From Bacillus rhizoplanae (lineage in GTDB: Bacteria; Bacillota; Bacilli; Bacillales; Bacillaceae_G), in the NCBI RefSeq assembly GCF_917563915.1, contig NZ_CAKJTI010000005.1, positions 62,001 through 126,000 of the forward strand: 64,000 bases of DNA, in the 5' to 3' direction. Under the pieces are notes generated by a model. The model ran no database searches and was not told the origin of the DNA. It saw only the letters and a list, made by a program, of their open reading frames with translations. Positions 1-64,000 of this stretch are shown here, one piece after another. The position numbers and the translations under genes were made by a program. Within the stretch, counting starts at the first letter, position 1. Each line of letters starts with the position of its first letter.

Positions 1-466
1 AGAAAACACCTTGTTTCTCTGTTCCGTATGTTTTTACAAATTGTTCTGTGAGCTTTGTGGCAAATTTTAAATGAACTTGTTGATGAATAATGCAGCGAAG
101 AAGACATGAAAAATAATCAAACTCTAAAATAATGGGTGTATATGCAAATGTTTCAAACAGCGGACGTAATGATGTGTTTATAAAATGATTTTGAATCTCA
201 TGAAAAGGTTGATTCCATTGGAAAATAGAAGAAATACGCTTCATAATTTTATCTTGTTTGTCTGTTTGGCTAGAGATCCAAAAATGTGGCTGTTCTATTG
301 TCCCCTTCCCTTGTACACGTACAACAAGTTGCTCTCCATCTATGCTAAGCGGAACATGAATTGTTTTATCTTCTAGATTAACGACATTTAATGGATCAAA
401 AGATAATCGCTTTAACACTTCTTCAAAACGATACGGGTATTCTAACGTAACTTGTTCGCTCCACAT
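1..466 (-). CDS. alkA: DNA-3-methyladenine glycosylase (AlkA/YfjP-like), 3' end cut off by window
   Basis: The reading frame runs off the left edge, so only the N-terminal ~155 residues are visible, starting MWSEQVTLEYPYRFEEVLKR. The HhH-GPD glycosylase N-terminal region is recognisable: a beta-rich domain with VPLSIDGEQLVVRVQGKG, then FHEIQNHF and the helical stretch CLLRCIIHQQVHLKFATKL, typical of the AlkA family that excises alkylated purines in base excision repair. The start is ATG with GGATGAGG ten bases upstream. B. subtilis yfjP sits next to pdaA (yfjS) in the same way, which supports the call. The catalytic HhH and Asp lie outside the window, so activity cannot be judged. Confidence 0.8.
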   Translation of the reverse strand, partial: MWSEQVTLEYPYRFEEVLKRLSFDPLNVVNLEDKTIHVPLSIDGEQLVVRVQGKGTIEQPHFWISSQTDKQDKIMKRISSIFQWNQPFHEIQNHFINTSLRPLFETFAYTPIILEFDYFSCLLRCIIHQQVHLKFATKLTEQFVKTYGTEKQGVF

Positions 467-524
467 ACGTTCCTCATCCTTTTTACACATCATTATAGCA
501 TGAGAAAACCGCAAGCATGCATGC

Positions 525-1307
525 TTACGGTTGATTGCCTTTTACTAAATCATCTAAGCTTTTAAAATGATACCCTTTCTCGCGTAAATCATCAATGATT
601 TTTGCCAGTGCTTCTGTATTATCTTTAGAAACAGCGTGCAGTAAAATAATAGCTCCAGGGTGAATCATATTCATGACATTATTATGAGCATATTGCCAGC
701 CTCTTTGTTGATCTACTTTCCAATCGAGAAAAGCAAGTGACCAAAATACATTATAGTAGCCCTGTTCTTTTGCAAGTGCTAATGTACGCTCACTAAAAAT
801 CCCGCGTGGCGGCCGCACATATAGTACTTCTTTTTGTCCAGTTACCTTCTTAATTTCATCTGTTACACTTTGCAGTTCTTCACGAAGCTTTGCATCATGT
901 ACTGTTGTAAAATCCGGATGACTCTGGGAATGGTTTCCAACTATATGTCCTTCATTTACCATTCTTTTCAATAAATCTTGTTGGCTTTTTATATAATGTC
1001 CTGTTACAAAAAACGTTGCTGGTACCTTTTTTTCTTTTAACACATCGAGAATCTTTCCTGTATAACCATTTTCATATCCATTGTCAAACGTTAAATAAAT
1101 ATCTTTTTTCTTTGTATCGCCTAAATAAAACCCTCCATTTTTTTGCAGTAGCTCTGTAAACTGTTTACCAGCATCAGGAGGAACTTCACTCTTCGCACGC
1201 GGAATTCCCCAATGATGCGGTGCATTCACATAAGCAAACACAGAAGCTGGAACAAGTGCCATCATAATTGAAAAGATAAGGCCAATATATAACCAGTTAC
1301 GCTTCAT
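525..1307 (-). CDS. pdaA: Peptidoglycan N-acetylmuramic acid deacetylase (delta-lactam synthesis)
   Basis: This 260-residue NodB-family (CE4) polysaccharide deacetylase has an N-terminal signal/anchor (residues 1-25). Motif 1 is IYLTFDNGYENG with the TFDNGYE hallmark of PdaA, the zinc-binding HSQSHPD motif follows near residue 127, then RPPRGIFSE and the C-terminal LLHAVSKDN. PdaA deacetylates N-acetylmuramate in spore cortex so that muramic-delta-lactam can form, which germination lytic enzymes need. Length and motifs match B. subtilis PdaA closely. The start is ATG preceded by AAGGAGC. It lies downstream of fumA on the same strand, but 354 bp of repeat DNA separates them, so it probably has its own promoter. 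Confidence 0.93.
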   Translation of the reverse strand: MKRNWLYIGLIFSIMMALVPASVFAYVNAPHHWGIPRAKSEVPPDAGKQFTELLQKNGGFYLGDTKKKDIYLTFDNGYENGYTGKILDVLKEKKVPATFFVTGHYIKSQQDLLKRMVNEGHIVGNHSQSHPDFTTVHDAKLREELQSVTDEIKKVTGQKEVLYVRPPRGIFSERTLALAKEQGYYNVFWSLAFLDWKVDQQRGWQYAHNNVMNMIHPGAIILLHAVSKDNTEALAKIIDDLREKGYHFKSLDDLVKGNQP

Positions 1308-1415
1308 TTATAAGCTCCTTTTCATCTATAGTCGTACTTGTAGTTTCTGTGTCTATAATTTTTTCATGCTGAACACGTTTTTCCATTTATACCAATACAA
1401 AGAAAGAAACTGACT

Positions 1416-1611
1416 CAATATATCGACCGTTATTTGCAATATATCGGCGCTTTTCACAATATATCGACCGTTATTTAAAATATATCGGCGTTTTTCACAA
1501 TATATCGACCATTATTTAAAATATATCGGCGCTTTTCACAATATATCGACCGTTATTTAAAATATATCGGCGCTTCGACACAAGATAAAGACCCTTCGAC
1601 GATGTTCGACA
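1416..1611 (+). repeat. Tandem array of a 41-bp unit with a unique tail (copy 1)
   Basis: Four head-to-tail copies of a 41-bp unit occupy about 1416-1575. Each unit consists of two related halves, AATATATCGACCGTTATTT and AATATATCGGCGCTTTTCAC. The array ends in a non-repeated tail of ~36 bp that begins CGCTTCGACACAAGATAAAG. The same unit and the same tail occur at 51408-51643. The array fills the gap between fumA and pdaA (both minus strand). No ORF or strong hairpin was seen in it. Confidence 0.9.
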
Positions 1612-1623
1612 CACTAAACGCAC

Positions 1624-1656
1624 AAAAGGGAGCTGACAAAAGTCCACTCCCTTCAT
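1624..1656 (-). terminator. Terminator downstream of fumA
   Basis: On the minus strand AAGGGAG and CTCCCTT form a stem around a ~13-base loop, followed by TTTTGTG, just past the fumA stop. Confidence 0.65.
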
Positions 1657-1661
1657 CTTTC

Positions 1662-3188
1662 TTATTTAAATACTGGTTCTTTAAACGTTGCTAATTTCTC
1701 TAAAGATGTTTTATCAACATCAGCATGTAAGCTATTACCGTGAGAATCCATCGTTACAACTGCTTGGAATCCTTCTATACGTAAATGCCACATTGCTTCT
1801 GGAATACCAAATTGTAAGAAATCAACATTTTCTACTTCTTTAATACACTCTGCATAGTACTGTGCTGCACCGCCAATTGCATTTAAATATACGCCGCCAT
1901 GCTCATTTAATGCCGCTAATGTTTTCGCACCCATACCACCTTTACCAATAACAGCACGAATGCCAAATTTCTTCATAATATCGCCTTGGTACGGTTCTTC
2001 ACGAATACTTGTTGTTGGTCCTGCCGCTTTAATTTTCCAATTGTCATTTTCATCTTTTACAACAACTGGTCCGCAGTGATAAATAACTTGTCCGTTTAAG
2101 TCAACTGGGCAATCATGATCCATTAAATGCTTATGAATCGCATCACGTCCTGTGTACATCATACCGTTAATCGTTACAACATCACCGACGCGAAGCTCAC
2201 GAATTTGCTCTTCTGTAATTGGAGCTTGCAGGACAATTTCACGTTGCGTGTTTGTATCTTCCTTTGCTTCCTCGTGCTTTAACGTATCTTCCCCTTCTTG
2301 ATATAACCAGTCAATAATTTCACCTGATTCTGGATGAATCATTACACCTAAGCGGCGATATGCCCAGCAGTTATACGCAACAGAAACATAAAAACTAGCT
2401 GGAAGACGGTTATATACGCCAATTTTGCAACCAAGTAACGTCGTTTCGCCGCCAAAGCCCATCGTTCCAATGCCAAGCTTATTCGCATTCTCCACGATAT
2501 ATTCTTCAAGCTGCTTCAATTCTGGGATTGGATTTTCATCATCTAATGTACGGAATAATTGGTTTTTCGCAAGCTCATAACCAGACGTGCGATCTCCTCC
2601 GATACCAACACCAATTACACCAGCACTGCATCCTTGCCCTTGTGCTTGATATACCGCATGAAGAAGACATTTACGAATCCCTTCTAAATCACGACCAGCT
2701 CGTCCTAACCCTTCTATTTCACAAGGTAAGCTATATTGAATATTTTTATTTTCACAGCCACCGCCTTTTAAAATAAGACGTGCATCAATATAATCTTTTT
2801 CCCATTGCTCAAACTTAATAACAGGTGTTCCTGGCCCTAAATTATTTCCGCTATTATCCCCAAAAAGAGAATCAACAGAGTTTGAACGAAGCTTCCCGTC
2901 TTTTGTTGCTTGTTCAATTGCTTGGTAGATTGCTTCTTTAATGTGTAATTGATTTACACCAACTGGTGTGTAAACTTTAAAAGTTGGCATCCCTGTATCT
3001 TGGCAAATTGGCGAAATATTATCATCTGCCATTTTAATATTATTTGTAATTGTGCCAAGCGCCATTGCTGAACGAGTTCCTGCATTTTCTCGTTCTTTTG
3101 CTCTTTGAATCGCACGGCGAACATCTTTCGGTAAATTCGTCGACGTTTCAACAATTAGTTGATACATGCTTTCTTGAAGCTTTTTCAT
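1662..3188 (-). CDS. fumA: Class I Fe-S fumarate hydratase
   Basis: This 508-residue protein is a class I (4Fe-4S, dimeric) fumarase that interconverts fumarate and malate. The N-terminal catalytic half carries cluster-ligand regions ISPICQDTG (residues ~65-73) and GGGCENKN; the C-terminal beta domain carries GMGAKTLAAL and GGAAQYYAECI. I chose the ATG giving MKKLQESMYQ because GGGGAAG lies just upstream; an 11-codon extension on an alternative start has no ribosome binding site. The enzyme is oxygen-sensitive and complements class II FumC. A Dcu-family C4-dicarboxylate carrier lies ~40 kb away, but nothing here links them transcriptionally. Confidence 0.93.
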   Translation of the reverse strand: MKKLQESMYQLIVETSTNLPKDVRRAIQRAKERENAGTRSAMALGTITNNIKMADDNISPICQDTGMPTFKVYTPVGVNQLHIKEAIYQAIEQATKDGKLRSNSVDSLFGDNSGNNLGPGTPVIKFEQWEKDYIDARLILKGGGCENKNIQYSLPCEIEGLGRAGRDLEGIRKCLLHAVYQAQGQGCSAGVIGVGIGGDRTSGYELAKNQLFRTLDDENPIPELKQLEEYIVENANKLGIGTMGFGGETTLLGCKIGVYNRLPASFYVSVAYNCWAYRRLGVMIHPESGEIIDWLYQEGEDTLKHEEAKEDTNTQREIVLQAPITEEQIRELRVGDVVTINGMMYTGRDAIHKHLMDHDCPVDLNGQVIYHCGPVVVKDENDNWKIKAAGPTTSIREEPYQGDIMKKFGIRAVIGKGGMGAKTLAALNEHGGVYLNAIGGAAQYYAECIKEVENVDFLQFGIPEAMWHLRIEGFQAVVTMDSHGNSLHADVDKTSLEKLATFKEPVFK

Positions 3189-3305
3189 TATTACTTCCCC
3201 CTCAATTGTGAACGCTACCAAAACGCTTTAAAAAATTTCACATTTTGATTATACCTCTTTTTTTGTGTTGCTTCTAACAAAAAAGAATCAGCAATTTGCT
3301 GATTC

Positions 3306-3488
3306 TTACTCACTTTTTTTAAATTGCTCGCATTTAAATTCAATATCATCTAACATTTCAAGAAGACGGTCCACATCTTCTAGTTCTACATCTTCTGGTT
3401 CAATTGTATCAATAACTTCTAAAAACATATTTAGACGTTCTTTCAAATATACTAATTGTGAATCTTTATCATAAGTAGCATTTCCCAT
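3306..3488 (-). CDS. Small acidic SE1561/YfjT-family protein
   Basis: This 60-residue acidic protein starts MGNATYDKDSQLVYLKERLN and has many Glu/Asp residues plus a predicted two-helix pattern (LEDVDRLLEMLDDIEFKCEQF). I recognise it as the SE1561 family; B. subtilis yfjT holds the equivalent position between pdaA and yfkAB. The function is unknown. The start is ATG behind AAAAGGAGAGAG. It is upstream of fumA on the same strand, with ~117 bp between, and could share its transcript. Confidence 0.75.
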   Translation of the reverse strand: MGNATYDKDSQLVYLKERLNMFLEVIDTIEPEDVELEDVDRLLEMLDDIEFKCEQFKKSE

Positions 3489-3702
3489 AGGGGCTCTCTC
3501 CTTTTTATTCGAGTTATCCTAATTAGCTCTTACTATACATAAGTGTTCCTACATATTTACGAAAAATAACACACTTATACAACTCGATTGCTTCGACTCA
3601 TATTCAGCATACTCATTGTTTGCTTATTGAATCTTTATTTTATTATACAGCAAAAATGATTATCACGGTCATGAAATTTTTTCTTCAATTTAAGTAAAAT
3701 GG

Positions 3703-3859
3703 TTTATCCCGCTATTCGCGGACAGTAATCCCCATTCCTCAAAATTCAGCATAAAGCAAAGAAGTTAGGTATGAGGAAAACTGCTGGCATGCGCCCGATT
3801 GGTTCAACCAATAATCATTGGGAGATAAAAACGCCCTGCTAATTAAAGTTTCACTTTAT
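3703..3859 (+). repeat. Full-length bcr1-like element
   Basis: This 157-bp element is bounded by TTTAT on both sides. The left end reads TTTATCCCGCTATTCGCGG and the right end AAAGTTTCACTTTAT. Internal inverted segments (e.g. GATTGGTTCAACCAATAATC) imply strong folding. Size, TTTAT ends and secondary structure match the published description of bcr1, a mobile non-autonomous repeat of the B. cereus group. It lies between the divergent yfjT and yfkAB genes and so may sit in the yfkAB 5' region. Confidence 0.8.
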
Positions 3860-3931
3860 TAAAAAGCAATCTTCTTCTATCATAGAGAATGGACAAATTG
3901 TTATTTCAATAGTCAAAGGAGTATTTCATAA

Positions 3932-5059
3932 ATGAATACATCACAAAAAATGAAGCCGATTACTCCTTCTTATGATCCATGGGAAGCGTATATGGACCTT
4001 GAAGAGTATGGCAAATTATTATTAACAAACGTTGAGTTTACAACTACAACGTTATGCAATATGCGCTGTGAACATTGTGCTGTTGGTTATACATTACAGC
4101 CAAAAGATCCGAATCCACTTCCGCTTGATTTGTTATTACAACGATTAGATGAAGTTCCTCATCTACGTTCTTTAAGTATTACAGGCGGCGAACCAATGCT
4201 TTCAAAAAAATCCGTTGATAACTATGTAACACCGCTCTTAAAATATGCTCACGAACGAGGCGTTCGTACACAGATTAACTCTAACCTAACTATAGATTTA
4301 GCTCGTTATGAACAAATTATTCCTTACTTAGATGTTCTTCATATTTCCCATAACTGGGGAACTATTGATGATTTTGTTGAGGGCGGATTTGCCATGATGG
4401 AACGCAAACCATCATATGAACAACGTGCCAAACTATTTGAACGTATGATTTCAAATGGTAAAGCATTATCAGAAGCGGGTGTTCTTGTTTCTGCTGAAAC
4501 AATGCTAAATAAACGTACCCTTCCACATATTGAACACATTCACCGTCAAATTGTTGAAGAGATGGGCTGCAAACGTCATGAAGTACATCCGATGTATCCA
4601 AGTGATTTTGCTAGCAATCTTGAAATTTTAACGAAAGATGAAATTCGCAGTGCAATTTCACATCTTCTTGATATTCGTGATGAAAATGTATGGATGTTAT
4701 TTGGAACATTGCCATTCTATGCATGTAGCAATGACGAACGCGATTTAGAAGTATTCAAAAAGCTCCATACAAGTAAAAACGTCACAGTGCGCAATGATCC
4801 AGACGGTCGCTCTCGCTTAAATGTAAATATTTTTGACGGTAATATTATCGTTACAGATTTCGGTGACATTCCATTGCTTGGAAACGTCCAAACGAACACA
4901 TTGCAAGAAGCTTATGACAAGTGGAGCTCTTCACAAACAGCAAAAGAATTAAGCTGTCATTGTCCATCTGTAAAATGCCTTGGACCAAATATTCTTGTGA
5001 AAAATAGTTATTATTCAACAGAAAACTTCTTAACAAAACAAGCAAATCTCACTCTATAA
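3932..5059 (+). CDS. yfkAB: Radical SAM/CxCxxxxC protein YfkAB
   Basis: This 375-residue radical SAM enzyme has the [4Fe-4S]-binding CxxxCxxC motif as CNMRCEHC (residues ~42-49), a GGEP SAM-binding motif (SITGGEPML, ~residue 89), and a Cys-rich C-terminus CHCPSVKC that gives the family its CxCxxxxC name. The substrate is unknown, and no cognate precursor peptide was found next to it. The start is ATG with AAAGGAG ten bases upstream. It is transcribed alone and ends at a strong terminator. A weak Fur-box-like sequence lies ~270 bp upstream (see rejected items). Confidence 0.88.
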   Translation: MNTSQKMKPITPSYDPWEAYMDLEEYGKLLLTNVEFTTTTLCNMRCEHCAVGYTLQPKDPNPLPLDLLLQRLDEVPHLRSLSITGGEPMLSKKSVDNYVTPLLKYAHERGVRTQINSNLTIDLARYEQIIPYLDVLHISHNWGTIDDFVEGGFAMMERKPSYEQRAKLFERMISNGKALSEAGVLVSAETMLNKRTLPHIEHIHRQIVEEMGCKRHEVHPMYPSDFASNLEILTKDEIRSAISHLLDIRDENVWMLFGTLPFYACSNDERDLEVFKKLHTSKNVTVRNDPDGRSRLNVNIFDGNIIVTDFGDIPLLGNVQTNTLQEAYDKWSSSQTAKELSCHCPSVKCLGPNILVKNSYYSTENFLTKQANLTL

Positions 5060-5067
5060 GTAGGATA

Positions 5068-5101
5068 AAAAACGTCAGCGCAATATGCGCTGACGTTTTT
5101 T
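5068..5101 (+). terminator. Intrinsic terminator of yfkAB
   Basis: An 11-bp GC-rich stem, AACGTCAGCGC/GCGCTGACGTT, is followed by T6. The T-run also supplies the left TTTAT end of the adjacent bcr1-like element. Confidence 0.9.
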
Positions 5102-5153
5102 ATCCCGCTATTCGCGGGCAGTAAGACCCCCACTGATGGAAGTTTCACTTTAT
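5099..5153 (+). repeat. Short (55 bp) bcr1-like element overlapping the yfkD stop
   Basis: This internally deleted copy runs TTTATCCCGCTATTCGCGGG...GGAAGTTTCACTTTAT. The left TTTAT lies in the yfkAB terminator T-tract. The right TTTAT contains the yfkD stop codon read on the minus strand (TAA at 5152-5150). Confidence 0.82.
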
Positions 5154-5947
5154 TTTGGGGTAGGGGACGAAATAAACTTGAATGAAATATGATCTTGAAT
5201 TGGTATGGAAGCTCCAATTCCTTGTGATGTTATATTTTTTATCATAAGTTTTCGCTGATTTCCTTTTAAGACAAGATATACTTCTCCAAATGTTACTTTT
5301 CCTTTTTCATTAACTGCTGGCGTATATGCATATAAGTATCCAAGTTGTTTCGGACTAATATTGTATACTCGTTCATGCTCGGTTCCATAACCAACAATTG
5401 TTTTAAACGAAAGAGGTAAGCGTACTTTTCCCATTGCTTTTAGTAGCATCATCTTCTTTACATCTTCCGCATCTTTAATGTAAGAAGTGAGTCCACCTTC
5501 CACCATTTTTTGTGCTTCTTGCTTATAACGAAGTGAATAAAACCCCTGTGCACCACGATTATCATGGAAATTCCGATTCACTTGTCGATATTCCCAATTC
5601 ATCGTTGTTTCAGTTGATTCATAATTTAAAGGCCACTGTCCTAAATAAATTTTAGCCCGGTATCCAACTGCAAGCGGTGCATTAGAAATGGAAGTTTCGT
5701 TAAACATTCGAATTAAGTCCGGATTTTCAATCACTATTGGCGATGTTTCAAGCAATGTTTTTGCTAGTTCACTCGGTTGTAAGCGCGGCAAATCTTGTGT
5801 TGGATTTGGATACGTATTTTCTTTTGAAATGTTTAAAACAGACGGTGGAATTTTCACATTCAGTTCTGTCTTTGCAAAGCTACTACAAGGAAATAAAAAG
5901 ATAAACGAGAACATGATGATGAGACAAATACTGTACATTCGTTTCAT
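5150..5947 (-). CDS. yfkD: YfkD-like secreted/envelope protein
   Basis: This 265-residue protein has a clear signal peptide (KRMYSICLIIMFSFIFLFPC, then SSFA-K, cleavage near residue 25) and no further membrane segment, so it is likely exported. It matches the YfkD family by position next to yfkE/chaA and by features such as LAVGYRAKIYLGQWPLNYES. The function is unknown. The stop codon falls inside the terminal TTTAT of a bcr1-like repeat, so the insertion may have set the present C-terminus (...SSPTPK). The start is ATG behind AAGGAGC. Confidence 0.82.
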   Translation of the reverse strand: MKRMYSICLIIMFSFIFLFPCSSFAKTELNVKIPPSVLNISKENTYPNPTQDLPRLQPSELAKTLLETSPIVIENPDLIRMFNETSISNAPLAVGYRAKIYLGQWPLNYESTETTMNWEYRQVNRNFHDNRGAQGFYSLRYKQEAQKMVEGGLTSYIKDAEDVKKMMLLKAMGKVRLPLSFKTIVGYGTEHERVYNISPKQLGYLYAYTPAVNEKGKVTFGEVYLVLKGNQRKLMIKNITSQGIGASIPIQDHISFKFISSPTPK

Positions 5948-6126
5948 CCGTAAAGCTCCTTCCTAATGGGACTATACGGTTATATTCTTTTCCACACTCC
6001 TCTTTGTTATCCAAACTTTTTATCAAAAATAGGCAAGAAAACTTCACTCGTGTTAAGCATCTGCCACAGGTGATACACAAGACCTTCCTCACTTCAAGAT
6101 TCAAAGGAGAAAAGTGGCGGGATTTT

Positions 6127-7185
6127 TCATAATAAATAAAAGCCGATACCCATAATGAAATATGCTGCAAGTAATGTTAGGCCTTCAAACCAATTCGTAT
6201 CCCCATCATTCGATATAGCAATTGTTAAGAATACAGCTGTAATCATTGCCACTAATTCCGGAAACGTGAATATAAGAGGCATTTCCACCGCAAAGAACAT
6301 AGAAATAATGACAAGTACAGGCGCAACAAACATTGCAATTTGTAATGTTGATCCAACTGCAATTTCAACGGCAATATTAATCTTATTTTTATAGGCCATA
6401 AGAATAGCTGATGCATGCTCTGCTGCATTTCCGACAATGGCCACAATAATAATTCCAATAAATAATTCACTCCAGCCAAATGCCTTTGCAACTGTTTCAA
6501 ACGTATGTACAAGTGCTTCTGATACATAGGCGACTGCTGCTGTTGCAATTGCTAAAATAAGCAACGCTCTTCCTTTTGACCATTCTGGCTCTTCATCATG
6601 TTGTTCTATCTCTTCTTCTTTAGGCTGATATACTCCTCGATGCGTGACAAGTTTAAAGAACAATGCTGCTAAATATAAAATAATCATAATGATTGAAATG
6701 CCAATACTAAGTTGGAATGTTTTCCCTACATCCATTTTCATTGAAAATATTTCTGGAATAACAAATGCGACAACAACTGCAAAAATTAATAAGGTTGAAT
6801 TATGTCTTGCATCATATACATTAAAGCTTTGACGTTTATACTTTAGACCACCTACAAAAAAAGAAAGGCCGCCAACTAACAATAGGTTACCGAGAACAGA
6901 ACCTGTTAAAGAAGCTAGCACTACTTCTATTAACCCAGCTTGCAATGCAAAAATAGAAATAATAAGCTCAACCGCGTTACCAAATGTTGCATTTAACAAG
7001 CCACCGATACGCGGTCCTGACACAATCGCCAAACTTTCTGTCGCTCTCCCCATAAAACCAGCAAGCGCAATAATCGTAATACAATATACAGCAAACATAA
7101 TTGTTTGTGGCCAGTGCATAACGTTACCAAGAATGGAAAACGGCACACCAATAACTACAACGAATAAAAAGATTTTATTAAACAT
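6127..7185 (-). CDS. chaA: Cation (Ca2+)/proton exchanger ChaA/YfkE
   Basis: This 352-residue membrane protein has about eleven hydrophobic segments and the two conserved CaCA alpha-repeats: GGLLNATFGNAVELIISIFAL in the N-half and IVGNAAEHASAILMAYKNK in the C-half, each with the catalytic glutamate (NAVE, NAAEH). A cytoplasmic acidic loop (EEEIEQHDEEPEW) separates the halves. It should export Ca2+ or other cations in exchange for protons. I chose ATG for MFNKIFLF because GGAAGG precedes it at good spacing; upstream Met codons are too close to any ribosome site. It lies just upstream of yfkD as in B. subtilis, with a ~180-bp gap. Confidence 0.9.
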   Translation of the reverse strand: MFNKIFLFVVVIGVPFSILGNVMHWPQTIMFAVYCITIIALAGFMGRATESLAIVSGPRIGGLLNATFGNAVELIISIFALQAGLIEVVLASLTGSVLGNLLLVGGLSFFVGGLKYKRQSFNVYDARHNSTLLIFAVVVAFVIPEIFSMKMDVGKTFQLSIGISIIMIILYLAALFFKLVTHRGVYQPKEEEIEQHDEEPEWSKGRALLILAIATAAVAYVSEALVHTFETVAKAFGWSELFIGIIIVAIVGNAAEHASAILMAYKNKINIAVEIAVGSTLQIAMFVAPVLVIISMFFAVEMPLIFTFPELVAMITAVFLTIAISNDGDTNWFEGLTLLAAYFIMGIGFYLL

Positions 7186-7383
7186 CCTTTTCATCCTTCC
7201 AATTTTCATCAATTATCCTTTGTTTTATCATTATTCTTCTAACTTACCCAACTTTCATAATAATTACGTTTAAAAAAGGTCATTGAAGAAAAAAGTAAGA
7301 GTGAGCAAAGAATTTTTCATCACGTAAAAGCCTGTTAATTCAACTAATAATAAGTGCGGGACAATAGAAAGGGGCAGAAACAA

Positions 7384-7800
7384 ATGCATATAAAAGAAAA
7401 AATAGCAAATATCATTCAAAATCAAAAAACAGGTGTACTGGCAACACTCCGTGACAACAAACCACATAGCTGCTTTATGATATTTTTTCATGAAGATTTC
7501 GTATTGTACGCTGCAACAGACCGTCATTCAAAAAAGATAACAGATATAGAACAAAATCCAAACGTTCATATTTTACTTGGGAAAGAAGGAAAGAACTGGG
7601 ATGAAGAGTATATTGAGGTAGAAGGAATCGCTTCTATTGAAGAAGACAATACGTTAAAAAATAAATTCTGGACAAACAGCTTAAAACGTTGGTTACTTGG
7701 TCCTGAAGATCCAAATTACGTTTTAATAAAAATTAACCCTGAAACAATTTATTACATTGATAGTGTTGGTACAACGCAACCAGAATTTTTACGTCTATAG
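7384..7800 (+). CDS. Pyridoxamine 5'-phosphate oxidase-like (general stress protein 26 family)
   Basis: This 138-residue split-barrel flavin-binding protein has the N-terminal family hallmark GVLATLRDNKPHSCFMIFFHEDF and a C-terminal strand LIKINPETIYYID. It resembles the small YdaG/Gsp26 proteins, which bind FMN or related flavins and are usually stress-induced rather than true PNPOx. The ATG at 7384 follows GAAAGGGGC; a ten-codon upstream extension lacks a ribosome site. It is monocistronic and ends at a strong hairpin. Confidence 0.82.
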   Translation: MHIKEKIANIIQNQKTGVLATLRDNKPHSCFMIFFHEDFVLYAATDRHSKKITDIEQNPNVHILLGKEGKNWDEEYIEVEGIASIEEDNTLKNKFWTNSLKRWLLGPEDPNYVLIKINPETIYYIDSVGTTQPEFLRL

Positions 7801-7805
7801 CAAAA

Positions 7806-7842
7806 AAAAACGAGATCTCACGAAATATGAGGTCTCGTTTTG
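7806..7842 (+). terminator. Terminator after the PNPOx-like gene
   Basis: AAAACGAGATCTCA/TGAGGTCTCGTTTT form a 14-bp stem with a 7-base loop. It works in both directions because A- and T-runs flank it. Confidence 0.9.
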
Positions 7843-7959
7843 TCGAAAAGTTCTTTTCCAAAAAAAATTGAAAAAGCTGGAACTTTCTAAAGATTCTGTT
7901 ATATAATAGCATTAACTTAAATAAACTGTATTAAAACAGAATGAGAGGAGAAATAAAAA

Positions 7960-8109
7960 ATGATGAAAAGAGAAGAACGGAAAAATATGATTGAGTTTAT
8001 CGAAAAGAAAAAAGGGATTGAACGCGAAGAACTTATGTATATGACAGATGACGAGGTAGAACATATTTATAATGTGACGTACTTCTTATATGAAGAGATT
8101 GCAGAATAA
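7960..8109 (+). CDS. Small BH0509-family protein
   Basis: This 49-residue highly charged protein reads MMKREERKNMIEFIEKKKG, then IEREELMYMTDDEVEHIYNV. I recognise it as the BH0509 family, small Bacillus proteins of unknown function. AGAGGAG lies eight bases before the first ATG, and a second ATG follows immediately. A hairpin terminator shared with the convergent dedA gene lies just after the stop. A possible promoter (TATAAT within GTTATATAATAGC) is ~60 bp upstream. Confidence 0.8.
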   Translation: MMKREERKNMIEFIEKKKGIEREELMYMTDDEVEHIYNVTYFLYEEIAE

Positions 8110-8114
8110 TATAT

Positions 8115-8145
8115 AAAAAAACCGCTATATACATTAGCGGTTTTT
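8115..8145. terminator. Bidirectional terminator
   Basis: AAAACCGCTA/TAGCGGTTTT stem flanked by A7 and T5, between the convergent BH0509-like and dedA genes. Its right arm overlaps the last dedA codons. Confidence 0.88.
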
Positions 8146-8742
8146 CTTAGCATTTTGTATTCTTACATATGTATAAACAATCAAAGCGATGACAATTGAA
8201 ATAATAAAAATCCAAAATCCATATCGATGTAAATTGTACTCTACCTCTCTCCACTTTTCTCCTAATTTCCATCCAAGTCCAATAAATACACTCACCCAAA
8301 TCAAAGCACCGCCATACGCATATAAGCAAAACTTACCCCATTTTAAGTTGGACATTCCTGCAAAATATGCAGTTAGATGTCTGACACCAGGTAAAAAATA
8401 GCCAATCATTAGTAAAAAAGGACCATACTTCCCAAATAAAATATGGGTCCTCTCAATTTGTGCTTCTTTAATTCCCACTTTAGAACCATATTTTTTTAGT
8501 ACAGGAAGTCCTAGTTTTAAACCGAGCATATAACTTAATGTAATCCCAAGTATAGACCCAGCCATACTGCTCATAAAAGCCTCTGTACCTGACATATATC
8601 CCCTTGAAATATTATATCCGACAAATGTAAGTAAAAATTCATCTGGTATCGGTAATCCAACAATTCCTCCAGCAAGTGCAATAATAATTCCATAATAACC
8701 ATAGTGTGCGATTAATTCACCAATATGTTGTTCCATTCGCAC
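8134..8742 (-). CDS. DedA-family (SNARE-associated/VTT) membrane protein
   Basis: This 202-residue protein shows the DedA pattern: GGIVGLPIPDEFLLTFVGYN in the first re-entrant region and F-x3-G-x-R-H (FLPGVRHLTAYFAGMS, ~residue 120), plus several membrane spans and a basic C-terminus. DedA proteins are membrane transporters or scramblases linked to lipid carrier recycling and membrane-potential homeostasis. Start is ambiguous between GTG at 8742 and ATG at 8736; AGGATG precedes both. It is a single gene, convergent with the small BH0509-like gene. Confidence 0.88.
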   Translation of the reverse strand: MRMEQHIGELIAHYGYYGIIIALAGGIVGLPIPDEFLLTFVGYNISRGYMSGTEAFMSSMAGSILGITLSYMLGLKLGLPVLKKYGSKVGIKEAQIERTHILFGKYGPFLLMIGYFLPGVRHLTAYFAGMSNLKWGKFCLYAYGGALIWVSVFIGLGWKLGEKWREVEYNLHRYGFWIFIISIVIALIVYTYVRIQNAKKNR

Positions 8743-9099
8743 GACACATCCTATACGTTATCGTTATTCCACATTGTACCCTCTCTATCAATGCAGCAAA
8801 CATGGCATACATATTCACTATACATTGTTTTTATAACGAACTCTACATGTAATGTTACAACTTAATGTAGAATATTATATTCGCATTAAGTTATTAGGAA
8901 CATCTAATGTTGTTTCACAACTGAAAGGAAATTGAAAAAGAAATGAAACTTTTCGCATTAGAATTCAATTCTTCTTAAAAAATGAAAGGAAAATGAAATT
9001 TTTCAAAAGAAAATTTTTGTTAAAATATAAAGTATGAATACAAAAAAGTGTTGACACATAGAGGAAAATGTATTTTTCAAGATATAGTGGGGGAAAAAA
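8743..9099. other. AT-rich intergenic region between divergent dedA and TPR-GTPase genes
   Basis: A 357-bp gap. It contains repeated purine tracts (several TGAAAGGAAA-like copies around 8919-8995) and a TTGACA at ~9051 without a convincing -10 at the right spacing. No ORF or hairpin is compelling. The TPR-GTPase ribosome site GTGGGGG ends it. Confidence 0.6.
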
Positions 9100-11898
9100 A
9101 TGAGATTAGAAAAACAATTAATAAAAAAGATATATTATGAAACATTCCTAATGGAGAATGAAACACACCCACCTCTTCAAGTACTTGGAGAAGCTTATTT
9201 AAACGAACAAAAAAATGAATTTTCCGATGGATCTTATATTCGTTTTGCACAAGGTGAATTTTATTATCACTATCAAGATTTTGAATCAGCTATTTTTAAA
9301 TGGGAGAAAGTCAATAATGAATTAGCACCATGGGCACAAAAAAATATTGCGGATGCTTACTTCGAACTTAACCAATTATCAGTTGCTGAAAATGTTTATA
9401 CATCCATTACTACTGATAATAAAACACTTATGACCGAAATATCACTGCAATTACTCTCTCTTTATATCGAGCAAAATAAACTTGATTCAGCTTTCACTGT
9501 TATTAAAGAAGCGGTTTCTTTAAATCCCGATTATCCAAACGTTACAGCAATTGCTCTTTCCTTTTATGAAGAACAGCAAGATTTTGGCAGTGCAGTAGAG
9601 CTTGCTGTGAATGAGTTAATTCGAACAGAATCTTTTCCATGGTTTGAGGTTCTAAAAGAATATATTGATAAAGGATTTACTAAAACCATTTCACCAGATT
9701 ATTTTTATGAAGTATTAGTTACATTAAATAATGTAGACCAAGTACAATTTACGCAAATTGTTTCATCGCTTTGGCACAGCTATAAAAATGAACAAACTTA
9801 TTTATTATGGCTTAAAACAATAAATGAATTTTTCTTACATATCGAAATACATTCGTCCGATATATGGGACAAAATTTCTTCTCTTTACGAAGAAACGTAC
9901 TTTGAATTAATTCAAGGTCAATATATGCTGAGACACTTACACGATATTATTCCGAATCTTTTAACAAATTGGTTAAAGGTAGCCAATCCGTCTCAGTCTG
10001 TATTTCCATCTTCAGCAGTATTGGCATGGAATGAGATTTTCCCTTCCCAAATAGATTCAGCAGATATAAAACATGCAGAAAATACTCTATCATATTCTAC
10101 CAATTACACAGATGGATTAGAGTATAGTTTACATCTTTTTGAATCTATTACACAGTGGGCACAAAGAAATGATTTAGAAATAGGCCATCGATTTAGATGG
10201 TTAGTTGGCGAGCTTGCAGATTTAAAAACAAATCGCCTTTTAGTAACAGGAACTTCAGGAAACGGAAAATCTTCACTTATTAACTCTATACTGGGAGAAA
10301 ATATATTAGAAGACTCCAGCTCAAATGTAATTGTCTTTAAAAATGATGCTCATACAGAAATTAACGTCATAACAGATTCAGCAATTACAACGACTGAGAA
10401 TTTCTCTGATTTCCATAACATGTTGTCTATGCACCGCCAAACATATAGAGATAGAGCATGTGTTGAATTTAAATTACCATGCAGATTTTTAAGTAAAAAT
10501 AAACTTACATTCGTTGTTACACCTAGCTTTAGCAGGAACAACGATAGCAGAAATGAAACATTTGAACATTTACATTCGGTAGACGAATTATTATTCGTAT
10601 TGAATGCGGATTCTCCTTTTACTGACAAGGAACGTGACATTCTATTAAGTATTCAAGAACATGCACCAAATCTACAAATTCATTTCTTATTGAATAAAAT
10701 TGATAACATTTACAGTGAAGCAGAAGCAAAAAGAGTTATACATGATACGCAAGCGAGAATAAACACATATTTCCCGTATGCGAGAGTTTTCCCTTATTCT
10801 TCGTTATATACAAGTAGTCAACAAGTAAACGATTTAACTGAGTTTATTCATTTTAACTTTAACCATAAAAATATCGATGCAGAACGTACTGAAAAGCTAT
10901 TATTTTTCATTCGAAAAACAATTACACATCTTTTGGATAAACGAATCGAGATGGAAAACAACCTAGTGGATTCTATTAGTTGGAATGAAGATATTTTAGT
11001 TAGACTAAATGGTTTTATTAATAACCTTACTGCTTTTGAGAAGGAAAAAATTCATTTTATTACAGAATCATATCGTAAAATGAAAAACGAAATTACTCAT
11101 GATCTTACAGAACATATTCCGAAACTATTACAAAGTTGTTCTGATTTAATTAGCGAAGAGAGCGATTTCGGACACATTGATATTGAACTAAATACAGCGA
11201 TGAACGAAAGAGTTCAAAAATATCTTGAACAAACTGTATTACCTAATCTTGCTCTCTCTATGAAAAATTGGATTGAAGCTTCTAATAACGAGTTCCTTCA
11301 AAGTCAATCGTACTTAGAAGAAATCAGTGAAGGACTTAATTCTTTATGTGGAGAAAATCGAATACAGTTAGAATGTGACTTTAAAGTGCTCGATGATTGG
11401 CGCAGAGATACTGATAGAATGACAACTAGAATACAAATGGAAGAAGTGAATATCTTACGCCGCTTTACACCAGCACAATTTTTACTGAAAAGTGCCGGTA
11501 AATTATTTGGAGTTCTTCCTAAAAACAAACCAATGCTATATAACAAATACAAACAGTATTTAGAAAATGAAGATTATACCGATGTAACAGCTTCTATTAT
11601 GAACAAATTTTTCTTGCAGTTTGAGCTATTTGAAAACGCACTAGAGCGAGATATTACTATGTTCTTTAGAAATCCATTTGGTGCGCTGAAACAAGCTGTA
11701 GAATACACTCATTTAGAAATACAAGAAAAACAAAATACACTGCATAAAATGAAATCGAATCCTGAAGTTTATCATGACCCTATAACGCTCTTTGAATTGA
11801 GATTATGTCAGTATGAAGTAATCTTAAATATAGGTAAAGATAATTCCTATCCAGATTCAACTTTAGAAACAGAAACAGATGAACTATCCACCTTTTAA
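9100..11898 (+). CDS. TPR-containing dynamin-like large GTPase
   Basis: This 932-residue protein has three parts. Residues ~20-200 are helical repeats of TPR type (e.g. IRFAQGEFYYHYQDFESAIF and IKEAVSLNPDYPN). A GTPase domain begins near residue 380 with the P-loop GTSGNGKSSLINSILGE. LLFVLNADSPFTDKERD and NKIDNIYSEAEAKRV (G4, ~residue 531) resemble dynamin-superfamily proteins. A long helical C-terminal region (~600-900) includes charged coiled-coil stretches. The expected G3 DxxG appears as VVTPSFSRNN, lacking the Asp. No signal peptide or clear membrane span was seen. It is monocistronic, has a GTGGGGG ribosome site, and ends at a strong terminator. The role is unknown; membrane remodelling or stress/phage defence are only possibilities. 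Confidence 0.75.
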   Translation: MRLEKQLIKKIYYETFLMENETHPPLQVLGEAYLNEQKNEFSDGSYIRFAQGEFYYHYQDFESAIFKWEKVNNELAPWAQKNIADAYFELNQLSVAENVYTSITTDNKTLMTEISLQLLSLYIEQNKLDSAFTVIKEAVSLNPDYPNVTAIALSFYEEQQDFGSAVELAVNELIRTESFPWFEVLKEYIDKGFTKTISPDYFYEVLVTLNNVDQVQFTQIVSSLWHSYKNEQTYLLWLKTINEFFLHIEIHSSDIWDKISSLYEETYFELIQGQYMLRHLHDIIPNLLTNWLKVANPSQSVFPSSAVLAWNEIFPSQIDSADIKHAENTLSYSTNYTDGLEYSLHLFESITQWAQRNDLEIGHRFRWLVGELADLKTNRLLVTGTSGNGKSSLINSILGENILEDSSSNVIVFKNDAHTEINVITDSAITTTENFSDFHNMLSMHRQTYRDRACVEFKLPCRFLSKNKLTFVVTPSFSRNNDSRNETFEHLHSVDELLFVLNADSPFTDKERDILLSIQEHAPNLQIHFLLNKIDNIYSEAEAKRVIHDTQARINTYFPYARVFPYSSLYTSSQQVNDLTEFIHFNFNHKNIDAERTEKLLFFIRKTITHLLDKRIEMENNLVDSISWNEDILVRLNGFINNLTAFEKEKIHFITESYRKMKNEITHDLTEHIPKLLQSCSDLISEESDFGHIDIELNTAMNERVQKYLEQTVLPNLALSMKNWIEASNNEFLQSQSYLEEISEGLNSLCGENRIQLECDFKVLDDWRRDTDRMTTRIQMEEVNILRRFTPAQFLLKSAGKLFGVLPKNKPMLYNKYKQYLENEDYTDVTASIMNKFFLQFELFENALERDITMFFRNPFGALKQAVEYTHLEIQEKQNTLHKMKSNPEVYHDPITLFELRLCQYEVILNIGKDNSYPDSTLETETDELSTF

Positions 11899-11926
11899 CT
11901 TTCTCATATTGTAGTAAATAAGAACC

Positions 11927-11957
11927 AAAAAAGCAGCCAATATTGGCTGCTTTTTAT
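11927..11957 (+). terminator. Terminator of the TPR-GTPase gene
   Basis: AAAAAGCAGCCAATA/TATTGGCTGCTTTTT is a near-perfect palindrome with a T5 tail. It may also serve the convergent minus-strand ORF. Confidence 0.9.
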
Positions 11958-11994
11958 ACTAAACTCTTATGTGAATGTAAAAAAGGATTAATCT

Positions 11995-12438
11995 TTAATC
12001 CTTTTTTACATCCCAAATCACATCATCAACCTTTGCTTCCACACGAATTTGCTGAATGAATTGTTGTCTTTCGTTTTCGTTACGAATTAGTTTATGTATA
12101 TACCGCCGCTTACTCAACAAATTCCGATAATGCTCTTCTGTATAAATTACATCTCGGCATTTTACATCTTCATATATAACTTTGAACCAATCATGCCCTT
12201 TTAACTTTTCAATATGACGAGCAAATCTTCTTTGCTTTCGCTTCTCTCGTCCTTCTATGCTTTCTAACGCTTGTTCTACAATTTCCTCTGCTATACCTTC
12301 TCCTACAACTTTTACAACTCCAACTGTTCCGCGAGCGATAACCTTTGCAGCATCTGCTGCCGCCTCTCCTAGTGCAATTGCTCCTCGTACACCCCAGCGA
12401 GAATGTGACCAATAATATCTTCCATATCCACTCTCCTT
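11995..12438 (-). pseudogene. Small basic protein ORF without a start codon, downstream of the signal peptidase gene
   Basis: A coherent ~147-residue frame follows the signal peptidase stop directly and in the same frame (stop TAG at 12441-12439). It reads SGYGRYYWSHSRWGVRGAI, then an Ala-rich helix with LGEAAADAAKVIARG, then basic KRKQRRFARHIEKLKGHDWF, ending VEAKVDDVIWDVKKD. There is no ATG, GTG or TTG in its first ~110 codons. The ribosome site AAGGAG instead leads to an ATG in another frame, which gives only 18 codons (MEDIIGHILAGVYEEQLH). Either a frameshift or start-codon loss broke it, or it uses an unusual start. I do not recognise the family. Confidence 0.6.
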
Positions 12439-12972
12439 CTAATCTACTATGTGCATCCGTTCAAAAGGATAATATATTGCAACCAAACTTCCTAATACAT
12501 CATCTTTATCAATAAGCCCTAGCCCATTACGACTATCTCGGCTCACTAATCGATTATCCCCCATCACAAAGATTTTATTTTTCGGAATTATCATCGGACC
12601 AAAATCCTCAGTTAAATTTATCATAAGTTGTTTTGCTTGCTTCTTATTTTTTTCCAAATATGTTTCCTTTTGCAATTGACTATTTATATACAACTGATCA
12701 TTTTTCATTTCAATTGTATCTCCAGGTAAACCAATAATACGCTTCACATAAAAATTATCTGTTTTTATCACAATTACATCACCATGATTATAGCTATCAA
12801 CTTTCCTTGCTAACTTATTTATAATGACTTTATCTCCTTCATAAAGTGTAGGCTGCATTGAAGCCCCTTGCACCGTCGTCGGAAAAAATACAAATACTTT
12901 CATAAAAAAAGCAATAATGCATGCAATCGCAAATACTTCAATCCATTCCCGAAAGCGGCTTTTCTGTCTCAT
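12439..12972 (-). CDS. Type I signal peptidase
   Basis: This 177-residue SipS/SipT-type signal peptidase has one N-terminal membrane anchor (residues ~10-30, IEVFAIACIIAFFMKVFVFF). The catalytic serine lies in QGASMQPTL (~residue 38), the lysine base in YVKRIIGLPGD (~residue 77), and the conserved GDNRLVSRDSRNGLG box near residue 140. It cleaves signal peptides of secreted proteins at the outer membrane face. The start is ATG behind AAAGGAGAGAAGC. A broken ORF follows in the same frame right after its stop. Confidence 0.93.
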   Translation of the reverse strand: MRQKSRFREWIEVFAIACIIAFFMKVFVFFPTTVQGASMQPTLYEGDKVIINKLARKVDSYNHGDVIVIKTDNFYVKRIIGLPGDTIEMKNDQLYINSQLQKETYLEKNKKQAKQLMINLTEDFGPMIIPKNKIFVMGDNRLVSRDSRNGLGLIDKDDVLGSLVAIYYPFERMHIVD

Positions 12973-13306
12973 GCTTCTCTCCTTTATCCCTCTATGTACA
13001 TATATTATAAAATATTTTTGTAAATATATTCTATATTATCAGTAAATTATATATGCGATTTATAGAACAAAATCTAACGTTCTATATATAGAGGTTATTT
13101 AGCCGACAAAAAAGAACTACCGATAAGCAGTTCTTCTTTCATTTCTATATAGATGACAATTATTCATACATCCACTTTATCCCGCACTAACGGGCAGTGG
13201 TGAATGAAGAAACCCCCCACTGTTGGAAGTTTCACTTTATAATAATCTCCTTATGTTGAGGGTATTTTCTTAAACGTTCATCGTTAGCACCTGATTAGTT
13301 CAACAA
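12973..13306. other. Intergenic region upstream of the signal peptidase gene
   Basis: A 334-bp gap holding the signal peptidase promoter region, an imperfect hairpin around 13107-13135 (AGAACT/AGTTCT) and a short bcr1-like element at 13176-13240. No ORF was seen. Confidence 0.6.
13176..13240 (+). repeat. Short (65 bp) bcr1-like element
   Basis: Bounded by TTTAT on both sides. The left end is TTTATCCCGCACTAACGGGC and the right end GGAAGTTTCACTTTAT. Most of the middle of the full-length element is missing. Confidence 0.8.
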
Positions 13307-13987
13307 TTACATTCCAACATAAATAATACACATTTGCGCTCCAACATATGTTGCCCAAACCCAAAGAGGATCATATTTTATATTTCTTCCCCCGATATCA
13401 GTAACTCCAATAATAAAGTCGGAAATGACAAACAGCAAACCACCAAGCGCTGGAATCCACCATATTCCACCGTAAGAATATGCAAGTCCAAATGCAAAGC
13501 ACGCCATTCCACCAACCCAAAGCCCGTATACAAGTGCTCCTATTGTAAATAGCTTATCTTGCTTATTATTTCTAATAAAAAAGAACCAACCGATAATTAA
13601 AAATAACCCATATCCTACTAAGCCAAACCATAATCCTGTCCATGAAATACCTGTTTCTAAAAAAGCTGTAACATACAAGCAATGTGCAACAGCAAATGTG
13701 ACCATCCCACCAATTAAACGGTGCCCAAATGGTATCAGGCCTGCCATAAACAAATCACCAATTGTTGATAAAATCATGCCGATTGCAACCCATTGCCGAT
13801 AAGGTGTTGCGGGGTCTTGCACCCACATCCATGTTGCAGCTCCAGTTAATGAAAAACTAAGAAGTAAACGTACAAATAAGGGTAATGGTTCGTTTTTCTT
13901 TGTTTGTTTGGATTGCCTTATTGCATAAATTGTACCGAACAGAAACAAAGTTACTTGTCCAATCAGTAGTACGTACATTTCATTCAT
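13307..13987 (-). CDS. YhhN-family membrane protein (lysoplasmalogenase-like)
   Basis: This 226-residue integral membrane protein has about eight hydrophobic helices. The central block GDLFMAGLIPFGHRLIGGM and the late FVISDFIIGV are typical of YhhN/TMEM86 proteins, which hydrolyse lysoplasmalogens in animals. Bacterial substrates are largely undefined, so the name is family-based only. The start is ATG behind AAGGAG. Transcription appears monocistronic. Confidence 0.78.
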   Translation of the reverse strand: MNEMYVLLIGQVTLFLFGTIYAIRQSKQTKKNEPLPLFVRLLLSFSLTGAATWMWVQDPATPYRQWVAIGMILSTIGDLFMAGLIPFGHRLIGGMVTFAVAHCLYVTAFLETGISWTGLWFGLVGYGLFLIIGWFFFIRNNKQDKLFTIGALVYGLWVGGMACFAFGLAYSYGGIWWIPALGGLLFVISDFIIGVTDIGGRNIKYDPLWVWATYVGAQMCIIYVGM

Positions 13988-14158
13988 ATTTTTCTCCTTG
14001 ATGAATTAATATTTCTATGTTATTCGTTATAAAAGCATCATTTTCCTTCCTTTTATCTACAAGTTTCAACAAAAAGTATGTGTGTTTCTATTACTCCATC
14101 ACTTTCTGAAAAAAATTCTATTTAATATTTCCTAACTTTACATATGAAAAAGAGGCTC

Positions 14159-15118
14159 TTACTGAACCTCTTCACGCTGCTTTTGTATTTGCTCCGTTTT
14201 TTTCACCATAGGTGCACGATTCACCACAATGATTCCCGTCGCTACACATGCCAATCCAAACAATACGAAAGAATGAATCGCTTCACCTAAAATTAAGCTT
14301 GATAATATTACACCAAACACTGGAATGAAGAACATGTACATCGATACTTTTCCAACTTTGTTGTATTTCATCACTGTATTCCAAATACAAAATCCCGCTG
14401 CCGATAAGAAAGATAAGTATAGTAGCATAAGCAACGTTTGTATATGGAATGTAAATGGTATGAACCCAACTTGTAAAATCCCAATGAATAATAAACCTAA
14501 AGAACCAATAATCATTTGATATGCAGTCATATAGCCTACATCCATCGTTTTACTGCCTTCTTTCGCCAATATGTTACCGTATGAGTACAGCATTGCTGCA
14601 CCTAATAATAACAATTCGCCAATACCAAAGTGAAAATCCATATCCCCTTTTGGAATATTTACAAGGACTACACCGCAAAACCCGATTGATACCCCAACGA
14701 TTTTTCTCATATTTAATGAATCATCTTTATATAGAAAATGCGCTAATAAAATTTGAAAGAATGAAGATGTTCCAGAAATAACTGCTCCTTCAATCCCAGT
14801 GCTATAACTCATGCCAATATAAAAACAAATATATTGTAAAAACGTTTGAAACAAACCAATCTGAACAAGTTGCTTCGCTGTATCTTTTTGGAAAGATACA
14901 TTTTTTCCTAATACTTTTAAAAAGAATAAGAGCATTAATCCCGCTATGAAAAATCGGTAACCTGCAAATAAAATTTGTTCACCTACTTCATGAGGTTGAA
15001 TGTCTAACTGTACATAACTTAATTTAATAAATGGAAACGCACTGCCCCATAGAAAAGTTGCACTTAATGCCGCTACAAATACGCCAAGCGGATGTGTAAA
15101 AAATCTTTCTGTCTTCAC
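14159..15118 (-). CDS. EamA/DMT-family transporter
   Basis: This 319-residue protein has ten predicted membrane helices in two EamA repeats: the first begins LSATFLWGSAFPFIKLSY, the second begins ELLLLGAAMLYSYGNILAKE. It belongs to the drug/metabolite transporter superfamily of exporters for amino acids or other metabolites; the substrate cannot be told. A GTG start (15118-15116) is preceded by AAGGAAG at proper spacing. The C-terminus is basic and hydrophilic (KKTEQIQKQREEVQ). Confidence 0.88.
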   Translation of the reverse strand: MKTERFFTHPLGVFVAALSATFLWGSAFPFIKLSYVQLDIQPHEVGEQILFAGYRFFIAGLMLLFFLKVLGKNVSFQKDTAKQLVQIGLFQTFLQYICFYIGMSYSTGIEGAVISGTSSFFQILLAHFLYKDDSLNMRKIVGVSIGFCGVVLVNIPKGDMDFHFGIGELLLLGAAMLYSYGNILAKEGSKTMDVGYMTAYQMIIGSLGLLFIGILQVGFIPFTFHIQTLLMLLYLSFLSAAGFCIWNTVMKYNKVGKVSMYMFFIPVFGVILSSLILGEAIHSFVLFGLACVATGIIVVNRAPMVKKTEQIQKQREEVQ

Positions 15119-15249
15119 GTGATGTCTTCCTTTCCGTACTTTTTACGAACAATATTCATATATAACAAAGCAAACTCAAAAACACAAGTATTTTCACTTC
15201 TAATCATTAAATAAAAAATCTTTCTCTATGTGGAAACATATGTTACAAT

Positions 15250-15264
15250 TTAGAATAATAATAA
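15250..15264 (+). promoter_or_regulatory. Candidate PerR box upstream of pfeT
   Basis: TTAGAATAATAATAA matches the PerR consensus TTATAATNATTATAA at 12 of 14 fixed positions, 124 bp upstream of the pfeT start. B. subtilis pfeT is known to be under PerR control. A stem-loop (GCTGCTATCC/GGATGGCAGC, 15301-15324) lies between the box and the gene. Confidence 0.5.
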
Positions 15265-15387
15265 AGTGAATAACTACACAGAATGTGTTTTCTAAGAAAT
15301 GCTGCTATCCGTATGGATGGCAGCTTTCGTCGTTTTATAAGGGTTTCGATGATGATTATTTTTCTCAATGAAAGGAGTAAATAAACT

Positions 15388-17316
15388 ATGAATTCACAAG
15401 TAAAAGTATTATCAAAACAAACAACAACGCCAACTTCTCCATCCTGGTTGGAAACATTCCAAAAACATTATGAACTCATTTTTGCGATTACATCTGGAAT
15501 TTTTATTTTGGCAGGTTGGTTACTAACAAAGAATGATATTACAACAGCTGCAACCATATTTTACGTATTAGCTTATGTAATTGGAGGTTATGCAAAAGCA
15601 AAAGAAGGGATTGAAGACACAATTGCAGAAAAAGAGCTGAACGTCGAAATGCTCATGCTTTTTGCGGCTATCGGCTCAGCCATTATCGGCTACTGGACAG
15701 AAGGTGCCATATTAATTTTTATCTTCGCTTTAAGCGGAGCTATGGAAGCTTACACGATGAACAAAAGTCAAAAAGAAATTTCAGCACTGCTCGACTTACA
15801 ACCTGAAGAAGCACTGCGCATCTCTCGCGGAGTAGAAGAACGTATTTCAATCCAGCAGCTGCAAATTGGTGACATCATTTTAATTAAGCCAGGTGAACGT
15901 ATTCCTGCTGACGGTGTAATTCACACTGGCGAAACAAATATTGATGAAGCTGCCATTTCAGGTGAACCAATTCCAAATGAAAAGAGACCAGGCGACGAAG
16001 TATTCGCGGGAACTGTTAACTTGCGCGGTGCCATTGAAGTAGAAATCACAAAACATAGCGATCAAACATTGTTCCAAAAAATTATTCGTCTCGTGCAAAA
16101 TGCACAAAGTGAAAAATCTCCTTCACAACTCTTTATTGAAAAATTTGAAGGAACATATGTGAAAGGAGTGCTTCTTGTTGTAGGACTCATGATGTTTGTT
16201 CCTCACTATGCTCTTGACTGGAGCTGGAATGAAACATTTTACCGTGCAATGATTCTACTCGTTGTCGCTTCTCCTTGTGCGCTCGTTGCAGCCATTACAC
16301 CAGCTACGTTATCGGCGATTTCAAACGGTGCACGACATGGCATCTTATTTAAAGGCGGTGTTCATTTAGAAAGACTCGCTTCATTAAAAGCCATTGCCTT
16401 TGATAAAACAGGTACATTAACACAAGGAAAACCAACAGTAACAGATGTATATACCCGTGATGGAGTATCTGAAAAAGAGTTACTGTACATTACAGCATCC
16501 ATTGAAAGTCATTCTACTCATCCGCTAGCGGAATCGATTGTTAAATATGCAAAACACGCATATGACATTACATTAACAAAACCAGAAAACGTAGAAGATG
16601 TAACTGGATTTGGCTTAAAAGGAACACTGCAAAACAAAGCGTACAAAATTGGGAAAGCTGATTTTATCGGTGAAGAAACAACATTATTCCATAACGGTGT
16701 TTCAACACATTTAGAACGAGAAGGAAAAACTGTTGTATATGTAAGCGATGAGAAAGGTATTCTCGGTCTCATCGCTTTGAAAGATACATTGCGCCAAGAA
16801 ACAATTGCAGCAATTCACGAGCTTCAAAGCCTTGGCATCGAAGCGATTATGATTACAGGTGATAATGAACAAACGGCAAAAACCATCGCTGCTGAAAGTA
16901 ATATTAAAGAGTATTACGCATCTTGCTTACCAGAAACAAAGGTAGAAGCAATAAAAGAATTGAAAAAGAAATATGGTACAGTCGCAATGGTCGGTGATGG
17001 CATTAATGACGCCCCTGCATTAGCGACAGCAAGTATTGGAGTTGCTATGGGAGAAGGAACTGATGTTGCTTTAGAAACTGCAGACGTTGTCTTAATGAAA
17101 AATGAACTTTCCCGCTTAGCACAAGCAATTCGCTTATCAAAACGAATGAATCGCATTGTAAAGCAAAACGTTATCTTTTCATTGGCAGTAATTATGCTGC
17201 TCATTTGTTCGAACTTCCTGCAATTTTTAGCACTTCCATTAGGTGTCATCGGTCATGAAGGAAGTACCATTCTCGTCATTTTAAATGGGTTACGATTATT
17301 AAAAGCAAATAATTAA
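15388..17316 (+). CDS. pfeT: P1B-4-type metal efflux ATPase (PfeT/ZosA-like)
   Basis: This 642-residue heavy-metal P-type ATPase lacks an N-terminal heavy-metal-binding domain. Diagnostic motifs are TGE actuator loop (AAISGEPIP), SPC in TM4 (VVASPCALVAA), phosphorylation site DKTGTLT (~residue 337), HP locus (SHSTHPLAES), GDGINDAPALA hinge and HEGST in the last helices. SPC plus HEGS/T defines the P1B-4 subgroup; the B. subtilis member, once named ZosA, is PfeT, a ferrous iron exporter. Zn or Co remain possible substrates. The start is ATG behind GAAAGGAG. It is monocistronic with a terminator right after the stop and a PerR-like box upstream. Confidence 0.88.
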   Translation: MNSQVKVLSKQTTTPTSPSWLETFQKHYELIFAITSGIFILAGWLLTKNDITTAATIFYVLAYVIGGYAKAKEGIEDTIAEKELNVEMLMLFAAIGSAIIGYWTEGAILIFIFALSGAMEAYTMNKSQKEISALLDLQPEEALRISRGVEERISIQQLQIGDIILIKPGERIPADGVIHTGETNIDEAAISGEPIPNEKRPGDEVFAGTVNLRGAIEVEITKHSDQTLFQKIIRLVQNAQSEKSPSQLFIEKFEGTYVKGVLLVVGLMMFVPHYALDWSWNETFYRAMILLVVASPCALVAAITPATLSAISNGARHGILFKGGVHLERLASLKAIAFDKTGTLTQGKPTVTDVYTRDGVSEKELLYITASIESHSTHPLAESIVKYAKHAYDITLTKPENVEDVTGFGLKGTLQNKAYKIGKADFIGEETTLFHNGVSTHLEREGKTVVYVSDEKGILGLIALKDTLRQETIAAIHELQSLGIEAIMITGDNEQTAKTIAAESNIKEYYASCLPETKVEAIKELKKKYGTVAMVGDGINDAPALATASIGVAMGEGTDVALETADVVLMKNELSRLAQAIRLSKRMNRIVKQNVIFSLAVIMLLICSNFLQFLALPLGVIGHEGSTILVILNGLRLLKANN

Positions 17317-17345
17317 AAGGGTTCCAATATGGAACCCTTTTTTTA
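17317..17345 (+). terminator. Terminator of pfeT
   Basis: AAGGGTTCC/GGAACCCTT stem with a T8 tail immediately after the stop. Confidence 0.92.
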
Positions 17346-17462
17346 ATGATAACCATTATGTCCGTTTGCACTACTGCTCGTTTTATGTTTTGGCTGTGAA
17401 CTGCTGCGTTGTTTACTTTGGTTTTTATCGTTTTTGCTATTGCCAGTTTTATTTTGACCCAT
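17343..17462 (-). CDS. Small hydrophilic protein (39 aa), unrecognised
   Basis: A very strong ribosome site (AGGAGGGATTATTC) precedes ATG and an ORF of 39 codons rich in Asn, Lys, Ser, Gln and His (MGQNKTGNSKNDKNQSKQR ... SANGHNGYH). It has no hydrophobic core. The composition recalls minor small acid-soluble spore proteins, but I cannot place it in a named Ssp family. It sits between pfeT (convergent) and yfkH. Confidence 0.65.
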   Translation of the reverse strand: MGQNKTGNSKNDKNQSKQRSSSQPKHKTSSSANGHNGYH

Positions 17463-17502
17463 GAATAATCCCTCCTATTCCCTTTTAGTATGGGACAGGA
17501 GG

Positions 17503-18372
17503 TTACTTTTGATTACGGGAATTATTGTCACTCGTTCGATAATAATTCAAGAGTGCATTAATTTCTCCACCAAGCAAAATCACCCAGCCAGTTAAATAAA
17601 ACCATAATATTAAAATAATAATAGCACCGAGGCTGCCGTATGTATTAGAATAATTCCCAAAGTGATCAACATAGAATGCAAATGAATACGATGCCACAAT
17701 CCATCCGATTGTAGCAAATAATGCTCCTGTTATCACTTCTTTTCTCTGTACATGACGATTTGGAGCAAATTTATACAAAAAGCAAAATAAACCAAATAAT
17801 ACGAGAAAACTTAATAGTAATCGAACAATACTCCAAACAAACGAAAATTCATGAGATAAACCTAGAATTTTAAAAATTGCTGATCCAATTATTTGGCCAA
17901 ATACAGGTAAAATTAAAGCAAAAACAATCATAAAAATCGTTGCTAATGTTAATACAATTGACAATGCTCTTGTTGCAATAAATGAACGTGTTTCAGTAAT
18001 ATCATAGGCACGGTTAAATGCCTTCATCACAGCATTTACACCATTCGAAGCAAAATATAACATTGCAAGTAAACCAAACGATAATAACCCACCATTTTGT
18101 TCACTTACTATTGTATCTACATTTGTTTCAATTAAACTCAATACATCTTCAGGAGCATAATTCTGTAAAAAGGCTAATACATCTTCCGTCTGAATTGGAA
18201 TATATCCAAGAAGCGTTATTAAAAAAACAAGTGCTGGAAAGAGAGAAAGCAAGAAGAAATAGGCAAGCTGTGCTGATAAGCCTGCCACATCATCTCGCAT
18301 TGTTCGATCATATAAGTCTTTCCCAAATGTGAAAACATGATGAGTTCTTGCTTGTTGTAAAAATGTTTTCAT
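17503..18372 (-). CDS. yfkH: YihY/BrkB-family membrane protein (YfkH)
   Basis: This 289-residue protein has six membrane helices and the family signature near the N-terminus, DDVAGLSAQLAYFFLLSLFP, then YNVNRAYDITETRS-type and WIVASYSFAFYVDHFGNYSNTYGSLGA near residue 235. Members were once called ribonuclease BN but are membrane proteins, perhaps transporters or virulence-related. The stop of yfkI is only 5 bp upstream and the start has a weak ribosome site, suggesting translational coupling in a yfkI-yfkH operon. Confidence 0.88.
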   Translation of the reverse strand: MKTFLQQARTHHVFTFGKDLYDRTMRDDVAGLSAQLAYFFLLSLFPALVFLITLLGYIPIQTEDVLAFLQNYAPEDVLSLIETNVDTIVSEQNGGLLSFGLLAMLYFASNGVNAVMKAFNRAYDITETRSFIATRALSIVLTLATIFMIVFALILPVFGQIIGSAIFKILGLSHEFSFVWSIVRLLLSFLVLFGLFCFLYKFAPNRHVQRKEVITGALFATIGWIVASYSFAFYVDHFGNYSNTYGSLGAIIILILWFYLTGWVILLGGEINALLNYYRTSDNNSRNQK

Positions 18373-18377
18373 CTTTT

Positions 18378-18866
18378 TTAAACACTTTTCTTTTCTTCTT
18401 GATTTTGTTTTAGTTCAATAAACGCTTCTGACTTCTTCTCTTCTGCAATAGATTCCTTCGTACCGCTATCTTCTGCTACAATCAGTTCTTCTTCCGCCTT
18501 TAGTTCTTCTGTTGGTACAACCGCTTGAATTTCAATTGTGGCTGGTTGCTCTTTCGCATTATTCTTCTTCTTGTTAAAAATATCTTTCGTCTCTTTTAAT
18601 GTTTCAACAACAGCTGGCGTTAACTTTTTAATTTCTGCTACTTTTGCTTTTACAACATTAAAGTCAGCAATTTCGCGCCCTTTATCTGTAACTGTTTGCA
18701 TCTTTTCTTTTAGCTTTGCATTTTCACCAATTTCAATCATTTTTGTTTTCGCTTTTCCTGCCGTATACTTCACTTTCTCACGATTTTCTTTCTTTAACAT
18801 AGAAACCGCCACACCTGCTGCCACACCGATTGCAATATTTCGTACAATATTCCCCTTCTTTGCCAT
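18378..18866 (-). CDS. yfkI: YfkI/YtxH-like protein
   Basis: This 162-residue protein has a short hydrophobic N-terminus (NIAIGVAAGVAVSML) followed by a basic helix (KKENREKVKYTAGKAKTK), as in YtxH-type small stress proteins, then a helical region and an acidic, Glu/Lys-rich tail from ~residue 100. The function is unknown. The start is ATG behind AAAGGGTGAAGG. It is the first gene of the pair with yfkH, as in B. subtilis. Confidence 0.7.
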   Translation of the reverse strand: MAKKGNIVRNIAIGVAAGVAVSMLKKENREKVKYTAGKAKTKMIEIGENAKLKEKMQTVTDKGREIADFNVVKAKVAEIKKLTPAVVETLKETKDIFNKKKNNAKEQPATIEIQAVVPTEELKAEEELIVAEDSGTKESIAEEKKSEAFIELKQNQEEKKSV

Positions 18867-18899
18867 ATTCCTTCACCCTTTCATCTATTTTGTTAGAAA

Positions 18900-19022
18900 G
18901 TTATCTCACTCTAACGGACAGTGAATCCTAAAGGTGATAGCCTTGAGGTACCTCCCCATAAGAGCTCGATTGGTTTAACTAACCATAAGTAGCGATGCTC
19001 ACCAATGGAAGTTTCACATTAT
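18900..19022 (+). repeat. Diverged, nearly full-length bcr1-like element
   Basis: About 123 bp running from TTATCTCACTCTAACGGACA to GGAAGTTTCACATTAT. It keeps the internal GATTGGTTTAACTAACC segment but has drifted from the other copies. It lies upstream of yfkI and downstream of yfkJ. Confidence 0.7.
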
Positions 19023-19041
19023 ACTTTCTGAACTAATATCC

Positions 19042-19506
19042 TTATATTCCTTGCTCATTTCGAATGAACGCTAGCAATTTTGCACATCCTTCTGTTACAA
19101 GGTCATATACTTCTTGAAAGTTCCCTGTAAAATATGGATCCGGAACATCTGTCCAGCCACCGTCTGGAACAAAATCGGATAGTCTGCCAATATAGCCGCC
19201 TGCTTTTCCTAAAGCCTTTAAGTCGTCTAAGTTTTTATTGTCCATTGCAATTACGTAATCAAACTTTGTTAAGTCTTCTTTTTCTACTTGACGTGCTTTA
19301 ATTCCTTCAAAGGACACTTCATTTTCCATTAAAATTTTTTGTGTTCCATGGTGAGGCGGGTGACCGATATGCCAATCTCCAGTTCCAGCCGAATCAACAT
19401 TAATCGTTTGTTCTAATCTTTCTTTTTTTACAAGTTCACGAAAAATTGCTTCTGCCATCGGCGAACGACAAATATTTCCTAAACAAACAAATAAAACTCG
19501 AACCAT
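19042..19506 (-). CDS. yfkJ: Low-molecular-weight protein tyrosine phosphatase YfkJ
   Basis: This 154-residue LMW-PTP has the P-loop CLGNICRSPMAEAIF (CX5R with catalytic Cys8 and Arg14) at the N-terminus and the general acid in VPDPYFTG (~residue 121). It dephosphorylates protein tyrosine or arginine residues; B. subtilis has two paralogues, YfkJ and YwlE, and gene order identifies this as YfkJ. The start is ATG behind GAAGGGAAG. A bcr1-like element separates it from yfkI. Confidence 0.92.
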   Translation of the reverse strand: MVRVLFVCLGNICRSPMAEAIFRELVKKERLEQTINVDSAGTGDWHIGHPPHHGTQKILMENEVSFEGIKARQVEKEDLTKFDYVIAMDNKNLDDLKALGKAGGYIGRLSDFVPDGGWTDVPDPYFTGNFQEVYDLVTEGCAKLLAFIRNEQGI

Positions 19507-19671
19507 ATTTGTTTCTTCCCTTCATGATGCATTTGTTATATTTAGTATAAACAATCAACAATTACTTATAAAGGAGATAAGTGCTAATTTAATACGACTT
19601 CAAACTTCCATTAACGAAAATGATAAAAAATGTTAAGATAAGTCTATGTTATTTTAAAGGGGGACAATTCC

Positions 19672-19896
19672 GTGGATTTATCCGTAAAAACGCAAGAAAA
19701 CGTTGAATATATGGTAGAAGCAATTAAAGAAAAATTACGCATGGTAAACGCCGGAGCAATGAGAGCTTCAAATTTCAATGAAGATATGTATGAAGATTTA
19801 CGTGACATTTATGAACACGTTATGAAACGCGAAACATTTAGCATTAGTGAGATGCAAGCTATTACAGAAGAATTAGGCTCATTAATTAAAAAATAA
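19672..19896 (+). CDS. yfkK: DUF1128-family protein YfkK
   Basis: This 74-residue helical protein reads [20 protein letters not shown], then [22 protein letters not shown]. It matches DUF1128 (YfkK), of unknown function. It uses a GTG start behind AAAGGGGGA. It is monocistronic with a terminator immediately downstream, divergent from yfkJ. Confidence 0.88.
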
Positions 19897-19899
19897 AAT

Positions 19900-19935
19900 A
19901 AAAAGGCAATGAGGAGCATCCTCATTGCCTTTTTT
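19900..19935 (+). terminator. Terminator of yfkK
   Basis: AAAAGGCAATGAGGA/TCCTCATTGCCTTTT stem with a T-run that also forms the left TTTAT end of the next bcr1-like copy. Confidence 0.92.
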
Positions 19936-19987
19936 ATCCCGCTATTCGCGGGCAGTAAGACCCCCACTTATGGAAGTTTCACTTCAT
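19933..19987 (+). repeat. Short (55 bp) bcr1-like element
   Basis: Nearly identical to the copy at 5099-5153, and again inserted in a terminator T-tract. The right end is TTCAT rather than TTTAT. Confidence 0.82.
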
Positions 19988-19995
19988 ATCAGTCA

Positions 19996-21078
19996 TTATC
20001 CTTGCATTTCCTTTTTAATTCTATCCGTTAAGTCTGCCATACGCTTACGGCTTTCTTCACGCTCACGTTTGTTTTGCTCTTCAATTTGTTTTGTTTCTTG
20101 AACACCTTTAGAGATAATGTTCCAAGTCTCTTCAAGAGTCTCCATCTTAATGCTCGAAGAACCCGCCAATTTTGCTACTTCTACACTTTGCGTCGCGATA
20201 TTTTGTGCATTTCTCTTCAATAGCTCGTTTGTGCGGCGGTCAAGTTCTGCCATTGAGTCCGCAACAAGCTTTTGACGTTTTGCATTTACGGCTTGAATAA
20301 TACCATTTTTAAAAATAGGAATTGTCGTAATAAACGCTGTATTAATTTTCCCTATTAACTTGTTGTTACCACGTTGAATCATACGAATTTGCGGTGCTGT
20401 TAATAGTGCAACCATACGCGCTTTTTCTAAATCGTCAATGCGTTGCTCTAAAATCTCTACAGAGTTTTTTAATGATTCCAGCTCGATTCCTGCAAGTTGA
20501 TCATTGTTACGAACGCGCTCTTCATACATTGGAACTAATTCTGTTTGCAAACGCTCAAGTAGCATTTCACCCGCAACAACGTATTTCTCTAAATCTAAAT
20601 AGTATTTTAAGTTTTGATCATACAAACCATCTAACGTACCGATTGAACGCTTCATTTCATCTTGATATTTCGTGATTTCCACGTATACTTTATCCATTTC
20701 GCGTCCCATCGTTTGATACTTATTAAAGATTTGTTCAATCATTTGATTTCCTTTTTTAAATAAACGAGAGAAAAAACCGCCTTTTTCTTCAACGAAATCT
20801 TTACTGTCAAACTTGTCCATAATTTTCCCAAGCTGTTTTAATAGCTCACCGGAATCTTCTACCTTAGATAATGTCATCGTCTGTAAAATTTGATCAGCAA
20901 ACCGGGAAATCTCTACAGATGGCTCTTTTCCTAACTCAATTAATTCCAATTGATCTTTTACATCAACCGCATTATAGATACGCTGTACTTCAGGGTCTTG
21001 TCTTAGCTGCAGGCGAATATCATTTGATGTTTGTTCATTCAATTCTGTTGTTGTTGGATCTAATACAATCGGATTCAT
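19996..21078 (-). CDS. yceH: TelA/YceH-family toxic anion resistance protein
   Basis: This 360-residue soluble helical protein has TelA-family segments: a mid-region EKGGFFSRLFKKGNQMIEQIF, a long helix with YLDLEKYVVAGEMLLERLQTEL, and LLTAPQIRMIQRGNNKLIGKI near residue 234. TelA proteins are linked to tellurite and other stress resistance. The mechanism is unsettled. It is the last gene of yceCDEFGH, 18 bp after yceG, with ATG behind AAAGGAAG. Confidence 0.9.
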   Translation of the reverse strand: MNPIVLDPTTTELNEQTSNDIRLQLRQDPEVQRIYNAVDVKDQLELIELGKEPSVEISRFADQILQTMTLSKVEDSGELLKQLGKIMDKFDSKDFVEEKGGFFSRLFKKGNQMIEQIFNKYQTMGREMDKVYVEITKYQDEMKRSIGTLDGLYDQNLKYYLDLEKYVVAGEMLLERLQTELVPMYEERVRNNDQLAGIELESLKNSVEILEQRIDDLEKARMVALLTAPQIRMIQRGNNKLIGKINTAFITTIPIFKNGIIQAVNAKRQKLVADSMAELDRRTNELLKRNAQNIATQSVEVAKLAGSSSIKMETLEETWNIISKGVQETKQIEEQNKREREESRKRMADLTDRIKKEMQG

Positions 21079-21096
21079 ATATGTATCTTCCTTTCT

Positions 21097-22728
21097 TTAT
21101 ATAAATGGGCGAAATAGCCCTTTTAAAGTATTTGATAAATTTTTATAAGCCGATGCACCATGAAATTCTACATCAAAGCTCACTTCTTCTAACCAATGTG
21201 AATCAAATGCTCCCGCTTCAATATACTGCTCAATATCATTACGCCCTGTCGGATTAAAATGTAAAACATCGACACCAATTTGATTTAAAAAGAGCATTAA
21301 TACTGCATCAGAACGCGTCAGTTCTCCACTTTTCTCATTGTTAAATATGACTATTTTCGGCACTTCTTGCGAATAATCAAATTTCTCAAGCTGTTCAAGT
21401 ACGTTCGGTGGAATTTGCGAAAGCTGCGCAAACACATATAAAGCGACATCTTGCTCTGTTTCTGTTCCCATTCTTTTGCAAAGCCCACTTTCACATGTAT
21501 GAATCATTGCCTCTGCAATACCATACTTTAATCCTTCCGGTAAGCGCTTATGCGGCCACCAATGGCTTTGAATTATGTTCTGTGCATCAAGTTTTCCTGA
21601 ACGGTTTAACGCATCACGATAATGAAATTGAAAATTCGCTTTCTGTTCCTTCGTAAACGGAAATTGATTTATTAATATACTGTTCTCATACGATGTTAAC
21701 GTTTTTAATCTTTGAAAATACTCTTTCTCATTTTTAGAAACACCAGACACTTTTGCAAATAACGATGGAATATAAATATGTTGATTTTCTACAAAGAATG
21801 TTGGTCTTATAAATGCTTTTTCTTTCGTAATGATAAACAGTTCATCATACGTTGTCTTTAACGTACGGGCAACTGGCGTATACGCCCTGAATTGCCACGG
21901 TTTATATAAGAGTGAATTATCATGATGAAGCACCTGCTCAATCTCTTTTGATGCTTGATAGGCAACGGTTGCAACGCGCTCCCTTCTTTTATCTGGAAAT
22001 GTTTCAAGTGAAACCCTGCTCGGATGCGAAATTACAAATGTTCGACTTTCTTCATCGACCTGTTCAAATCCATCTTTTCCTTCTGGATGATAATACAATA
22101 CATCACATCCGAGCATAATAAGAAAGTATAAAAAGTAAATTTGACTTTCTGACGCATCACCATACCATATAATTTGGGGCATTTGTACTTTGTAATCCTT
22201 TTGTGAAAACCATTTTGAAACGTAATTTTCACTTAGCTTAATCATATCAATTAAAAAACGGCGGAAACCTTCTGTTTTTAACGATTGATTGTGCTGTTTT
22301 TCGTACAGCTTTAAAATTGAAATAAAAGTTGTATGTATGTAGTGTTGTATATCTGGATGGTCAACTTCAGGCAACAAACGTTTTCCCGACAAATGAGCAA
22401 CGAGACGATTTACAGTTAAGCCGTTTGGTGCTTGTTGATGTAATGAAAAAACTTCTTGAATATCACGAAGCTTCTCTGAAGGAATGACTTTATTTAAATT
22501 TTGTTCATGAAGCACAGTAATATTCTCATTTTGACTATAATCAAACAACTGGTTATAGTATTCATCCACGTCATTCGGTACACCAAGAATGCGGCATCCG
22601 ACATAGCTAAAATGTAGATCATTCTCTGTCAATTCATAATGTGGGCGCTTTGCTAAACTCATTTCAAATTGTTTAAATCCTTCTTCCCCGCCCAATAGCT
22701 GTGGGTGAAATGTAAAACGTGAAAACAC
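21097..22728 (-). CDS. yceG: YceG-like protein of the tellurite/stress operon
   Basis: This 543-residue protein occupies the position of YceG in the B. subtilis yceCDEFGH operon. Visible features are a soluble composition, repeated mentions of IIWYGDASESQIYFLYFLIM and VLYYHPEGKDGF (residues ~195-225), and a C-terminal VLHFNPTGRNDIEQYIEAGA. The paired 'YHPEGKDGF' and 'FNPTGRNDI' boxes in N- and C-halves suggest an internal duplication. The biochemical function is unknown. The start is GTG with GGAGGTGAACGA upstream. A hairpin lies in the 79-bp gap before it. Confidence 0.85.
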   Translation of the reverse strand: MFSRFTFHPQLLGGEEGFKQFEMSLAKRPHYELTENDLHFSYVGCRILGVPNDVDEYYNQLFDYSQNENITVLHEQNLNKVIPSEKLRDIQEVFSLHQQAPNGLTVNRLVAHLSGKRLLPEVDHPDIQHYIHTTFISILKLYEKQHNQSLKTEGFRRFLIDMIKLSENYVSKWFSQKDYKVQMPQIIWYGDASESQIYFLYFLIMLGCDVLYYHPEGKDGFEQVDEESRTFVISHPSRVSLETFPDKRRERVATVAYQASKEIEQVLHHDNSLLYKPWQFRAYTPVARTLKTTYDELFIITKEKAFIRPTFFVENQHIYIPSLFAKVSGVSKNEKEYFQRLKTLTSYENSILINQFPFTKEQKANFQFHYRDALNRSGKLDAQNIIQSHWWPHKRLPEGLKYGIAEAMIHTCESGLCKRMGTETEQDVALYVFAQLSQIPPNVLEQLEKFDYSQEVPKIVIFNNEKSGELTRSDAVLMLFLNQIGVDVLHFNPTGRNDIEQYIEAGAFDSHWLEEVSFDVEFHGASAYKNLSNTLKGLFRPFI

Positions 22729-22759
22729 ACTCGTTCACCTCCAAACGAAACGTTTATAA

Positions 22760-22794
22760 AAAATGGGCGCCCATGTGAAGAGCAAGCCCATTTA
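22760..22794 (-). terminator. Hairpin inside the yce operon (possible partial terminator)
   Basis: On the minus strand AATGGGC and GCCCATT pair across a ~16-base loop, followed by T6, in the yceF-yceG gap. It could lower yceG-yceH expression relative to yceCDEF. Confidence 0.6.
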
Positions 22795-22807
22795 GTCTAT
22801 TAACCTA

Positions 22808-23596
22808 TTAATCTTCTTTCTTAGAAGCTGCCACCTCTTCACGAGTTTGGCGAGATATTTTCATATTATGCACAATAAATGTAGCACCAAATGCAACAAC
22901 TAAAATCGTAAAGAACATCCAATGCGGCATTTCAATATGGAATACAGAAAGGAACATTTTTACAGCAATAATTGCAATTAATATATATGCTGTCGTTTCA
23001 AGCTCTGGAATACGTTCTAGTAATTTTAAAAATACGCCAGCAATACCGCGCATCATTAAAATACCAAGCATTCCTCCAAGAAGTAGAATCCATACTTCAT
23101 TTGAAACACCAAATGCCGCAAGAACGCTATCTACAGAGAACGCGATATCCATTAGTTCGACCATTACTACTGTTCCCCAGAACATGCCAAACATTCTAAA
23201 TAGAATGCTATCTTGCTTCATACCATGAGCTTCTTCGTCTTCTTCATTTCCTTTAGATTTATCAATGAAGTGTTTCAAAGAAAGCCATGCAAGATAAAGG
23301 GCACCAAGTACTTTTACCCACGCTAATTTAATTAAGTACATACCAATTCCGATGGCAAGAAAACGAAATACATACGCACCAATAAGTCCGTAAAATAAAG
23401 CTTTTTTACGCTTTTCTGCTGGAAGATGTTTTACCATAACCGCTAATACAAGTGCGTTATCAGCAGATAACAACCCTTCCAAAACAACAAGCGTACCAAT
23501 TAATCCCCAAGATACTGGATCTGTTAATACTTTTACCCACATATCCCAATCAAAGAACTGAGCATACGTATCAAGGATTCCATGTAAAATCTCCAT
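22808..23596 (-). CDS. yceF: TerC-family membrane protein YceF
   Basis: This 262-residue protein has seven to eight membrane segments with the TerC hallmarks VVLEGLLSADNALVLAVMVK and MDIAFSVDSVLAAFGVS, whose conserved acidic residues lie in the membrane. A charged loop (KSKGNEEDEEAHG) separates the halves. Recent work links TerC members to metal (Mn2+) handling for exported enzymes. It is the fourth gene of the yce operon, 73 bp after yceE. Confidence 0.93.
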   Translation of the reverse strand: MEILHGILDTYAQFFDWDMWVKVLTDPVSWGLIGTLVVLEGLLSADNALVLAVMVKHLPAEKRKKALFYGLIGAYVFRFLAIGIGMYLIKLAWVKVLGALYLAWLSLKHFIDKSKGNEEDEEAHGMKQDSILFRMFGMFWGTVVMVELMDIAFSVDSVLAAFGVSNEVWILLLGGMLGILMMRGIAGVFLKLLERIPELETTAYILIAIIAVKMFLSVFHIEMPHWMFFTILVVAFGATFIVHNMKISRQTREEVAASKKED

Positions 23597-23669
23597 ATCG
23601 TTGTTGACTCCTATTCTCTTTGTAAATTTCTAGAAAGCGGAAAAGAAGGAAACGAAAGTCGCTTCCTTC

Positions 23670-24248
23670 TTACGCATCCAAGCCGTACGCTCTTACAAGC
23701 GCACCTAATCCACCTTGGAAGCCGCTTCCGACAGCATTAAACTTCCACTGTCCATTATGACGGTATAATTCACAAAAGACAACTGCTGTTTCAATGGAGA
23801 AATCTTCCCCTAAATCATAGCGAAGTACTTCTTCATTTGTTTCTTCGTTGGCTAAACGAACAAAAGCATTGGCAACTTGTCCAAAGTTTTGACGGCGCCC
23901 CTCTGCATCATAAATGGTAACTGTGATGGCAATACGATGTACATCAGCCGGTACTTTACTTAGATCAACAACTAATTGCTCATCATCACCTGCACCTTCT
24001 CCAGTTCGATTATCACCTGTATGTGCAACAGAACCACAAGGAGATTGTAAATTGTTATAAAAGATAAAGTCTGTTTCCTTCGTACATTTACCATCTTGAT
24101 TTAATAAGAAAGCCGATGCATCTAAATCAAAATCAGATCCGCCGTCATATTGTTTAATATCCCAGCCAAGACCAATAATTGCTTTCGTAAGGCCTGGGCT
24201 TGTCTTACCTAAATCAATTTTTTGGCCTTTTTGTAACTGAATGACCAT
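23670..24248 (-). CDS. yceE: TerD-family stress protein YceE
   Basis: This 192-residue TerD-domain protein has the Ca2+-binding-type motif YDGGSDFDLDASAF, the block [21 protein letters not shown], and [22 protein letters not shown] near the C-terminus. TerD proteins act with TerC and TelA in tellurite, phage and chemical stress responses. The start is ATG behind TAGAGGTG. It follows yceD by 29 bp and is clearly paralogous to it. Confidence 0.92.
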   Translation of the reverse strand: MVIQLQKGQKIDLGKTSPGLTKAIIGLGWDIKQYDGGSDFDLDASAFLLNQDGKCTKETDFIFYNNLQSPCGSVAHTGDNRTGEGAGDDEQLVVDLSKVPADVHRIAITVTIYDAEGRRQNFGQVANAFVRLANEETNEEVLRYDLGEDFSIETAVVFCELYRHNGQWKFNAVGSGFQGGLGALVRAYGLDA

Positions 24249-24277
24249 ATCTATTCACCTCTATTTACATAGATTCT

Positions 24278-24862
24278 TTACTCTACATCTAAACCAAAAT
24301 TTTTACATAAAGCTCCTAATCCACCTTGGAAGCCGCTTCCAATCGCATTGAACTTCCAGTCATTGTTATGACGGTATAATTCACCTACTACAACCGCTGT
24401 TTCAATTGAGAAATCTTCTCCTAAATCATAGCGAATTAGCTCTGTATTCTTCTCTTCATCTAAAATGCGCACAAAGGAGTTAGATACTTGTCCAAAATTT
24501 TGACGACGACCTTCTCCATCATAAATTGTAATCGCAAAACAAATGCGTTCAATATGCGCAGGAACATTTTTCAAATCCACTTTAATTGTTTCATCGTCTC
24601 CTGCACCATCCCCTGTACGGTTATCACCTAAATGTTGTACAGAGCCATTCGCTCCGATTGGATTGTTGTAGAAAACAAAGTCTTCTCCTCCGCCAACTTT
24701 ACCGTTTGCACCAACTAAGAAAATACTTACGTCTAAATCAAAATCAGCTTGTCCATCATATTTATTTGTATCCCAGCCAAGACCAACAATTACTTTCGAA
24801 AGACCTGGATTTGTTTTCGTTAAATCTACTTTTTGTCCTTTTTGTAATGAAATAGCTGCCAT
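24278..24862 (-). CDS. yceD: TerD-family stress protein YceD
   Basis: This 194-residue TerD paralogue has [38 protein letters not shown] and [19 protein letters not shown] chose ATG for [20 protein letters not shown] because AAGGAGGCGC lies just upstream; the longer frame overlaps yceC and lacks a ribosome site. It follows yceC by 20 bp. Confidence 0.92.
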
Positions 24863-24882
24863 ATATAGCGCCTCCTTAAAGA

Positions 24883-25479
24883 TTATTGATAACGCGTTAC
24901 AATTTCGCTTAAGTTTTTGGCTTGTGCTCCGTCTCCAATTGCAGAGAATTTCCATTCACCGTTATGGCGATATATTTCACCAGCAATTAGCGTCGTCTTT
25001 CCGCTGTAGTTATCTGTTAAATTATAACGTACTAACTCTTCATGTGTTTGTGGATTTTGAATACGAATATACGCATTGCGAATCATTCCAAAGTCTTGAC
25101 GACGATTCACACAATCATAAATATTTACAACAAATATTAAGCGGTTCACTCTAGATGGAACTTTTGATAGTTCCACAAAGATAGTTTCATCATCGCCCGC
25201 TCCTTCACCTGTTAAATTATCACCTGAATGAGTAATACTTCCGCAAGAAGATAATTTATTTCCAAAATAAATAAGGTCATGTTTATTTAAAAAGCGATCA
25301 TTTTCAAGCATAATCACAGATGCATCACAGTCAATATTCGTCTTACTTCCAAACAATGAAGATAAAAATCCACCTGATTTTTCAAGAGGATCCCAACCCA
25401 AGCCAACTTGTAACTTTGTTAAACCAGGTTGTCCTTTCGTTAAGTCGATCTTCTGTCCTTTTTCTAAAATAATAGGCAT
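24883..25479 (-). CDS. yceC: TerD-family stress protein YceC
   Basis: This 198-residue TerD relative has an insertion after DPLEKSGG ([10 protein letters not shown]) that distinguishes it from its two paralogues, and the Ca-site region reads [32 protein letters not shown] is conserved. It is the first gene of yceCDEFGH; AAAGGAAG precedes ATG. A plausible sigma-A-type -10 (TACAAT near 25540) lies ~60 bp upstream. I could not identify an ECF-type promoter with certainty. Confidence 0.92.
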
Positions 25480-25827
25480 GAAGTCTCTTCCTTTCTACAA
25501 ATCACTTTCCACCTAGGAAAATATTGTATTCTTTCTTTATATTGTAGCATTTTTCATAGATTGAGAAAAAGAATAATTTCGTAATTATACGAAAACACTT
25601 ATTTGATTTCATCGTACTGATGTAAGAAGTGCGAGAATTCCTGCTTTACTAATAACACATATAAAATATAAGGCCCTCAACGCTTATATGTGAATTATTT
25701 TTTGCCCAATTCTAAATGTAACTCTGTTTGTACATAATGACTTTACAAAAATTTACCTATTCCATCTAACTTAATGCTCATATTACTCATCTCTATGTAA
25801 CATAAAAGTTATGAAACTATCTATTTT
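25480..25827. other. Intergenic region upstream of yceC
   Basis: A 348-bp gap between yceC and the glucosaminidase gene (both minus strand). It contains the yceC promoter region and an inverted repeat CACATATAA/TTATATGTG (about 25657-25692) followed on the plus strand by a T-rich run. No ORF was seen. Confidence 0.55.
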
Positions 25828-28800
25828 TTAGTATGAAGATACAAGTTTTACAGAATCTGCTTTCGCATACACACTCGTATATGCCTTGTTATCAGAAACC
25901 AGCTCATAATATGTTCCATTTGAAGTTTGAATCGTTCTTTTAATTGCAACCATAATATTACTGGATACTGAACTAGCTTGTTCGTTAGCTAAATTTTTAT
26001 ATAATACAGATCCTTGTTGCAGCATCCCCAGTTGGTATTTATTTAAATCTTTTCCACCATTCATAGCATCGAGTCTATTCATAAGAGAACCAATTTGTTG
26101 TCCCCAATTCTCATCACTTGCATACATGACATTCATACCTTGTGATTTATCTCCCAAGTTCCCGCCATTATATGTCCAGCCATTTGGATTTAAATAATTT
26201 TGATCAATATATGAAGCGCAGAAATCAATACCTTCTTCCCATGTATTAAACGCCGTTGCACCGTTGTATGGATCAGAATCTACCGCTCTAAAACCAAATA
26301 AATTTTTCTTATCTTGCGCAATACGACTTTTTCCCCAACCAGATTCTAAAACGGCGTGAGATACTAAATATCCTGCATTTAAACTATATTTTTGTGCTGC
26401 ATTAACGAAATATTGCCCAGTTCCAATAAGCGGACTATCTGGACTATATTTTCTGAGGAAATCATCAATATCTTTCCCTGTATAAATAGATGTAACGCGA
26501 AGCGGCATATATTCAAAATATTGATAACTATCTTGTCCACCAATTTGTGTTTTATCAAATGCCTCATAACGCTCACCTTCTTTTAAATGCTTCGACGCAT
26601 TACCAATTTGAGACGTCGTATACTTTTTCGAAGAAGCATTATATGCGTAGTGATATAGCTTTCCATCTTTCACGGTATAGTATGACGTTGATTCATGAAG
26701 CATGTTTGGATATAAAGTTACATCGTTTATATTTACATATCCTGTGGTATCATCAATTTTTACATAAACACGATCCCCAGCCACTTTTACAAATTTTAAG
26801 TCAGCTCCTTCTCGTACATATGTTAACTTCTTACCAGTCGCGATATCATAAATATTAACCACACCATTTGCTCGTACAAAACCTTGTTTCATATTCACAA
26901 CTTTACCATCGCTAACAATATAACCATCTTCTTGCATTGTTTGTAGCTCTTGTTCTGCTTCCATCCCATTAGACTTTTGAACTTTTTTCGTCGCTGTGAC
27001 CACTTCATAAGAAGATGCTTGTTTTAATTTTAAGAACTGTAAAGACACATAACCTTCTACACCATTCGCTCGAACTTTTGCCCAACCATTTTCCTTGCTA
27101 AGTACTGAGACTGACTCACCATTCTTCAAGCGTGCTACAACTGAAGTACTTGTAGAAGGACCTTGGCGCACATTTAATAAAGCTGCATTTACAATTCCTC
27201 TTTCTTCTGTCACTTGTCCTTTATTTCCATCGTTAGCATCCGAACTCGTACTAATTTGCACAAATTCTAGTGAAACATAGCCTTCTTTTCCTTTGTATGC
27301 AATCTTCGCCCAGCCGTTTTCTTTCCCTAATACTGTTACCTTCTCACCTTGTTTTAAGTTTCCGAGAATGACACTGCTTGTGTTCGCGGCGCTTCTTACT
27401 CGTAGGCTTGTTGCCGTTATCGTTCCCGTCTCTTGGGTACCCGTTACGATGTTTTCTGGCGGCTTTTCTGCTGGTTTTTCCGCTGGCTTCCCTTCTAACT
27501 TCACAAATTCTAGTGAAACATAGCCTTCTTTTCCTTTGTATGCAATCTTCGCCCAGCCGTTTTCTTTTCCTAATACTGTTATCTTTTCACCTTGTTTTAA
27601 GTTTCCGAGAATGGTACTGTTTGTATTTGCTGCACTTCTTACTCGAAGGCTTGTTGCCGTTATCGTTCCTGTCTCTTCGGTACCCGTTACGATATTTTCT
27701 GGCGGCTTTTCTGCTGGTTTTTCCGCTAATTTCTCTTCTAATTTCACAAATTCTAGTGAAACGTAACCTTCTTTTCCGTTGTATGCAATCTTCGCCCAGC
27801 CATTCGCTTTCCCTAATACTGTTACCTTCTCACCTTGTTTTAAGTTTCCAAGAATTGAACTCGTTGTATTTGCTGCACTTCTTACTCGTAAACTTGTTGC
27901 CGTTATTGTTCCTGTCTCTTGGGTACCCGTTACGATGTTTTCTGGTGGCTTTTCTGCTGGTTTGCCTTCTAACTTCACAAATTCTAGTGAAACGTAACCT
28001 TCTTTACCTTTATACTCAATTTTCGCCCAGCCGTTTCCTTTTCCCAGTACCGTTATCTTCTCGCCTTGTTTTAAGTTTCCGAGAATGGTACTCGTTGTAT
28101 TTGCTGCGCTTCTTACTCGTAGACTTGTTGCCGTTATTGTTCCCGTCTCTTGGGTACCCGTTACGATATTTTCTGGTGGCTTTTCTGCTGGTTTTTCTAC
28201 TGGTTTGCCTTCTAATTTCACAAATTCTAGTGAAACATAGCCTTCTTTTCCGTTGTACGCAATCTTTGCCCAACCATTCGCTTTCCCTAATACCGTTACC
28301 TTCTCACCTTGTTTTAAGTTTCCGAGAATGGTACTGCTTGTGTTTGCTGCGCTTCTTACTCGTAAACTTGTTGCTGTAACTGTTCCTGTCTCTTGGGTAC
28401 TCGTTACGATATTTTCTGGCGGCTTTTCTGCTGGTTTTTCTGCTGGCTTCCCTTCTAATTTCACAAATTCTAGTGAAACGTAACCTTCTTTACCTTTATA
28501 CTCAATTTTCGCCCAACCATTTGCTTTCCCTAATACCGTTACCTTCTCACCTTGTTTTAAGTTTCCGAGAATGGTACTGCTTGTGTTTGCTGCGCTTCTT
28601 ACTCGTAGACTTGTTGCCGTAATTGTTCCTGTCTCTTGGGTACTCGTTACGATATTTTCTGGTGGCTTTTCTGCTGGTTTTTCTGCTGGCTTCCCTTCTA
28701 ATTTCACAAATTCTAGTGAAACGTAACCTTCTTTACCTTTATACTCAATTTTCGCCCAACCATTTGCTTTCCCTAAAATTGTTACATTCTCTCCTTTTTG

Positions 28801-29208
28801 AACACTTCCAAGAAGAGTACTACCTAAAACAGGACTATTACGAACATTTAAACGAGTTGCTGTTACAACACCAGTTTCGCGTTGTCCATTGTTAATACTC
28901 GGTTGTTGCTTAGATTCTATTGCAGGTTTCGTCCCTACTATCTTTAAAAACTGCAGTGAGACATATCCTTCTTTCCCATTGTGAGAAATTTTTGCCCACT
29001 CTTTTTGTACTTCTAATATTTTCACAGTTGTTCCTTGCTTTACTTGCCCAATAATTGGACTTTGTGTTGTTGGTTGTTGGCGTATATTTAAATTCGTTGC
29101 GTTTACTGTCGCTGTGCTTTCTTCTTGTGCAAAAGCATGTGTGGAAATAAGAGAGGCTGCTGTTGCTATAAGTGTACCCGCTATTAGTTGCTTTTCCATT
29201 CTCTTCAT
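25828..29208 (-). CDS. Secreted glucosaminidase with nine SH3b repeats
   Basis: This 1126-residue exported autolysin has a signal peptide (LIAGTLIATAASLISTHAFA). Nine bacterial SH3 (SH3b) domains follow, about residues 34-735; repeats three to eight are almost identical and carry ATSLRVRSAANTSSTILGNL. Linkers are rich in KPAEKPPEN. The C-terminal region (~930-1060) is a GH73-type N-acetylglucosaminidase: LVSHAVLESGWGKSRIAQDK holds the catalytic glutamate, and KNLFGFRAVDSDPYNGA follows. It should cut peptidoglycan glycan strands. The SH3b array likely binds the cell wall. The start is ATG at 29208 or 29199; neither has a strong ribosome site. Confidence 0.88.
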   Translation of the reverse strand: MKRMEKQLIAGTLIATAASLISTHAFAQEESTATVNATNLNIRQQPTTQSPIIGQVKQGTTVKILEVQKEWAKISHNGKEGYVSLQFLKIVGTKPAIESKQQPSINNGQRETGVVTATRLNVRNSPVLGSTLLGSVQKGENVTILGKANGWAKIEYKGKEGYVSLEFVKLEGKPAEKPAEKPPENIVTSTQETGTITATSLRVRSAANTSSTILGNLKQGEKVTVLGKANGWAKIEYKGKEGYVSLEFVKLEGKPAEKPAEKPPENIVTSTQETGTVTATSLRVRSAANTSSTILGNLKQGEKVTVLGKANGWAKIAYNGKEGYVSLEFVKLEGKPVEKPAEKPPENIVTGTQETGTITATSLRVRSAANTTSTILGNLKQGEKITVLGKGNGWAKIEYKGKEGYVSLEFVKLEGKPAEKPPENIVTGTQETGTITATSLRVRSAANTTSSILGNLKQGEKVTVLGKANGWAKIAYNGKEGYVSLEFVKLEEKLAEKPAEKPPENIVTGTEETGTITATSLRVRSAANTNSTILGNLKQGEKITVLGKENGWAKIAYKGKEGYVSLEFVKLEGKPAEKPAEKPPENIVTGTQETGTITATSLRVRSAANTSSVILGNLKQGEKVTVLGKENGWAKIAYKGKEGYVSLEFVQISTSSDANDGNKGQVTEERGIVNAALLNVRQGPSTSTSVVARLKNGESVSVLSKENGWAKVRANGVEGYVSLQFLKLKQASSYEVVTATKKVQKSNGMEAEQELQTMQEDGYIVSDGKVVNMKQGFVRANGVVNIYDIATGKKLTYVREGADLKFVKVAGDRVYVKIDDTTGYVNINDVTLYPNMLHESTSYYTVKDGKLYHYAYNASSKKYTTSQIGNASKHLKEGERYEAFDKTQIGGQDSYQYFEYMPLRVTSIYTGKDIDDFLRKYSPDSPLIGTGQYFVNAAQKYSLNAGYLVSHAVLESGWGKSRIAQDKKNLFGFRAVDSDPYNGATAFNTWEEGIDFCASYIDQNYLNPNGWTYNGGNLGDKSQGMNVMYASDENWGQQIGSLMNRLDAMNGGKDLNKYQLGMLQQGSVLYKNLANEQASSVSSNIMVAIKRTIQTSNGTYYELVSDNKAYTSVYAKADSVKLVSSY
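27240..28800 (-). repeat. Coding tandem repeat (six near-identical SH3b units)
   Basis: About 230-246 bp per unit, with length differences caused by the number of AEKP linker codons. Identity at DNA level is high enough that long open frames also appear on the opposite strand. Copy number is probably unstable by recombination. Confidence 0.85.
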
Positions 29209-29372
29209 ATTTTATAAGAATATAAGGATTATTATATTCTCAGTTCACTCCCTTCCCATATTTTCTTATCTAATATTGTAGCATGAATACTACTATCCTC
29301 TGTGTTTGAAAAATGTTAACAATCTATGAAACCACATACAAATTCATATCAAGAAAATACACCATACACTAT

Positions 29373-29405
29373 TGAAAAAGGCTAGCATTTTGCCAACCTT
29401 TTTCG
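29373..29405 (-). terminator. Terminator of proS
   Basis: On the minus strand AAAAAGGTTGGC/GCTAGCCTTTTT forms a stem with a T-run, ~60 bp after the proS stop. Confidence 0.8.
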
Positions 29406-29461
29406 CCTTTAATAGGCCCACTTGTACTTACTTACTATCATCTAATCACTATACGAATTCT

Positions 29462-30892
29462 TTAATACGCCTTACCCCAATACACCATATGCTTCGCATC
29501 TTTCTCACAGCACACACATTGTTTAGCTAATTCCTCTTGTTCAAATGGCATACAACGTGATGTAACACCTACTTCTTCTTTCAACTTTTCTTCACAAGCA
29601 AGACTTCCACACCACATCGCTTTAATAAACCCTTGTTTTTCTTCTGCTACTTGTTTCATTTCTTCAAAAGTAGTAGCTATATATGTTTTTTCTTCACGAA
29701 ATACTTTTGCTTTTTCAAAAAGAGACTGCTGAATGTCATCAAGTAATGTTGTAATACGTTCTTCTAATTCGTTTATAGATACAAATTCTTTCTCTTTTGT
29801 ATCACGGCGTACAAGGACAACTTGATTTTTTTCAATATCTTTCGGCCCTACTTCTAAGCGAATTGGTACTCCCTTCATCTCATATTCATTAAACTTCCAG
29901 CCTGGTGTTTTGTTGCTTGCATCCATTTTCACACGCGCAACTTTCTGAATACGAGTTTGAAGCTCAGTTGCTTTTTCTAACACGCCTTCTTTGTGCTGGG
30001 CAATTGGTACAATCATCACTTGCATTGGCGCAATCTTTGGTGGTAACACAAGTCCATTATTATCGCTGTGTACCATAATAAGTGCACCAATCATTCTCGT
30101 TGTTACACCCCAAGATGTTTGATGTGCATACTGCCATTTTCCATTTCGATCTAAAAATTTAATATCAAACGCCTCGGTGAAGTTAGTGCCAAAGTTATGT
30201 GACGTGCCCGTCTGTAGTGCCTTACCATCATGCATTAAACTTTCAATTGTATAAGTTGCTTTAGCACCTGCAAACTTTTCTTTTTCCGTCTTCTGCCCTT
30301 TTATAACTGGAATAGCTAAATACTCTTCACAAAACGACGCATATATATCTAAAATATTAAGCGTTTCTTGCTGTGATTCTTCCGCTGTTTCATGAATTGT
30401 ATGACCTTCTTGCCATAAAAATTCAGTTGTGCGTAAGAACGGACGCGTTGTTTTTTCCCAACGTACAACTGAACACCATTGGTTATATAACTTTGGTAAA
30501 TCATTATACGACTGAACAATTTTCGAGAAGTGCTCACAGAATAACGTTTCTGATGTTGGACGAACACAAAGACGCTCTGCTAATTCTTCACTTCCTCCAT
30601 GTGTAACCCACGCTACTTCTGGTGCAAAACCTTCCACATGATCTTTCTCTTTTTGAAGTAAACTTTCTGGAATAAACATTGGCATATACACATTTTCATG
30701 CCCTGTTTCTTTTAATTTTCCGTCCATCACTTTTTGAATATTTTCCCAGATCCCAAAACCATATGGACGTAAAATCATACATCCTTTTACGCTCGAATAA
30801 TCAACAAGCTCAGCTTTTTTAACGATATCGGTATACCACTGTGCGAAATCTTCTTCCATTTTTGTAATGGCTTGTACTTGTTCTTTTACCAT
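29462..30892 (-). CDS. proS: Prolyl-tRNA synthetase, archaeal/eukaryotic-type
   Basis: This 476-residue class II synthetase charges tRNA-Pro. Motif 2 region is [21 protein letters not shown] and motif 3 includes [19 protein letters not shown]. The anticodon-binding domain begins near residue 290 ([16 protein letters not shown]). The C-terminal zinc-like Cys cluster [18 protein letters not shown] ending in Tyr is typical of the short archaeal/eukaryotic ProRS. Such a gene usually coexists with a longer bacterial-type ProRS elsewhere. Its transcript begins with a T-box leader; AAGGAGGAAAAG precedes ATG. Confidence 0.94.
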
Positions 30893-30918
30893 CTACTTTT
30901 CCTCCTTCAAAAAAATAA

Positions 30919-31130
30919 AAAAAGCTCGTGTCCCTATAATAGGGACCGAGCTTTTGTCGGCGTTACCACCCTGATTCATATACAATATGTATATGCTCTC
31001 TTGTTTGATAACGGGAATATCCCGCTGCCTATGCAGAACTCAAAGGTAGGTTCCATATTGTCTTTTAAGAATCTCTCAGCCACCGGATTCTCTCTCTGCA
31101 AAAAGATTGAACATGTACTAATCCTTTTTC
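30919..31130 (-). promoter_or_regulatory. Proline T-box riboswitch leader of proS
   Basis: On the minus strand the T-box sequence AGGGTGGTAACGCCG (about 30958-30973) is followed by a terminator (AAGCTCGGTCCC/GGGACACGAGCTT plus T7, 30919-30955). Upstream, Stem I contains the GGTGGCTGAGAG segment and a specifier loop GAA-CCT-ACC, in which CCT encodes proline. Uncharged tRNA-Pro should favour the antiterminator and raise proS. Confidence 0.9.
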
Positions 31131-31245
31131 ATCGTCATAACAATATAAATTTGTTGACTATCATAATACACACTTCATTGTAAAGCAATATAAAATTTTC
31201 TGATTCTTGTATATTCTTTTCATTTTATTTTGTTTTATACTTGTA

Positions 31246-31530
31246 TTATATATATTTATCTCGAAAAAATTTTACAACTTGGTGAAGTAACATCCCAATA
31301 ATTGTTCCAATTAGGATAAAGAAACATAGAAAACCATATCCCATACCTTCCCATCCACCAATAAAAAACAATGTGAATAAAAAACAAACGAAACAAATTA
31401 TAATTACAATAAGCCCAAAGGCAATGTCAAACGAACGGTTCGGAAAGCTTTTTCGTAACATAAACGAAATTAAAAAAACAACAACCGTTGTGATAATACT
31501 GATTATCCAAAAGATCTCCACCTTTTCCAC
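31246..31530 (-). CDS. Small YesK-like membrane protein
   Basis: This 94-residue protein has three hydrophobic helices separated by LRKSFPNRSFD and GGWEGMGYGF. The GGWEGMGYG segment resembles the YesK family of unknown function. A GTG start at 31530 is supported by GGAGAAGGGGG just upstream. It is a single gene, divergent from the phosphodiesterase gene. Confidence 0.65.
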   Translation of the reverse strand: MEKVEIFWIISIITTVVVFLISFMLRKSFPNRSFDIAFGLIVIIICFVCFLFTLFFIGGWEGMGYGFLCFFILIGTIIGMLLHQVVKFFRDKYI

Positions 31531-31670
31531 CCCCTTCTCCTCCTAAATGTATTATATGTTATAAAGTCTAAAAATTTAAAAAATACTTTTTTCTAAAGAT
31601 AAGTTTTTATCACTAAATACTAATAGTAATATATAAAAATAGGATATAGAAACTTGTGGAGGTATTTTCT

Positions 31671-32984
31671 ATGAACAAACCTGTAACAAAGCATGTTGTT
31701 ATTTTATCTTTTGATTGTTTATCAGCTTTAGATTTTCCTATATTACAAACACTTCCTCACTTTCGTTCTTTACTGAAACGCGGTGCGTACGCTGAAAAAG
31801 TCGAGAGTATTTATCCATCTGTTACATATCCAAGTCATGCAACGATTGTGACAGGAAATTATCCTGCAAAACATGGCGTTGTAAACAATACACTGCTGCA
31901 ACCTGGAAAAGAATCGCCCGACTGGCACTGGTACCGCCGTTCTATTAAAGGAACAACCCTTTATGATGAAGCGCGAAAAGCAAACTTAAAAACAGCTGCA
32001 CTTCTATGGCCTGTCACAGGAAAAGCAAAAATTGATTACAACATGCCTGAAATTTTTCCAAATCGGCCATGGCAAAATCAAGTACTCGTCTCCTTATTCA
32101 GTGGAAGTCCATTGTATCAATTAGGATTAAATCAGCGCTTTGGTCATATTCGGAACGGTTTATCACAACCAGAGCTAGATGATTTTGTTCTCGCTTCTGC
32201 GGTACACACAATTCAAACGAAAAAGCCAAACCTTATGTTTGTTCATTTTACTGATTTAGATACACAGCGCCATTATCATGGATTTTCTTCTGAAGAAACA
32301 GTAGCAGCTATTCATCGCCATGACAAACGTCTAGGTGCAATTGTTGAGGCGTTAAAAGAAAGCGGCATTTACGAAGAAGCAACTATCATTGCACTCGGGG
32401 ATCATAGCGCATTAGATGAGCATAAAGCTATTCAATTAAATGTCTTATTGCGTGAAAAAGGATTCCTTACTGTGAACAAAAAAGGAGAAGTAACAAATTG
32501 GAAAGCCTATTGCCAAAGCTGTGATGGTTCAGCATATGTATACGTAAAAGATAAAAATGATACAGACACAATTGGAAGTTTGCACCGTCTGCTGCAAGAA
32601 ATCATGCAAGATGAACAAAACGGAATTGAATTTCTATTAACCGATGAGGAAGCAAAAGATCTCGGAGCTGACGGAAATTGCCTCTTTATGCTTGAAGCAC
32701 GAGAAGGGTATTACTTTTTAGAAAATCATACTGGAGACTTTATAAGAGAGATTACAAGAGAAGATGTAACCTCTAGCAAAAAATATACGTTTGGTACTCA
32801 TGGCTATTCTCCATCAAAACCAAATTACGAAACAATTTTCATGGCAGCTGGTAAGGGGATTCGTCAAGGAGCAATTATTCCACGTATGCGACTTATTGAT
32901 GAAGGTCCTACAATTGCAAGACTGCTTGGATTACATCTCGGTGAAACAGATGGCACTGTTATAGAGGAGTTATTATACATGTAA
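31671..32984 (+). CDS. Type I phosphodiesterase/nucleotide pyrophosphatase-family protein
   Basis: This 437-residue protein belongs to the alkaline phosphatase superfamily. Metal and nucleophile motifs visible: SFDCLSALDF near the start, YPSVTYPSHATIVTGNYPAKHG with the nucleophile Thr, FTDLDTQRHYHGF, LGDHSALDEH and GTHGYSP near the end. Such enzymes hydrolyse phosphodiesters or pyrophosphates with two zinc ions. There is no clear signal peptide, so it may be cytoplasmic. The ATG at 31671 follows GGAGGTATTTTCT. The UMF1 transporter gene follows by 97 bp and may be co-transcribed. Confidence 0.87.
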   Translation: MNKPVTKHVVILSFDCLSALDFPILQTLPHFRSLLKRGAYAEKVESIYPSVTYPSHATIVTGNYPAKHGVVNNTLLQPGKESPDWHWYRRSIKGTTLYDEARKANLKTAALLWPVTGKAKIDYNMPEIFPNRPWQNQVLVSLFSGSPLYQLGLNQRFGHIRNGLSQPELDDFVLASAVHTIQTKKPNLMFVHFTDLDTQRHYHGFSSEETVAAIHRHDKRLGAIVEALKESGIYEEATIIALGDHSALDEHKAIQLNVLLREKGFLTVNKKGEVTNWKAYCQSCDGSAYVYVKDKNDTDTIGSLHRLLQEIMQDEQNGIEFLLTDEEAKDLGADGNCLFMLEAREGYYFLENHTGDFIREITREDVTSSKKYTFGTHGYSPSKPNYETIFMAAGKGIRQGAIIPRMRLIDEGPTIARLLGLHLGETDGTVIEELLYM

Positions 32985-33080
32985 AGTTAAGTAAAAGCTT
33001 TGTAAAGATTGCGTCAGTTTCTCTTTTTTACACATGCTTTTTTGTACAATAACATTAGATTAGTTGGGGGAGGAACAAAT

Positions 33081-34367
33081 ATGAAAAAAATGTCCAGGCA
33101 AGAAAAGAGCTGGATATTATACGACTGGGCAAACTCAGTGTATTCACTCGTCATTACAACTGCTTTATTTCCAATCTACTTTAAAGCAGCTGCTAAAGAA
33201 GCTGGACTTGCAGGCACAACATCAACTGCGTATTGGGGTTATACCAATTCCTTTGCAACACTTCTTGTGTCTATACTTGCCCCAATTCTTGGTACGATTG
33301 CCGATTATAGAGGATTTAAGAAACGTTTTTTCACATTCTTTTTCCTATTAGGTATTATTTTTACAAGTATGCTGGCAGTAGTACCAACTTCGCAGTGGAT
33401 TCTCTTACTTTGCTGTTATATGCTCACTTTAATTGGATTTGCAGGAGCAAATATTTTTTACGATGCTTTTTTAATAGATGTGACGACAGAGGAACGCATG
33501 AATCGTATTTCCACACGTGGATTTGCCCTTGGCTATATCGGAAGTACAATTCCATTTATAGGCTGCATGGCCCTTATTATTCTTTCACAAAAAGGTGCTA
33601 TACCATTATCTGTCAGCGTGGCAACTCAAATTTCGTTCGCAATTACAGCGCTTTGGTGGGGACTATTTACCATCCCTATGTTAAAAAATGTTGAACAACG
33701 TTATTATATCGAACGCGATCCAAATCCTGTTACTACAAGCTTTAAACGCCTTATTCATACATTTAAAAATATCCGTCAATATCGAACAGTTTTTTTCTTT
33801 CTCCTTGCCTACTTCTTCTACATTGATGGAGTCGATACAATCATCACAATGTCAACAGCATATGGAACAGACCTTGGAATTAGTGCAACAAACCTATTAA
33901 TTATTCTGTTCGTTACTCAAATCGTCGCCGGCCCATTTGCACTATTATATGGCAAGTTATCAGAAACATTTACTGGAAAGAAAATGTTATATGTTGGTAT
34001 TATTATTTATATTATTATTTGTACGTATGCTTATTTCCTAAAAACAACGCTAGATTTCTGGATTTTAGCGATGCTCGTCGCTACTTCACAAGGTGGTATT
34101 CAAGCGTTAAGCCGCTCCTATTTTGCAAAGCTCATTCCAAAAGAATCCGCAAATGAATTTTTTGGATTTTATAACATATTCGGAAAATTCGCTGCGATTA
34201 TGGGACCTGTTCTCGTCGGTGTCACAACGCAGTTAACCGGCAAAACAAACGCTGGCGTGTTAAGCATTATCATATTATTTATTATCGGTGGATTTCTTTT
34301 AACACGCGTACCAGAAGTATCTTCCGCTTCTGTAACACCACCTTCGCCAAAATCAGAAACATTATAA
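33081..34367 (+). CDS. UMF1-family MFS transporter
   Basis: This 428-residue protein has twelve predicted membrane helices and the UMF1/Atg22 N-terminal signature SRQEKSWILYDWANSVYSLV. GVDTIITMSTAYGTDLG and GGIQALSRSYFAKLIP are further family segments. The substrate is not known; fungal Atg22 exports amino acids from the vacuole. The ATG at 33081 follows GGGGGAGG; an upstream in-frame extension has no ribosome site. A terminator follows 3 bp after the stop. Confidence 0.88.
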   Translation: MKKMSRQEKSWILYDWANSVYSLVITTALFPIYFKAAAKEAGLAGTTSTAYWGYTNSFATLLVSILAPILGTIADYRGFKKRFFTFFFLLGIIFTSMLAVVPTSQWILLLCCYMLTLIGFAGANIFYDAFLIDVTTEERMNRISTRGFALGYIGSTIPFIGCMALIILSQKGAIPLSVSVATQISFAITALWWGLFTIPMLKNVEQRYYIERDPNPVTTSFKRLIHTFKNIRQYRTVFFFLLAYFFYIDGVDTIITMSTAYGTDLGISATNLLIILFVTQIVAGPFALLYGKLSETFTGKKMLYVGIIIYIIICTYAYFLKTTLDFWILAMLVATSQGGIQALSRSYFAKLIPKESANEFFGFYNIFGKFAAIMGPVLVGVTTQLTGKTNAGVLSIIILFIIGGFLLTRVPEVSSASVTPPSPKSETL

Positions 34368-34370
34368 TAA

Positions 34371-34410
34371 AAATCTCTCCCATCTTATGTTAGAGGGAGA
34401 GATTTTTTTG
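34371..34410 (+). terminator. Terminator of the UMF1 gene
   Basis: AAAATCTCTCCC/GGGAGAGATTTT stem with a T7 tail. Confidence 0.9.
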
Positions 34411-34437
34411 CTATTGCTTACAACAGCCTCTCTTACT

Positions 34438-34500
34438 AATCAAACGTTTGTTTAATAGATTTCATCACGGTTTCATACAATTAATCAAACGTTTGTTTAA
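34438..34500. repeat. Pair of palindromic AATCAAACGTTTGTTTAA motifs
   Basis: The 18-bp sequence occurs at 34438-34455 and 34483-34500, 45 bp apart in the same orientation, and again at 44164-44181. The core CAAACGTTTG is a perfect palindrome. It resembles an operator, but both sites are downstream of the nearest genes. Confidence 0.6.
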
Positions 34501-34549
34501 ATTTAAAAACAAAAAATGCGCCTTCTTCAGACGCATTTCCATATTAACT

Positions 34550-34783
34550 TCAATCGCCACCACAACTTCCACCATCTCCGCCATCTCCACCAAAAGAACT
34601 ATCGCAATCTCCTGAACTCTCACTAGGTCCTGCGAAAAAAAATGGTGTAGCAGTATACGTTGTACTATCCGTTGCATCAGACTTATATTGTTTTCGTGCC
34701 CGCTTTCTTTCACTAGATACAATTACTTTTACAATAATCCAAAATAGTATAATAAAAAGCACAGCACCTACTAATATTTCCAT
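34550..34783 (-). CDS. Small membrane protein with Gly/Asp/Cys-rich tail
   Basis: This 77-residue protein has one N-terminal membrane helix (ILVGAVLFIILFWIIVKVIV), a basic stretch (SSERKRARKQYKS), and a tail SSGDCDSSFGGDGGDGGSCG ending GD. The tail holds two Cys in a Gly/Asp-rich context. The family was not recognised. The ATG at 34783 is preceded by GAAAGGGGG. It is 17 bp downstream of a thioredoxin-like gene, so an operon is likely. Confidence 0.7.
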   Translation of the reverse strand: MEILVGAVLFIILFWIIVKVIVSSERKRARKQYKSDATDSTTYTATPFFFAGPSESSGDCDSSFGGDGGDGGSCGGD

Positions 34784-34800
34784 TTTAAATCCCCCTTTCA

Positions 34801-35112
34801 CTACTCAACCATTTGTAGAATACGATTTATATTCTCCAAAGAAATGAAACGAGATTCTCGTACTATTTCTTTTCCACCGTGAAATAGTAAAACGGTTGGT
34901 GCAGTCAACACTAAATATTTCGCTGAAATTTCCCTCATGTCCTCTAATGAAACAACAATTTTTTCCACATTAGGGTAAAGTTCAAGTAATCGCATTATTT
35001 TTTCAAGCATAACGTCACATACACCACAATCCGCAGTTTTAATAAATAATAGACATAATGGTTGTTGCTCAATATATGCTGCTAATTCTTCTACATTTGA
35101 AAATTGTTTCAT
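34801..35112 (-). CDS. Thioredoxin-family protein
   Basis: This 103-residue thioredoxin-fold protein has the redox motif CGVC (TADCGVCDVML, residues ~29-35) and the cis-proline region VLTAPTVLLFHGGKEI. It is cytoplasmic, without a signal peptide. It resembles the small YdbP/YtpP-type proteins. It overlaps or adjoins the downstream small membrane protein gene, and the DUF1992 gene ends 11 bp upstream, suggesting a three-gene operon. Confidence 0.85.
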   Translation of the reverse strand: MKQFSNVEELAAYIEQQPLCLLFIKTADCGVCDVMLEKIMRLLELYPNVEKIVVSLEDMREISAKYLVLTAPTVLLFHGGKEIVRESRFISLENINRILQMVE

Positions 35113-35123
35113 ACGAATCCCTC

Positions 35124-35495
35124 TTACATAAATTTTTGAAATATCTTTTTACGATATATGCCAAATACTGATGTTTCTTTTAATTTACGCCTTTCTAGCA
35201 GTTGCTGAAAACGAAGTGATTTTGCGGTTAATTCTTCTTGTAATTTTCTTCTCTCTACCTCATCATGACAACAAGCAATTAAGTCTTCAATTTTTAACAT
35301 ATCTTTTTGTAACTGCATTTCTTCAGGAATCATACCAGCATTTTTTAAAATTTTATAACTTATACGAAGCTCTTCTGGAATCATCGATAAATCTTCTAAC
35401 TCAAGAGGTTTCCCTTTCCCCGGAAGATCTTCAAAATCACCGTTTTTCATCGCTTGACGAATACGTTCCTCAGCAAGAATTGAAAAGATATCCAT
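35124..35495 (-). CDS. DUF1992 (DnaJ-homologue C28-like) protein
   Basis: This 123-residue protein matches DUF1992: MDIFSILAEERIRQAMKNGD, then FEDLPGKGKPLELEDLSMIP and LRISYKILKNAGMIPEE. The function is unknown. The ATG at 35495 is supported by AGAGGAAG. A longer frame upstream would add residues such as GVLLPANS encoded by a bcr1-like repeat, and is rejected. It is the first gene of a probable operon with the thioredoxin-like gene. Confidence 0.88.
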   Translation of the reverse strand: MDIFSILAEERIRQAMKNGDFEDLPGKGKPLELEDLSMIPEELRISYKILKNAGMIPEEMQLQKDMLKIEDLIACCHDEVERRKLQEELTAKSLRFQQLLERRKLKETSVFGIYRKKIFQKFM

Positions 35496-35535
35496 AATAC
35501 CACTTCCTCTAATGTATTCAAACTCTTTTCTACAG

Positions 35536-35632
35536 TTTATCCTGCTATTCGCGGGCAGTAAGACCCCCACCTCAAGATGCAGAAAGAACTAAGAAGATAG
35601 GTGGGGGATACCCCCGATTGGTTCAACTAACA
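35536..35632 (+). repeat. bcr1-like element lacking its right end
   Basis: It begins TTTATCCTGCTATTCGCGGG and keeps the internal AGGTGGGGGATACCCCCGAT and GATTGGTTCAACTAAC, but the usual GGAAGTTTCACTTTAT end is missing. It lies between the DUF1992 and ABC-F genes, both on the minus strand. Confidence 0.7.
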
Positions 35633-35651
35633 GGAAATACTTCTCTTACTA

Positions 35652-37193
35652 TTAAACACGTTTACACCAATCTTGCACTGTCCAAACTTGCGTCACCCAC
35701 TCTTCATAAAAAGCAGGTTCATGAGAAACTAGTAACACCGTACCTTCATATTGCATGAGAGCTTCCTTCAATACTTCCTTAGCTCGAACATCTAAATGGT
35801 TAGTCGGTTCATCTAAAACGAGTATATTACTTTCTGTTAACATCAATTCACATAAACGTACTTTCGTTTGTTCTCCACCACTTAATGAGCAAAGCGGTTG
35901 TCCAATATGTTCTTCTGTTAAACCGCACCTTGCTAGAGCCTGCCTAATTTCTTTTTGAGTCATATCAGGTCGCAATGACCATACTTCCTCAAGCGGTGTT
36001 TGCTCTGAAGCAAATTCTTCTTGTGCAAAATATGCTGGATTTACTCGCTCCCCTATTTTCACAATACCACTTAAAGGCTGCAAATGTCCCAGTAACGTTT
36101 TTAACATTGTTGTTTTCCCAATACCGTTATAGCCGACGATGGCAATTTTTTCACCGCGCTTTACTTGTAAATCAATTGGTGCGAATAAAGGCTCTGTATA
36201 ACCAATTTGCATATCCTTTGCCTCTAAAATCCGACTCACAGGATCACAGTGAACATGAAACGTAAAACGTGGCTGCAATGCAGAAGTTGGTTTTCCGATT
36301 TTGTTTATTTTTTCTAATACTTTTTCGCGGCTTTTTGCTTGTTTTGCTTTACGAATTTTATTCTTTTGAATAAAATTCTTTAACTTTCCAATTTCTCTTT
36401 GCTGCCTGTCATACGCCACTTGTAATTGCTGTTTATTTTGTTCATAGTTTTTTATAAATGTCTGATAATTACCTATATAACGTTTCATTCCTTTATGTTC
36501 TAAATGATAAATTACATTGGTAATTTCATTTAAAAACCTTTCATCATGCGAAACCACAATGTAAGCATGTTCGTAATTTTTCAAATACCCTATAAGCCAC
36601 TCAATGTGCACGTTATCGAGATAGTTTGTTGGTTCATCAAGTAATAAAACATGCGGTTCTTCTAATAATAATTTTCCTAATAATAGTTTTGTTCGTTGGC
36701 CGCCGCTTAGTTTTTCCACCTCACGCTCCATACCAAGTGCTAAAATCCCTAATCCCGCAGCAACTTCCTCTATTTTTGCATCAATATGATAAAAATCAGA
36801 ATGCTCTAGTATACTTTGTAACTCTCCGTATTGTACTAACAATTGCTCAAGATTATCACCTGCTGTTGCCATTTCTTCCGCTATTTGCAACATATTATAT
36901 TCAATATCATATAGGTGTACAAAGGTACTTTGTAAGTATTTCATAACAGTTGTGCCAGCTTGCAAATCACTATGTTGCTGTAAAAAACCGACATTTACAT
37001 GAGGAAACCATTCAACCTTTCCTGCATCAGGAAGTAACTCTCCCGCTATTATACGCAGTAATGTGGATTTTCCTGCTCCGTTGCTCCCTACTAGGCCAAC
37101 ACGCTCACCTCGAAGTAAGCGAACACAAATATTTTGAAAGATTATTTTATCCCCGTACATATGGGTAACATTCTCAACTGATAACATACTCAT
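35652..37193 (-). CDS. ABC-F ATPase (ribosome-acting, probable antibiotic resistance/translation factor)
   Basis: This 513-residue soluble protein has two ABC domains and no membrane segment. NBD1 has GSNGAGKSTLL, KLSGGQRTKLLLGKLLLEEP and LLLDEPTNYLD; NBD2 has GYNGIGKTTMLK, SLSGGEQTKVRLCELM and LVLDEPTNHLD. The basic interdomain linker (RQQREIGKLKNFIQKNKIRK) reaches the ribosomal peptidyl-transferase centre in ABC-F proteins. The start is ATG behind AAAAGGAGAGAG. Its 5' leader has a short ORF and an intrinsic terminator, the layout of drug-inducible ARE-ABC-F genes such as vmlR. The exact subfamily cannot be assigned by eye. Confidence 0.88.
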   Translation of the reverse strand: MSMLSVENVTHMYGDKIIFQNICVRLLRGERVGLVGSNGAGKSTLLRIIAGELLPDAGKVEWFPHVNVGFLQQHSDLQAGTTVMKYLQSTFVHLYDIEYNMLQIAEEMATAGDNLEQLLVQYGELQSILEHSDFYHIDAKIEEVAAGLGILALGMEREVEKLSGGQRTKLLLGKLLLEEPHVLLLDEPTNYLDNVHIEWLIGYLKNYEHAYIVVSHDERFLNEITNVIYHLEHKGMKRYIGNYQTFIKNYEQNKQQLQVAYDRQQREIGKLKNFIQKNKIRKAKQAKSREKVLEKINKIGKPTSALQPRFTFHVHCDPVSRILEAKDMQIGYTEPLFAPIDLQVKRGEKIAIVGYNGIGKTTMLKTLLGHLQPLSGIVKIGERVNPAYFAQEEFASEQTPLEEVWSLRPDMTQKEIRQALARCGLTEEHIGQPLCSLSGGEQTKVRLCELMLTESNILVLDEPTNHLDVRAKEVLKEALMQYEGTVLLVSHEPAFYEEWVTQVWTVQDWCKRV

Positions 37194-37273
37194 TTTACTC
37201 TCTCCTTTTCGCTTCACGTACAAAGCCAAACGAGAGAACAGCATGATAAAAACAATATTCAATTAGCTGAACA

Positions 37274-37311
37274 TAAAAATGGGTAAGGTGAACACACCTT
37301 ACCCATTACAA
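37274..37311 (-). terminator. Attenuator in the ABC-F leader
   Basis: On the minus strand AATGGGTAAGGTG/CACCTTACCCATT is a 13-bp perfect stem with a 4-base loop followed by T5. It lies ~80 bp before the ABC-F start and after the leader ORF, so it must be overcome for expression. Confidence 0.88.
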
Positions 37312-37397
37312 TTTATTATTGTAAGAAAGGAATAAGGTTCTTTATCTACTGTCTTCTAGTCGGCTTTTGATCAAAAATTGGGCATACTTCTCCCTTA

Positions 37398-37436
37398 TCA
37401 AGCCAAAACCATTTGAAGAACAGTTGATAAAGTCAT
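37398..37436 (-). CDS. Leader peptide of the ABC-F gene
   Basis: A 12-codon ORF (MTLSTVLQMVLA, stop TGA) starts 10 bases after a strong AAAAGGAG site. Its position ahead of a perfect intrinsic terminator and an ABC-F gene suggests a ribosome-stalling leader peptide. Segments after its stop (GGCTT ... AAGCC, with an internal GATAAGGG) could form alternative pairings that depend on ribosome position. Confidence 0.65.
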   Translation of the reverse strand: MTLSTVLQMVLA

Positions 37437-37541
37437 CTTATCCTTTCACTCCTTTTGAAATCATTATTTTCTCATAATAATAGTATAAACAAAGCTCTTA
37501 TATCATATTCTTCATTTTTCTTTTTGTTCCTGCACTCAAAA

Positions 37542-37582
37542 GAAAAAACTCTTAACAAATTAGATTTGTTAAGAGTTTTTTC
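37542..37582. terminator. Terminator of the thi operon
   Basis: AAAAAACTCTTAACAAAT/ATTTGTTAAGAGTTTTTT is a long stem with a very short loop, immediately after the thiZ stop on the minus strand. Confidence 0.9.
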
Positions 37583-37584
37583 GT

Positions 37585-38334
37585 CTATTTCCTCATATAA
37601 GGAGCCAATATTTTTAATATCTCTGTTTTATCTTCTTTTAGTTCTTCAGAGGTTAACATATTCATTGTTCTAGGTCGTGGCAAGTTCACCTTGACTTCTC
37701 CAACAATTGTTGATGGTTGCTGCGACATAATGAAGACACGATCTGATAATAAAATAGCTTCGTCTAAATCATGCGTGACCATAATAATGGTTTGCTTTCC
37801 TTTTTGCCACGATTCTAATAGCCAGCTATGAACTTCCATTTTTGTAAATGCATCTAATTTCCCAAAGGGCTCATCAAGCAGCATAATCGGTTTATCACAT
37901 AAATACGTACGTAAAAAACTAACACGTTGCCGCATTCCACCGGATAAAGCATCTGGGTAATGATTCGCATATTCATCAAGTCCAAATTGCCTTAGCGCAT
38001 CCATACCAGCTTCTAATCGTTTTCTTTTTGGCTGTCCCTCAATTTCTAAAGGCAACACAATATTATGAAGAGCAGAACGCCACGGAAGCAAAAGATCTTG
38101 CTGCGGCATATAGCTGACAATCTCCCGATTCATAACGGATTGATTTTCGTAAAGTACATCTCCCTCATTTGCTCCTTCAATTCCGGCAATAATGTTTAAT
38201 AATGTACTTTTTCCGCAACCACTTGGCCCAACAAAGGAAACAAACTCTCCATCCTGAATTGAGACGTCCATATGCTCTAGCACTGTTTTCCCATCAAATG
38301 TTTTCGTAACGTCTTTTACTTGTAATCCGCTCAT
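37585..38334 (-). CDS. thiZ: HMP-precursor ABC transporter ATP-binding protein
   Basis: This 249-residue ABC ATPase has Walker A GPSGCGKSTLLNIIAG, Q-loop YMPQQDLLLPW, signature LSGGMRQRVSFLR and Walker B IMLLDEPFGKLD. It resembles SsuB/TauB-type ATPases, which pair with NMT1-like binding proteins. It is the last gene of the TPP-riboswitch operon and its start overlaps thiY by 4 bp. The likely substrate is a formylamino-pyrimidine salvaged for thiamine. Confidence 0.88.
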   Translation of the reverse strand: MSGLQVKDVTKTFDGKTVLEHMDVSIQDGEFVSFVGPSGCGKSTLLNIIAGIEGANEGDVLYENQSVMNREIVSYMPQQDLLLPWRSALHNIVLPLEIEGQPKRKRLEAGMDALRQFGLDEYANHYPDALSGGMRQRVSFLRTYLCDKPIMLLDEPFGKLDAFTKMEVHSWLLESWQKGKQTIIMVTHDLDEAILLSDRVFIMSQQPSTIVGEVKVNLPRPRTMNMLTSEELKEDKTEILKILAPYMRK

Positions 38335-39323
38335 TTTTCGCTTGGAAGGAATTCGTTTGTAAAGGCCGCGTTCACATCAATTTTCTTTTTAATGACTTTA
38401 TTGTCATATAAGAAATTCATATAATTGGTCCATACTTCTTCCTTCTGTACTCCCCACGCTTTCGCATCATCTTGATATTTCGTACTTAACCATTTTTGAC
38501 TTTCTTGCACTAACTCTTTATTGATGTCAGGTACATTTTTAATTAAAATATCCGCTGCTTCTTTCGGTTCCTTAATTGCAAAGTTATAACCATCTGTTGT
38601 TGCTTTCATAAATTTCTTCACAAAGTCTTTATCTTGTTTTGCATGTTTTTCACTTGTAATAATAACAGGACTATAATAATCTAATGCTGGATCTAAATCT
38701 TTTAACATAATTGTATTCAATTCAATACCTTGTCTCTTTGCCTCAATTCCATCCCAGCCATAATAGATCCACTCAAAATCAGCATCGCGGCCAATAGATT
38801 TAAAGAAATCAGTTTGTCCAAGTACAACATTCTGTACTTTACTATAGTCAGCTTGATGCTTATCCATAATTGTTTTTAATGTCGCTTCTTCTGCTGGTGC
38901 ACCCCAGCCGCCATATCTTTTTCCTTCAAATGCCTTCGGTGATGTTATGTTATCTTTTTTTAGAGACGCGAACGCAGATGTATTATGTTGAATAATTGCC
39001 CCAATTGATACAACTGGAATGTCTTCTACACGTGCTGTTGTTACGTTTTCTTGGTAGCTTACACCAAAGTCAGCCTTTCCTGATGCAACCATTTGTTCAA
39101 CAGAAGTATTATCACCTGGCTGAATAATTTCTACATCTAATCCTTGTTTTTTATAGTAATCTTTCGTCTTTGCTACATATAAACCAGTATGGTTTGTATT
39201 TGGAAACCAGTCCAATACCACTGTTACTTTCTTCTCTTTACTCTCTGCTTTCTTGTCTGCTGAGCAACCTGCAAATGTAAATAGTAGAGAAGCTGCTAAT
39301 AGCATTTTTAACCCTTTTTTCAT
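38331..39323 (-). CDS. thiY: Pyrimidine-precursor-binding lipoprotein
   Basis: This 330-residue lipoprotein has a signal peptide and lipobox LLFTFAGC (Cys20). The mature part is NMT1/THI5-like: VTVVLDWFPNTNHTGLYVAK and GKADFGVSYQENV. In the ThiXYZ system such proteins bind thiamine-pyrimidine precursors (N-formyl aminopyrimidine), which the TenA pathway then processes. It overlaps thiX by 4 bp upstream and thiZ by 4 bp downstream. Confidence 0.9.
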   Translation of the reverse strand: MKKGLKMLLAASLLFTFAGCSADKKAESKEKKVTVVLDWFPNTNHTGLYVAKTKDYYKKQGLDVEIIQPGDNTSVEQMVASGKADFGVSYQENVTTARVEDIPVVSIGAIIQHNTSAFASLKKDNITSPKAFEGKRYGGWGAPAEEATLKTIMDKHQADYSKVQNVVLGQTDFFKSIGRDADFEWIYYGWDGIEAKRQGIELNTIMLKDLDPALDYYSPVIITSEKHAKQDKDFVKKFMKATTDGYNFAIKEPKEAADILIKNVPDINKELVQESQKWLSTKYQDDAKAWGVQKEEVWTNYMNFLYDNKVIKKKIDVNAAFTNEFLPSEK

Positions 39324-40090
39324 TTTCCCTCATCCTTCCTGTAAATCCATGGTGCTGTTAGTCTTGCCATCAATTCAACAATAAAATACAACAATAACGT
39401 CATCCCAACAATAACAAAGGCTATTGCAAATACACGTGCTGTTAAAAAAGATTTTGTTGCCCTTGTCAGCATAACACCTAGCCCTTCACTTGCACCAAGC
39501 CATTCTCCAATAATAGCGCCCATTACGCTATATGTAACTGCAATTTTTAATCCTGAAAAAAAGTATGGCAATACTGCTGGAAATTTTACTTTTTGATATA
39601 CTTGCCACTTGCTTGCTCGCATCGTTTGAAGTAATTTCAGCATTGCTTTATCTACCGTTTGAAAACCTTCTAAAATGCTAAGCGCAATTGGAAAGAAGCA
39701 TACAAGAATAACAACCATTACTTTTGGCAGCATTCCATAGCCAAACCAAATAATAAATAAAGGTGCGAGCACGACAATCGGAATCGTTTGCGAAATCACC
39801 AATAGTGGATTAATTAAGACACGGAACAACGGAATGACGTCCATAATAATTGCAATGCTCGTTCCAATTACAATCGCAAAAAATAATCCGATTAAAACTT
39901 CTTGCAGCGTCTGCACCGTATTTGGAAGTAGTAAATCTTTCATTTCTATAAGTTCACGTACAATCGCAGAAGGCTTCGGTAAAATCCACGGTTCAATATG
40001 AAATACTGACACAGCCCCTTCCCATATTGCAACGAGAAAAAGAAGCCAAACCATTGTAATCGTTATGTTAGATCGTTTCTGTTTTTTCAT
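39320..40090 (-). CDS. thiX: HMP-precursor ABC transporter permease
   Basis: This 256-residue BPD-type permease has six membrane helices and the EAA loop EGFQTVDKAMLKLLQTMRAS. I chose ATG at 40090 (MKKQKRSNITITMV), which overlaps the upstream gene by 23 bp; starts at 40120 or 40123 would overlap by more. No strong ribosome site is visible, consistent with translational coupling. Confidence 0.86.
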   Translation of the reverse strand: MKKQKRSNITITMVWLLFLVAIWEGAVSVFHIEPWILPKPSAIVRELIEMKDLLLPNTVQTLQEVLIGLFFAIVIGTSIAIIMDVIPLFRVLINPLLVISQTIPIVVLAPLFIIWFGYGMLPKVMVVILVCFFPIALSILEGFQTVDKAMLKLLQTMRASKWQVYQKVKFPAVLPYFFSGLKIAVTYSVMGAIIGEWLGASEGLGVMLTRATKSFLTARVFAIAFVIVGMTLLLYFIVELMARLTAPWIYRKDEGK

Positions 40091-40388
40091 GCTCTTCACG
40101 ATACTTCCACACTTTTTCATCAATCGTTACACCTGTGCTTGGACGATAGTGAATTTTAATAGAAGTAATGACTTCTTCAGCTCCATCATCTATACAAGCT
40201 TGCTGCGCACGTTTGATGATATCAAGAAGCTCATCTAATTCCCCTTCCATCGTTGTTTCCATCGCACCAACTTCATAGCGTACACCAGATTGCTGAACAA
40301 CCTCAATCGCTTTATCTACAACTGTATATACATCTTTCTGCTTTGCTTGTGGTACAACTGAAAATGAAATCGTAACTTGCTGTGACAT
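40068..40388 (-). CDS. MTH1187/YkoF-type thiamine-binding protein
   Basis: This 106-residue protein (SQQVTISFSVVPQAKQKDVY ... VRYEVGAMETTMEGELDEL) matches the COG0011 family of small thiamine-binding ferredoxin-fold proteins. It is the first gene after the TPP riboswitch and probably senses or shuttles thiamine/pyrimidine in connection with the transporter. AAGGAGG lies ten bases before ATG. Confidence 0.85.
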   Translation of the reverse strand: MSQQVTISFSVVPQAKQKDVYTVVDKAIEVVQQSGVRYEVGAMETTMEGELDELLDIIKRAQQACIDDGAEEVITSIKIHYRPSTGVTIDEKVWKYREEHEKTETI

Positions 40389-40431
40389 ACTAAATTCCTC
40401 CTTATATTAAATAGGTTTCACGAAAAAAGAA

Positions 40432-40464
40432 AAGGCTTTCCTGCCACGGAGCAGGAAAGCCTTA
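40432..40464 (-). terminator. Expression-platform terminator of the thi transporter riboswitch
   Basis: AAGGCTTTCCTGC/GCAGGAAAGCCTT is a 13-bp stem; on the minus strand it is followed by TTCTTTTTT. It lies between the TPP aptamer and the first gene. Confidence 0.9.
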
Positions 40465-40510
40465 TATTCAAGTTATCATAGATTAACAATCTGCTACGAT
40501 GCTTGATAAA

Positions 40511-40595
40511 ACTCCCTACGCTGGCATTATCCAGGTCAGGTTAAGGGTCGATGTATTGTTACATCCTCTCAGCCACACGAGCTCCCCTGTTCCAA
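40511..40595 (-). promoter_or_regulatory. TPP riboswitch (THI element) of the thiXYZ operon
   Basis: On the minus strand the conserved segments appear in order: GGGGAGCT, GGCTGAGAGGATG, ACCCTTAACCTGACCTGG and TAATGCCAGCGTAGGGA. The aptamer is followed by the terminator at 40432-40464, so thiamine pyrophosphate should shut off transcription. Confidence 0.95.
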
Positions 40596-40729
40596 TTCGT
40601 TTTCATTGTAGCACGGATTATTTTTGTGAACAAACAAAATTAAATTTTTTCTCCTAATGATACTGTCCTCAAATTAATCTTCATATATTCTATTGTACTC
40701 ACAAATTGATATGGAAAGGTGGAATTTGC

Positions 40730-41101
40730 ATGGGCATTCGCTTTATCAAGATTTCTTCTATTTATTTTGTCATCGGCGTCTGTATGGGGATGTATATGTC
40801 AATGTCTCTTAAATTTGCATTAAAAGGGGTACATGTTCACTTGCTGCTTCTTGGCTGGACTTCAATGATGGTAGCTGGCATTTTATATCATATCTTTCAA
40901 GAAGCTGGTCATTCTAAACTAGGAAAAATTCATTTTTGGCTACTTAATATTGGGCTGCCAGTTATGATGATTGCACTAGCTCTTGAGATTTATGGAAATC
41001 ATGCAGCTATTCCGTTTGTTGCCGGCGGTAGTATTCTTGTTGTTCTCGCTATTATTATATTTTCTATTAATATTTTTACACATATAAAAGAAAATTCATA
41101 A
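40730..41101 (+). CDS. Small heme-copper-oxidase-subunit-I-like membrane protein
   Basis: This 123-residue protein has four membrane helices. The second holds GVHVHLLLLGWTSMMVAGIL, followed by YHIFQEAG, a pattern shared with the haem-ligand helix of cytochrome oxidase subunit I-like proteins (H-x-H near G-W-x5-G-x2-YH). It is far too short to be an oxidase. The start is ATG at 40730 behind GAAAGGTGG. The function is unknown; it is monocistronic and divergent from the thi operon. Confidence 0.72.
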   Translation: MGIRFIKISSIYFVIGVCMGMYMSMSLKFALKGVHVHLLLLGWTSMMVAGILYHIFQEAGHSKLGKIHFWLLNIGLPVMMIALALEIYGNHAAIPFVAGGSILVVLAIIIFSINIFTHIKENS

Positions 41102-41112
41102 TGAAACTCTTT

Positions 41113-41132
41113 ATAAAGTGAAACTTCCATAA
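41113..41132 (-). repeat. bcr1-like end remnant
   Basis: Only the ~20-bp right end remains (ATAAAGTGAAACTTCCAT on the plus strand). The rest of the element is absent. Confidence 0.5.
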
Positions 41133-41200
41133 TAAAGCTTAGTCTAATACATTTTTTTAATCAAATCCCCATAGGGATAGTCACTCTATCTAGAAACCTA

Positions 41201-41238
41201 GAAAAGTCACTTCAGAAAATCTGAGTTGACTTTTCATT
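41201..41238. terminator. Hairpin between convergent genes
   Basis: GAAAAGTCA ... TGACTTTTC with inner CTTCAGA/TCTGAG pairing. It probably terminates both the oxidase-like gene and the nucleoside hydrolase gene. Confidence 0.7.
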
Positions 41239-41274
41239 CACATAATCCGCATTATCTGAAGTTAATAAAGTATG

Positions 41275-42225
41275 TTACAATCTCTTCTGTAAGAACGTTT
41301 CCATAATATCCTTCTTGAATCTTTCATAATCAAACTGAAAAGCTACATTATGCGTTTTATAGCCTGGATTAGTCGCAAAACGAAAGTCTGCAATGCTTTG
41401 ACCAAATCCTTCTCCTTGATCAGGAATTACTTTAATGGGTACTCTTGAAAGGCTAACAACCTCTTGATTCAGCAAATACCACACTGTTACAAAATCATGC
41501 ATAGGACTTCCGCTTATACCGGGATTAGACTTGGAGTAGAAACTATAATAATAGTCTAACATAGGTTTGATGATGAGTCCTGCAAGGTCCTGTGTATTCC
41601 GATGAAATGCATCGATTTGCTGGACCATTTCGGGTGTAACAATCGCATGTTGAGTTACATTTAACGGAATAATTGTCAAGTTCTTCGCATGCTGCAGAAT
41701 TAAGTTTGCTGCATAAGGGTCGGCGTAAAAGTTAGCTTCAGCTACAGCAGTCACATTACCTGGATAAAAAAAGGCTCCGCCCATGCAAATACATTCCCTT
41801 ACGTTCCGCATTGTTTCTAAATTTAATACAAAAGTCGTAGCTAACGAAGAAAGTCTTCCCAAATTGATAATTGTAAGATCTTCTAAATGTGAATGTATAA
41901 CTTGGTAAATATCATTTAAGGGATAAACTGGATAAGAAATTTCAGGGGGAATGATAGGTCCTAATCCGAATTTCCCATGTACCTCAGGGAAATACTGAAC
42001 CAATATACCTGTCAACGGTACAGAAGCACCAAGGAATACAGGTATCTCTTCTCTTCCTGCAATGTACTTCAAATAGTTAATATTTCTGATAGCATTCTCT
42101 CTTGATACATTTCCATAATCGGCGACAATCCCTACAATTTGAATATCTTTACGAAAGAAGGTATACAAAATAGCAAACGCATCATCAATTCCCAAATCTG
42201 TAAACAGGAGAACTTTTTTTTGCAT
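41275..42225 (-). CDS. IunH-family nucleoside hydrolase
   Basis: This 316-residue protein has the N-terminal calcium-site region as LLFTDLGIDDAFAIL. Canonical enzymes have DxDPGxDDA; here the first Asp (position 8) is Phe and Pro11 is Leu, while Asp10, Asp14 and Asp15 remain. The late His-Asp pair is present in SPMHDFVTVWYLL. It should split nucleosides into base and ribose, although the substrate cannot be told. GGAGGAAG precedes ATG. Its ~180-nt leader begins with a c-di-GMP-I riboswitch and terminator. Confidence 0.85.
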   Translation of the reverse strand: MQKKVLLFTDLGIDDAFAILYTFFRKDIQIVGIVADYGNVSRENAIRNINYLKYIAGREEIPVFLGASVPLTGILVQYFPEVHGKFGLGPIIPPEISYPVYPLNDIYQVIHSHLEDLTIINLGRLSSLATTFVLNLETMRNVRECICMGGAFFYPGNVTAVAEANFYADPYAANLILQHAKNLTIIPLNVTQHAIVTPEMVQQIDAFHRNTQDLAGLIIKPMLDYYYSFYSKSNPGISGSPMHDFVTVWYLLNQEVVSLSRVPIKVIPDQGEGFGQSIADFRFATNPGYKTHNVAFQFDYERFKKDIMETFLQKRL

Positions 42226-42402
42226 ATATCTTCCTCCAAAATTTATAAAATCCTATTTTCACTAAGGATGTAGTGAGTAGGATAGGCTTGTACGTATATA
42301 TTTTATGTATTCCTAAAAAGTAAATTCTATTCATATGTAGTTATCATAAAAACAATTATTGGTATAAAAATGTGACTTACATAGCCAATCATTATCGTAG
42401 TA

Positions 42403-42446
42403 GACAAAAAAGCTCACTTCTTATCTTTTTTCAAATAAGAAGCTAG
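42403..42446 (-). terminator. Terminator of the c-di-GMP riboswitch
   Basis: On the minus strand AGCTTCTTAT pairs with ATAAGAAGTGAGCT, followed by T6. The 5' arm overlaps the 3' strand of the aptamer P1 helix (CTTCT), which implies ligand-dependent competition. Confidence 0.82.
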
Positions 42447-42513
42447 CTTAGTCTATTTCGACCTTAGCCCCTATAGTTTTGCGACCTCATGTTTCCATAA
42501 GTTTGCCTTTCTC
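42436..42513 (-). promoter_or_regulatory. c-di-GMP-I (GEMM) riboswitch upstream of nucleoside hydrolase
   Basis: On the minus strand: GAGAAAGGCAAAC, then CTTATG-GAAA-CATGAG (a stem with GAAA tetraloop), GTCGCAAAACTATAGGGGC, CTAAGG and GACTAAGCTAGC. These are the conserved elements of class I c-di-GMP aptamers in the expected order, including the tetraloop and the CAAAxCTAxAGGG receptor strand. The next gene is the nucleoside hydrolase, ~210 nt downstream. The geometry suggests an ON switch, but that is inference. Confidence 0.88.
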
Positions 42514-42525
42514 GATGAACGAGTT

Positions 42526-42810
42526 GAACGATATAGGAGTTTTATGAGAATTACACAATTCTCTGTCCACAGATTACAACATCAAAATCAAATCGTCTAT
42601 TTATTCGCACATATAAATATAAATTTCGTAATGATTCTTTTGTAAAATAATTGTAACAAAATAGAGCGAATCATGTTTTTGATATGCTATATAATAAAAA
42701 TGGCTATTTTCAGAGATTTATTTTATTATTCATTATTTAATTTTTAAATCATTAAACAAATTAAATTATTTGATAATAACGATTGATTATTATCTCGGAG
42801 GTACTATACT
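42526..42810. other. Intergenic promoter region between the riboswitch and the Dcu gene
   Basis: This part of the 585-bp gap holds the riboswitch promoter region (possible TTGTGT and TATATC 17 bp apart on the minus strand) and the AT-rich dcu upstream region. No ORF was recognised. Confidence 0.5.
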
Positions 42811-44124
42811 ATGTTCTGGCTACAGTTTATCATCTTATTACTCTGCATTTTCATCGGTGCGCGCCTTGGAGGTGTTGGCCTTGGAGTAATGGGAGGTGTT
42901 GGTATGACAATCTTTGTCTTCTTCTTCCACTTACAACCAACCTCTCCGCCAATCGATGTTATGCTTATGATTTTAGCAGTTATTACAGCCGCTGGGGCAC
43001 TACAGGCTGCTGGGGGGATGGACTATCTTGTTCATATTGCAGAAAAAGCTCTCCGCAAAAACCCGAAACGTATTACGTTCTTTGCCCCAATCGTCACTTA
43101 TTTATTTACGTTTTGTGCAGGGACAGGCCACGTTGCCTATTCAGTTCTTCCTGTCATTGCTGAAGTATCGCGTGAATCAGGAATTCGACCAGAGCGTCCA
43201 CTGTCAATTGCTGTTATTGCATCGCAGCAAGCGATTACAGCAAGTCCAATTTCAGCAGCAACCGTTGCACTTCTCGCTATGCTTGCTGACTATAAGATTA
43301 CACTATTAGATATTTTAAAAATTAGTATTCCATCTACTTTTATCGCTTGTATGTTAGCTGCTTTCGTCGTAAGCAAAATGGGAAAAGAGCTAAACGAAGA
43401 TGAAGAATACTTAAAACGATTACAAGAAGGCATGATTCCAAAACTAGAAGAAAAGAAAGAATTTATTGTCCCGAAAGGTGCAAAACTGTCTGTTATCCTC
43501 TTTTTATTTGCAACAGTTCTAGTTGTTCTTCTTGGATCTTTTGAAGCGTTGCGTCCTAGCTGGATGATAGACGGAAAACTTGTACGTCTTTCTATGCCAA
43601 ACACCATTGAAATGGTTATGCTAACAATCGCTGCACTTATTATTATTTTTTGTAAACCAAATGTAGAAAGCATCGTGTCTGGTAACGTCTTTAAAGCAGG
43701 AGCAACAGCAGTTGTTGCGATTTTCGGCATCGCATGGATGGGGGATACGTTCTTTAATGGTAACTTACAAATGATTCAAGGTTCTATTCAAGGTCTCGTA
43801 ACGAGTGCACCGTGGTTATTCGCAATTGCACTATTCGTGCTATCAATCTTGTTATATAGCCAAGCTGCAACGGTACGTGCGTTAATACCACTTGGATTAA
43901 CACTTGGCATTTCACCAGCACTATTAATTGCGATGTTCCCAGCTGTAAACGGATATTTCTTTATTCCAAACTACGGAACAATCGTTGCGGCAATTAACTT
44001 TGACCGTACAGGTACAACGCGTATCGGTAAATATGTGTTAAATCATAGCTTTATGATCCCGGGTCTTGTTGCAACAATTACATCAATCGGAATTGGAATG
44101 CTTCTCGTTTCACTGATGTTTTAA
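42811..44124 (+). CDS. Dcu-family anaerobic C4-dicarboxylate transporter
   Basis: This 437-residue protein has 10-12 membrane helices and Dcu-family signatures: GGMDYLVHIAEKALRKNPKR, FCAGTGHVAYSVLPVIAEVS, ESGIRPERPLSIAVIASQQA and ITASPISAATVALLAML. It exchanges fumarate, malate, aspartate or succinate. DcuA and DcuB cannot be separated by eye. The start is ATG behind CGGAGGTAC. It is monocistronic and ends at a strong terminator. Confidence 0.9.
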   Translation: MFWLQFIILLLCIFIGARLGGVGLGVMGGVGMTIFVFFFHLQPTSPPIDVMLMILAVITAAGALQAAGGMDYLVHIAEKALRKNPKRITFFAPIVTYLFTFCAGTGHVAYSVLPVIAEVSRESGIRPERPLSIAVIASQQAITASPISAATVALLAMLADYKITLLDILKISIPSTFIACMLAAFVVSKMGKELNEDEEYLKRLQEGMIPKLEEKKEFIVPKGAKLSVILFLFATVLVVLLGSFEALRPSWMIDGKLVRLSMPNTIEMVMLTIAALIIIFCKPNVESIVSGNVFKAGATAVVAIFGIAWMGDTFFNGNLQMIQGSIQGLVTSAPWLFAIALFVLSILLYSQAATVRALIPLGLTLGISPALLIAMFPAVNGYFFIPNYGTIVAAINFDRTGTTRIGKYVLNHSFMIPGLVATITSIGIGMLLVSLMF

Positions 44125-44129
44125 TTAAG

Positions 44130-44164
44130 AAAGAGCTAGCCTTTACAAGGGCTAGCTCTTTTTA
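44130..44164 (+). terminator. Terminator of the Dcu gene
   Basis: AAGAGCTAGCC/GGCTAGCTCTT stem with T5. A copy of the AATCAAACGTTTGTTTAA palindrome follows directly. Confidence 0.92.
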
Positions 44165-44181
44165 ATCAAACGTTTGTTTAA
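44164..44181. repeat. Third copy of the AATCAAACGTTTGTTTAA motif
   Basis: Identical to the two copies at 34438-34455 and 34483-34500. It lies between the Dcu terminator and a bcr1-like element. Confidence 0.6.
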
Positions 44182-44184
44182 ATA

Positions 44185-44239
44185 TTTATTCCGCTATTCG
44201 TGGGCAGTAAGCCCCCCACTGATGGAAGTTTCACTTTAT
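44185..44239 (+). repeat. Short (55 bp) bcr1-like element overlapping the ilvA stop
   Basis: TTTATTCCGCTATTCGTGGG...GGAAGTTTCACTTTAT. The right TTTAT (44235-44239) includes the ilvA stop codon TAA (44238-44236 on the minus strand). Confidence 0.82.
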
Positions 44240-45444
44240 TCAATGATATCAATGCTATATCCTTTCTTCCGCATTCCCATTAGCACTTGCTCAATATGCT
44301 CATTGTCTTTCGTCTCAAGAGAAAGGTGCAGCTGCGCATAACCTGGAAATACTTTCGTTCCAATCCTCTCTAAATGAATATGAAGAACATTTGCTTCAAA
44401 ATCTGTTACAATCTGTAATACTTGCTGTAATTGCCCTGGCTTATCTTTAATCATCGTTGAAATATGGACAAATCGGCCTGCTTCAACCATCCCATGTTCA
44501 ATAATACGAGAAATAAAATTAACATCAACATTACCACCACTTAATACAGGGACAATCTTTTTCCCTTGCTCAGGCATTTTTCCATATAACAGCGCAGCTA
44601 ATGAAGTAGCACCCGATCCTTCTACAAGTAATTTATTACGTTCTAATAACATAAGCATTGTCCGAGCAATCTCCATTTCATCCACACAGAAAATATCATC
44701 TACATAACGCTGCACAAGCTGAAAAGTGAGATCCCCTGGTTTTTTCACCGCAATTCCATCGGCCATCGTTGGTGTTGATTGTACCGTCACCCTTTGTTTT
44801 TCCTGCAAGGATTGCTTCATACTAGGACACGCTAGCGCCTGTACACCATATATTTTCACCGATGGCTTTTGTTCTTTAATTGCCATCGCAACGCCCGCAA
44901 TTAAACCACCACCGCCAATAGGACAAATGACCGCATCAACATCATCAAGCTGATGCAATATTTCTAACCCAACTGTTCCTTGTCCAGCAATAACATCCTC
45001 GTCATCAAATGGATGGACAAATGTCGCTCCAGTTCGTTCTTTTAAATCAAGTGCATAAGCTAACGCTTCATCAAAAACATTTCCTTGCAATTCTATATTA
45101 GCTCCGTAACGCTTTGTCGCAAGCACCTTACTAAGCGGGGCTCCTTTTGGCATAACAATCGTACAAGGAATGCCGAGCATATTACTAGAATAAGCAACAC
45201 CTTGCGCATGATTACCAGCCGATGCTGCCACAACTCCTTTTTGTAATTCCTCTTTACTAAGTGAAGTCATCTTATTATAAGAACCACGCACCTTAAAGGA
45301 ACCTGTCTTTTGCAAATTCTCGAGCTTTAAATATATTTCATTATGAGCTAGTTCACTAAATGTACTAGAATAATCTAATGGTGTCGTATGTACAATGCCT
45401 TTCATTTTTTCATGAGCAGCTATAATATTTTGTAACGTAATCAT
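44236..45444 (-). CDS. ilvA: Threonine dehydratase (threonine ammonia-lyase)
   Basis: This 402-residue PLP enzyme deaminates threonine to 2-oxobutanoate. The PLP lysine lies in GSFKVRGSYNKM (~residue 52), the glycine loop in GGGGLIAGVAMAIKE, and SAGNHAQGVAYSS contacts the substrate. The C-terminal ~75 residues form an ACT regulatory domain (ISTMIKDKPGQLQQVLQIV). It is the short form with one ACT domain, as in catabolic TdcB-type or YgxH-like enzymes. The stop codon lies inside the terminal TTTAT of a bcr1-like repeat. GGAGGCGAC precedes ATG. Confidence 0.9.
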   Translation of the reverse strand: MITLQNIIAAHEKMKGIVHTTPLDYSSTFSELAHNEIYLKLENLQKTGSFKVRGSYNKMTSLSKEELQKGVVAASAGNHAQGVAYSSNMLGIPCTIVMPKGAPLSKVLATKRYGANIELQGNVFDEALAYALDLKERTGATFVHPFDDEDVIAGQGTVGLEILHQLDDVDAVICPIGGGGLIAGVAMAIKEQKPSVKIYGVQALACPSMKQSLQEKQRVTVQSTPTMADGIAVKKPGDLTFQLVQRYVDDIFCVDEMEIARTMLMLLERNKLLVEGSGATSLAALLYGKMPEQGKKIVPVLSGGNVDVNFISRIIEHGMVEAGRFVHISTMIKDKPGQLQQVLQIVTDFEANVLHIHLERIGTKVFPGYAQLHLSLETKDNEHIEQVLMGMRKKGYSIDIIE

Positions 45445-45580
45445 GTTGTCGCCTCCGAAGCAGTATATTCATACACTTTAGTTTCAAACGGCACAATTTG
45501 TTTTATACAAAAAAAAGAATATTGCTTTAAAATAGAGTTTGATCCAAAACACCTCACAAACCCGTATTTTACGGTAAATG

Positions 45581-45626
45581 AGAAGAATCCATTTTGAAAA
45601 AAAGATTGATTAAAATGGATTCTTCT
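45581..45626. repeat. Perfect 15-bp inverted repeat (hairpin)
   Basis: AGAAGAATCCATTTT and AAAATGGATTCTTCT face each other across 16 bases, upstream of ilvA. There is no T-run on either strand, so it is not a typical terminator. Confidence 0.75.
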
Positions 45627-45652
45627 TTAGCATATTTAAGTTTCGGTTTTAT

Positions 45653-45709
45653 AAAAAAGTTTGATCATTTTTCACCTTAGATCTTCCACAATAGCGCCCG
45701 ATTGCTGAA
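45653..45709 (-). repeat. Dispersed hairpin element, copy A
   Basis: On the minus strand a quasi-palindrome CAGCAATCGGGCGCTATTGTG is followed within 20 bp by TGATCAAACTTTTTT. The same two parts occur at 47107-47185 in the plus orientation. The 15-bp TGATCAAACTTTTTT is identical in the two copies and faces outward. Confidence 0.6.
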
Positions 45710-45778
45710 AATCATCTCTAGTTAAATTAGTATTTAATTGAGCCTCTTGGGGAAGCCCCGTTAGTCCAACCAGATTGT

Positions 45779-45927
45779 TTATAAACGGGGACATTTACGT
45801 AATTGATTTCCATCGGAATCTACAACTGTCATCATGCGAAGCCCTTCAAGATCCTCATTTGGAGGCTCAGTCATACAGATATCTTTTTTTACTCTTTAAT
45901 TCGTTGTACCAGTTTTGACCTGCGAAA
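45779..45927 (-). pseudogene. Remnant of a glyoxalase/VOC-family gene
   Basis: A minus-strand frame encodes MTEPPNEDLEGLRMMTVVDS then DGNQLRKCPRL and a stop, which looks like the C-terminal strand and DGN turn of VOC proteins. Immediately upstream, in another frame, WYNELKSKKRYL resembles the preceding helix. The two parts are separated by a frameshift and the N-terminal three-quarters is absent. Confidence 0.6.
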
Positions 45928-46162
45928 TGTTAGTTAAAAATATGTACAAAAATATTAAATTTCAATAGTTCATACAATTAATTAAGGTGATAATATTCCT
46001 AATAAGGGTGGTGTTTGTTATAGGCTTAAATTTCATGTGGTAAATTTTAGAAAGTGAATTTTATAGATAAATTTTAATTTAATTACCACATCATTCACTC
46101 TTGGTTGTTTCAAGTTACAGTTAAAGAAATATAAATTGTTTCATTTAAAGGGGAGCTATTTC

Positions 46163-46924
46163 ATGATCGAAAAGGAGAACTCTTCAGAAGATAAAAATAA
46201 AGAGAATATAAAAATTTCAATTATAATACCCGCCCATAATGAAGAAAGGTACATTGGAAAATGCTTAGAATCTATTTTAAAAGCCTCAAAATTAACTAAA
46301 AATCAAGTTGAAATCATTGTTGTGTTAAATCGATGTACAGACAGGACGGAAGAAATTGCAAAATCGTACAAATGTATCACAATAAAGAATAACGACAAAA
46401 ACCTTTCTAAGATTAGGAACGCAGGTGTTGAAATAGCTAGAGGTGAAATCATCCTTACAATTGATGCAGATACACAGATGAACGAACATGTGTTGTCTAA
46501 GGCAGAGGAGAACTTAACCACTGGAAAGTACATTGGCGGGGGAGTTACAGGAAAATTTGAAAGAATGTCTTTAGGTATTTTTGTTTCAACCTTATTATTA
46601 ATTGGGCCACTATTATTTAAATATGGAGCAATTTCCGTGGGAATCTTTTGGTGCTACAAAAAGGATTTTAAATCGATTAAGGGATTTAATGAAAATATGC
46701 TTATGGCAGAAGATGCAGACTTCGCTAAACGGTTAAAAGCGTGGGGAAAAAAGAAGGGAAAAAAATACGGGACGATTCAAAATGGGATGATAACTTCAAG
46801 CAGAAAGTTTGATAAACATGGAGACTGGGTTTTACTTAAACGTCCGAAAATGATATTAGCTTATCTTAAAGGAACAGACCAGAAATATGCGGATGAAGCA
46901 TATTATGAAAATCAAGATAGATAA
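46163..46924 (+). CDS. Family 2 glycosyltransferase
   Basis: This 253-residue GT-A glycosyltransferase has SIIIPAHNEERYIGKCLESIL at its N-terminus, VVLNRCTDRTEEIA, LSKIRNAGVEIARGEI, and the DXD motif as TIDADTQM (~residue 94). A membrane-like stretch (LGIFVSTLLLIGPLLFKYG) lies mid-protein, and AEDADFAKRLKAWGKK carries the catalytic acidic box. The acceptor is unknown. ATG at 46163 is preceded by AAAGGGGAG. It stands alone between two repeat copies, suggesting acquired DNA. Confidence 0.87.
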   Translation: MIEKENSSEDKNKENIKISIIIPAHNEERYIGKCLESILKASKLTKNQVEIIVVLNRCTDRTEEIAKSYKCITIKNNDKNLSKIRNAGVEIARGEIILTIDADTQMNEHVLSKAEENLTTGKYIGGGVTGKFERMSLGIFVSTLLLIGPLLFKYGAISVGIFWCYKKDFKSIKGFNENMLMAEDADFAKRLKAWGKKKGKKYGTIQNGMITSSRKFDKHGDWVLLKRPKMILAYLKGTDQKYADEAYYENQDR

Positions 46925-47033
46925 AAATAGAAGTACCATTAGTTTGTTCGTGAGTTAAACTAAAGCTAGGTTTCAAGATTAGAAATAAAAAATAAAGGTA
47001 AACAGATTGTGAAAAAATGTACTTAAATAAACA

Positions 47034-47068
47034 GTAGCGCTAATCGAAGAAGGATTAACGCTTTTTTT
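47034..47068 (+). terminator. Terminator after the glycosyltransferase gene
   Basis: AGCGCTAATC/GGATTAACGCT imperfect stem with a T7 tail. Confidence 0.8.
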
Positions 47069-47106
47069 GTTGAAGTTACTAAACTATCGGGTAGCTTACC
47101 TTCAAT

Positions 47107-47185
47107 AAGATCTTCCATAATCTGGCCCGATTGTTGAACAAGAAAAACCCTGCATTTCAAGCAGGATTTTTGATCAAACTTTTTT
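47107..47185 (+). repeat. Dispersed hairpin element, copy B
   Basis: AAGATCTTCCATAATCTGGC, then CCGATTGTTGAA, a terminator-like hairpin (CCTGCATTTCAAGCAGG, 47149-47166), and TGATCAAACTTTTTT at 47171-47185. It matches copy A at 26 of 32 bases over the first part and exactly over the last 15. Confidence 0.6.
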
Positions 47186-47285
47186 ACAAACAGTACATCT
47201 TTTTTATAAACGGTACGACTTTATTCCAAACCGACAAAGAACCATTTCTTCATGTTAGAAATGATTCTTTTCATATATGAACTGA

Positions 47286-47939
47286 TTATTTTTTTACTAA
47301 CTCAGCTAATCTCTTCGTACTATTATAAGGAGAATCCGCTAAACTAATCGCTGAAATAACAGAAACTCCATCCGCACCTGCTTCAATGACAGAAGCAGCA
47401 TTTTCAATTGAAATTCCACCAATACCGACAATCGGAATTTCAATACCACTTTCGCGGAAGAAACATAATCCTTCCGTTCCTTGTACTGCTTTTGCATCTT
47501 TTTTTGTATTTGTTGGAAAAATCGGCCCTACACCCAAATAATCTGCACCATTTTCAATCGCAAAACGTGCTTCTTCTATCGTATGAGCGGATACACCGAT
47601 AATTTTATCTCCCATTTTTTCACGTACTGTCCGAATCCCTTCATCATCTTGCCCAACATGAACACCATCTGCATCTAATTCTAGTGCTAATTCCACATCA
47701 TCATTTACGATAAATGGAACATCATACTCTTTACACAAAGACTGAAGCTGTTTTGCAAATGCATATCGTTCTTCTCCCGTTAATGCTCCTTCACCTTTTT
47801 CACGATATTGAAAGATTGTAATTCCACCATCAAGTGCTTCTTTCATGACTTGTAATGGATCTTTGCGGCAATTGCTGCTCCCCATAATAAAATATACTTG
47901 TAATAATTCGGACATATACTGTTTATCGATGCGCGCCAT
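47286..47939 (-). CDS. thiE: Thiamine-phosphate synthase
   Basis: This 217-residue TIM-barrel enzyme joins HMP-PP and thiazole phosphate to thiamine phosphate. Signatures: [65 protein letters not shown] and VGIGGIS near the C-terminus. ATG at 47939 ([13 protein letters not shown]) follows AAAGGGTGAG; a three-codon extension is less well placed. It follows thiM by 15 bp in a TPP-riboswitch operon. Confidence 0.94.
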
Positions 47940-47954
47940 TTCTCTCACCCTTTC

Positions 47955-48764
47955 TTAACGAACTTCTTCGACATTCCCATATTGTTCAACGTCTTTTGCA
48001 GTAACATTTGCTAACTGATTAAGAAATTCAATTTGGAAACTTCCTGGTCCTTGATCAGCCGTTTTGTTTGCCGCAATTTCTGCCGCTACACCATAAAGCG
48101 TTACCGCTGCGACTGCCGCTTTTACATAGTCCCTTTCGACTGCTGCAAATGCTCCGATAACAGATGTTAATAAACAGCCTGTTCCTGTTACTTTTGTTAA
48201 AATAGGATGACCGTTACGAAGAATGAATGTTCTTTCTCCATCTGTTATAACGTCTTCTTTTCCAGTGATAACAGCAACAGTATCTAACTGCTCTGCTGTT
48301 TGTTTCGCAATGGAAACAACATCACCGTTTCCTTCCCCTGCATCAACACCTTTAATCTCCCACTTCTCATCAATAACATTTGCAATTTCCGCCGCATTGC
48401 CGCGAATGATTGCTAGTTTTACTTCACTTGGGATATGTCTTGCTACTTCTGTTCGGTACGAAGTTGCGCCAGCACCAACAGGATCAAACAAAACCGGGAC
48501 GTTGTGCGCATTTGCTGATTTCCCAGCAATGCCCATCGCTTCTACTTCTTCCGGACGAAGTGTTCCCATATTTAAAACAAGCGCTCCAGCAATACTTGCC
48601 ATTTCAGCTACTTCTTCTTTCGCATATGCCATCACAGGCGATGCACCTAATGCAAGTAAACCATTAGCTGTAAAATTTGTCACAACAACATTTGTAATAT
48701 TATGAACGAGTGGATTTCTTTCTCGTACTGTTTCAATTACTTGTGCAATTTCTTTGATTTTCAT
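47955..48764 (-). CDS. thiM: Hydroxyethylthiazole kinase
   Basis: This 269-residue ribokinase-like enzyme phosphorylates hydroxyethylthiazole for thiamine salvage. Signatures: [52 protein letters not shown] and the catalytic [23 protein letters not shown] is preceded by AAGGAGATGG. It is the first gene of the thiM-thiE operon behind a TPP riboswitch. Confidence 0.94.
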
Positions 48765-48802
48765 ATTTGTCCATCTCCTTTTTTATAATGGGAGATATAG
48801 CT

Positions 48803-48836
48803 AAAAAAGACACTTTGCGCATGCAAAGTGTCTTCA
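48803..48836 (-). terminator. Expression-platform terminator of the thiM riboswitch
   Basis: AAGACACTTTGC/GCAAAGTGTCTT perfect 12-bp stem, with T6 on the minus strand. Confidence 0.9.
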
Positions 48837-48850
48837 TAATGTGCTTTTAC

Positions 48851-48938
48851 ACTCTCCCTACGCTGGCATTATCCAACAGGTTCAAATGGTCAACGACAGA
48901 TTAGCCGTACTCTCAGTTTGCATCCGCAAACTCCCATG
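48851..48938 (-). promoter_or_regulatory. TPP riboswitch of thiM-thiE
   Basis: On the minus strand: GGGAGTTTGC, AACTGAGAGTACGGC, GACCATTTGAACCTGTTGG and ATAATGCCAGCGTAGGGAG. This is the full THI-box aptamer in order, followed by a terminator. Confidence 0.95.
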
Positions 48939-49145
48939 TGTTTTATTATTCATCTAATTCAGAGTCTACCCTTATTCTATCAAAATCACAAGTTACATTT
49001 TTTTATGAAAGTTCTTCTCCTCTTAACTCATCAAAGATGTAAAGTATTTCATTACTAACAATAGATTCGAATCTTCCGAATAACTGAATCCAAAAAGGAT
49101 GTATGCTATATTTAACTTACGGAAATTCGAAAGGATGTTTTAAAT

Positions 49146-51338
49146 ATGGCAAAAAGTGTTGTAATTGCTGAAAAACCTTCTGTTGCACGTGATATTGCAC
49201 GTGTATTGAAGTGTGATAAAAAAGGAAATGGTTATATTGAAGGAAATAAGTATATCGTTACTTGGGCTTTAGGGCATCTCGTTACATTAGCAGATCCAGA
49301 AAGTTATGATGTGAAATATAAAAAATGGAATCTAGAAGATCTTCCAATGCTGCCTGAACGCTTAAAATTAACAGTGATCAAGCAGACTGGCAAACAATTT
49401 AATGCGGTTAAAAGCCAACTGACTAGAAATGATGTAAATGAAATTATCGTGGCTACAGATGCAGGAAGAGAAGGAGAGTTAGTCGCTCGTTGGATTATTG
49501 ATAAAGTTAAAATTAATAAACCTATTAAACGTCTATGGATTTCATCTGTTACCGATAAAGCAATCAAAGACGGCTTTGCAAATTTGAAGCCTGGTAAAGC
49601 ATATGACAATTTATACGCTTCAGCTGTCGCACGTTCTGAAGCCGACTGGTATATCGGTCTTAACGCAACACGCGCATTAACTACACGATTTAATGCGCAA
49701 CTAAATTGCGGTCGTGTACAAACACCTACTGTGGCGATCATTGCAGGTCGTGAAGACGAAATTAAAAACTTCAAAGCGCAAACATACTACGGTATCGAAG
49801 CCCAAACAACAGACAAGTTAAAACTGACTTGGCAAGATGCGAAAGGCAATAGCCGTAGCTTCGATAAAGAAAAAATCGATACGATTGTGAAAAAACTAGG
49901 CAAACAAAATGCCATTGTCGTGGAAATTGAGAAAAAACCTAAAAAGTCGTTTTCTCCTGGTCTTTATGATTTAACAGAACTACAACGTGATGCGAATAAA
50001 ATCTTTGGCTATTCCGCAAAAGAAACGTTAAATATTATGCAGAAACTATATGAGCAGCACAAGGTATTAACGTACCCTCGTACAGATTCACGCTATATCT
50101 CATCCGACATCGTAGGGACACTTCCAGAACGTTTGAAAGCGTGTGGAGTAGGCGAGTATCGTTCTTTAGCTAATAAGGTCTTAAATAAACCAATAAAAGC
50201 TTCTAAATCGTTTGTTGATGATAGTAAAGTAAGTGATCACCATGCAATCATTCCAACAGAAAGCTATGTCAACTTCTCAGCCTTCACAGATAAAGAACGC
50301 AAAATTTATGATTTAGTTGTAAAACGTTTCTTAGCAGTTTTATTCCCAGCTTTTGAATATGAACAACTAACGTTACGCGCAAAAATTGGTGATGAAAACT
50401 TCGTCGCACGCGGCAAAACAATTCTTAATTCTGGTTGGAAGGAAGTATACGAACATCGCTTTGAAGATGACGAGACAGTAGATGATTTAAAAGAACAAAT
50501 CTTACCTCGCATCGAAAAAGGTGATACGTTAAACGTGAAACTAATTGCCCAAACATCAGGTCAAACAAAGCCACCTGCACGCTTTAATGAGGCAACATTG
50601 CTTTCGGCAATGGAAAATCCTACAAAGTACATGGGTACGCAAAATAAACAACTTGCAGACACATTAAAATCAACTGGTGGGCTAGGTACTGTTGCTACAC
50701 GTGCTGATATTATTGACAAGCTATTCAATTCGTTCTTAATCGAAAAGCGCGGCAAAGATATTCACATTACATCAAAAGGCCGTCAGTTACTTGATTTAGT
50801 ACCAGAAGAATTAAAATCCCCTGCACTAACTGCTGAATGGGAGCAAAAACTTGAGGCAATTGCGAAGGGTAAATTGAAAAAAGATGTATTCATTTCAGAA
50901 ATGAAAAACTACACAAAAGAAATTGTTTCCGAAATTAAATCGAGCGATAAAAAATATAAGCACGATAACATTTCCACAAAAACTTGCCCAGACTGCGGTA
51001 AACCAATGTTAGAAGTAAACGGCAAAAAAGGTAAAATGCTTGTGTGCCAAGATCGTGAATGCGGTCATCGTAAAAATGTATCCCGCACTACAAATGCACG
51101 CTGCCCTCAGTGTAAGAAAAAACTAGAACTTCGAGGTGAAGGAGAAGGTCAAATCTTCGCATGTAAATGCGGCTATCGCGAGAAGCTTTCTTCATTCCAA
51201 GAACGTCGTAAGAAAGAATCTCGTGGCAAAGTAGATAAACGTTATGTGCAAAATTATATGAAACAACAACAAAAACAGGAAGAACCTTTAAATAATGCGT
51301 TCGCAGAAGCATTTAAAGGATTGAAATTTGATAAATAA
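49146..51338 (+). CDS. topB: DNA topoisomerase III
   Basis: This 730-residue type IA topoisomerase starts with the TOPRIM segment VVIAEKPSVARDIARVLKCD and has the acidic ATDAGREGELVARWIID. The active-site Tyr is in LTYPRTDSRYIS (~residue 310), NCGRVQTPTVAII precedes it, and GLGTVATRADIIDKLF follows. The C-terminal region holds two Cys-rich zinc-type modules (CPDCGKPM ... CGHR and CPQCKKKL ... CKCGYR). It decatenates and resolves recombination or replication intermediates. ATG is behind GAAAGGATG. Confidence 0.95.
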   Translation: MAKSVVIAEKPSVARDIARVLKCDKKGNGYIEGNKYIVTWALGHLVTLADPESYDVKYKKWNLEDLPMLPERLKLTVIKQTGKQFNAVKSQLTRNDVNEIIVATDAGREGELVARWIIDKVKINKPIKRLWISSVTDKAIKDGFANLKPGKAYDNLYASAVARSEADWYIGLNATRALTTRFNAQLNCGRVQTPTVAIIAGREDEIKNFKAQTYYGIEAQTTDKLKLTWQDAKGNSRSFDKEKIDTIVKKLGKQNAIVVEIEKKPKKSFSPGLYDLTELQRDANKIFGYSAKETLNIMQKLYEQHKVLTYPRTDSRYISSDIVGTLPERLKACGVGEYRSLANKVLNKPIKASKSFVDDSKVSDHHAIIPTESYVNFSAFTDKERKIYDLVVKRFLAVLFPAFEYEQLTLRAKIGDENFVARGKTILNSGWKEVYEHRFEDDETVDDLKEQILPRIEKGDTLNVKLIAQTSGQTKPPARFNEATLLSAMENPTKYMGTQNKQLADTLKSTGGLGTVATRADIIDKLFNSFLIEKRGKDIHITSKGRQLLDLVPEELKSPALTAEWEQKLEAIAKGKLKKDVFISEMKNYTKEIVSEIKSSDKKYKHDNISTKTCPDCGKPMLEVNGKKGKMLVCQDRECGHRKNVSRTTNARCPQCKKKLELRGEGEGQIFACKCGYREKLSSFQERRKKESRGKVDKRYVQNYMKQQQKQEEPLNNAFAEAFKGLKFDK

Positions 51339-51345
51339 CACACCT

Positions 51346-51397
51346 AAAGGAGTTGACTTAAAAGGGATGTAGATGCCTTTTAAGTCAACTCCTTCTC
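51346..51397 (+). terminator. Terminator of topB
   Basis: AAGGAGTTGACTTAAAAGG/CCTTTTAAGTCAACTCCTT is a 19-bp perfect stem just after the stop. Confidence 0.88.
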
Positions 51398-51407
51398 ACA
51401 TGTCCAC

Positions 51408-51643
51408 TAATATATCGACCGTTCTTTGTAATATATCGGCGCTTTTCACAATTTATCGACCGTTCTTTAGGATATATCGGCGCTTTTCACAATTTATCGA
51501 CCGTTCTTTAGGATATATCGGCGCTTTTCACAATTTATCGACCGTTCTTTAGAATATATCGGCGCTTTTCACAATTTATCGACCGTTCTTTAGAATATAT
51601 CGGCGCTTCGACACAAGATAAAGACCCTTCGACGATGTTCGAC
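51408..51643 (+). repeat. Tandem array of the 41-bp unit with unique tail (copy 2)
   Basis: Five copies with exact 41-bp spacing. The consensus halves are AATTTATCGACCGTTCTTT and AGGATATATCGGCGCTTTTC. The array ends with the same CGCTTCGACACAAGATAAAG tail as the array at 1416-1611 and has the same orientation. It lies between the convergent topB and yhgE genes. Confidence 0.9.
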
Positions 51644-51670
51644 ATACTGCATTTATATCTTTCCATAAAC

Positions 51671-51706
51671 AAAAGGTTCCTGCCATAATTGGCAGAAACC
51701 TTTTTC
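51671..51706. terminator. Terminator at the 3' end of the YhgE gene
   Basis: AAAGGTTCCTGCCA/TGGCAGAAACCTTT stem with T5 on the plus strand and A-run on the other. It mainly serves the minus-strand yhgE gene. Confidence 0.85.
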
Positions 51707-51708
51707 TA

Positions 51709-54360
51709 TTAGTGAATTAACTTACTTCCTTTTGCGTTTTCTACAAACTTGCTGCTCGACTTATTAATTGGCTTTTTCAAGAGCAGTGCAATAATAAGCA
51801 TAACAACGACCCATATACACAATGCGAGAAGATCTTTCCATACAATATCCCACAGCATACCGCCAACTGTCTCACGAATCAAACTAATCGCATACGTAAA
51901 CGGTAAAAATGGATAAATAGCTTGGAAGAATTTTGGCGTCATCTGAATTGGGAATGTTCCACCTGAACCGGCAACTTGAAGTACGAGCAAAATAACCGCC
52001 ATTGACTTTCCGACGTTTCCAAATACAGAAACGAGCGAGTAAACAATACAGACGAATACCCCACTAATCAACATACTAAATAGAACAAACCAGAATTTAT
52101 CTACTACATAAGTACCTAGTAAAAACATATCGCCCATTGCTACGATAAACGCCTGTGCAAGGCCAACCGTTAAGAACGTTAAAAAACGCCCAAAGTAAAT
52201 TTGATAACTTCTATACTCTTCATTTTCCTCATGTACTTCTACTGTTAATAATGAAACCATTAGTAATGCTCCTACCCATAACGCTAACACTGTATAGAAC
52301 GGCGACATCGCTGAACCGTAGTTCGGTATTGGGTATAATTTATTCTCTTTTAAATTTACTGGGTTTGCGAAATAATCACTTTGCTTTTCTACATCATGCT
52401 TTAACAAACGAATGATGTCATTTATATCTTCTTGTGATTTAAATTCGCGAATTTTATTAGCAATGTCTGTAATTTTCTTCTGTGCATCAGGAAGTTCAGC
52501 TTTTATCTTTTCAACTTCATCTTTGCCAAGAGTTAAACCTTTCGATGCATCTTCTAATACTTTTTTCACATCAGGAAGACTTTTATTTGCTTCACTTAAG
52601 ATTTTTGATGTATCTTTTGACATTTGTTTCGTACGTTCAATAGCATCGTTGAAACTTGGAACAATTTCGGAATCATACTTTCCTAAAATGTCACCTAATG
52701 CCGTTGAAGCACTTTTAGATGCAGCATTTATACCATCAACTACATCCTTTGCAGGTTTCTGACCTTTATTCATTGCATCTAATGCTAAATTTGCCCCGTT
52801 GATTCCTTTTTGGAAATCGCCTTTTACTTTGTTCAATTGATTAATTGTATTTGGTATATTTGTTGTTTTATTTAAATCTCCAGCAATTTTATCTACATCA
52901 TTTAATACAGGAATAATCCCATCTATCAATTGGATCCCAGCTGTTAAACTTGCTTTTAAAGAATTCAATCCGTTTTTCGCTGGGTCTAAATTTACGCCCG
53001 GTTGTTTTAATTGATCCAAATCAGGCCATGCTCCTAAAATACTGTCGATAATAGCAATTCCATCTTTAGCCGCTTGATCTAGTGCATTAATCGCATCTTG
53101 CGCCGGCTGTTGCCCTTGATCTATAGCCTTAATTATATTATCAATCTTCTTACTTGTATTATCTAATACCGTTTTTAAATCTTTCAATCGGGCAATATTA
53201 TCATCGAAGATTGTTGTGTTAAATGTTTCATTAAGAGTTTGTAATAATGAAATGATTGTATCCACTTGTTGACTTCTAAAATCAATTTGATTTTTAATGA
53301 TTTGAAGATCTTGTTTTGTCTTTTCAGGATCATTGACATTATTTTGTTTTAGAGCCTCTGCCAGTTGTTGTGTAGATACTAATACTTGTCGAGTAGATGC
53401 TAAAAAGCTTTTTACAGTTTTTGATGATTCGGTTAATGTTTGTTCGTTAATATTTGCTAAATCTAAATTCCCTGCTGGATTTTTCAAGAACTCTGTAATT
53501 TGTACTGCACCATCTGCAGACTGTTTTAGAAATGTTAGATTGTTTTTTATTGCTTCTGGTGCAGCTTCTAACGTTTTCGTATTCTGTGCAAAAAATGCAT
53601 CTAAATCCTTCGTCATTTCTTGTCCATCTCGAATGACATTCTCAACCGTCGGCAATGTGGCTTGTGCTGTTTTCACAAGTTTTTGTGCTGTATCAGCATC
53701 CGTTAATGCTGTATCAACCAAATTGTTAATCTCCGGAAACTGCGCTTCTAATTTAAAAACAAGTTCTGTTACTTTTTCAATACTTGGCAAATTCGTTTCT
53801 AAATCAATCCCAAGTTCATTAAAAATTTTAAAAATCTCACCGTTTGCTGTTTTTACGAAGTTTTTACCTATTTCCTGTACAACACCTGATGCACCTGATG
53901 ACGTAATCTTTGGTGCAATAGCATTTACTTTTTCATTCACATAATATTGAAGCTCTGGTTTTTGCGGATCATCACTTAATACCGTTGCAATTTTTTCGGA
54001 GAAATCTTTTGGGATGGTAATACTTGCGTAATAATCACCATGCTTTACACCATCTATGGCCTGCTTCTCATCAACAAACTTCCAACCAAGGTTTTTGTCC
54101 TTTTTTAAAGAATCAACAACCTCTTTCCCTATATTAATATCTTTCCCGCGTAAAGTTGTACCAGTGTCTTCATTAGATACTGCAATAGGAACATCTTTCG
54201 TATTTCCATAAGGATCCCACGAGGCTTGAATATTAAACCACGCATATAGCGATGGTAAAATTGTAAGCCCCAATATTATAACAATTGCAGCCCAATGCTT
54301 TGCCACATTCCGTATATCTGTCGTATAAATACGCCATATTTGTTTCATATTTTTAATCAC
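51709..54360 (-). CDS. YhgE/Pip-family membrane protein
   Basis: This 883-residue protein has one N-terminal membrane segment (WAAIVIILGLTILPSLYAWF) followed by NIQASWDPYGNTKDVPIAVSN, the family signature. A long extracellular, mostly helical coiled-coil region (~150-650) follows, then five or six C-terminal membrane helices starting FYTVLALWVGALLMVSLLTV. YhgE/Pip proteins include a lactococcal phage-adsorption receptor (Pip) and relatives of the type VII secretion component EsaA. No type VII genes are nearby. It is a single gene. Confidence 0.88.
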   Translation of the reverse strand: MIKNMKQIWRIYTTDIRNVAKHWAAIVIILGLTILPSLYAWFNIQASWDPYGNTKDVPIAVSNEDTGTTLRGKDINIGKEVVDSLKKDKNLGWKFVDEKQAIDGVKHGDYYASITIPKDFSEKIATVLSDDPQKPELQYYVNEKVNAIAPKITSSGASGVVQEIGKNFVKTANGEIFKIFNELGIDLETNLPSIEKVTELVFKLEAQFPEINNLVDTALTDADTAQKLVKTAQATLPTVENVIRDGQEMTKDLDAFFAQNTKTLEAAPEAIKNNLTFLKQSADGAVQITEFLKNPAGNLDLANINEQTLTESSKTVKSFLASTRQVLVSTQQLAEALKQNNVNDPEKTKQDLQIIKNQIDFRSQQVDTIISLLQTLNETFNTTIFDDNIARLKDLKTVLDNTSKKIDNIIKAIDQGQQPAQDAINALDQAAKDGIAIIDSILGAWPDLDQLKQPGVNLDPAKNGLNSLKASLTAGIQLIDGIIPVLNDVDKIAGDLNKTTNIPNTINQLNKVKGDFQKGINGANLALDAMNKGQKPAKDVVDGINAASKSASTALGDILGKYDSEIVPSFNDAIERTKQMSKDTSKILSEANKSLPDVKKVLEDASKGLTLGKDEVEKIKAELPDAQKKITDIANKIREFKSQEDINDIIRLLKHDVEKQSDYFANPVNLKENKLYPIPNYGSAMSPFYTVLALWVGALLMVSLLTVEVHEENEEYRSYQIYFGRFLTFLTVGLAQAFIVAMGDMFLLGTYVVDKFWFVLFSMLISGVFVCIVYSLVSVFGNVGKSMAVILLVLQVAGSGGTFPIQMTPKFFQAIYPFLPFTYAISLIRETVGGMLWDIVWKDLLALCIWVVVMLIIALLLKKPINKSSSKFVENAKGSKLIH

Positions 54361-54562
54361 CTAATCATATATTTTTTCTTTTTCCCAAATTCATACATAC
54401 ATTTTGCCATTATATCACTGTTTACAAAGAATTTTAAATTAAAATTCTATACTTTTCTAATAAACTGTATACGTCATTATATAATGAATACATGTCGATA
54501 TCTACACTAAATGACCAATTTGGTTTTATGTTCAATAATAAAAATTATGTATGAAATGTAAT

Positions 54563-54605
54563 AAAAAAGCAACCAATCCGTATTTTACACGGCGGTTGCC
54601 TTTCT
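54563..54605 (-). terminator. Terminator of the PTS-phosphatase operon
   Basis: On the minus strand GGCAACCGCCGTGT ... ACGGATTGGTTGC with T6 after it, right past the EEP gene stop. Confidence 0.82.
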
Positions 54606-54607
54606 CA

Positions 54608-55399
54608 TTACATATTAATTTGAACTTCAACACCAAAATGATCCGATATTACATTTCGGTTCACATCATTAAAAATCACTTGAGAAGAAACAACTTGCAC
54701 AGGCTGATTACTTAAAATGAGATCGATGCGTAAATTTTTCTTGTTCTCATCCCAACCAGCAATCTTTCCTTGCACAGTTGTTCCTTCGTCTTTTCTTTCT
54801 GCTAATTTATACGTGTCGTATAGACCATTTTTCATGAGATAGTCATATCCCTCATTCTGTATGCGTGCATTGTTGTTAAAGTCCCCCATTAAGAACGACA
54901 ACTCATTATTATCTACATGACTCAATAAATGATCTACTTGCTTCTTAAACGGCTCTTCTTCATCAAGCCACCAGCCAAGATGACAAGAATAAATTGTCAC
55001 CGGCTGATTGTTATAGGAAACTGTTGCACTTACAATTTTTCGTGTTTTCCAGTATGTTGTATCTGTACTGTCTGATATGAAAAACGAATCGCTCTTTGTA
55101 ATGGAATGCTTTGTCAAAATTGCCAAGCCTTCTTCATACACCTCATACCCAATATGAGCAAAGTCCCATACAACATCATATTTTGCGGCTCCTAGCTCTT
55201 CTAACTCCGCTTGTAATAAGCGTACAAAATTATCTTCTTTCATATTACCGCATACATTCCTTGCTGTAATCGACTGACTTACCTCTTGCAGCGCAATAAC
55301 GTCATAGTCATTTTCTTGAATTGTTTTTGCTAAATAATGAATCTTTGCAAGTTGCTCTTCTTCTTGCCATGAATGACAATTTAAAGTTAATAATTTCAT
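54608..55399 (-). CDS. Endonuclease/exonuclease/phosphatase (EEP) family protein
   Basis: This 263-residue EEP-fold enzyme has LKLLTLNCHSWQEEEQLAKI at the N-terminus, VIALQEVSQS (metal-binding Glu), SCHLGWW, MGDFNNNA (catalytic Asp/Asn) and ISDHFGVEV (Asp-His) at the end. All metal-dependent catalytic positions are present. It has no signal peptide, so it acts inside the cell. The 3-bp gap to the PTS gene implies translational coupling, which suggests a phosphorylated sugar or sugar-linked substrate rather than DNA; that is inference. Confidence 0.85.
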   Translation of the reverse strand: MKLLTLNCHSWQEEEQLAKIHYLAKTIQENDYDVIALQEVSQSITARNVCGNMKEDNFVRLLQAELEELGAAKYDVVWDFAHIGYEVYEEGLAILTKHSITKSDSFFISDSTDTTYWKTRKIVSATVSYNNQPVTIYSCHLGWWLDEEEPFKKQVDHLLSHVDNNELSFLMGDFNNNARIQNEGYDYLMKNGLYDTYKLAERKDEGTTVQGKIAGWDENKKNLRIDLILSNQPVQVVSSQVIFNDVNRNVISDHFGVEVQINM

Positions 55400-55402
55400 T
55401 TT

Positions 55403-57043
55403 TTATGCACCTAAAATGTCTTGAATGTCTGACTTTAAAACGTCAGCTTTTGGACCGTAAACAGCTTGTACCCCTTTATCTTTTACAATTAATCCAAGTG
55501 CCCCGTTTTTCTTCCACTTTACTTCTGGTGCAACGATATCTAAATCTTTTACTGTTACACGTAAACGTGTCATACAAGCATCTACATCCGCAATATTACC
55601 TTTTCCGCCTAATAACTCAATAACCGCTGTTGCTAATGAACCTTCTTTTACATTTGCTGCTACTTCTTCAGCCTCATCTTCATTATCAATGTAGTTACCC
55701 GCACGTCCTGGTGTTGGTATGTTAAACTTTTTAATTAAGAAGTTGAAGATTGTAAAGTTTAATCCAAAGAATATAACTGATACAACAACAAAGTTGATAA
55801 GATCTCTTGTTAATCCTGCCTTTATAATCATTGGTGTACGAGTTAATAACTCAATAAAACCAAACGCATGAATACGTAGGTGAATTACATCTGCTAATGC
55901 GAATGCCAAACCTGTTGTAATTGCATACACAACATATAATACTGGTGCGATGAACATGAACATAAACTCAATTGGCTCTGTTACACCTGTTAAGAATACA
56001 GCTAATGCTGCCGATAAGAACATTGGTTTATATTTATGACGCTTCTCTTTGTCTACATTGCGGTACATCGCAAATGCGATACCGATTAACGATGCTGTGG
56101 AACCGATAACTTGTCCTACTTTAAAACGTGCTGGAACCACATTATTTAATAAATCGTGATATGCTTTCGTATCACCATTAGCTAGTAAGTTATTTAAGTC
56201 TGTAATCCATGCGAGCCATAATGGGTCTTGACCAGCTACTACTTGTCCTGCCTTGGTACCTGTTAATATTGTGTACGTGCCGCCAAGCTCTGTATAGTTC
56301 ATTGGAATCGTTAACATATGATGCAATCCAAATGGTAATAATAAACGTTCTAGTGTTCCATATACAAATGGTGCAACAACTGGCGCGCTATCCTTTGAAG
56401 CTGCAATCCAACGCCCAAATTCATTTAATCCACTTTGAATGAACGGCCATACAAACGATAAAATAATAGCAGTGATTGTAGAACCAACAATTACTACGAA
56501 TGGTACAAAACGTTTTCCATTAAAGAACGCTAATGCTTGTGGTAATTTATTATAGTTATAATATTTATTGTATAGAGTAGCTCCTAAAAAACCTGAAATA
56601 ATACCTACGAATACTCCCATGTTAAGTGCCGGTGCACCAAGAACAGAAGTAAAGTAATCTTTAACAAGTAAATTTCCCGCTAAAAAGGAAGAAACTTTCG
56701 CTTTTGAATCCGCTAACATTACAGCGTTTACACCAAAAATTGCTCCTGTGATTCGGTTTGTTAATATGAATGCTAGCAAGGCTGCGAACGCACCGCCTGC
56801 ACGATCCTTCGCCCAAGATCCCCCAATTGCTACAGCGAATAAAATATTTAAGTTTCCAATAATTCCCCAACCGATATCTTCCATAACTCTAGCAATTGTG
56901 TGCACTGCAGATATATCACCCGCAGACATACCAATTAGTTTACCAATGGAAATCATTAAACCAGCAGCTGGCATAACTGCAACTACTACTAGCAAAGCTT
57001 TCCCAAACTTTTGCCAAAAATCAAAAGATGCAAGCTTCTTCAT
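55403..57043 (-). CDS. PTS transporter subunit EIIBC, maltose/glucose (alpha-glucoside) type
   Basis: This 546-residue protein carries EIIC (membrane helices, residues ~10-420; PFGLHHMLTIPMNYTELGG, GVTEPIEFMFMFIAPVLY) and a C-terminal EIIB domain (~470-545) with the phosphorylated Cys in DVDACMTRLRVTV. There is no IIA domain, so it relies on one in trans. It imports and phosphorylates an alpha-glucoside; the neighbouring alpha-glucosidase supports maltose or isomaltose. Two cre-like sites precede it. ATG is behind AAAAGGAGG. Confidence 0.88.
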   Translation of the reverse strand: MKKLASFDFWQKFGKALLVVVAVMPAAGLMISIGKLIGMSAGDISAVHTIARVMEDIGWGIIGNLNILFAVAIGGSWAKDRAGGAFAALLAFILTNRITGAIFGVNAVMLADSKAKVSSFLAGNLLVKDYFTSVLGAPALNMGVFVGIISGFLGATLYNKYYNYNKLPQALAFFNGKRFVPFVVIVGSTITAIILSFVWPFIQSGLNEFGRWIAASKDSAPVVAPFVYGTLERLLLPFGLHHMLTIPMNYTELGGTYTILTGTKAGQVVAGQDPLWLAWITDLNNLLANGDTKAYHDLLNNVVPARFKVGQVIGSTASLIGIAFAMYRNVDKEKRHKYKPMFLSAALAVFLTGVTEPIEFMFMFIAPVLYVVYAITTGLAFALADVIHLRIHAFGFIELLTRTPMIIKAGLTRDLINFVVVSVIFFGLNFTIFNFLIKKFNIPTPGRAGNYIDNEDEAEEVAANVKEGSLATAVIELLGGKGNIADVDACMTRLRVTVKDLDIVAPEVKWKKNGALGLIVKDKGVQAVYGPKADVLKSDIQDILGA

Positions 57044-57122
57044 TTCTTTGTTCCTCCTTTTTCTAAATTACAATCCCTCATGTATAAATAATAATTGCTT
57101 ATCCCCTTACGAAAACTTTTTA

Positions 57123-57164
57123 CGCAATCGTTTTCATAAATCAATTTTAATAAAAGCGTTTTCA
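57123..57164 (-). promoter_or_regulatory. Two cre-like sites upstream of the PTS gene
   Basis: On the minus strand TGAAAACGATTGCG (57136-57123) and TGAAAACGCTTTTA (57164-57151) resemble the CcpA consensus TGNAANCGNTNNCA, with one or two differences each. They may instead bind a LacI-type maltose regulator. Confidence 0.6.
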
Positions 57165-57201
57165 TATTGCAATAACAATTTTATAGAAAATACAAATTTT
57201 T

Positions 57202-57234
57202 ATGAGAAAAGATGCTGTATGAGCATCTTTTCTC
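57202..57234 (-). terminator. Terminator of the alpha-glucosidase gene
   Basis: AGAAAAGATGCT/AGCATCTTTTCT perfect 12-bp stem at the gene end. It separates malL from the PTS operon. Confidence 0.85.
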
Positions 57235-57236
57235 CA

Positions 57237-58901
57237 TTAAGAAATATAATACACCCTTGTTTCATAAGGTTTTAAAGTTATTGTTGTAACTACATCATGT
57301 TCTTCTACTTCGTAGTTATTTAAAAGCAAACGTTTGCATTCTAGGTTGAATGCAGCCTCATCATATACAGCTTCACTCTTTGATAAATTGCTAATTACAA
57401 TAACTTTTTTATTATTTAACGTCCGTGTATACGCATAAATTTGTGGATCATCCTCTAAAAGTAAATCATACGTTCCATAAGTAAACACTTCATGCTCTTT
57501 TTTCAATGCAATCATCTTTTTATAGAAATTTAAAATAGAATTTGAATCTGTTTGCTGCACCTCTACATTAATTTCTTTATAATTTGGATTCATTCCAAAC
57601 CAAGGCGTACTTGTTGTAAAACCAGCATTTTCTACACTACTCCATTGCATCGGTGTCCGTGAATTATCACGACAAGATGCCCAAATAATCTCCATAATTT
57701 CTTGGTGAGGTATACCCTCTTCAATCTTTTGACGATATAAGTTCTTAATTGCTACATCATCATAATCTTCAATATGTGGGAACTGGACATTTGTCATTCC
57801 AATTTCTTGGCCTTGGTAAATAAACGGTGTACCATGCATAAAGAAATACATTGCACCTAAAGCTGTTGCACTTTCGCGCCAATACTGTTTATCATCCCCC
57901 CAAGTAGAAACAATACGAGGTTTATCATGATTTTCAATATACAGCGCATTCCACCCTTTATTTTCTAAACCTTTTTGCCACTTCGTTAAAACTTTTTTAA
58001 GCCCTGCAACATCAAGCTCTTTTTTCTTTTCTGCATCCCATAAGCTTAAATGCTCAAATTGGAATACCATATTAAACTTTCCTTGTTCTTCTCCAACCCA
58101 AAGCTCAGCATCTTCAATTTTCACACCATTTGCTTCGCCAACAGTCATAATATCATAATTTGAAAACGTTTTCGTTTTTAACTCTTCTAAAAGCGGCTGA
58201 ATGCCATCAACATTCATATGTTTATCAAAAGAAGGTACATACTTTAGTCCTTTTGGATTTGGCATGTCTTTAAACCCTTCTTCTTTTTTAATATGACTAA
58301 TCGCATCAACGCGGAAGCCGTCAATTCCTTTATCAAGCCACCAATTGACAGTATCATATAACGCCGCACGTACCTCTTCATTTTCCCAGTTTAAATCTGG
58401 TTGCTTACGTGAAAACAGGTGTAAATAATATTGATCTGTTGCTTCATCATATTCCCAAGCAGAGCCGTTAAAAATACTTTCCCAGTTATTTGGCTCTTTC
58501 CCATTTTTTTCGTCATGCCAAATATACCAATCACGTTTCGGATTATCTTTAGAAGAACGCGATTCAATAAACCACGGATGTTCATCACTTGTATGATTAA
58601 TAACTAAATCTATAATAAGCCGCATTCCACACTTATGAACCTCGTCTAATAACTGATCAAAATCAGCCATTGTGCCGAATTCATCCATAATAGCTTGATA
58701 ATCACTAATGTCGTAACCATTATCGTCATTTGGCGATTTGTACATTGGACAAATCCAAATTACATCTATACCGAGTTCTTTTAAATAATCTAGTTTTGAA
58801 ATAATGCCTTGCAGATCTCCAATACCATCGCCATTTGAATCCATAAAGCTGCGCGGATAAATTTGATAAGCTACTGCTTCTTTCCACCACGTTTTATTCA
58901 T
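57237..58901 (-). CDS. malL: GH13 alpha-glucosidase (oligo-1,6-glucosidase/MalL type)
   Basis: This 554-residue GH13 enzyme has MNKTWWKEAVAYQIYPRSFM, DVIWICPMYKSPNDDNGYD, LVINHTSDEHPWF, the nucleophile in GFRVDAISH (~residue 199), the acid/base in MTVGEANG and IENHDKPR. The SFMDSNGDGIGDLQG segment is an oligo-1,6-glucosidase/Ca-binding signature. It hydrolyses isomaltose-type or maltose-type oligosaccharides, possibly in phosphorylated form from the adjacent PTS. ATG at 58901 follows AAAAGGAGAGAAGG. A cre-like site lies 30 bp upstream. Confidence 0.93.
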   Translation of the reverse strand: MNKTWWKEAVAYQIYPRSFMDSNGDGIGDLQGIISKLDYLKELGIDVIWICPMYKSPNDDNGYDISDYQAIMDEFGTMADFDQLLDEVHKCGMRLIIDLVINHTSDEHPWFIESRSSKDNPKRDWYIWHDEKNGKEPNNWESIFNGSAWEYDEATDQYYLHLFSRKQPDLNWENEEVRAALYDTVNWWLDKGIDGFRVDAISHIKKEEGFKDMPNPKGLKYVPSFDKHMNVDGIQPLLEELKTKTFSNYDIMTVGEANGVKIEDAELWVGEEQGKFNMVFQFEHLSLWDAEKKKELDVAGLKKVLTKWQKGLENKGWNALYIENHDKPRIVSTWGDDKQYWRESATALGAMYFFMHGTPFIYQGQEIGMTNVQFPHIEDYDDVAIKNLYRQKIEEGIPHQEIMEIIWASCRDNSRTPMQWSSVENAGFTTSTPWFGMNPNYKEINVEVQQTDSNSILNFYKKMIALKKEHEVFTYGTYDLLLEDDPQIYAYTRTLNNKKVIVISNLSKSEAVYDEAAFNLECKRLLLNNYEVEEHDVVTTITLKPYETRVYYIS

Positions 58902-58930
58902 AATTCCTTCTCTCCTTTTGCACAAATTAA

Positions 58931-58944
58931 TGCAAACGTTTTCG
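58931..58944. promoter_or_regulatory. cre-like site upstream of malL
   Basis: TGCAAACGTTTTCG, a partial palindrome like the CcpA operator, 30 bp before the malL start. Another GCAAACGTTTGC palindrome occurs inside the malL 3' coding region near 57329. Confidence 0.55.
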
Positions 58945-59092
58945 TAACACCATCATAACAAAATATGTTGAGTTTGTAACGTTTTTTTTACTTATATTGT
59001 TACTTTTCCTTATTCAATATGTTTATTTTTTCCTTCCTGATACACAAATATCTGTATTTTTCATTAAAAAATACAGTAAAACGCCCATCATT

Positions 59093-59198
59093 ATAAATGA
59101 AACTTCCATCAGTGGGGTTTTCTTCATCCCCCACCTATCTTCTTCGCTTTCTCTGAATCTCGAGGTGGGGGTCTTACTGCCCGTTAATGCGGGATAAA
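59093..59198 (-). repeat. bcr1-like element, minus orientation (106 bp)
   Basis: On the minus strand it runs TTTATCCCGCATTAACGGGC to GGAAGTTTCATTTAT. It is the only full-ended copy in this orientation in the window. Internal CCCCCACCTATCTTCTTCGC/GCGAAGAAGATAGGTGGGGG-type pairing is retained. Confidence 0.82.
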
Positions 59199-59205
59199 AT
59201 CACAT

Positions 59206-59241
59206 AAAAACAAGGTAGCACTCATGCGCTACCTTGTTTTC
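59206..59241. terminator. Intergenic terminator-like hairpin
   Basis: AAAACAAGGTAGC/GCTACCTTGTTTT stem with flanking A- and T-runs. No plus-strand gene ends just before it; it may be left from an earlier gene arrangement or belong to an unrecognised small RNA. Confidence 0.6.
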
Positions 59242-59611
59242 ATTGTTTACAAACTTACTTCCACGATAAAGCCTTTTAACTTTTCTATTCAACTTTATTT
59301 CAAAAAAATATTTTTATAGTTTTCGTTTTCTTTAACTACAGCAGCAACCTGTTCTTTTTTGATGGCCTTCCTGCTTAATTTCATTCTATACAACCAAAAG
59401 CGCAATCACTATCGAGCTACATTACAATAACATTACACTTCTGTAAGCAAGGTTCCTCTTCCTTAACACTATGCAACACACTTAAAAAATTTCTGATTAT
59501 TAAGTGTGATCGCCTTAATTTTTAACAAAAAATAAAGGAATATGACAATTTATGACTAATTACCAAAAACAAGGTATTTTTATACACCTGAATTTCATTG
59601 GAGGGGGATGC
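59242..59611. other. Region upstream of the amino-acid ABC transporter genes
   Basis: A 370-bp gap. It contains a palindrome CACACTTAA/TTAAGTGTG (about 59478-59509) that may be regulatory, and a 29-codon minus-strand frame (59295-59384) without a good ribosome site. No known riboswitch pattern was recognised. Confidence 0.5.
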
Positions 59612-60334
59612 ATGATACAAGTTCAAAATCTGACAAAATCTTTTGGTTCTTTAAGCGTGCTCAAAAACGTCAATTTACACGTGCAAGAAAAAGAAGTTGT
59701 CGTCTTAATTGGTGCAAGCGGTTCAGGGAAAAGTACATTACTGCGTTGCTTAAATTTCTTAGAGATGCATGATACTGGAGAGATTTCGATACAGGGAGAA
59801 CAAATCCATCCAAAACGTACAAATCTAAACAAAGTTCGCGAAGATGTCGGCATGGTTTTTCAACATTTTAATTTATTTCCTCATATGACCTCACTAGAAA
59901 ACATCATTGAAGCTCCTATTCACGTCAAGAAGTTAGACAAAACAAAAGCAACAAGCATTGCCTACGAATTGTTAGGAAAAGCTGGATTGCAAGATAAGGC
60001 TAACGTAACACCAGATCTTTTATCAGGTGGCCAAAAACAACGAGTCGCTATCGCAAGAGCACTCGCAATGAATCCGAAAATTATGCTATTTGACGAACCT
60101 ACCTCAGCTCTCGATCCTGAACTCGTCGGAGAAGTACTACAAGTTATGAAAGACCTCGCAAAAGAAGGTATGACGATGATTATCGTCACGCATGAAATGG
60201 GATTTGCCCGTGATGTAGCTGACCGCATCATTTTTATGGATGACGGACAAATCGTAGAGGATGCACCTCCAGAACAGTTTTTCACCGCTCCATCAAATAA
60301 ACGCGCAAAGCAATTTTTACGAAACATTTTATAA
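59612..60334 (+). CDS. Polar amino-acid ABC transporter, ATP-binding protein
   Basis: This 240-residue ATPase of the GlnQ/ArtR/TcyN group has Walker [17 protein letters not shown]-loop [13 protein letters not shown], signature [16 protein letters not shown] and Walker [16 protein letters not shown]. The start ATG at 59612 follows GGAGGGGG. It is the first gene of a three-gene operon (ATPase, binding protein, permease). The amino acid cannot be told from sequence alone. Confidence 0.93.
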
Positions 60335-60351
60335 ACATTGGAGGGATTTTT

Positions 60352-61137
60352 ATGAAACGAAAGATGCTTAAAGTAATAGCGGCGATTGCATTATGTGCTT
60401 CTTTAATATTAAGTGCCTGTAGTAAAGAAAGTAGCACTACATCAGCAGACGGAAAGCAAGAATTTCGCTATGCAATGAGTGGTTTATATAAGCCGTTTAA
60501 CTATAAAGAAAACGGCAAGCTTGTCGGCTTTGACGTCGAAATTGGTGAGGCACTTGCTAAAAAAATGAATATGAAGGCTGTTCCTGTAACAAACCCTTGG
60601 GAAACACTAATACAAGGTCTGCAAGCAAAAAAATATGATGTAATTCTAGGAAGTATGGCCATTACAGAAGATCGTCTCAAAGCAGTTAATTTTACGAATC
60701 CATATTATCGCTCTGGGGCACAAATTTTCGTTACAAAAAATAACACATCAATCTCCTCTGCTGAAGATTTAAAAGGGAAAAAAGTAGGTGTCGTAAAAGC
60801 AAGTACATTCAAAACACTTGTTGCCAAGCAGACAGATCAAATTACAGAATACGATAGTGACATTACCGCTCTTATGGATTTAGAACCAGGACGAATTGAT
60901 GCTGTTGTCACAGATCAAATGGTAGGTCTTCGCATGATGAAAGAAGGAAAGTCAAATATAAAAGATGCTGGTAAACCATTATCTCTTGATGAAATGGCCA
61001 TTGCTGTTCGCAAAGATGATACAGAATTAATGGAAAAATTAAATAAAGCATTAGATGAAATCATTCAAGATGGTACGTATGAAAAAATCAGTAAAAAGTG
61101 GTTTGGCCGTAACATTCTAGGTGAGAAGGCAGAATAG
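60352..61137 (+). CDS. Amino-acid ABC transporter substrate-binding lipoprotein
   Basis: This 261-residue lipoprotein has lipobox LILSACS (Cys23). The SBP_bac_3 pattern is evident: YAMSGLYKPFNYKENGKLVG, FDVEIGEALAKKMN, KYDVILGSMAITEDRLKAV and KKVGVVKASTFKTLV. It captures a polar amino acid outside the membrane. The gene begins 17 bp after the ATPase, with GGAGGG upstream. Confidence 0.92.
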   Translation: MKRKMLKVIAAIALCASLILSACSKESSTTSADGKQEFRYAMSGLYKPFNYKENGKLVGFDVEIGEALAKKMNMKAVPVTNPWETLIQGLQAKKYDVILGSMAITEDRLKAVNFTNPYYRSGAQIFVTKNNTSISSAEDLKGKKVGVVKASTFKTLVAKQTDQITEYDSDITALMDLEPGRIDAVVTDQMVGLRMMKEGKSNIKDAGKPLSLDEMAIAVRKDDTELMEKLNKALDEIIQDGTYEKISKKWFGRNILGEKAE

Positions 61138-61230
61138 ATTTTTGGTGCATAAGTAATGTCCCACATCTTTCGACGGAGCATTGCTATCATATTATAAAAA
61201 TTAAAATCAACTCATATAGAGGTGATACTA

Positions 61231-61917
61231 ATGATTGATATTTTCATATCTACATATCCAACGTTCCTAAAAGCAGTTGTTCTGACATTACAATTAACAA
61301 TAACTTCCTTATTACTCGGATGCCTAATTGGATTATTATTTGCTTTTTTTCGTATTTCCAATAGTAAACTCTTAAATGGAGTTGCACATGTATACATTGC
61401 TATTATTCGTGGTATACCGTTAGTTGTACAAATTATGATTCTCTATTTTGGAATTACATCTGTTATTGTATTATCACCTTTTTGGGCTGGCGCTATTGCC
61501 CTTGCTATTCATAACGGTGCCTATATTACTGAAATTTTCAGAGGGGCCATTCAGTCTGTGGACCGCGGCCAACTCGAAGCAGCCCGCTCTTTAGGAATGA
61601 CATATCCATTAGCAATGCGGCGTATTATTTTGCCTCAAGCATTTCGTTTATCTATTCCGCCGCTTGGCAATCAGTTCATTATCGGCCTAAAAGATTCTTC
61701 TCTCGTTGCCTATGTAGGAATGTCTGAGCTATGGGGATCCGGACTTTCTGAAGCTGCTGCAAACTTTCAGCAACTTGAAACATATATTGTCGTCAGCATC
61801 TATTACCTTGCACTCGTTCTTTTATTTACGTACTTCGTTCATCTTCTTGAAAAACGATTAGCACGAAAAAATATGAATCACACACAACTCGCTAAACAAA
61901 AAGAAATCCCTATGTAA
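61231..61917 (+). CDS. Amino-acid ABC transporter permease
   Basis: This 228-residue HisM/GlnP-type permease has five membrane helices and the EAA loop GQLEAARSLGMTYPLAMRRI, followed by ILPQAFRLSIPPLGNQFI. ATG at 61231 follows AGAGGTGATAC. The 93-bp gap to the binding-protein gene is larger than expected but shows no terminator. Confidence 0.92.
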   Translation: MIDIFISTYPTFLKAVVLTLQLTITSLLLGCLIGLLFAFFRISNSKLLNGVAHVYIAIIRGIPLVVQIMILYFGITSVIVLSPFWAGAIALAIHNGAYITEIFRGAIQSVDRGQLEAARSLGMTYPLAMRRIILPQAFRLSIPPLGNQFIIGLKDSSLVAYVGMSELWGSGLSEAAANFQQLETYIVVSIYYLALVLLFTYFVHLLEKRLARKNMNHTQLAKQKEIPM

Positions 61918-61952
61918 AAAGCACGAACTCTTCATGAGTTCGTGCTTTTATC
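61917..61952. terminator. Terminator between the ABC permease and desaturase genes
   Basis: AAAAGCACGAACTC/GAGTTCGTGCTTTT stem, short loop, A- and T-flanked, able to act for both convergent genes. Confidence 0.92.
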
Positions 61953-61994
61953 ATTATTATATAAACATAGTTGATTCTAATAACAACATATATT

Positions 61995-63083
61995 TTAGCC
62001 GTTTTTTACATTTTTTACTTCTTTTACTTCTTTTGTATTTTCCTCACGATATTCAATATTCGCAGGATCTAATCCATTCCCTAAAGAACCGTATAAATGT
62101 GCTTTATGCGGATCAATTAGCTCGCTATCTTGGTAATACACACGCGGTGTATTCCAAAGCGTAGCTAACGCTTTCCCCATCGGCATTTCATGATAGCGCT
62201 CTGGCCACATTTCTTTAATTTTCTCTTTTACTAACGGATAGTATTTCGAGCTCATACCTGGGAACAAGTGATGTTCTGTATGATATGAGAAATTAAAATG
62301 TAACACATCTACCCAGCGCGGTACTGTTACTGATAAACAGTTGGCAAGCGGATCGTTTACAGGAACAATCGGGTTCAAACGGTGATTTGTTGCGATATAT
62401 CCCATTACAATAGCGTTTGCAATTAATAATGGAATAACATAAGCAAAAAACCATTTTGCAGGACCCATAATAAACAATAAACTAATCCACACTGTCCATG
62501 GTAAAAGAAGCTGGAACCATACAGATTTTTTATTCTCTGGTTTAAATTCCTTTATAAAAAGAGTGAACATACGAGACGAATGCACTGTAAATTGAAGCGT
62601 TAACGATAGAAAGCTAAAGAAAGAACGAACATGCAACGGAAGGCGATATACCCAGCGTAAAAATTTGCTTTTCTTAAACTTCTCCATTGTTGGCCACGCA
62701 TCCGGATCATTCTCCTCATGCTGTGTATGCACATGGTGAGTCAAATTGTGCCACTTTCTCCACAACTTTGGTCCAGTTGATAATGGCAAGAACGCAATTG
62801 CTCCAAGAAAATCTCGCAGCCAAGCTTTTCTTACTACTGTACCATGTAAAATTTCATGTCCAAGAAATCCCATAGATGCAAAACATAATCCTAGAACGAT
62901 TGCAATTCCAAGATTAGCCCACACGTTCAAATCTAATAAACCAATTGTCAGAAATCCCGCTACCGTAATGAGTAAATAGGCTAGTCCACCAAACAAACGA
63001 GTTGGGACTGGTTTAAATGCCTTCTTTGGCAAATGCGGTGATACACGTGCTGCATACCATCCAAACGTATGAAGATCCTTCAT
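61995..63083 (-). CDS. Acyl-lipid fatty acid desaturase
   Basis: This 362-residue membrane desaturase has three His boxes: GHEILHG (~residue 75), HNLTHHVH (~111) and YHTEHHLFPG (~270), with four or more membrane helices between. It introduces a double bond in membrane lipid acyl chains with oxygen. B. cereus is known to have two such enzymes, DesA and DesB (delta-5 and delta-10); position suggests DesB, but I cannot prove this. ATG is behind AAAGGGGGC. The tail is rich in Lys/Glu/Val. Confidence 0.9.
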   Translation of the reverse strand: MKDLHTFGWYAARVSPHLPKKAFKPVPTRLFGGLAYLLITVAGFLTIGLLDLNVWANLGIAIVLGLCFASMGFLGHEILHGTVVRKAWLRDFLGAIAFLPLSTGPKLWRKWHNLTHHVHTQHEENDPDAWPTMEKFKKSKFLRWVYRLPLHVRSFFSFLSLTLQFTVHSSRMFTLFIKEFKPENKKSVWFQLLLPWTVWISLLFIMGPAKWFFAYVIPLLIANAIVMGYIATNHRLNPIVPVNDPLANCLSVTVPRWVDVLHFNFSYHTEHHLFPGMSSKYYPLVKEKIKEMWPERYHEMPMGKALATLWNTPRVYYQDSELIDPHKAHLYGSLGNGLDPANIEYREENTKEVKEVKNVKNG

Positions 63084-63617
63084 TCTTTTGCCCCCTTTTC
63101 ATGCCGCGCTTATGCACCTTGCATATATCGATTGTCGTTTCCAGATTGATAATACTATTATTATAAAATTTTCTTTCCCAAAGAAAATTATGCTCACTTA
63201 ATCTTACAATTATTATTCATTGAAAAATATTTCTCTTTTTACTCTTTATCAACCTTTCCACTAGATGAATCATATCAGTAGACTTTCTATATTGTCAATA
63301 ACTTTTATGACCTAGTAATAAAAGTTGGTTATATTTTCATAATCACTTCCTATGTTACTAAAGAAAAGATGCTTATTTACCAACATTTACACTCCATATC
63401 AATTCTTCATCACTTCGTTACTAAACACTTAATGTTGTGAAGGATACTATACTTAATCCTATTTGTCCTGTGTTATGTCAAGAAAATTAAAACAAAGAAT
63501 CATATATAGAACTTCTGTTATTTTATTATTTTAAAATAATTTATTTTTGACACATGAAATTTCTGTTATTGGAAAAATTAAGTAAAAGAAACTAATTAGA
63601 ATAAGAGGTGCATTCAT
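63084..63617. other. AT-rich region between divergent desaturase and oxidoreductase genes
   Basis: A 534-bp gap with promoters for both genes presumably inside. No ORF, repeat or riboswitch pattern was recognised. Confidence 0.55.
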
Positions 63618-64000
63618 TTGGAACATGAACAACTTCCAAGATTTCCAGAACCATATTGGCGGGACTCTACTAACTTCCCTACTTTCCCAAAGCTAACTGA
63701 GAACATTAAAACAGAAGTTGCCATTGTCGGAGCAGGTATCACTGGCATTACAACAGCGTACTTACTTGCAAAAGAAGGAATCAAAGTTGCATTAATTGAT
63801 GCCGGAAATATTTTAAACGGAACAACTGGACATACAACTGCAAAGATTACAACCCAGCACGATCTTATTTACGATGAACTAATTAGCAATTTTGGGGAAG
63901 AGAAAGCGAGATTATATTACGAAGCAAACGATAAAGCGCGGCAATTTATAAAAGATACCGTACAACAGCACAATATCCAATGTGATTTCACAGAAGAAGA
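63618..64000 (+). CDS. FAD-dependent oxidoreductase (YhfW-like), 3' end cut off by window
   Basis: Only the first ~127 codons are visible. They read LPRFPEPYWRDSTNFPTFPK, then the dinucleotide-binding motif VAIVGAGITGITTAYLLAKE, DAGNILNGTTGHTTAKIT and QHDLIYDELI. This is the N-terminal FAD domain of the DadA/GlpD-type family; YhfW-type members continue into a C-terminal Rieske [2Fe-2S] domain, which would lie outside. The start is TTG at 63618 with AGAGGTG upstream; an internal ATG does not occur in frame nearby. Confidence 0.85.
   Translation, partial: MEHEQLPRFPEPYWRDSTNFPTFPKLTENIKTEVAIVGAGITGITTAYLLAKEGIKVALIDAGNILNGTTGHTTAKITTQHDLIYDELISNFGEEKARLYYEANDKARQFIKDTVQQHNIQCDFTEE

Follow-up and report, generated by a model that had tools for sequence, protein, structure and literature searches.

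In the Bacillus cereus group, c-di-GMP-I riboswitches have been described, as far as the available parts of the sources show, before mcpE, cap/cbpA, and cspABCDE (PMC11218506, PMC4933901, PMC7423583, PMC4759541). The Bc3-5 elements of Bacillus thuringiensis are ON switches in front of cspABCDE, in which C245 and the P1 strand, together with a portion of P3, are built into the terminator (PMC4759541). Bc1, present in 98.7% of 155 genomes of the group and with 267 nt between RNA start and AUG, is intact and binds its ligand, but is described, in the part of the paper available to us, as having no effect on in vitro transcription or on expression in cells (PMC11218506). A riboswitch of another class has been placed in front of the kind of gene considered here: a 2'-deoxyguanosine variant of the guanine riboswitch precedes purine nucleoside hydrolases in Bacillus and is predicted, according to the accessible text, to act as an ON switch (PMC9295807). 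No report of c-di-GMP control of a nucleoside hydrolase was met in the literature searched, which lies mostly outside subscription journals, and only one paper in that literature, on another aptamer, brings together the terms “c-di-GMP riboswitch” and “nucleoside hydrolase” (PMC9295807).

The window, by which we mean the whole stretch of 64,000 nucleotides of Bacillus rhizoplanae DNA that was analyzed, has a c-di-GMP-I aptamer and a terminator upstream of a nucleoside hydrolase gene (Table 1). As in Bc3-5, the c-di-GMP-I aptamer is followed here by a terminator whose stem draws on the C92 equivalent, the presumed P1 strand, and some of P3, in the layout of an ON switch; Bc3-5 stand three in tandem and have the csp operon as target, with no hydrolase. 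With Bc1, which lies before mcpE, it shares the c-di-GMP-I aptamer, the terminator, and a long leader; Bc1 differs in having two terminators, a chemoreceptor target, and expression that does not respond to c-di-GMP. Bc2, a c-di-GMP-I riboswitch of the same bacterial group located before cap/cbpA, has a collagen-binding surface protein as target, unlike the window, in the portions of the reports at hand (PMC4933901, PMC7423583). The 2'-deoxyguanosine riboswitch and the window element are both terminator riboswitches predicted to turn on a nucleoside hydrolase, but differ in aptamer class and ligand; by this analogy, the 2'-deoxyguanosine riboswitch before purine nucleoside hydrolase genes is the nearest functional precedent. 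We favor, with a probability of roughly 0.6, the reading that a mobile hydrolase gene stands behind an ON-type c-di-GMP-I aptamer and terminator, with a control that is acquired and lineage-specific.

Table 1. Coordinates of the features at the hydrolase locus and of the other Rfam matches in the window
Feature	Position	Strand	Basis
c-di-GMP-I riboswitch aptamer	42431..42517	-	RF01051, 58.0 bits, gathering cut-off 35, E 9.8e-9
Intrinsic terminator hairpin and U-run	42406..42449 (hairpin 42449-42410)	-	predicted fold, -17.9 kcal/mol
Degraded dif-like site, left edge of hydrolase unit, directly behind terminator	42375..42404	-	alignment of 42408-42338 with L009, L086, L005, L100
Hydrolase leader common to 40 phage-type loci, with GAATACATAAAATATAT block and ribosome-binding site	42226..42337	-	similarity edges at 42333-42337
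Nucleoside hydrolase, 316 aa	41275..42225	-	PF01156, 217 bits (cut-off 34.2); phrog_8702, 509 bits
dif-like site behind hydrolase, same orientation as gene	41235..41262	-	17/22 in the dif arms
T-box and two TPP riboswitches	30938-31141, 40496-40598, 48838-48947	-	Rfam, over cut-offs

A first-pass annotation, made from the sequence alone, had assigned the element to the c-di-GMP-I class and named a covariance-model search as the check. The assignment was borne out, since the RF01051 match lies well over the cut-off and covers the complete model (positions 1-87; cmscan with Rfam 15 on the whole window), its E value being computed for the window, both strands, and 4227 Rfam families. The conserved GEMM motifs that had been pointed out on the minus strand are all in place, namely GGCAAAC at 42507-42501, a GAAA-capped stem (CUUAUG-GAAA-CAUGAG), CGCAAAACTATAGGG at 42483-42469, and CTAAGG at 42467-42462. 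The contact nucleotides G11, A38, and C81 of Bc1 are given, in the part of the source at our disposal, as equivalent to G20, A47, and C92 of Vc2 (PMC11218506). In the window, the spacing of 27 nt from the G to the A contact agrees with the placement of G42507 and A42480. The three equivalents, which we take to be G42507, A42480, and C42442, partly by the usual Vc2 numbering, are the canonical G, A, and C. From these features we infer that the aptamer would bind c-di-GMP. The element itself is widespread, RF01051 being carried by at least 351 of 397 sampled Bacillales genomes.

Over minus-strand positions 42440-42719, the promoter scan gave no sigma-A-like site of at least 9/12, and none of the sites listed ahead of the aptamer comes closer than 42720. 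By eye, TTGTAA-18-TGTAAT at 42579-42550 is a weak promoter candidate. A palindrome, GAGAATT-GTGT-AATTCTC (42563-42546), was also seen by eye over this candidate and is a possible operator.

The terminator hairpin consists of 16 pairs with one mismatch, followed by a U-run. It was recognized by its fold; a simple terminator scan did not return it, probably because that scan requires an uninterrupted stem with a T-run no more than 2 nt away. The 5' arm of the hairpin includes some of the P3 strand, the C92 equivalent (42442), and the bases immediately 3' of C92. The strand 42449-42437 is thus common to aptamer and terminator, which makes the two folds mutually exclusive. The sharing of CTTCT between the 5' arm and the aptamer, on which the proposal of an ON switch had been based, is indeed found (CUUCU in both). 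Two partners are possible for the strand 3' of C92, GAGAA on the 5' side or AGGGG of P3, and the terminator conflicts with both; a comparison of P1 pairing across Bacillales loci, in which 36 of 60 were kept and the row of the window was left out, leaves both partners viable. The terminator together with the P2 hairpin folds at -26.2 kcal/mol, which is below the hand-written ligand-free aptamer folds (-14.1 and -12.0 kcal/mol) and the best fold without the 3' arm of the terminator (-19.7 kcal/mol), thus the default state is predicted to be OFF. Because the terminator takes the 3' side of the aptamer, ligand binding should block termination. The overlap and the fold energies together support the layout of an ON switch.

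According to this model, the nascent RNA would fold into the 42449-42410 terminator when ligand is absent, and transcription would stop. Binding of c-di-GMP at the junction formed by G42507, A42480, and C42442 would hold the strand 42449-42437 in the aptamer; the terminator would then fail, and the polymerase would continue into the hydrolase gene. Ligand-driven switching with readthrough into the hydrolase is what the modeled folds predict, and c-di-GMP probably raises hydrolase transcription in this way, perhaps beside a promoter that the gene itself may retain in its leader. The case of Bc1 counsels caution, as it shows that an aptamer can be intact and bind its ligand and still have no effect on expression.

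The gene downstream was correctly named as a nucleoside hydrolase in the first-pass annotation. Its start lies ~180 nt beyond the terminator, and the same strand has no other credible ORF between the two, the short ORFs present there lacking a convincing start. On the chromosome, the locus is situated between a dcu-like transporter gene and the thiamine genes. The closest solved structures are inosine-uridine nucleoside hydrolases (best E 3.5e-36). The N-terminal motif of the protein reads FTDLGIDD. Relative to DxDxxxDD, presumably the active-site motif of nucleoside hydrolases, a Phe replaces the first Asp in 20 of the 20 rows compared; the three remaining Asp are conserved, and so are AEAN and HD. 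Loss of the catalytic base was considered and rejected, since it is the first Asp of the motif that is gone, and the second Asp, which we take to be the catalytic one rather than the first, is retained. We presume that the hydrolase is an active enzyme.

We then asked how widely the riboswitch and the hydrolase occur together. Hydrolase homologs were found at eight genome loci, with 59-88% identity, and none of the eight has RF01051 over the cut-off within 5 kb on either side. Homologs of 89-96% identity occur at 42 loci in viral contigs; in 40 of these, the DNA that resembles the window starts at 42333-42337, L089 and L091 being loci that begin at or inside the hydrolase gene, and at 0 of the 42 does the similarity reach the aptamer. 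RF01051 over the cut-off was likewise found in none of 46 phage and plasmid records (the 42 viral contigs and four plasmids), six of which have sub-threshold matches of 9.4 to 16.6 bits, with similarly weak matches in three of 14 control genomes. The same holds for 26 Bacillales hydrolase loci with ~1.5 kb on each side (0/26), three of which (L131, L133, and L134) repeat genome loci already counted (L001, L006, and L008); the Rfam scans covered loci other than L013, L015, L016, L017, and L156. From the side of the riboswitch, a hydrolase stands beside RF01051 at none of the 60 loci examined, which are a subset of all matches and include five shorter than 3 kb. The 19 family genomes compared are distant ones, in which the ilvA-like neighbor gene reaches a DNA identity of 73% at best, and their five close hydrolases lie on contigs other than those with RF01051 matches. 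Within the set of loci examined, this window is thus the only place where the two occur together.

These counts bear on the suggestion that a second messenger controls nucleoside breakdown. The riboswitch class is known and the hydrolase target is new, and the link remains plausible but local. It is weaker than had been put forward, since none of the related hydrolase loci examined shows the pairing, the hydrolase is carried elsewhere by phages and plasmids together with its own upstream stretch, and the gap of ~180 nt offers space for a second promoter. That the other loci examined lack the pairing also speaks against any general route by which c-di-GMP would govern nucleoside breakdown. Should the switch prove functional, the c-di-GMP targets of a Gram-positive bacterium would come to include an enzyme that degrades nucleosides, and the locus would offer a natural example of a second-messenger riboswitch that has captured a mobile gene.

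Several observations concern the mobility of the hydrolase. The protein falls in a phage family (phrog_8702). At one viral-contig locus, L054, an integrase and a phage-type transcriptional activator precede the hydrolase gene, and ORFs alike in length and beginning precede it at L053, L058, L071, and L084. Two plasmid copies lie near germination genes. All 42 viral-contig loci (L053-L094) have the hydrolase on phage-type DNA.

The stretch directly behind the terminator, 42408-42338, aligns with the DNA that precedes the hydrolase in L009, L086, and the Ectobacillus locus L005, with 2, 0, and 6 of 1000 shuffles, respectively, reaching the alignment score; it also aligns with L100, a plasmid stretch without hydrolase (10/1000 shuffles). 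As the alignment starts at 42408, the inherited upstream DNA of the hydrolase begins where the riboswitch ends. The terminator with the bases behind it (42449-42389) recurs at 3001-3057 of L100 and 1452-1505 of L012 (86 and 89% identity), which are plasmids of B. arachidis and B. paramobilis, both without an RF01051 match. The B. arachidis copy has 26 identical nt in the terminator hairpin and lies beside a hydrolase-type upstream stretch; the B. paramobilis copy is poorer. Neither an exact 23-nt pattern from the terminator nor an exact 21-nt pattern from the aptamer occurs in the viral_contigs set, no counterpart of the riboswitch DNA turned up in the phage collection, and among plasmids the aptamer core gave short matches only. 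Aptamer, terminator, and hydrolase thus seem, from these alignments, to have partly separate histories. We infer the direction and order of their joining, with the hydrolase as the presumed newcomer at the locus: a phage- and plasmid-associated hydrolase would have come to lie behind the aptamer and terminator in one lineage, and control by c-di-GMP would therefore be an acquired connection.

The edges of the hydrolase unit bear candidate dif-like sites. At the place aligned with the left site of the window, L009, L086, and L100 score 19, 18, and 19 of 22 arm positions, all such scores being taken against what we assume to be the dif arm consensus. The window contains three dif-like sites of 17, and ten shuffles of it gave 11 sites of at least 17, thus the window sites are not significant alone; a second one of these, at 42366-42339, also ends at the edge of phage-type similarity and is an alternative candidate for the left site. 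The hydrolase lies between dif-like sites of 19 and 18 of 22 in L009, a plasmid labeled Pseudomonas fluorescens pZL221, and of 18 and 17 of 22 in L086, with a 7-nt spacer upstream and a 6-nt spacer downstream, both in the gene direction; 100 shuffles of L009 gave 16 sites of at least 17 in total. L009 and L086 are the only two of 58 hydrolase loci scanned, some of which are the same place twice, with both flanks at 17/22 or better, and L089 has one such flank. It is conceivable, though we regard it as a long shot, that the hydrolase is one of the Bacillus single-gene cassettes held between two kinds of dif-like site (7-nt spacer upstream, 6-nt downstream), the aptamer and terminator before the cassette site forming a riboswitch-gated landing site. 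Were this true, any cassette arriving there would become c-di-GMP-inducible, much as an integron supplies a promoter.

The leader of ~110 nt contains the promoter-like GAATACATAAAATATAT block, which has small changes in the Ectobacillus and plasmid copies and is missing from more distant ones. This block could be the promoter of the hydrolase, and such a promoter, if real, would make c-di-GMP control only partial. In a stronger version, most hydrolase transcription would start at a promoter within the leader (42337-42226), the riboswitch and terminator being leftovers whose former target is gone and at most shielding the hydrolase from upstream transcription. Copies that lack the riboswitch, whether phage-type, plasmid, or Ectobacillus, retain the block, and in phage-type loci a hairpin with a T-run, seen by eye, stands ahead of it, thus those copies need a start of their own. 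However, the block could be assigned to no sigma factor and does not occur in the Fictibacillus and Gottfriedia copies compared, and a promoter of this kind is compatible with readthrough from the riboswitch. We therefore judge a leftover riboswitch to be rather unlikely, though with a real chance of being right.

The preferred reading of a mobile gene that came under an existing switch also has to be set against an old functional pair of the species group, in which c-di-GMP would raise nucleoside salvage or remove nucleosides during settling or sporulation. Bacillus does have a riboswitch for another ligand before nucleoside hydrolases, as stated in the accessible part of the report (PMC9295807), and the distance of the comparison genomes leaves room for such a pair. 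Against it, the riboswitch occurs at none of the hydrolase loci examined, which span 59-96% identity, and the hydrolase at none of the 60 riboswitch loci; a conserved pair of long standing may exist within the species, but an old functional pair of the species group appears very improbable. The aptamer might instead sense a ligand better suited to the enzyme, such as c-AMP-GMP or a guanine nucleoside, given that c-AMP-GMP-sensing variants of c-di-GMP riboswitches are known and that the 2'-deoxyguanosine variant turns on, by prediction, purine nucleoside hydrolases, both points from the portion of one source available to us (PMC9295807). The RF01051 match is complete and the three contact positions are occupied by their canonical nucleotides (G, A, and C), which makes this hardly credible, as does the lack of any purine riboswitch match before the hydrolase or elsewhere in the window, RF01051 being the sole Rfam match between 40.6 and 48.8 kb. 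Sensors of c-AMP-GMP have the first contact position changed to A.

Further dif-like flanks were observed around single genes on Bacillus plasmids (L157 25451-30668, L158 9312-10567, L086 4787-6129, and L100 3044-3655), with a 7-nt spacer upstream and a 6-nt spacer downstream, all in the gene direction. L157 has seven dif-like sites of at least 17 in 49 kb, on one strand, and ten shuffles of it gave 24. The record of L009 and L158 (NZ_CP100661.1), labeled Pseudomonas fluorescens, has both a gene for spore germination and a hydrolase of Bacillus-like type, and its label may be mistaken. In L086, positions ~4600-4650, which precede the hydrolase, resemble what we take to be the end of a Tn3-family transposon. 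In the window as a whole, RF01051 is one of four Rfam matches. The intergenic region 45522-45713 is a dispersed repeat found at no fewer than nine places in genome G001 and at further ones in other genomes.
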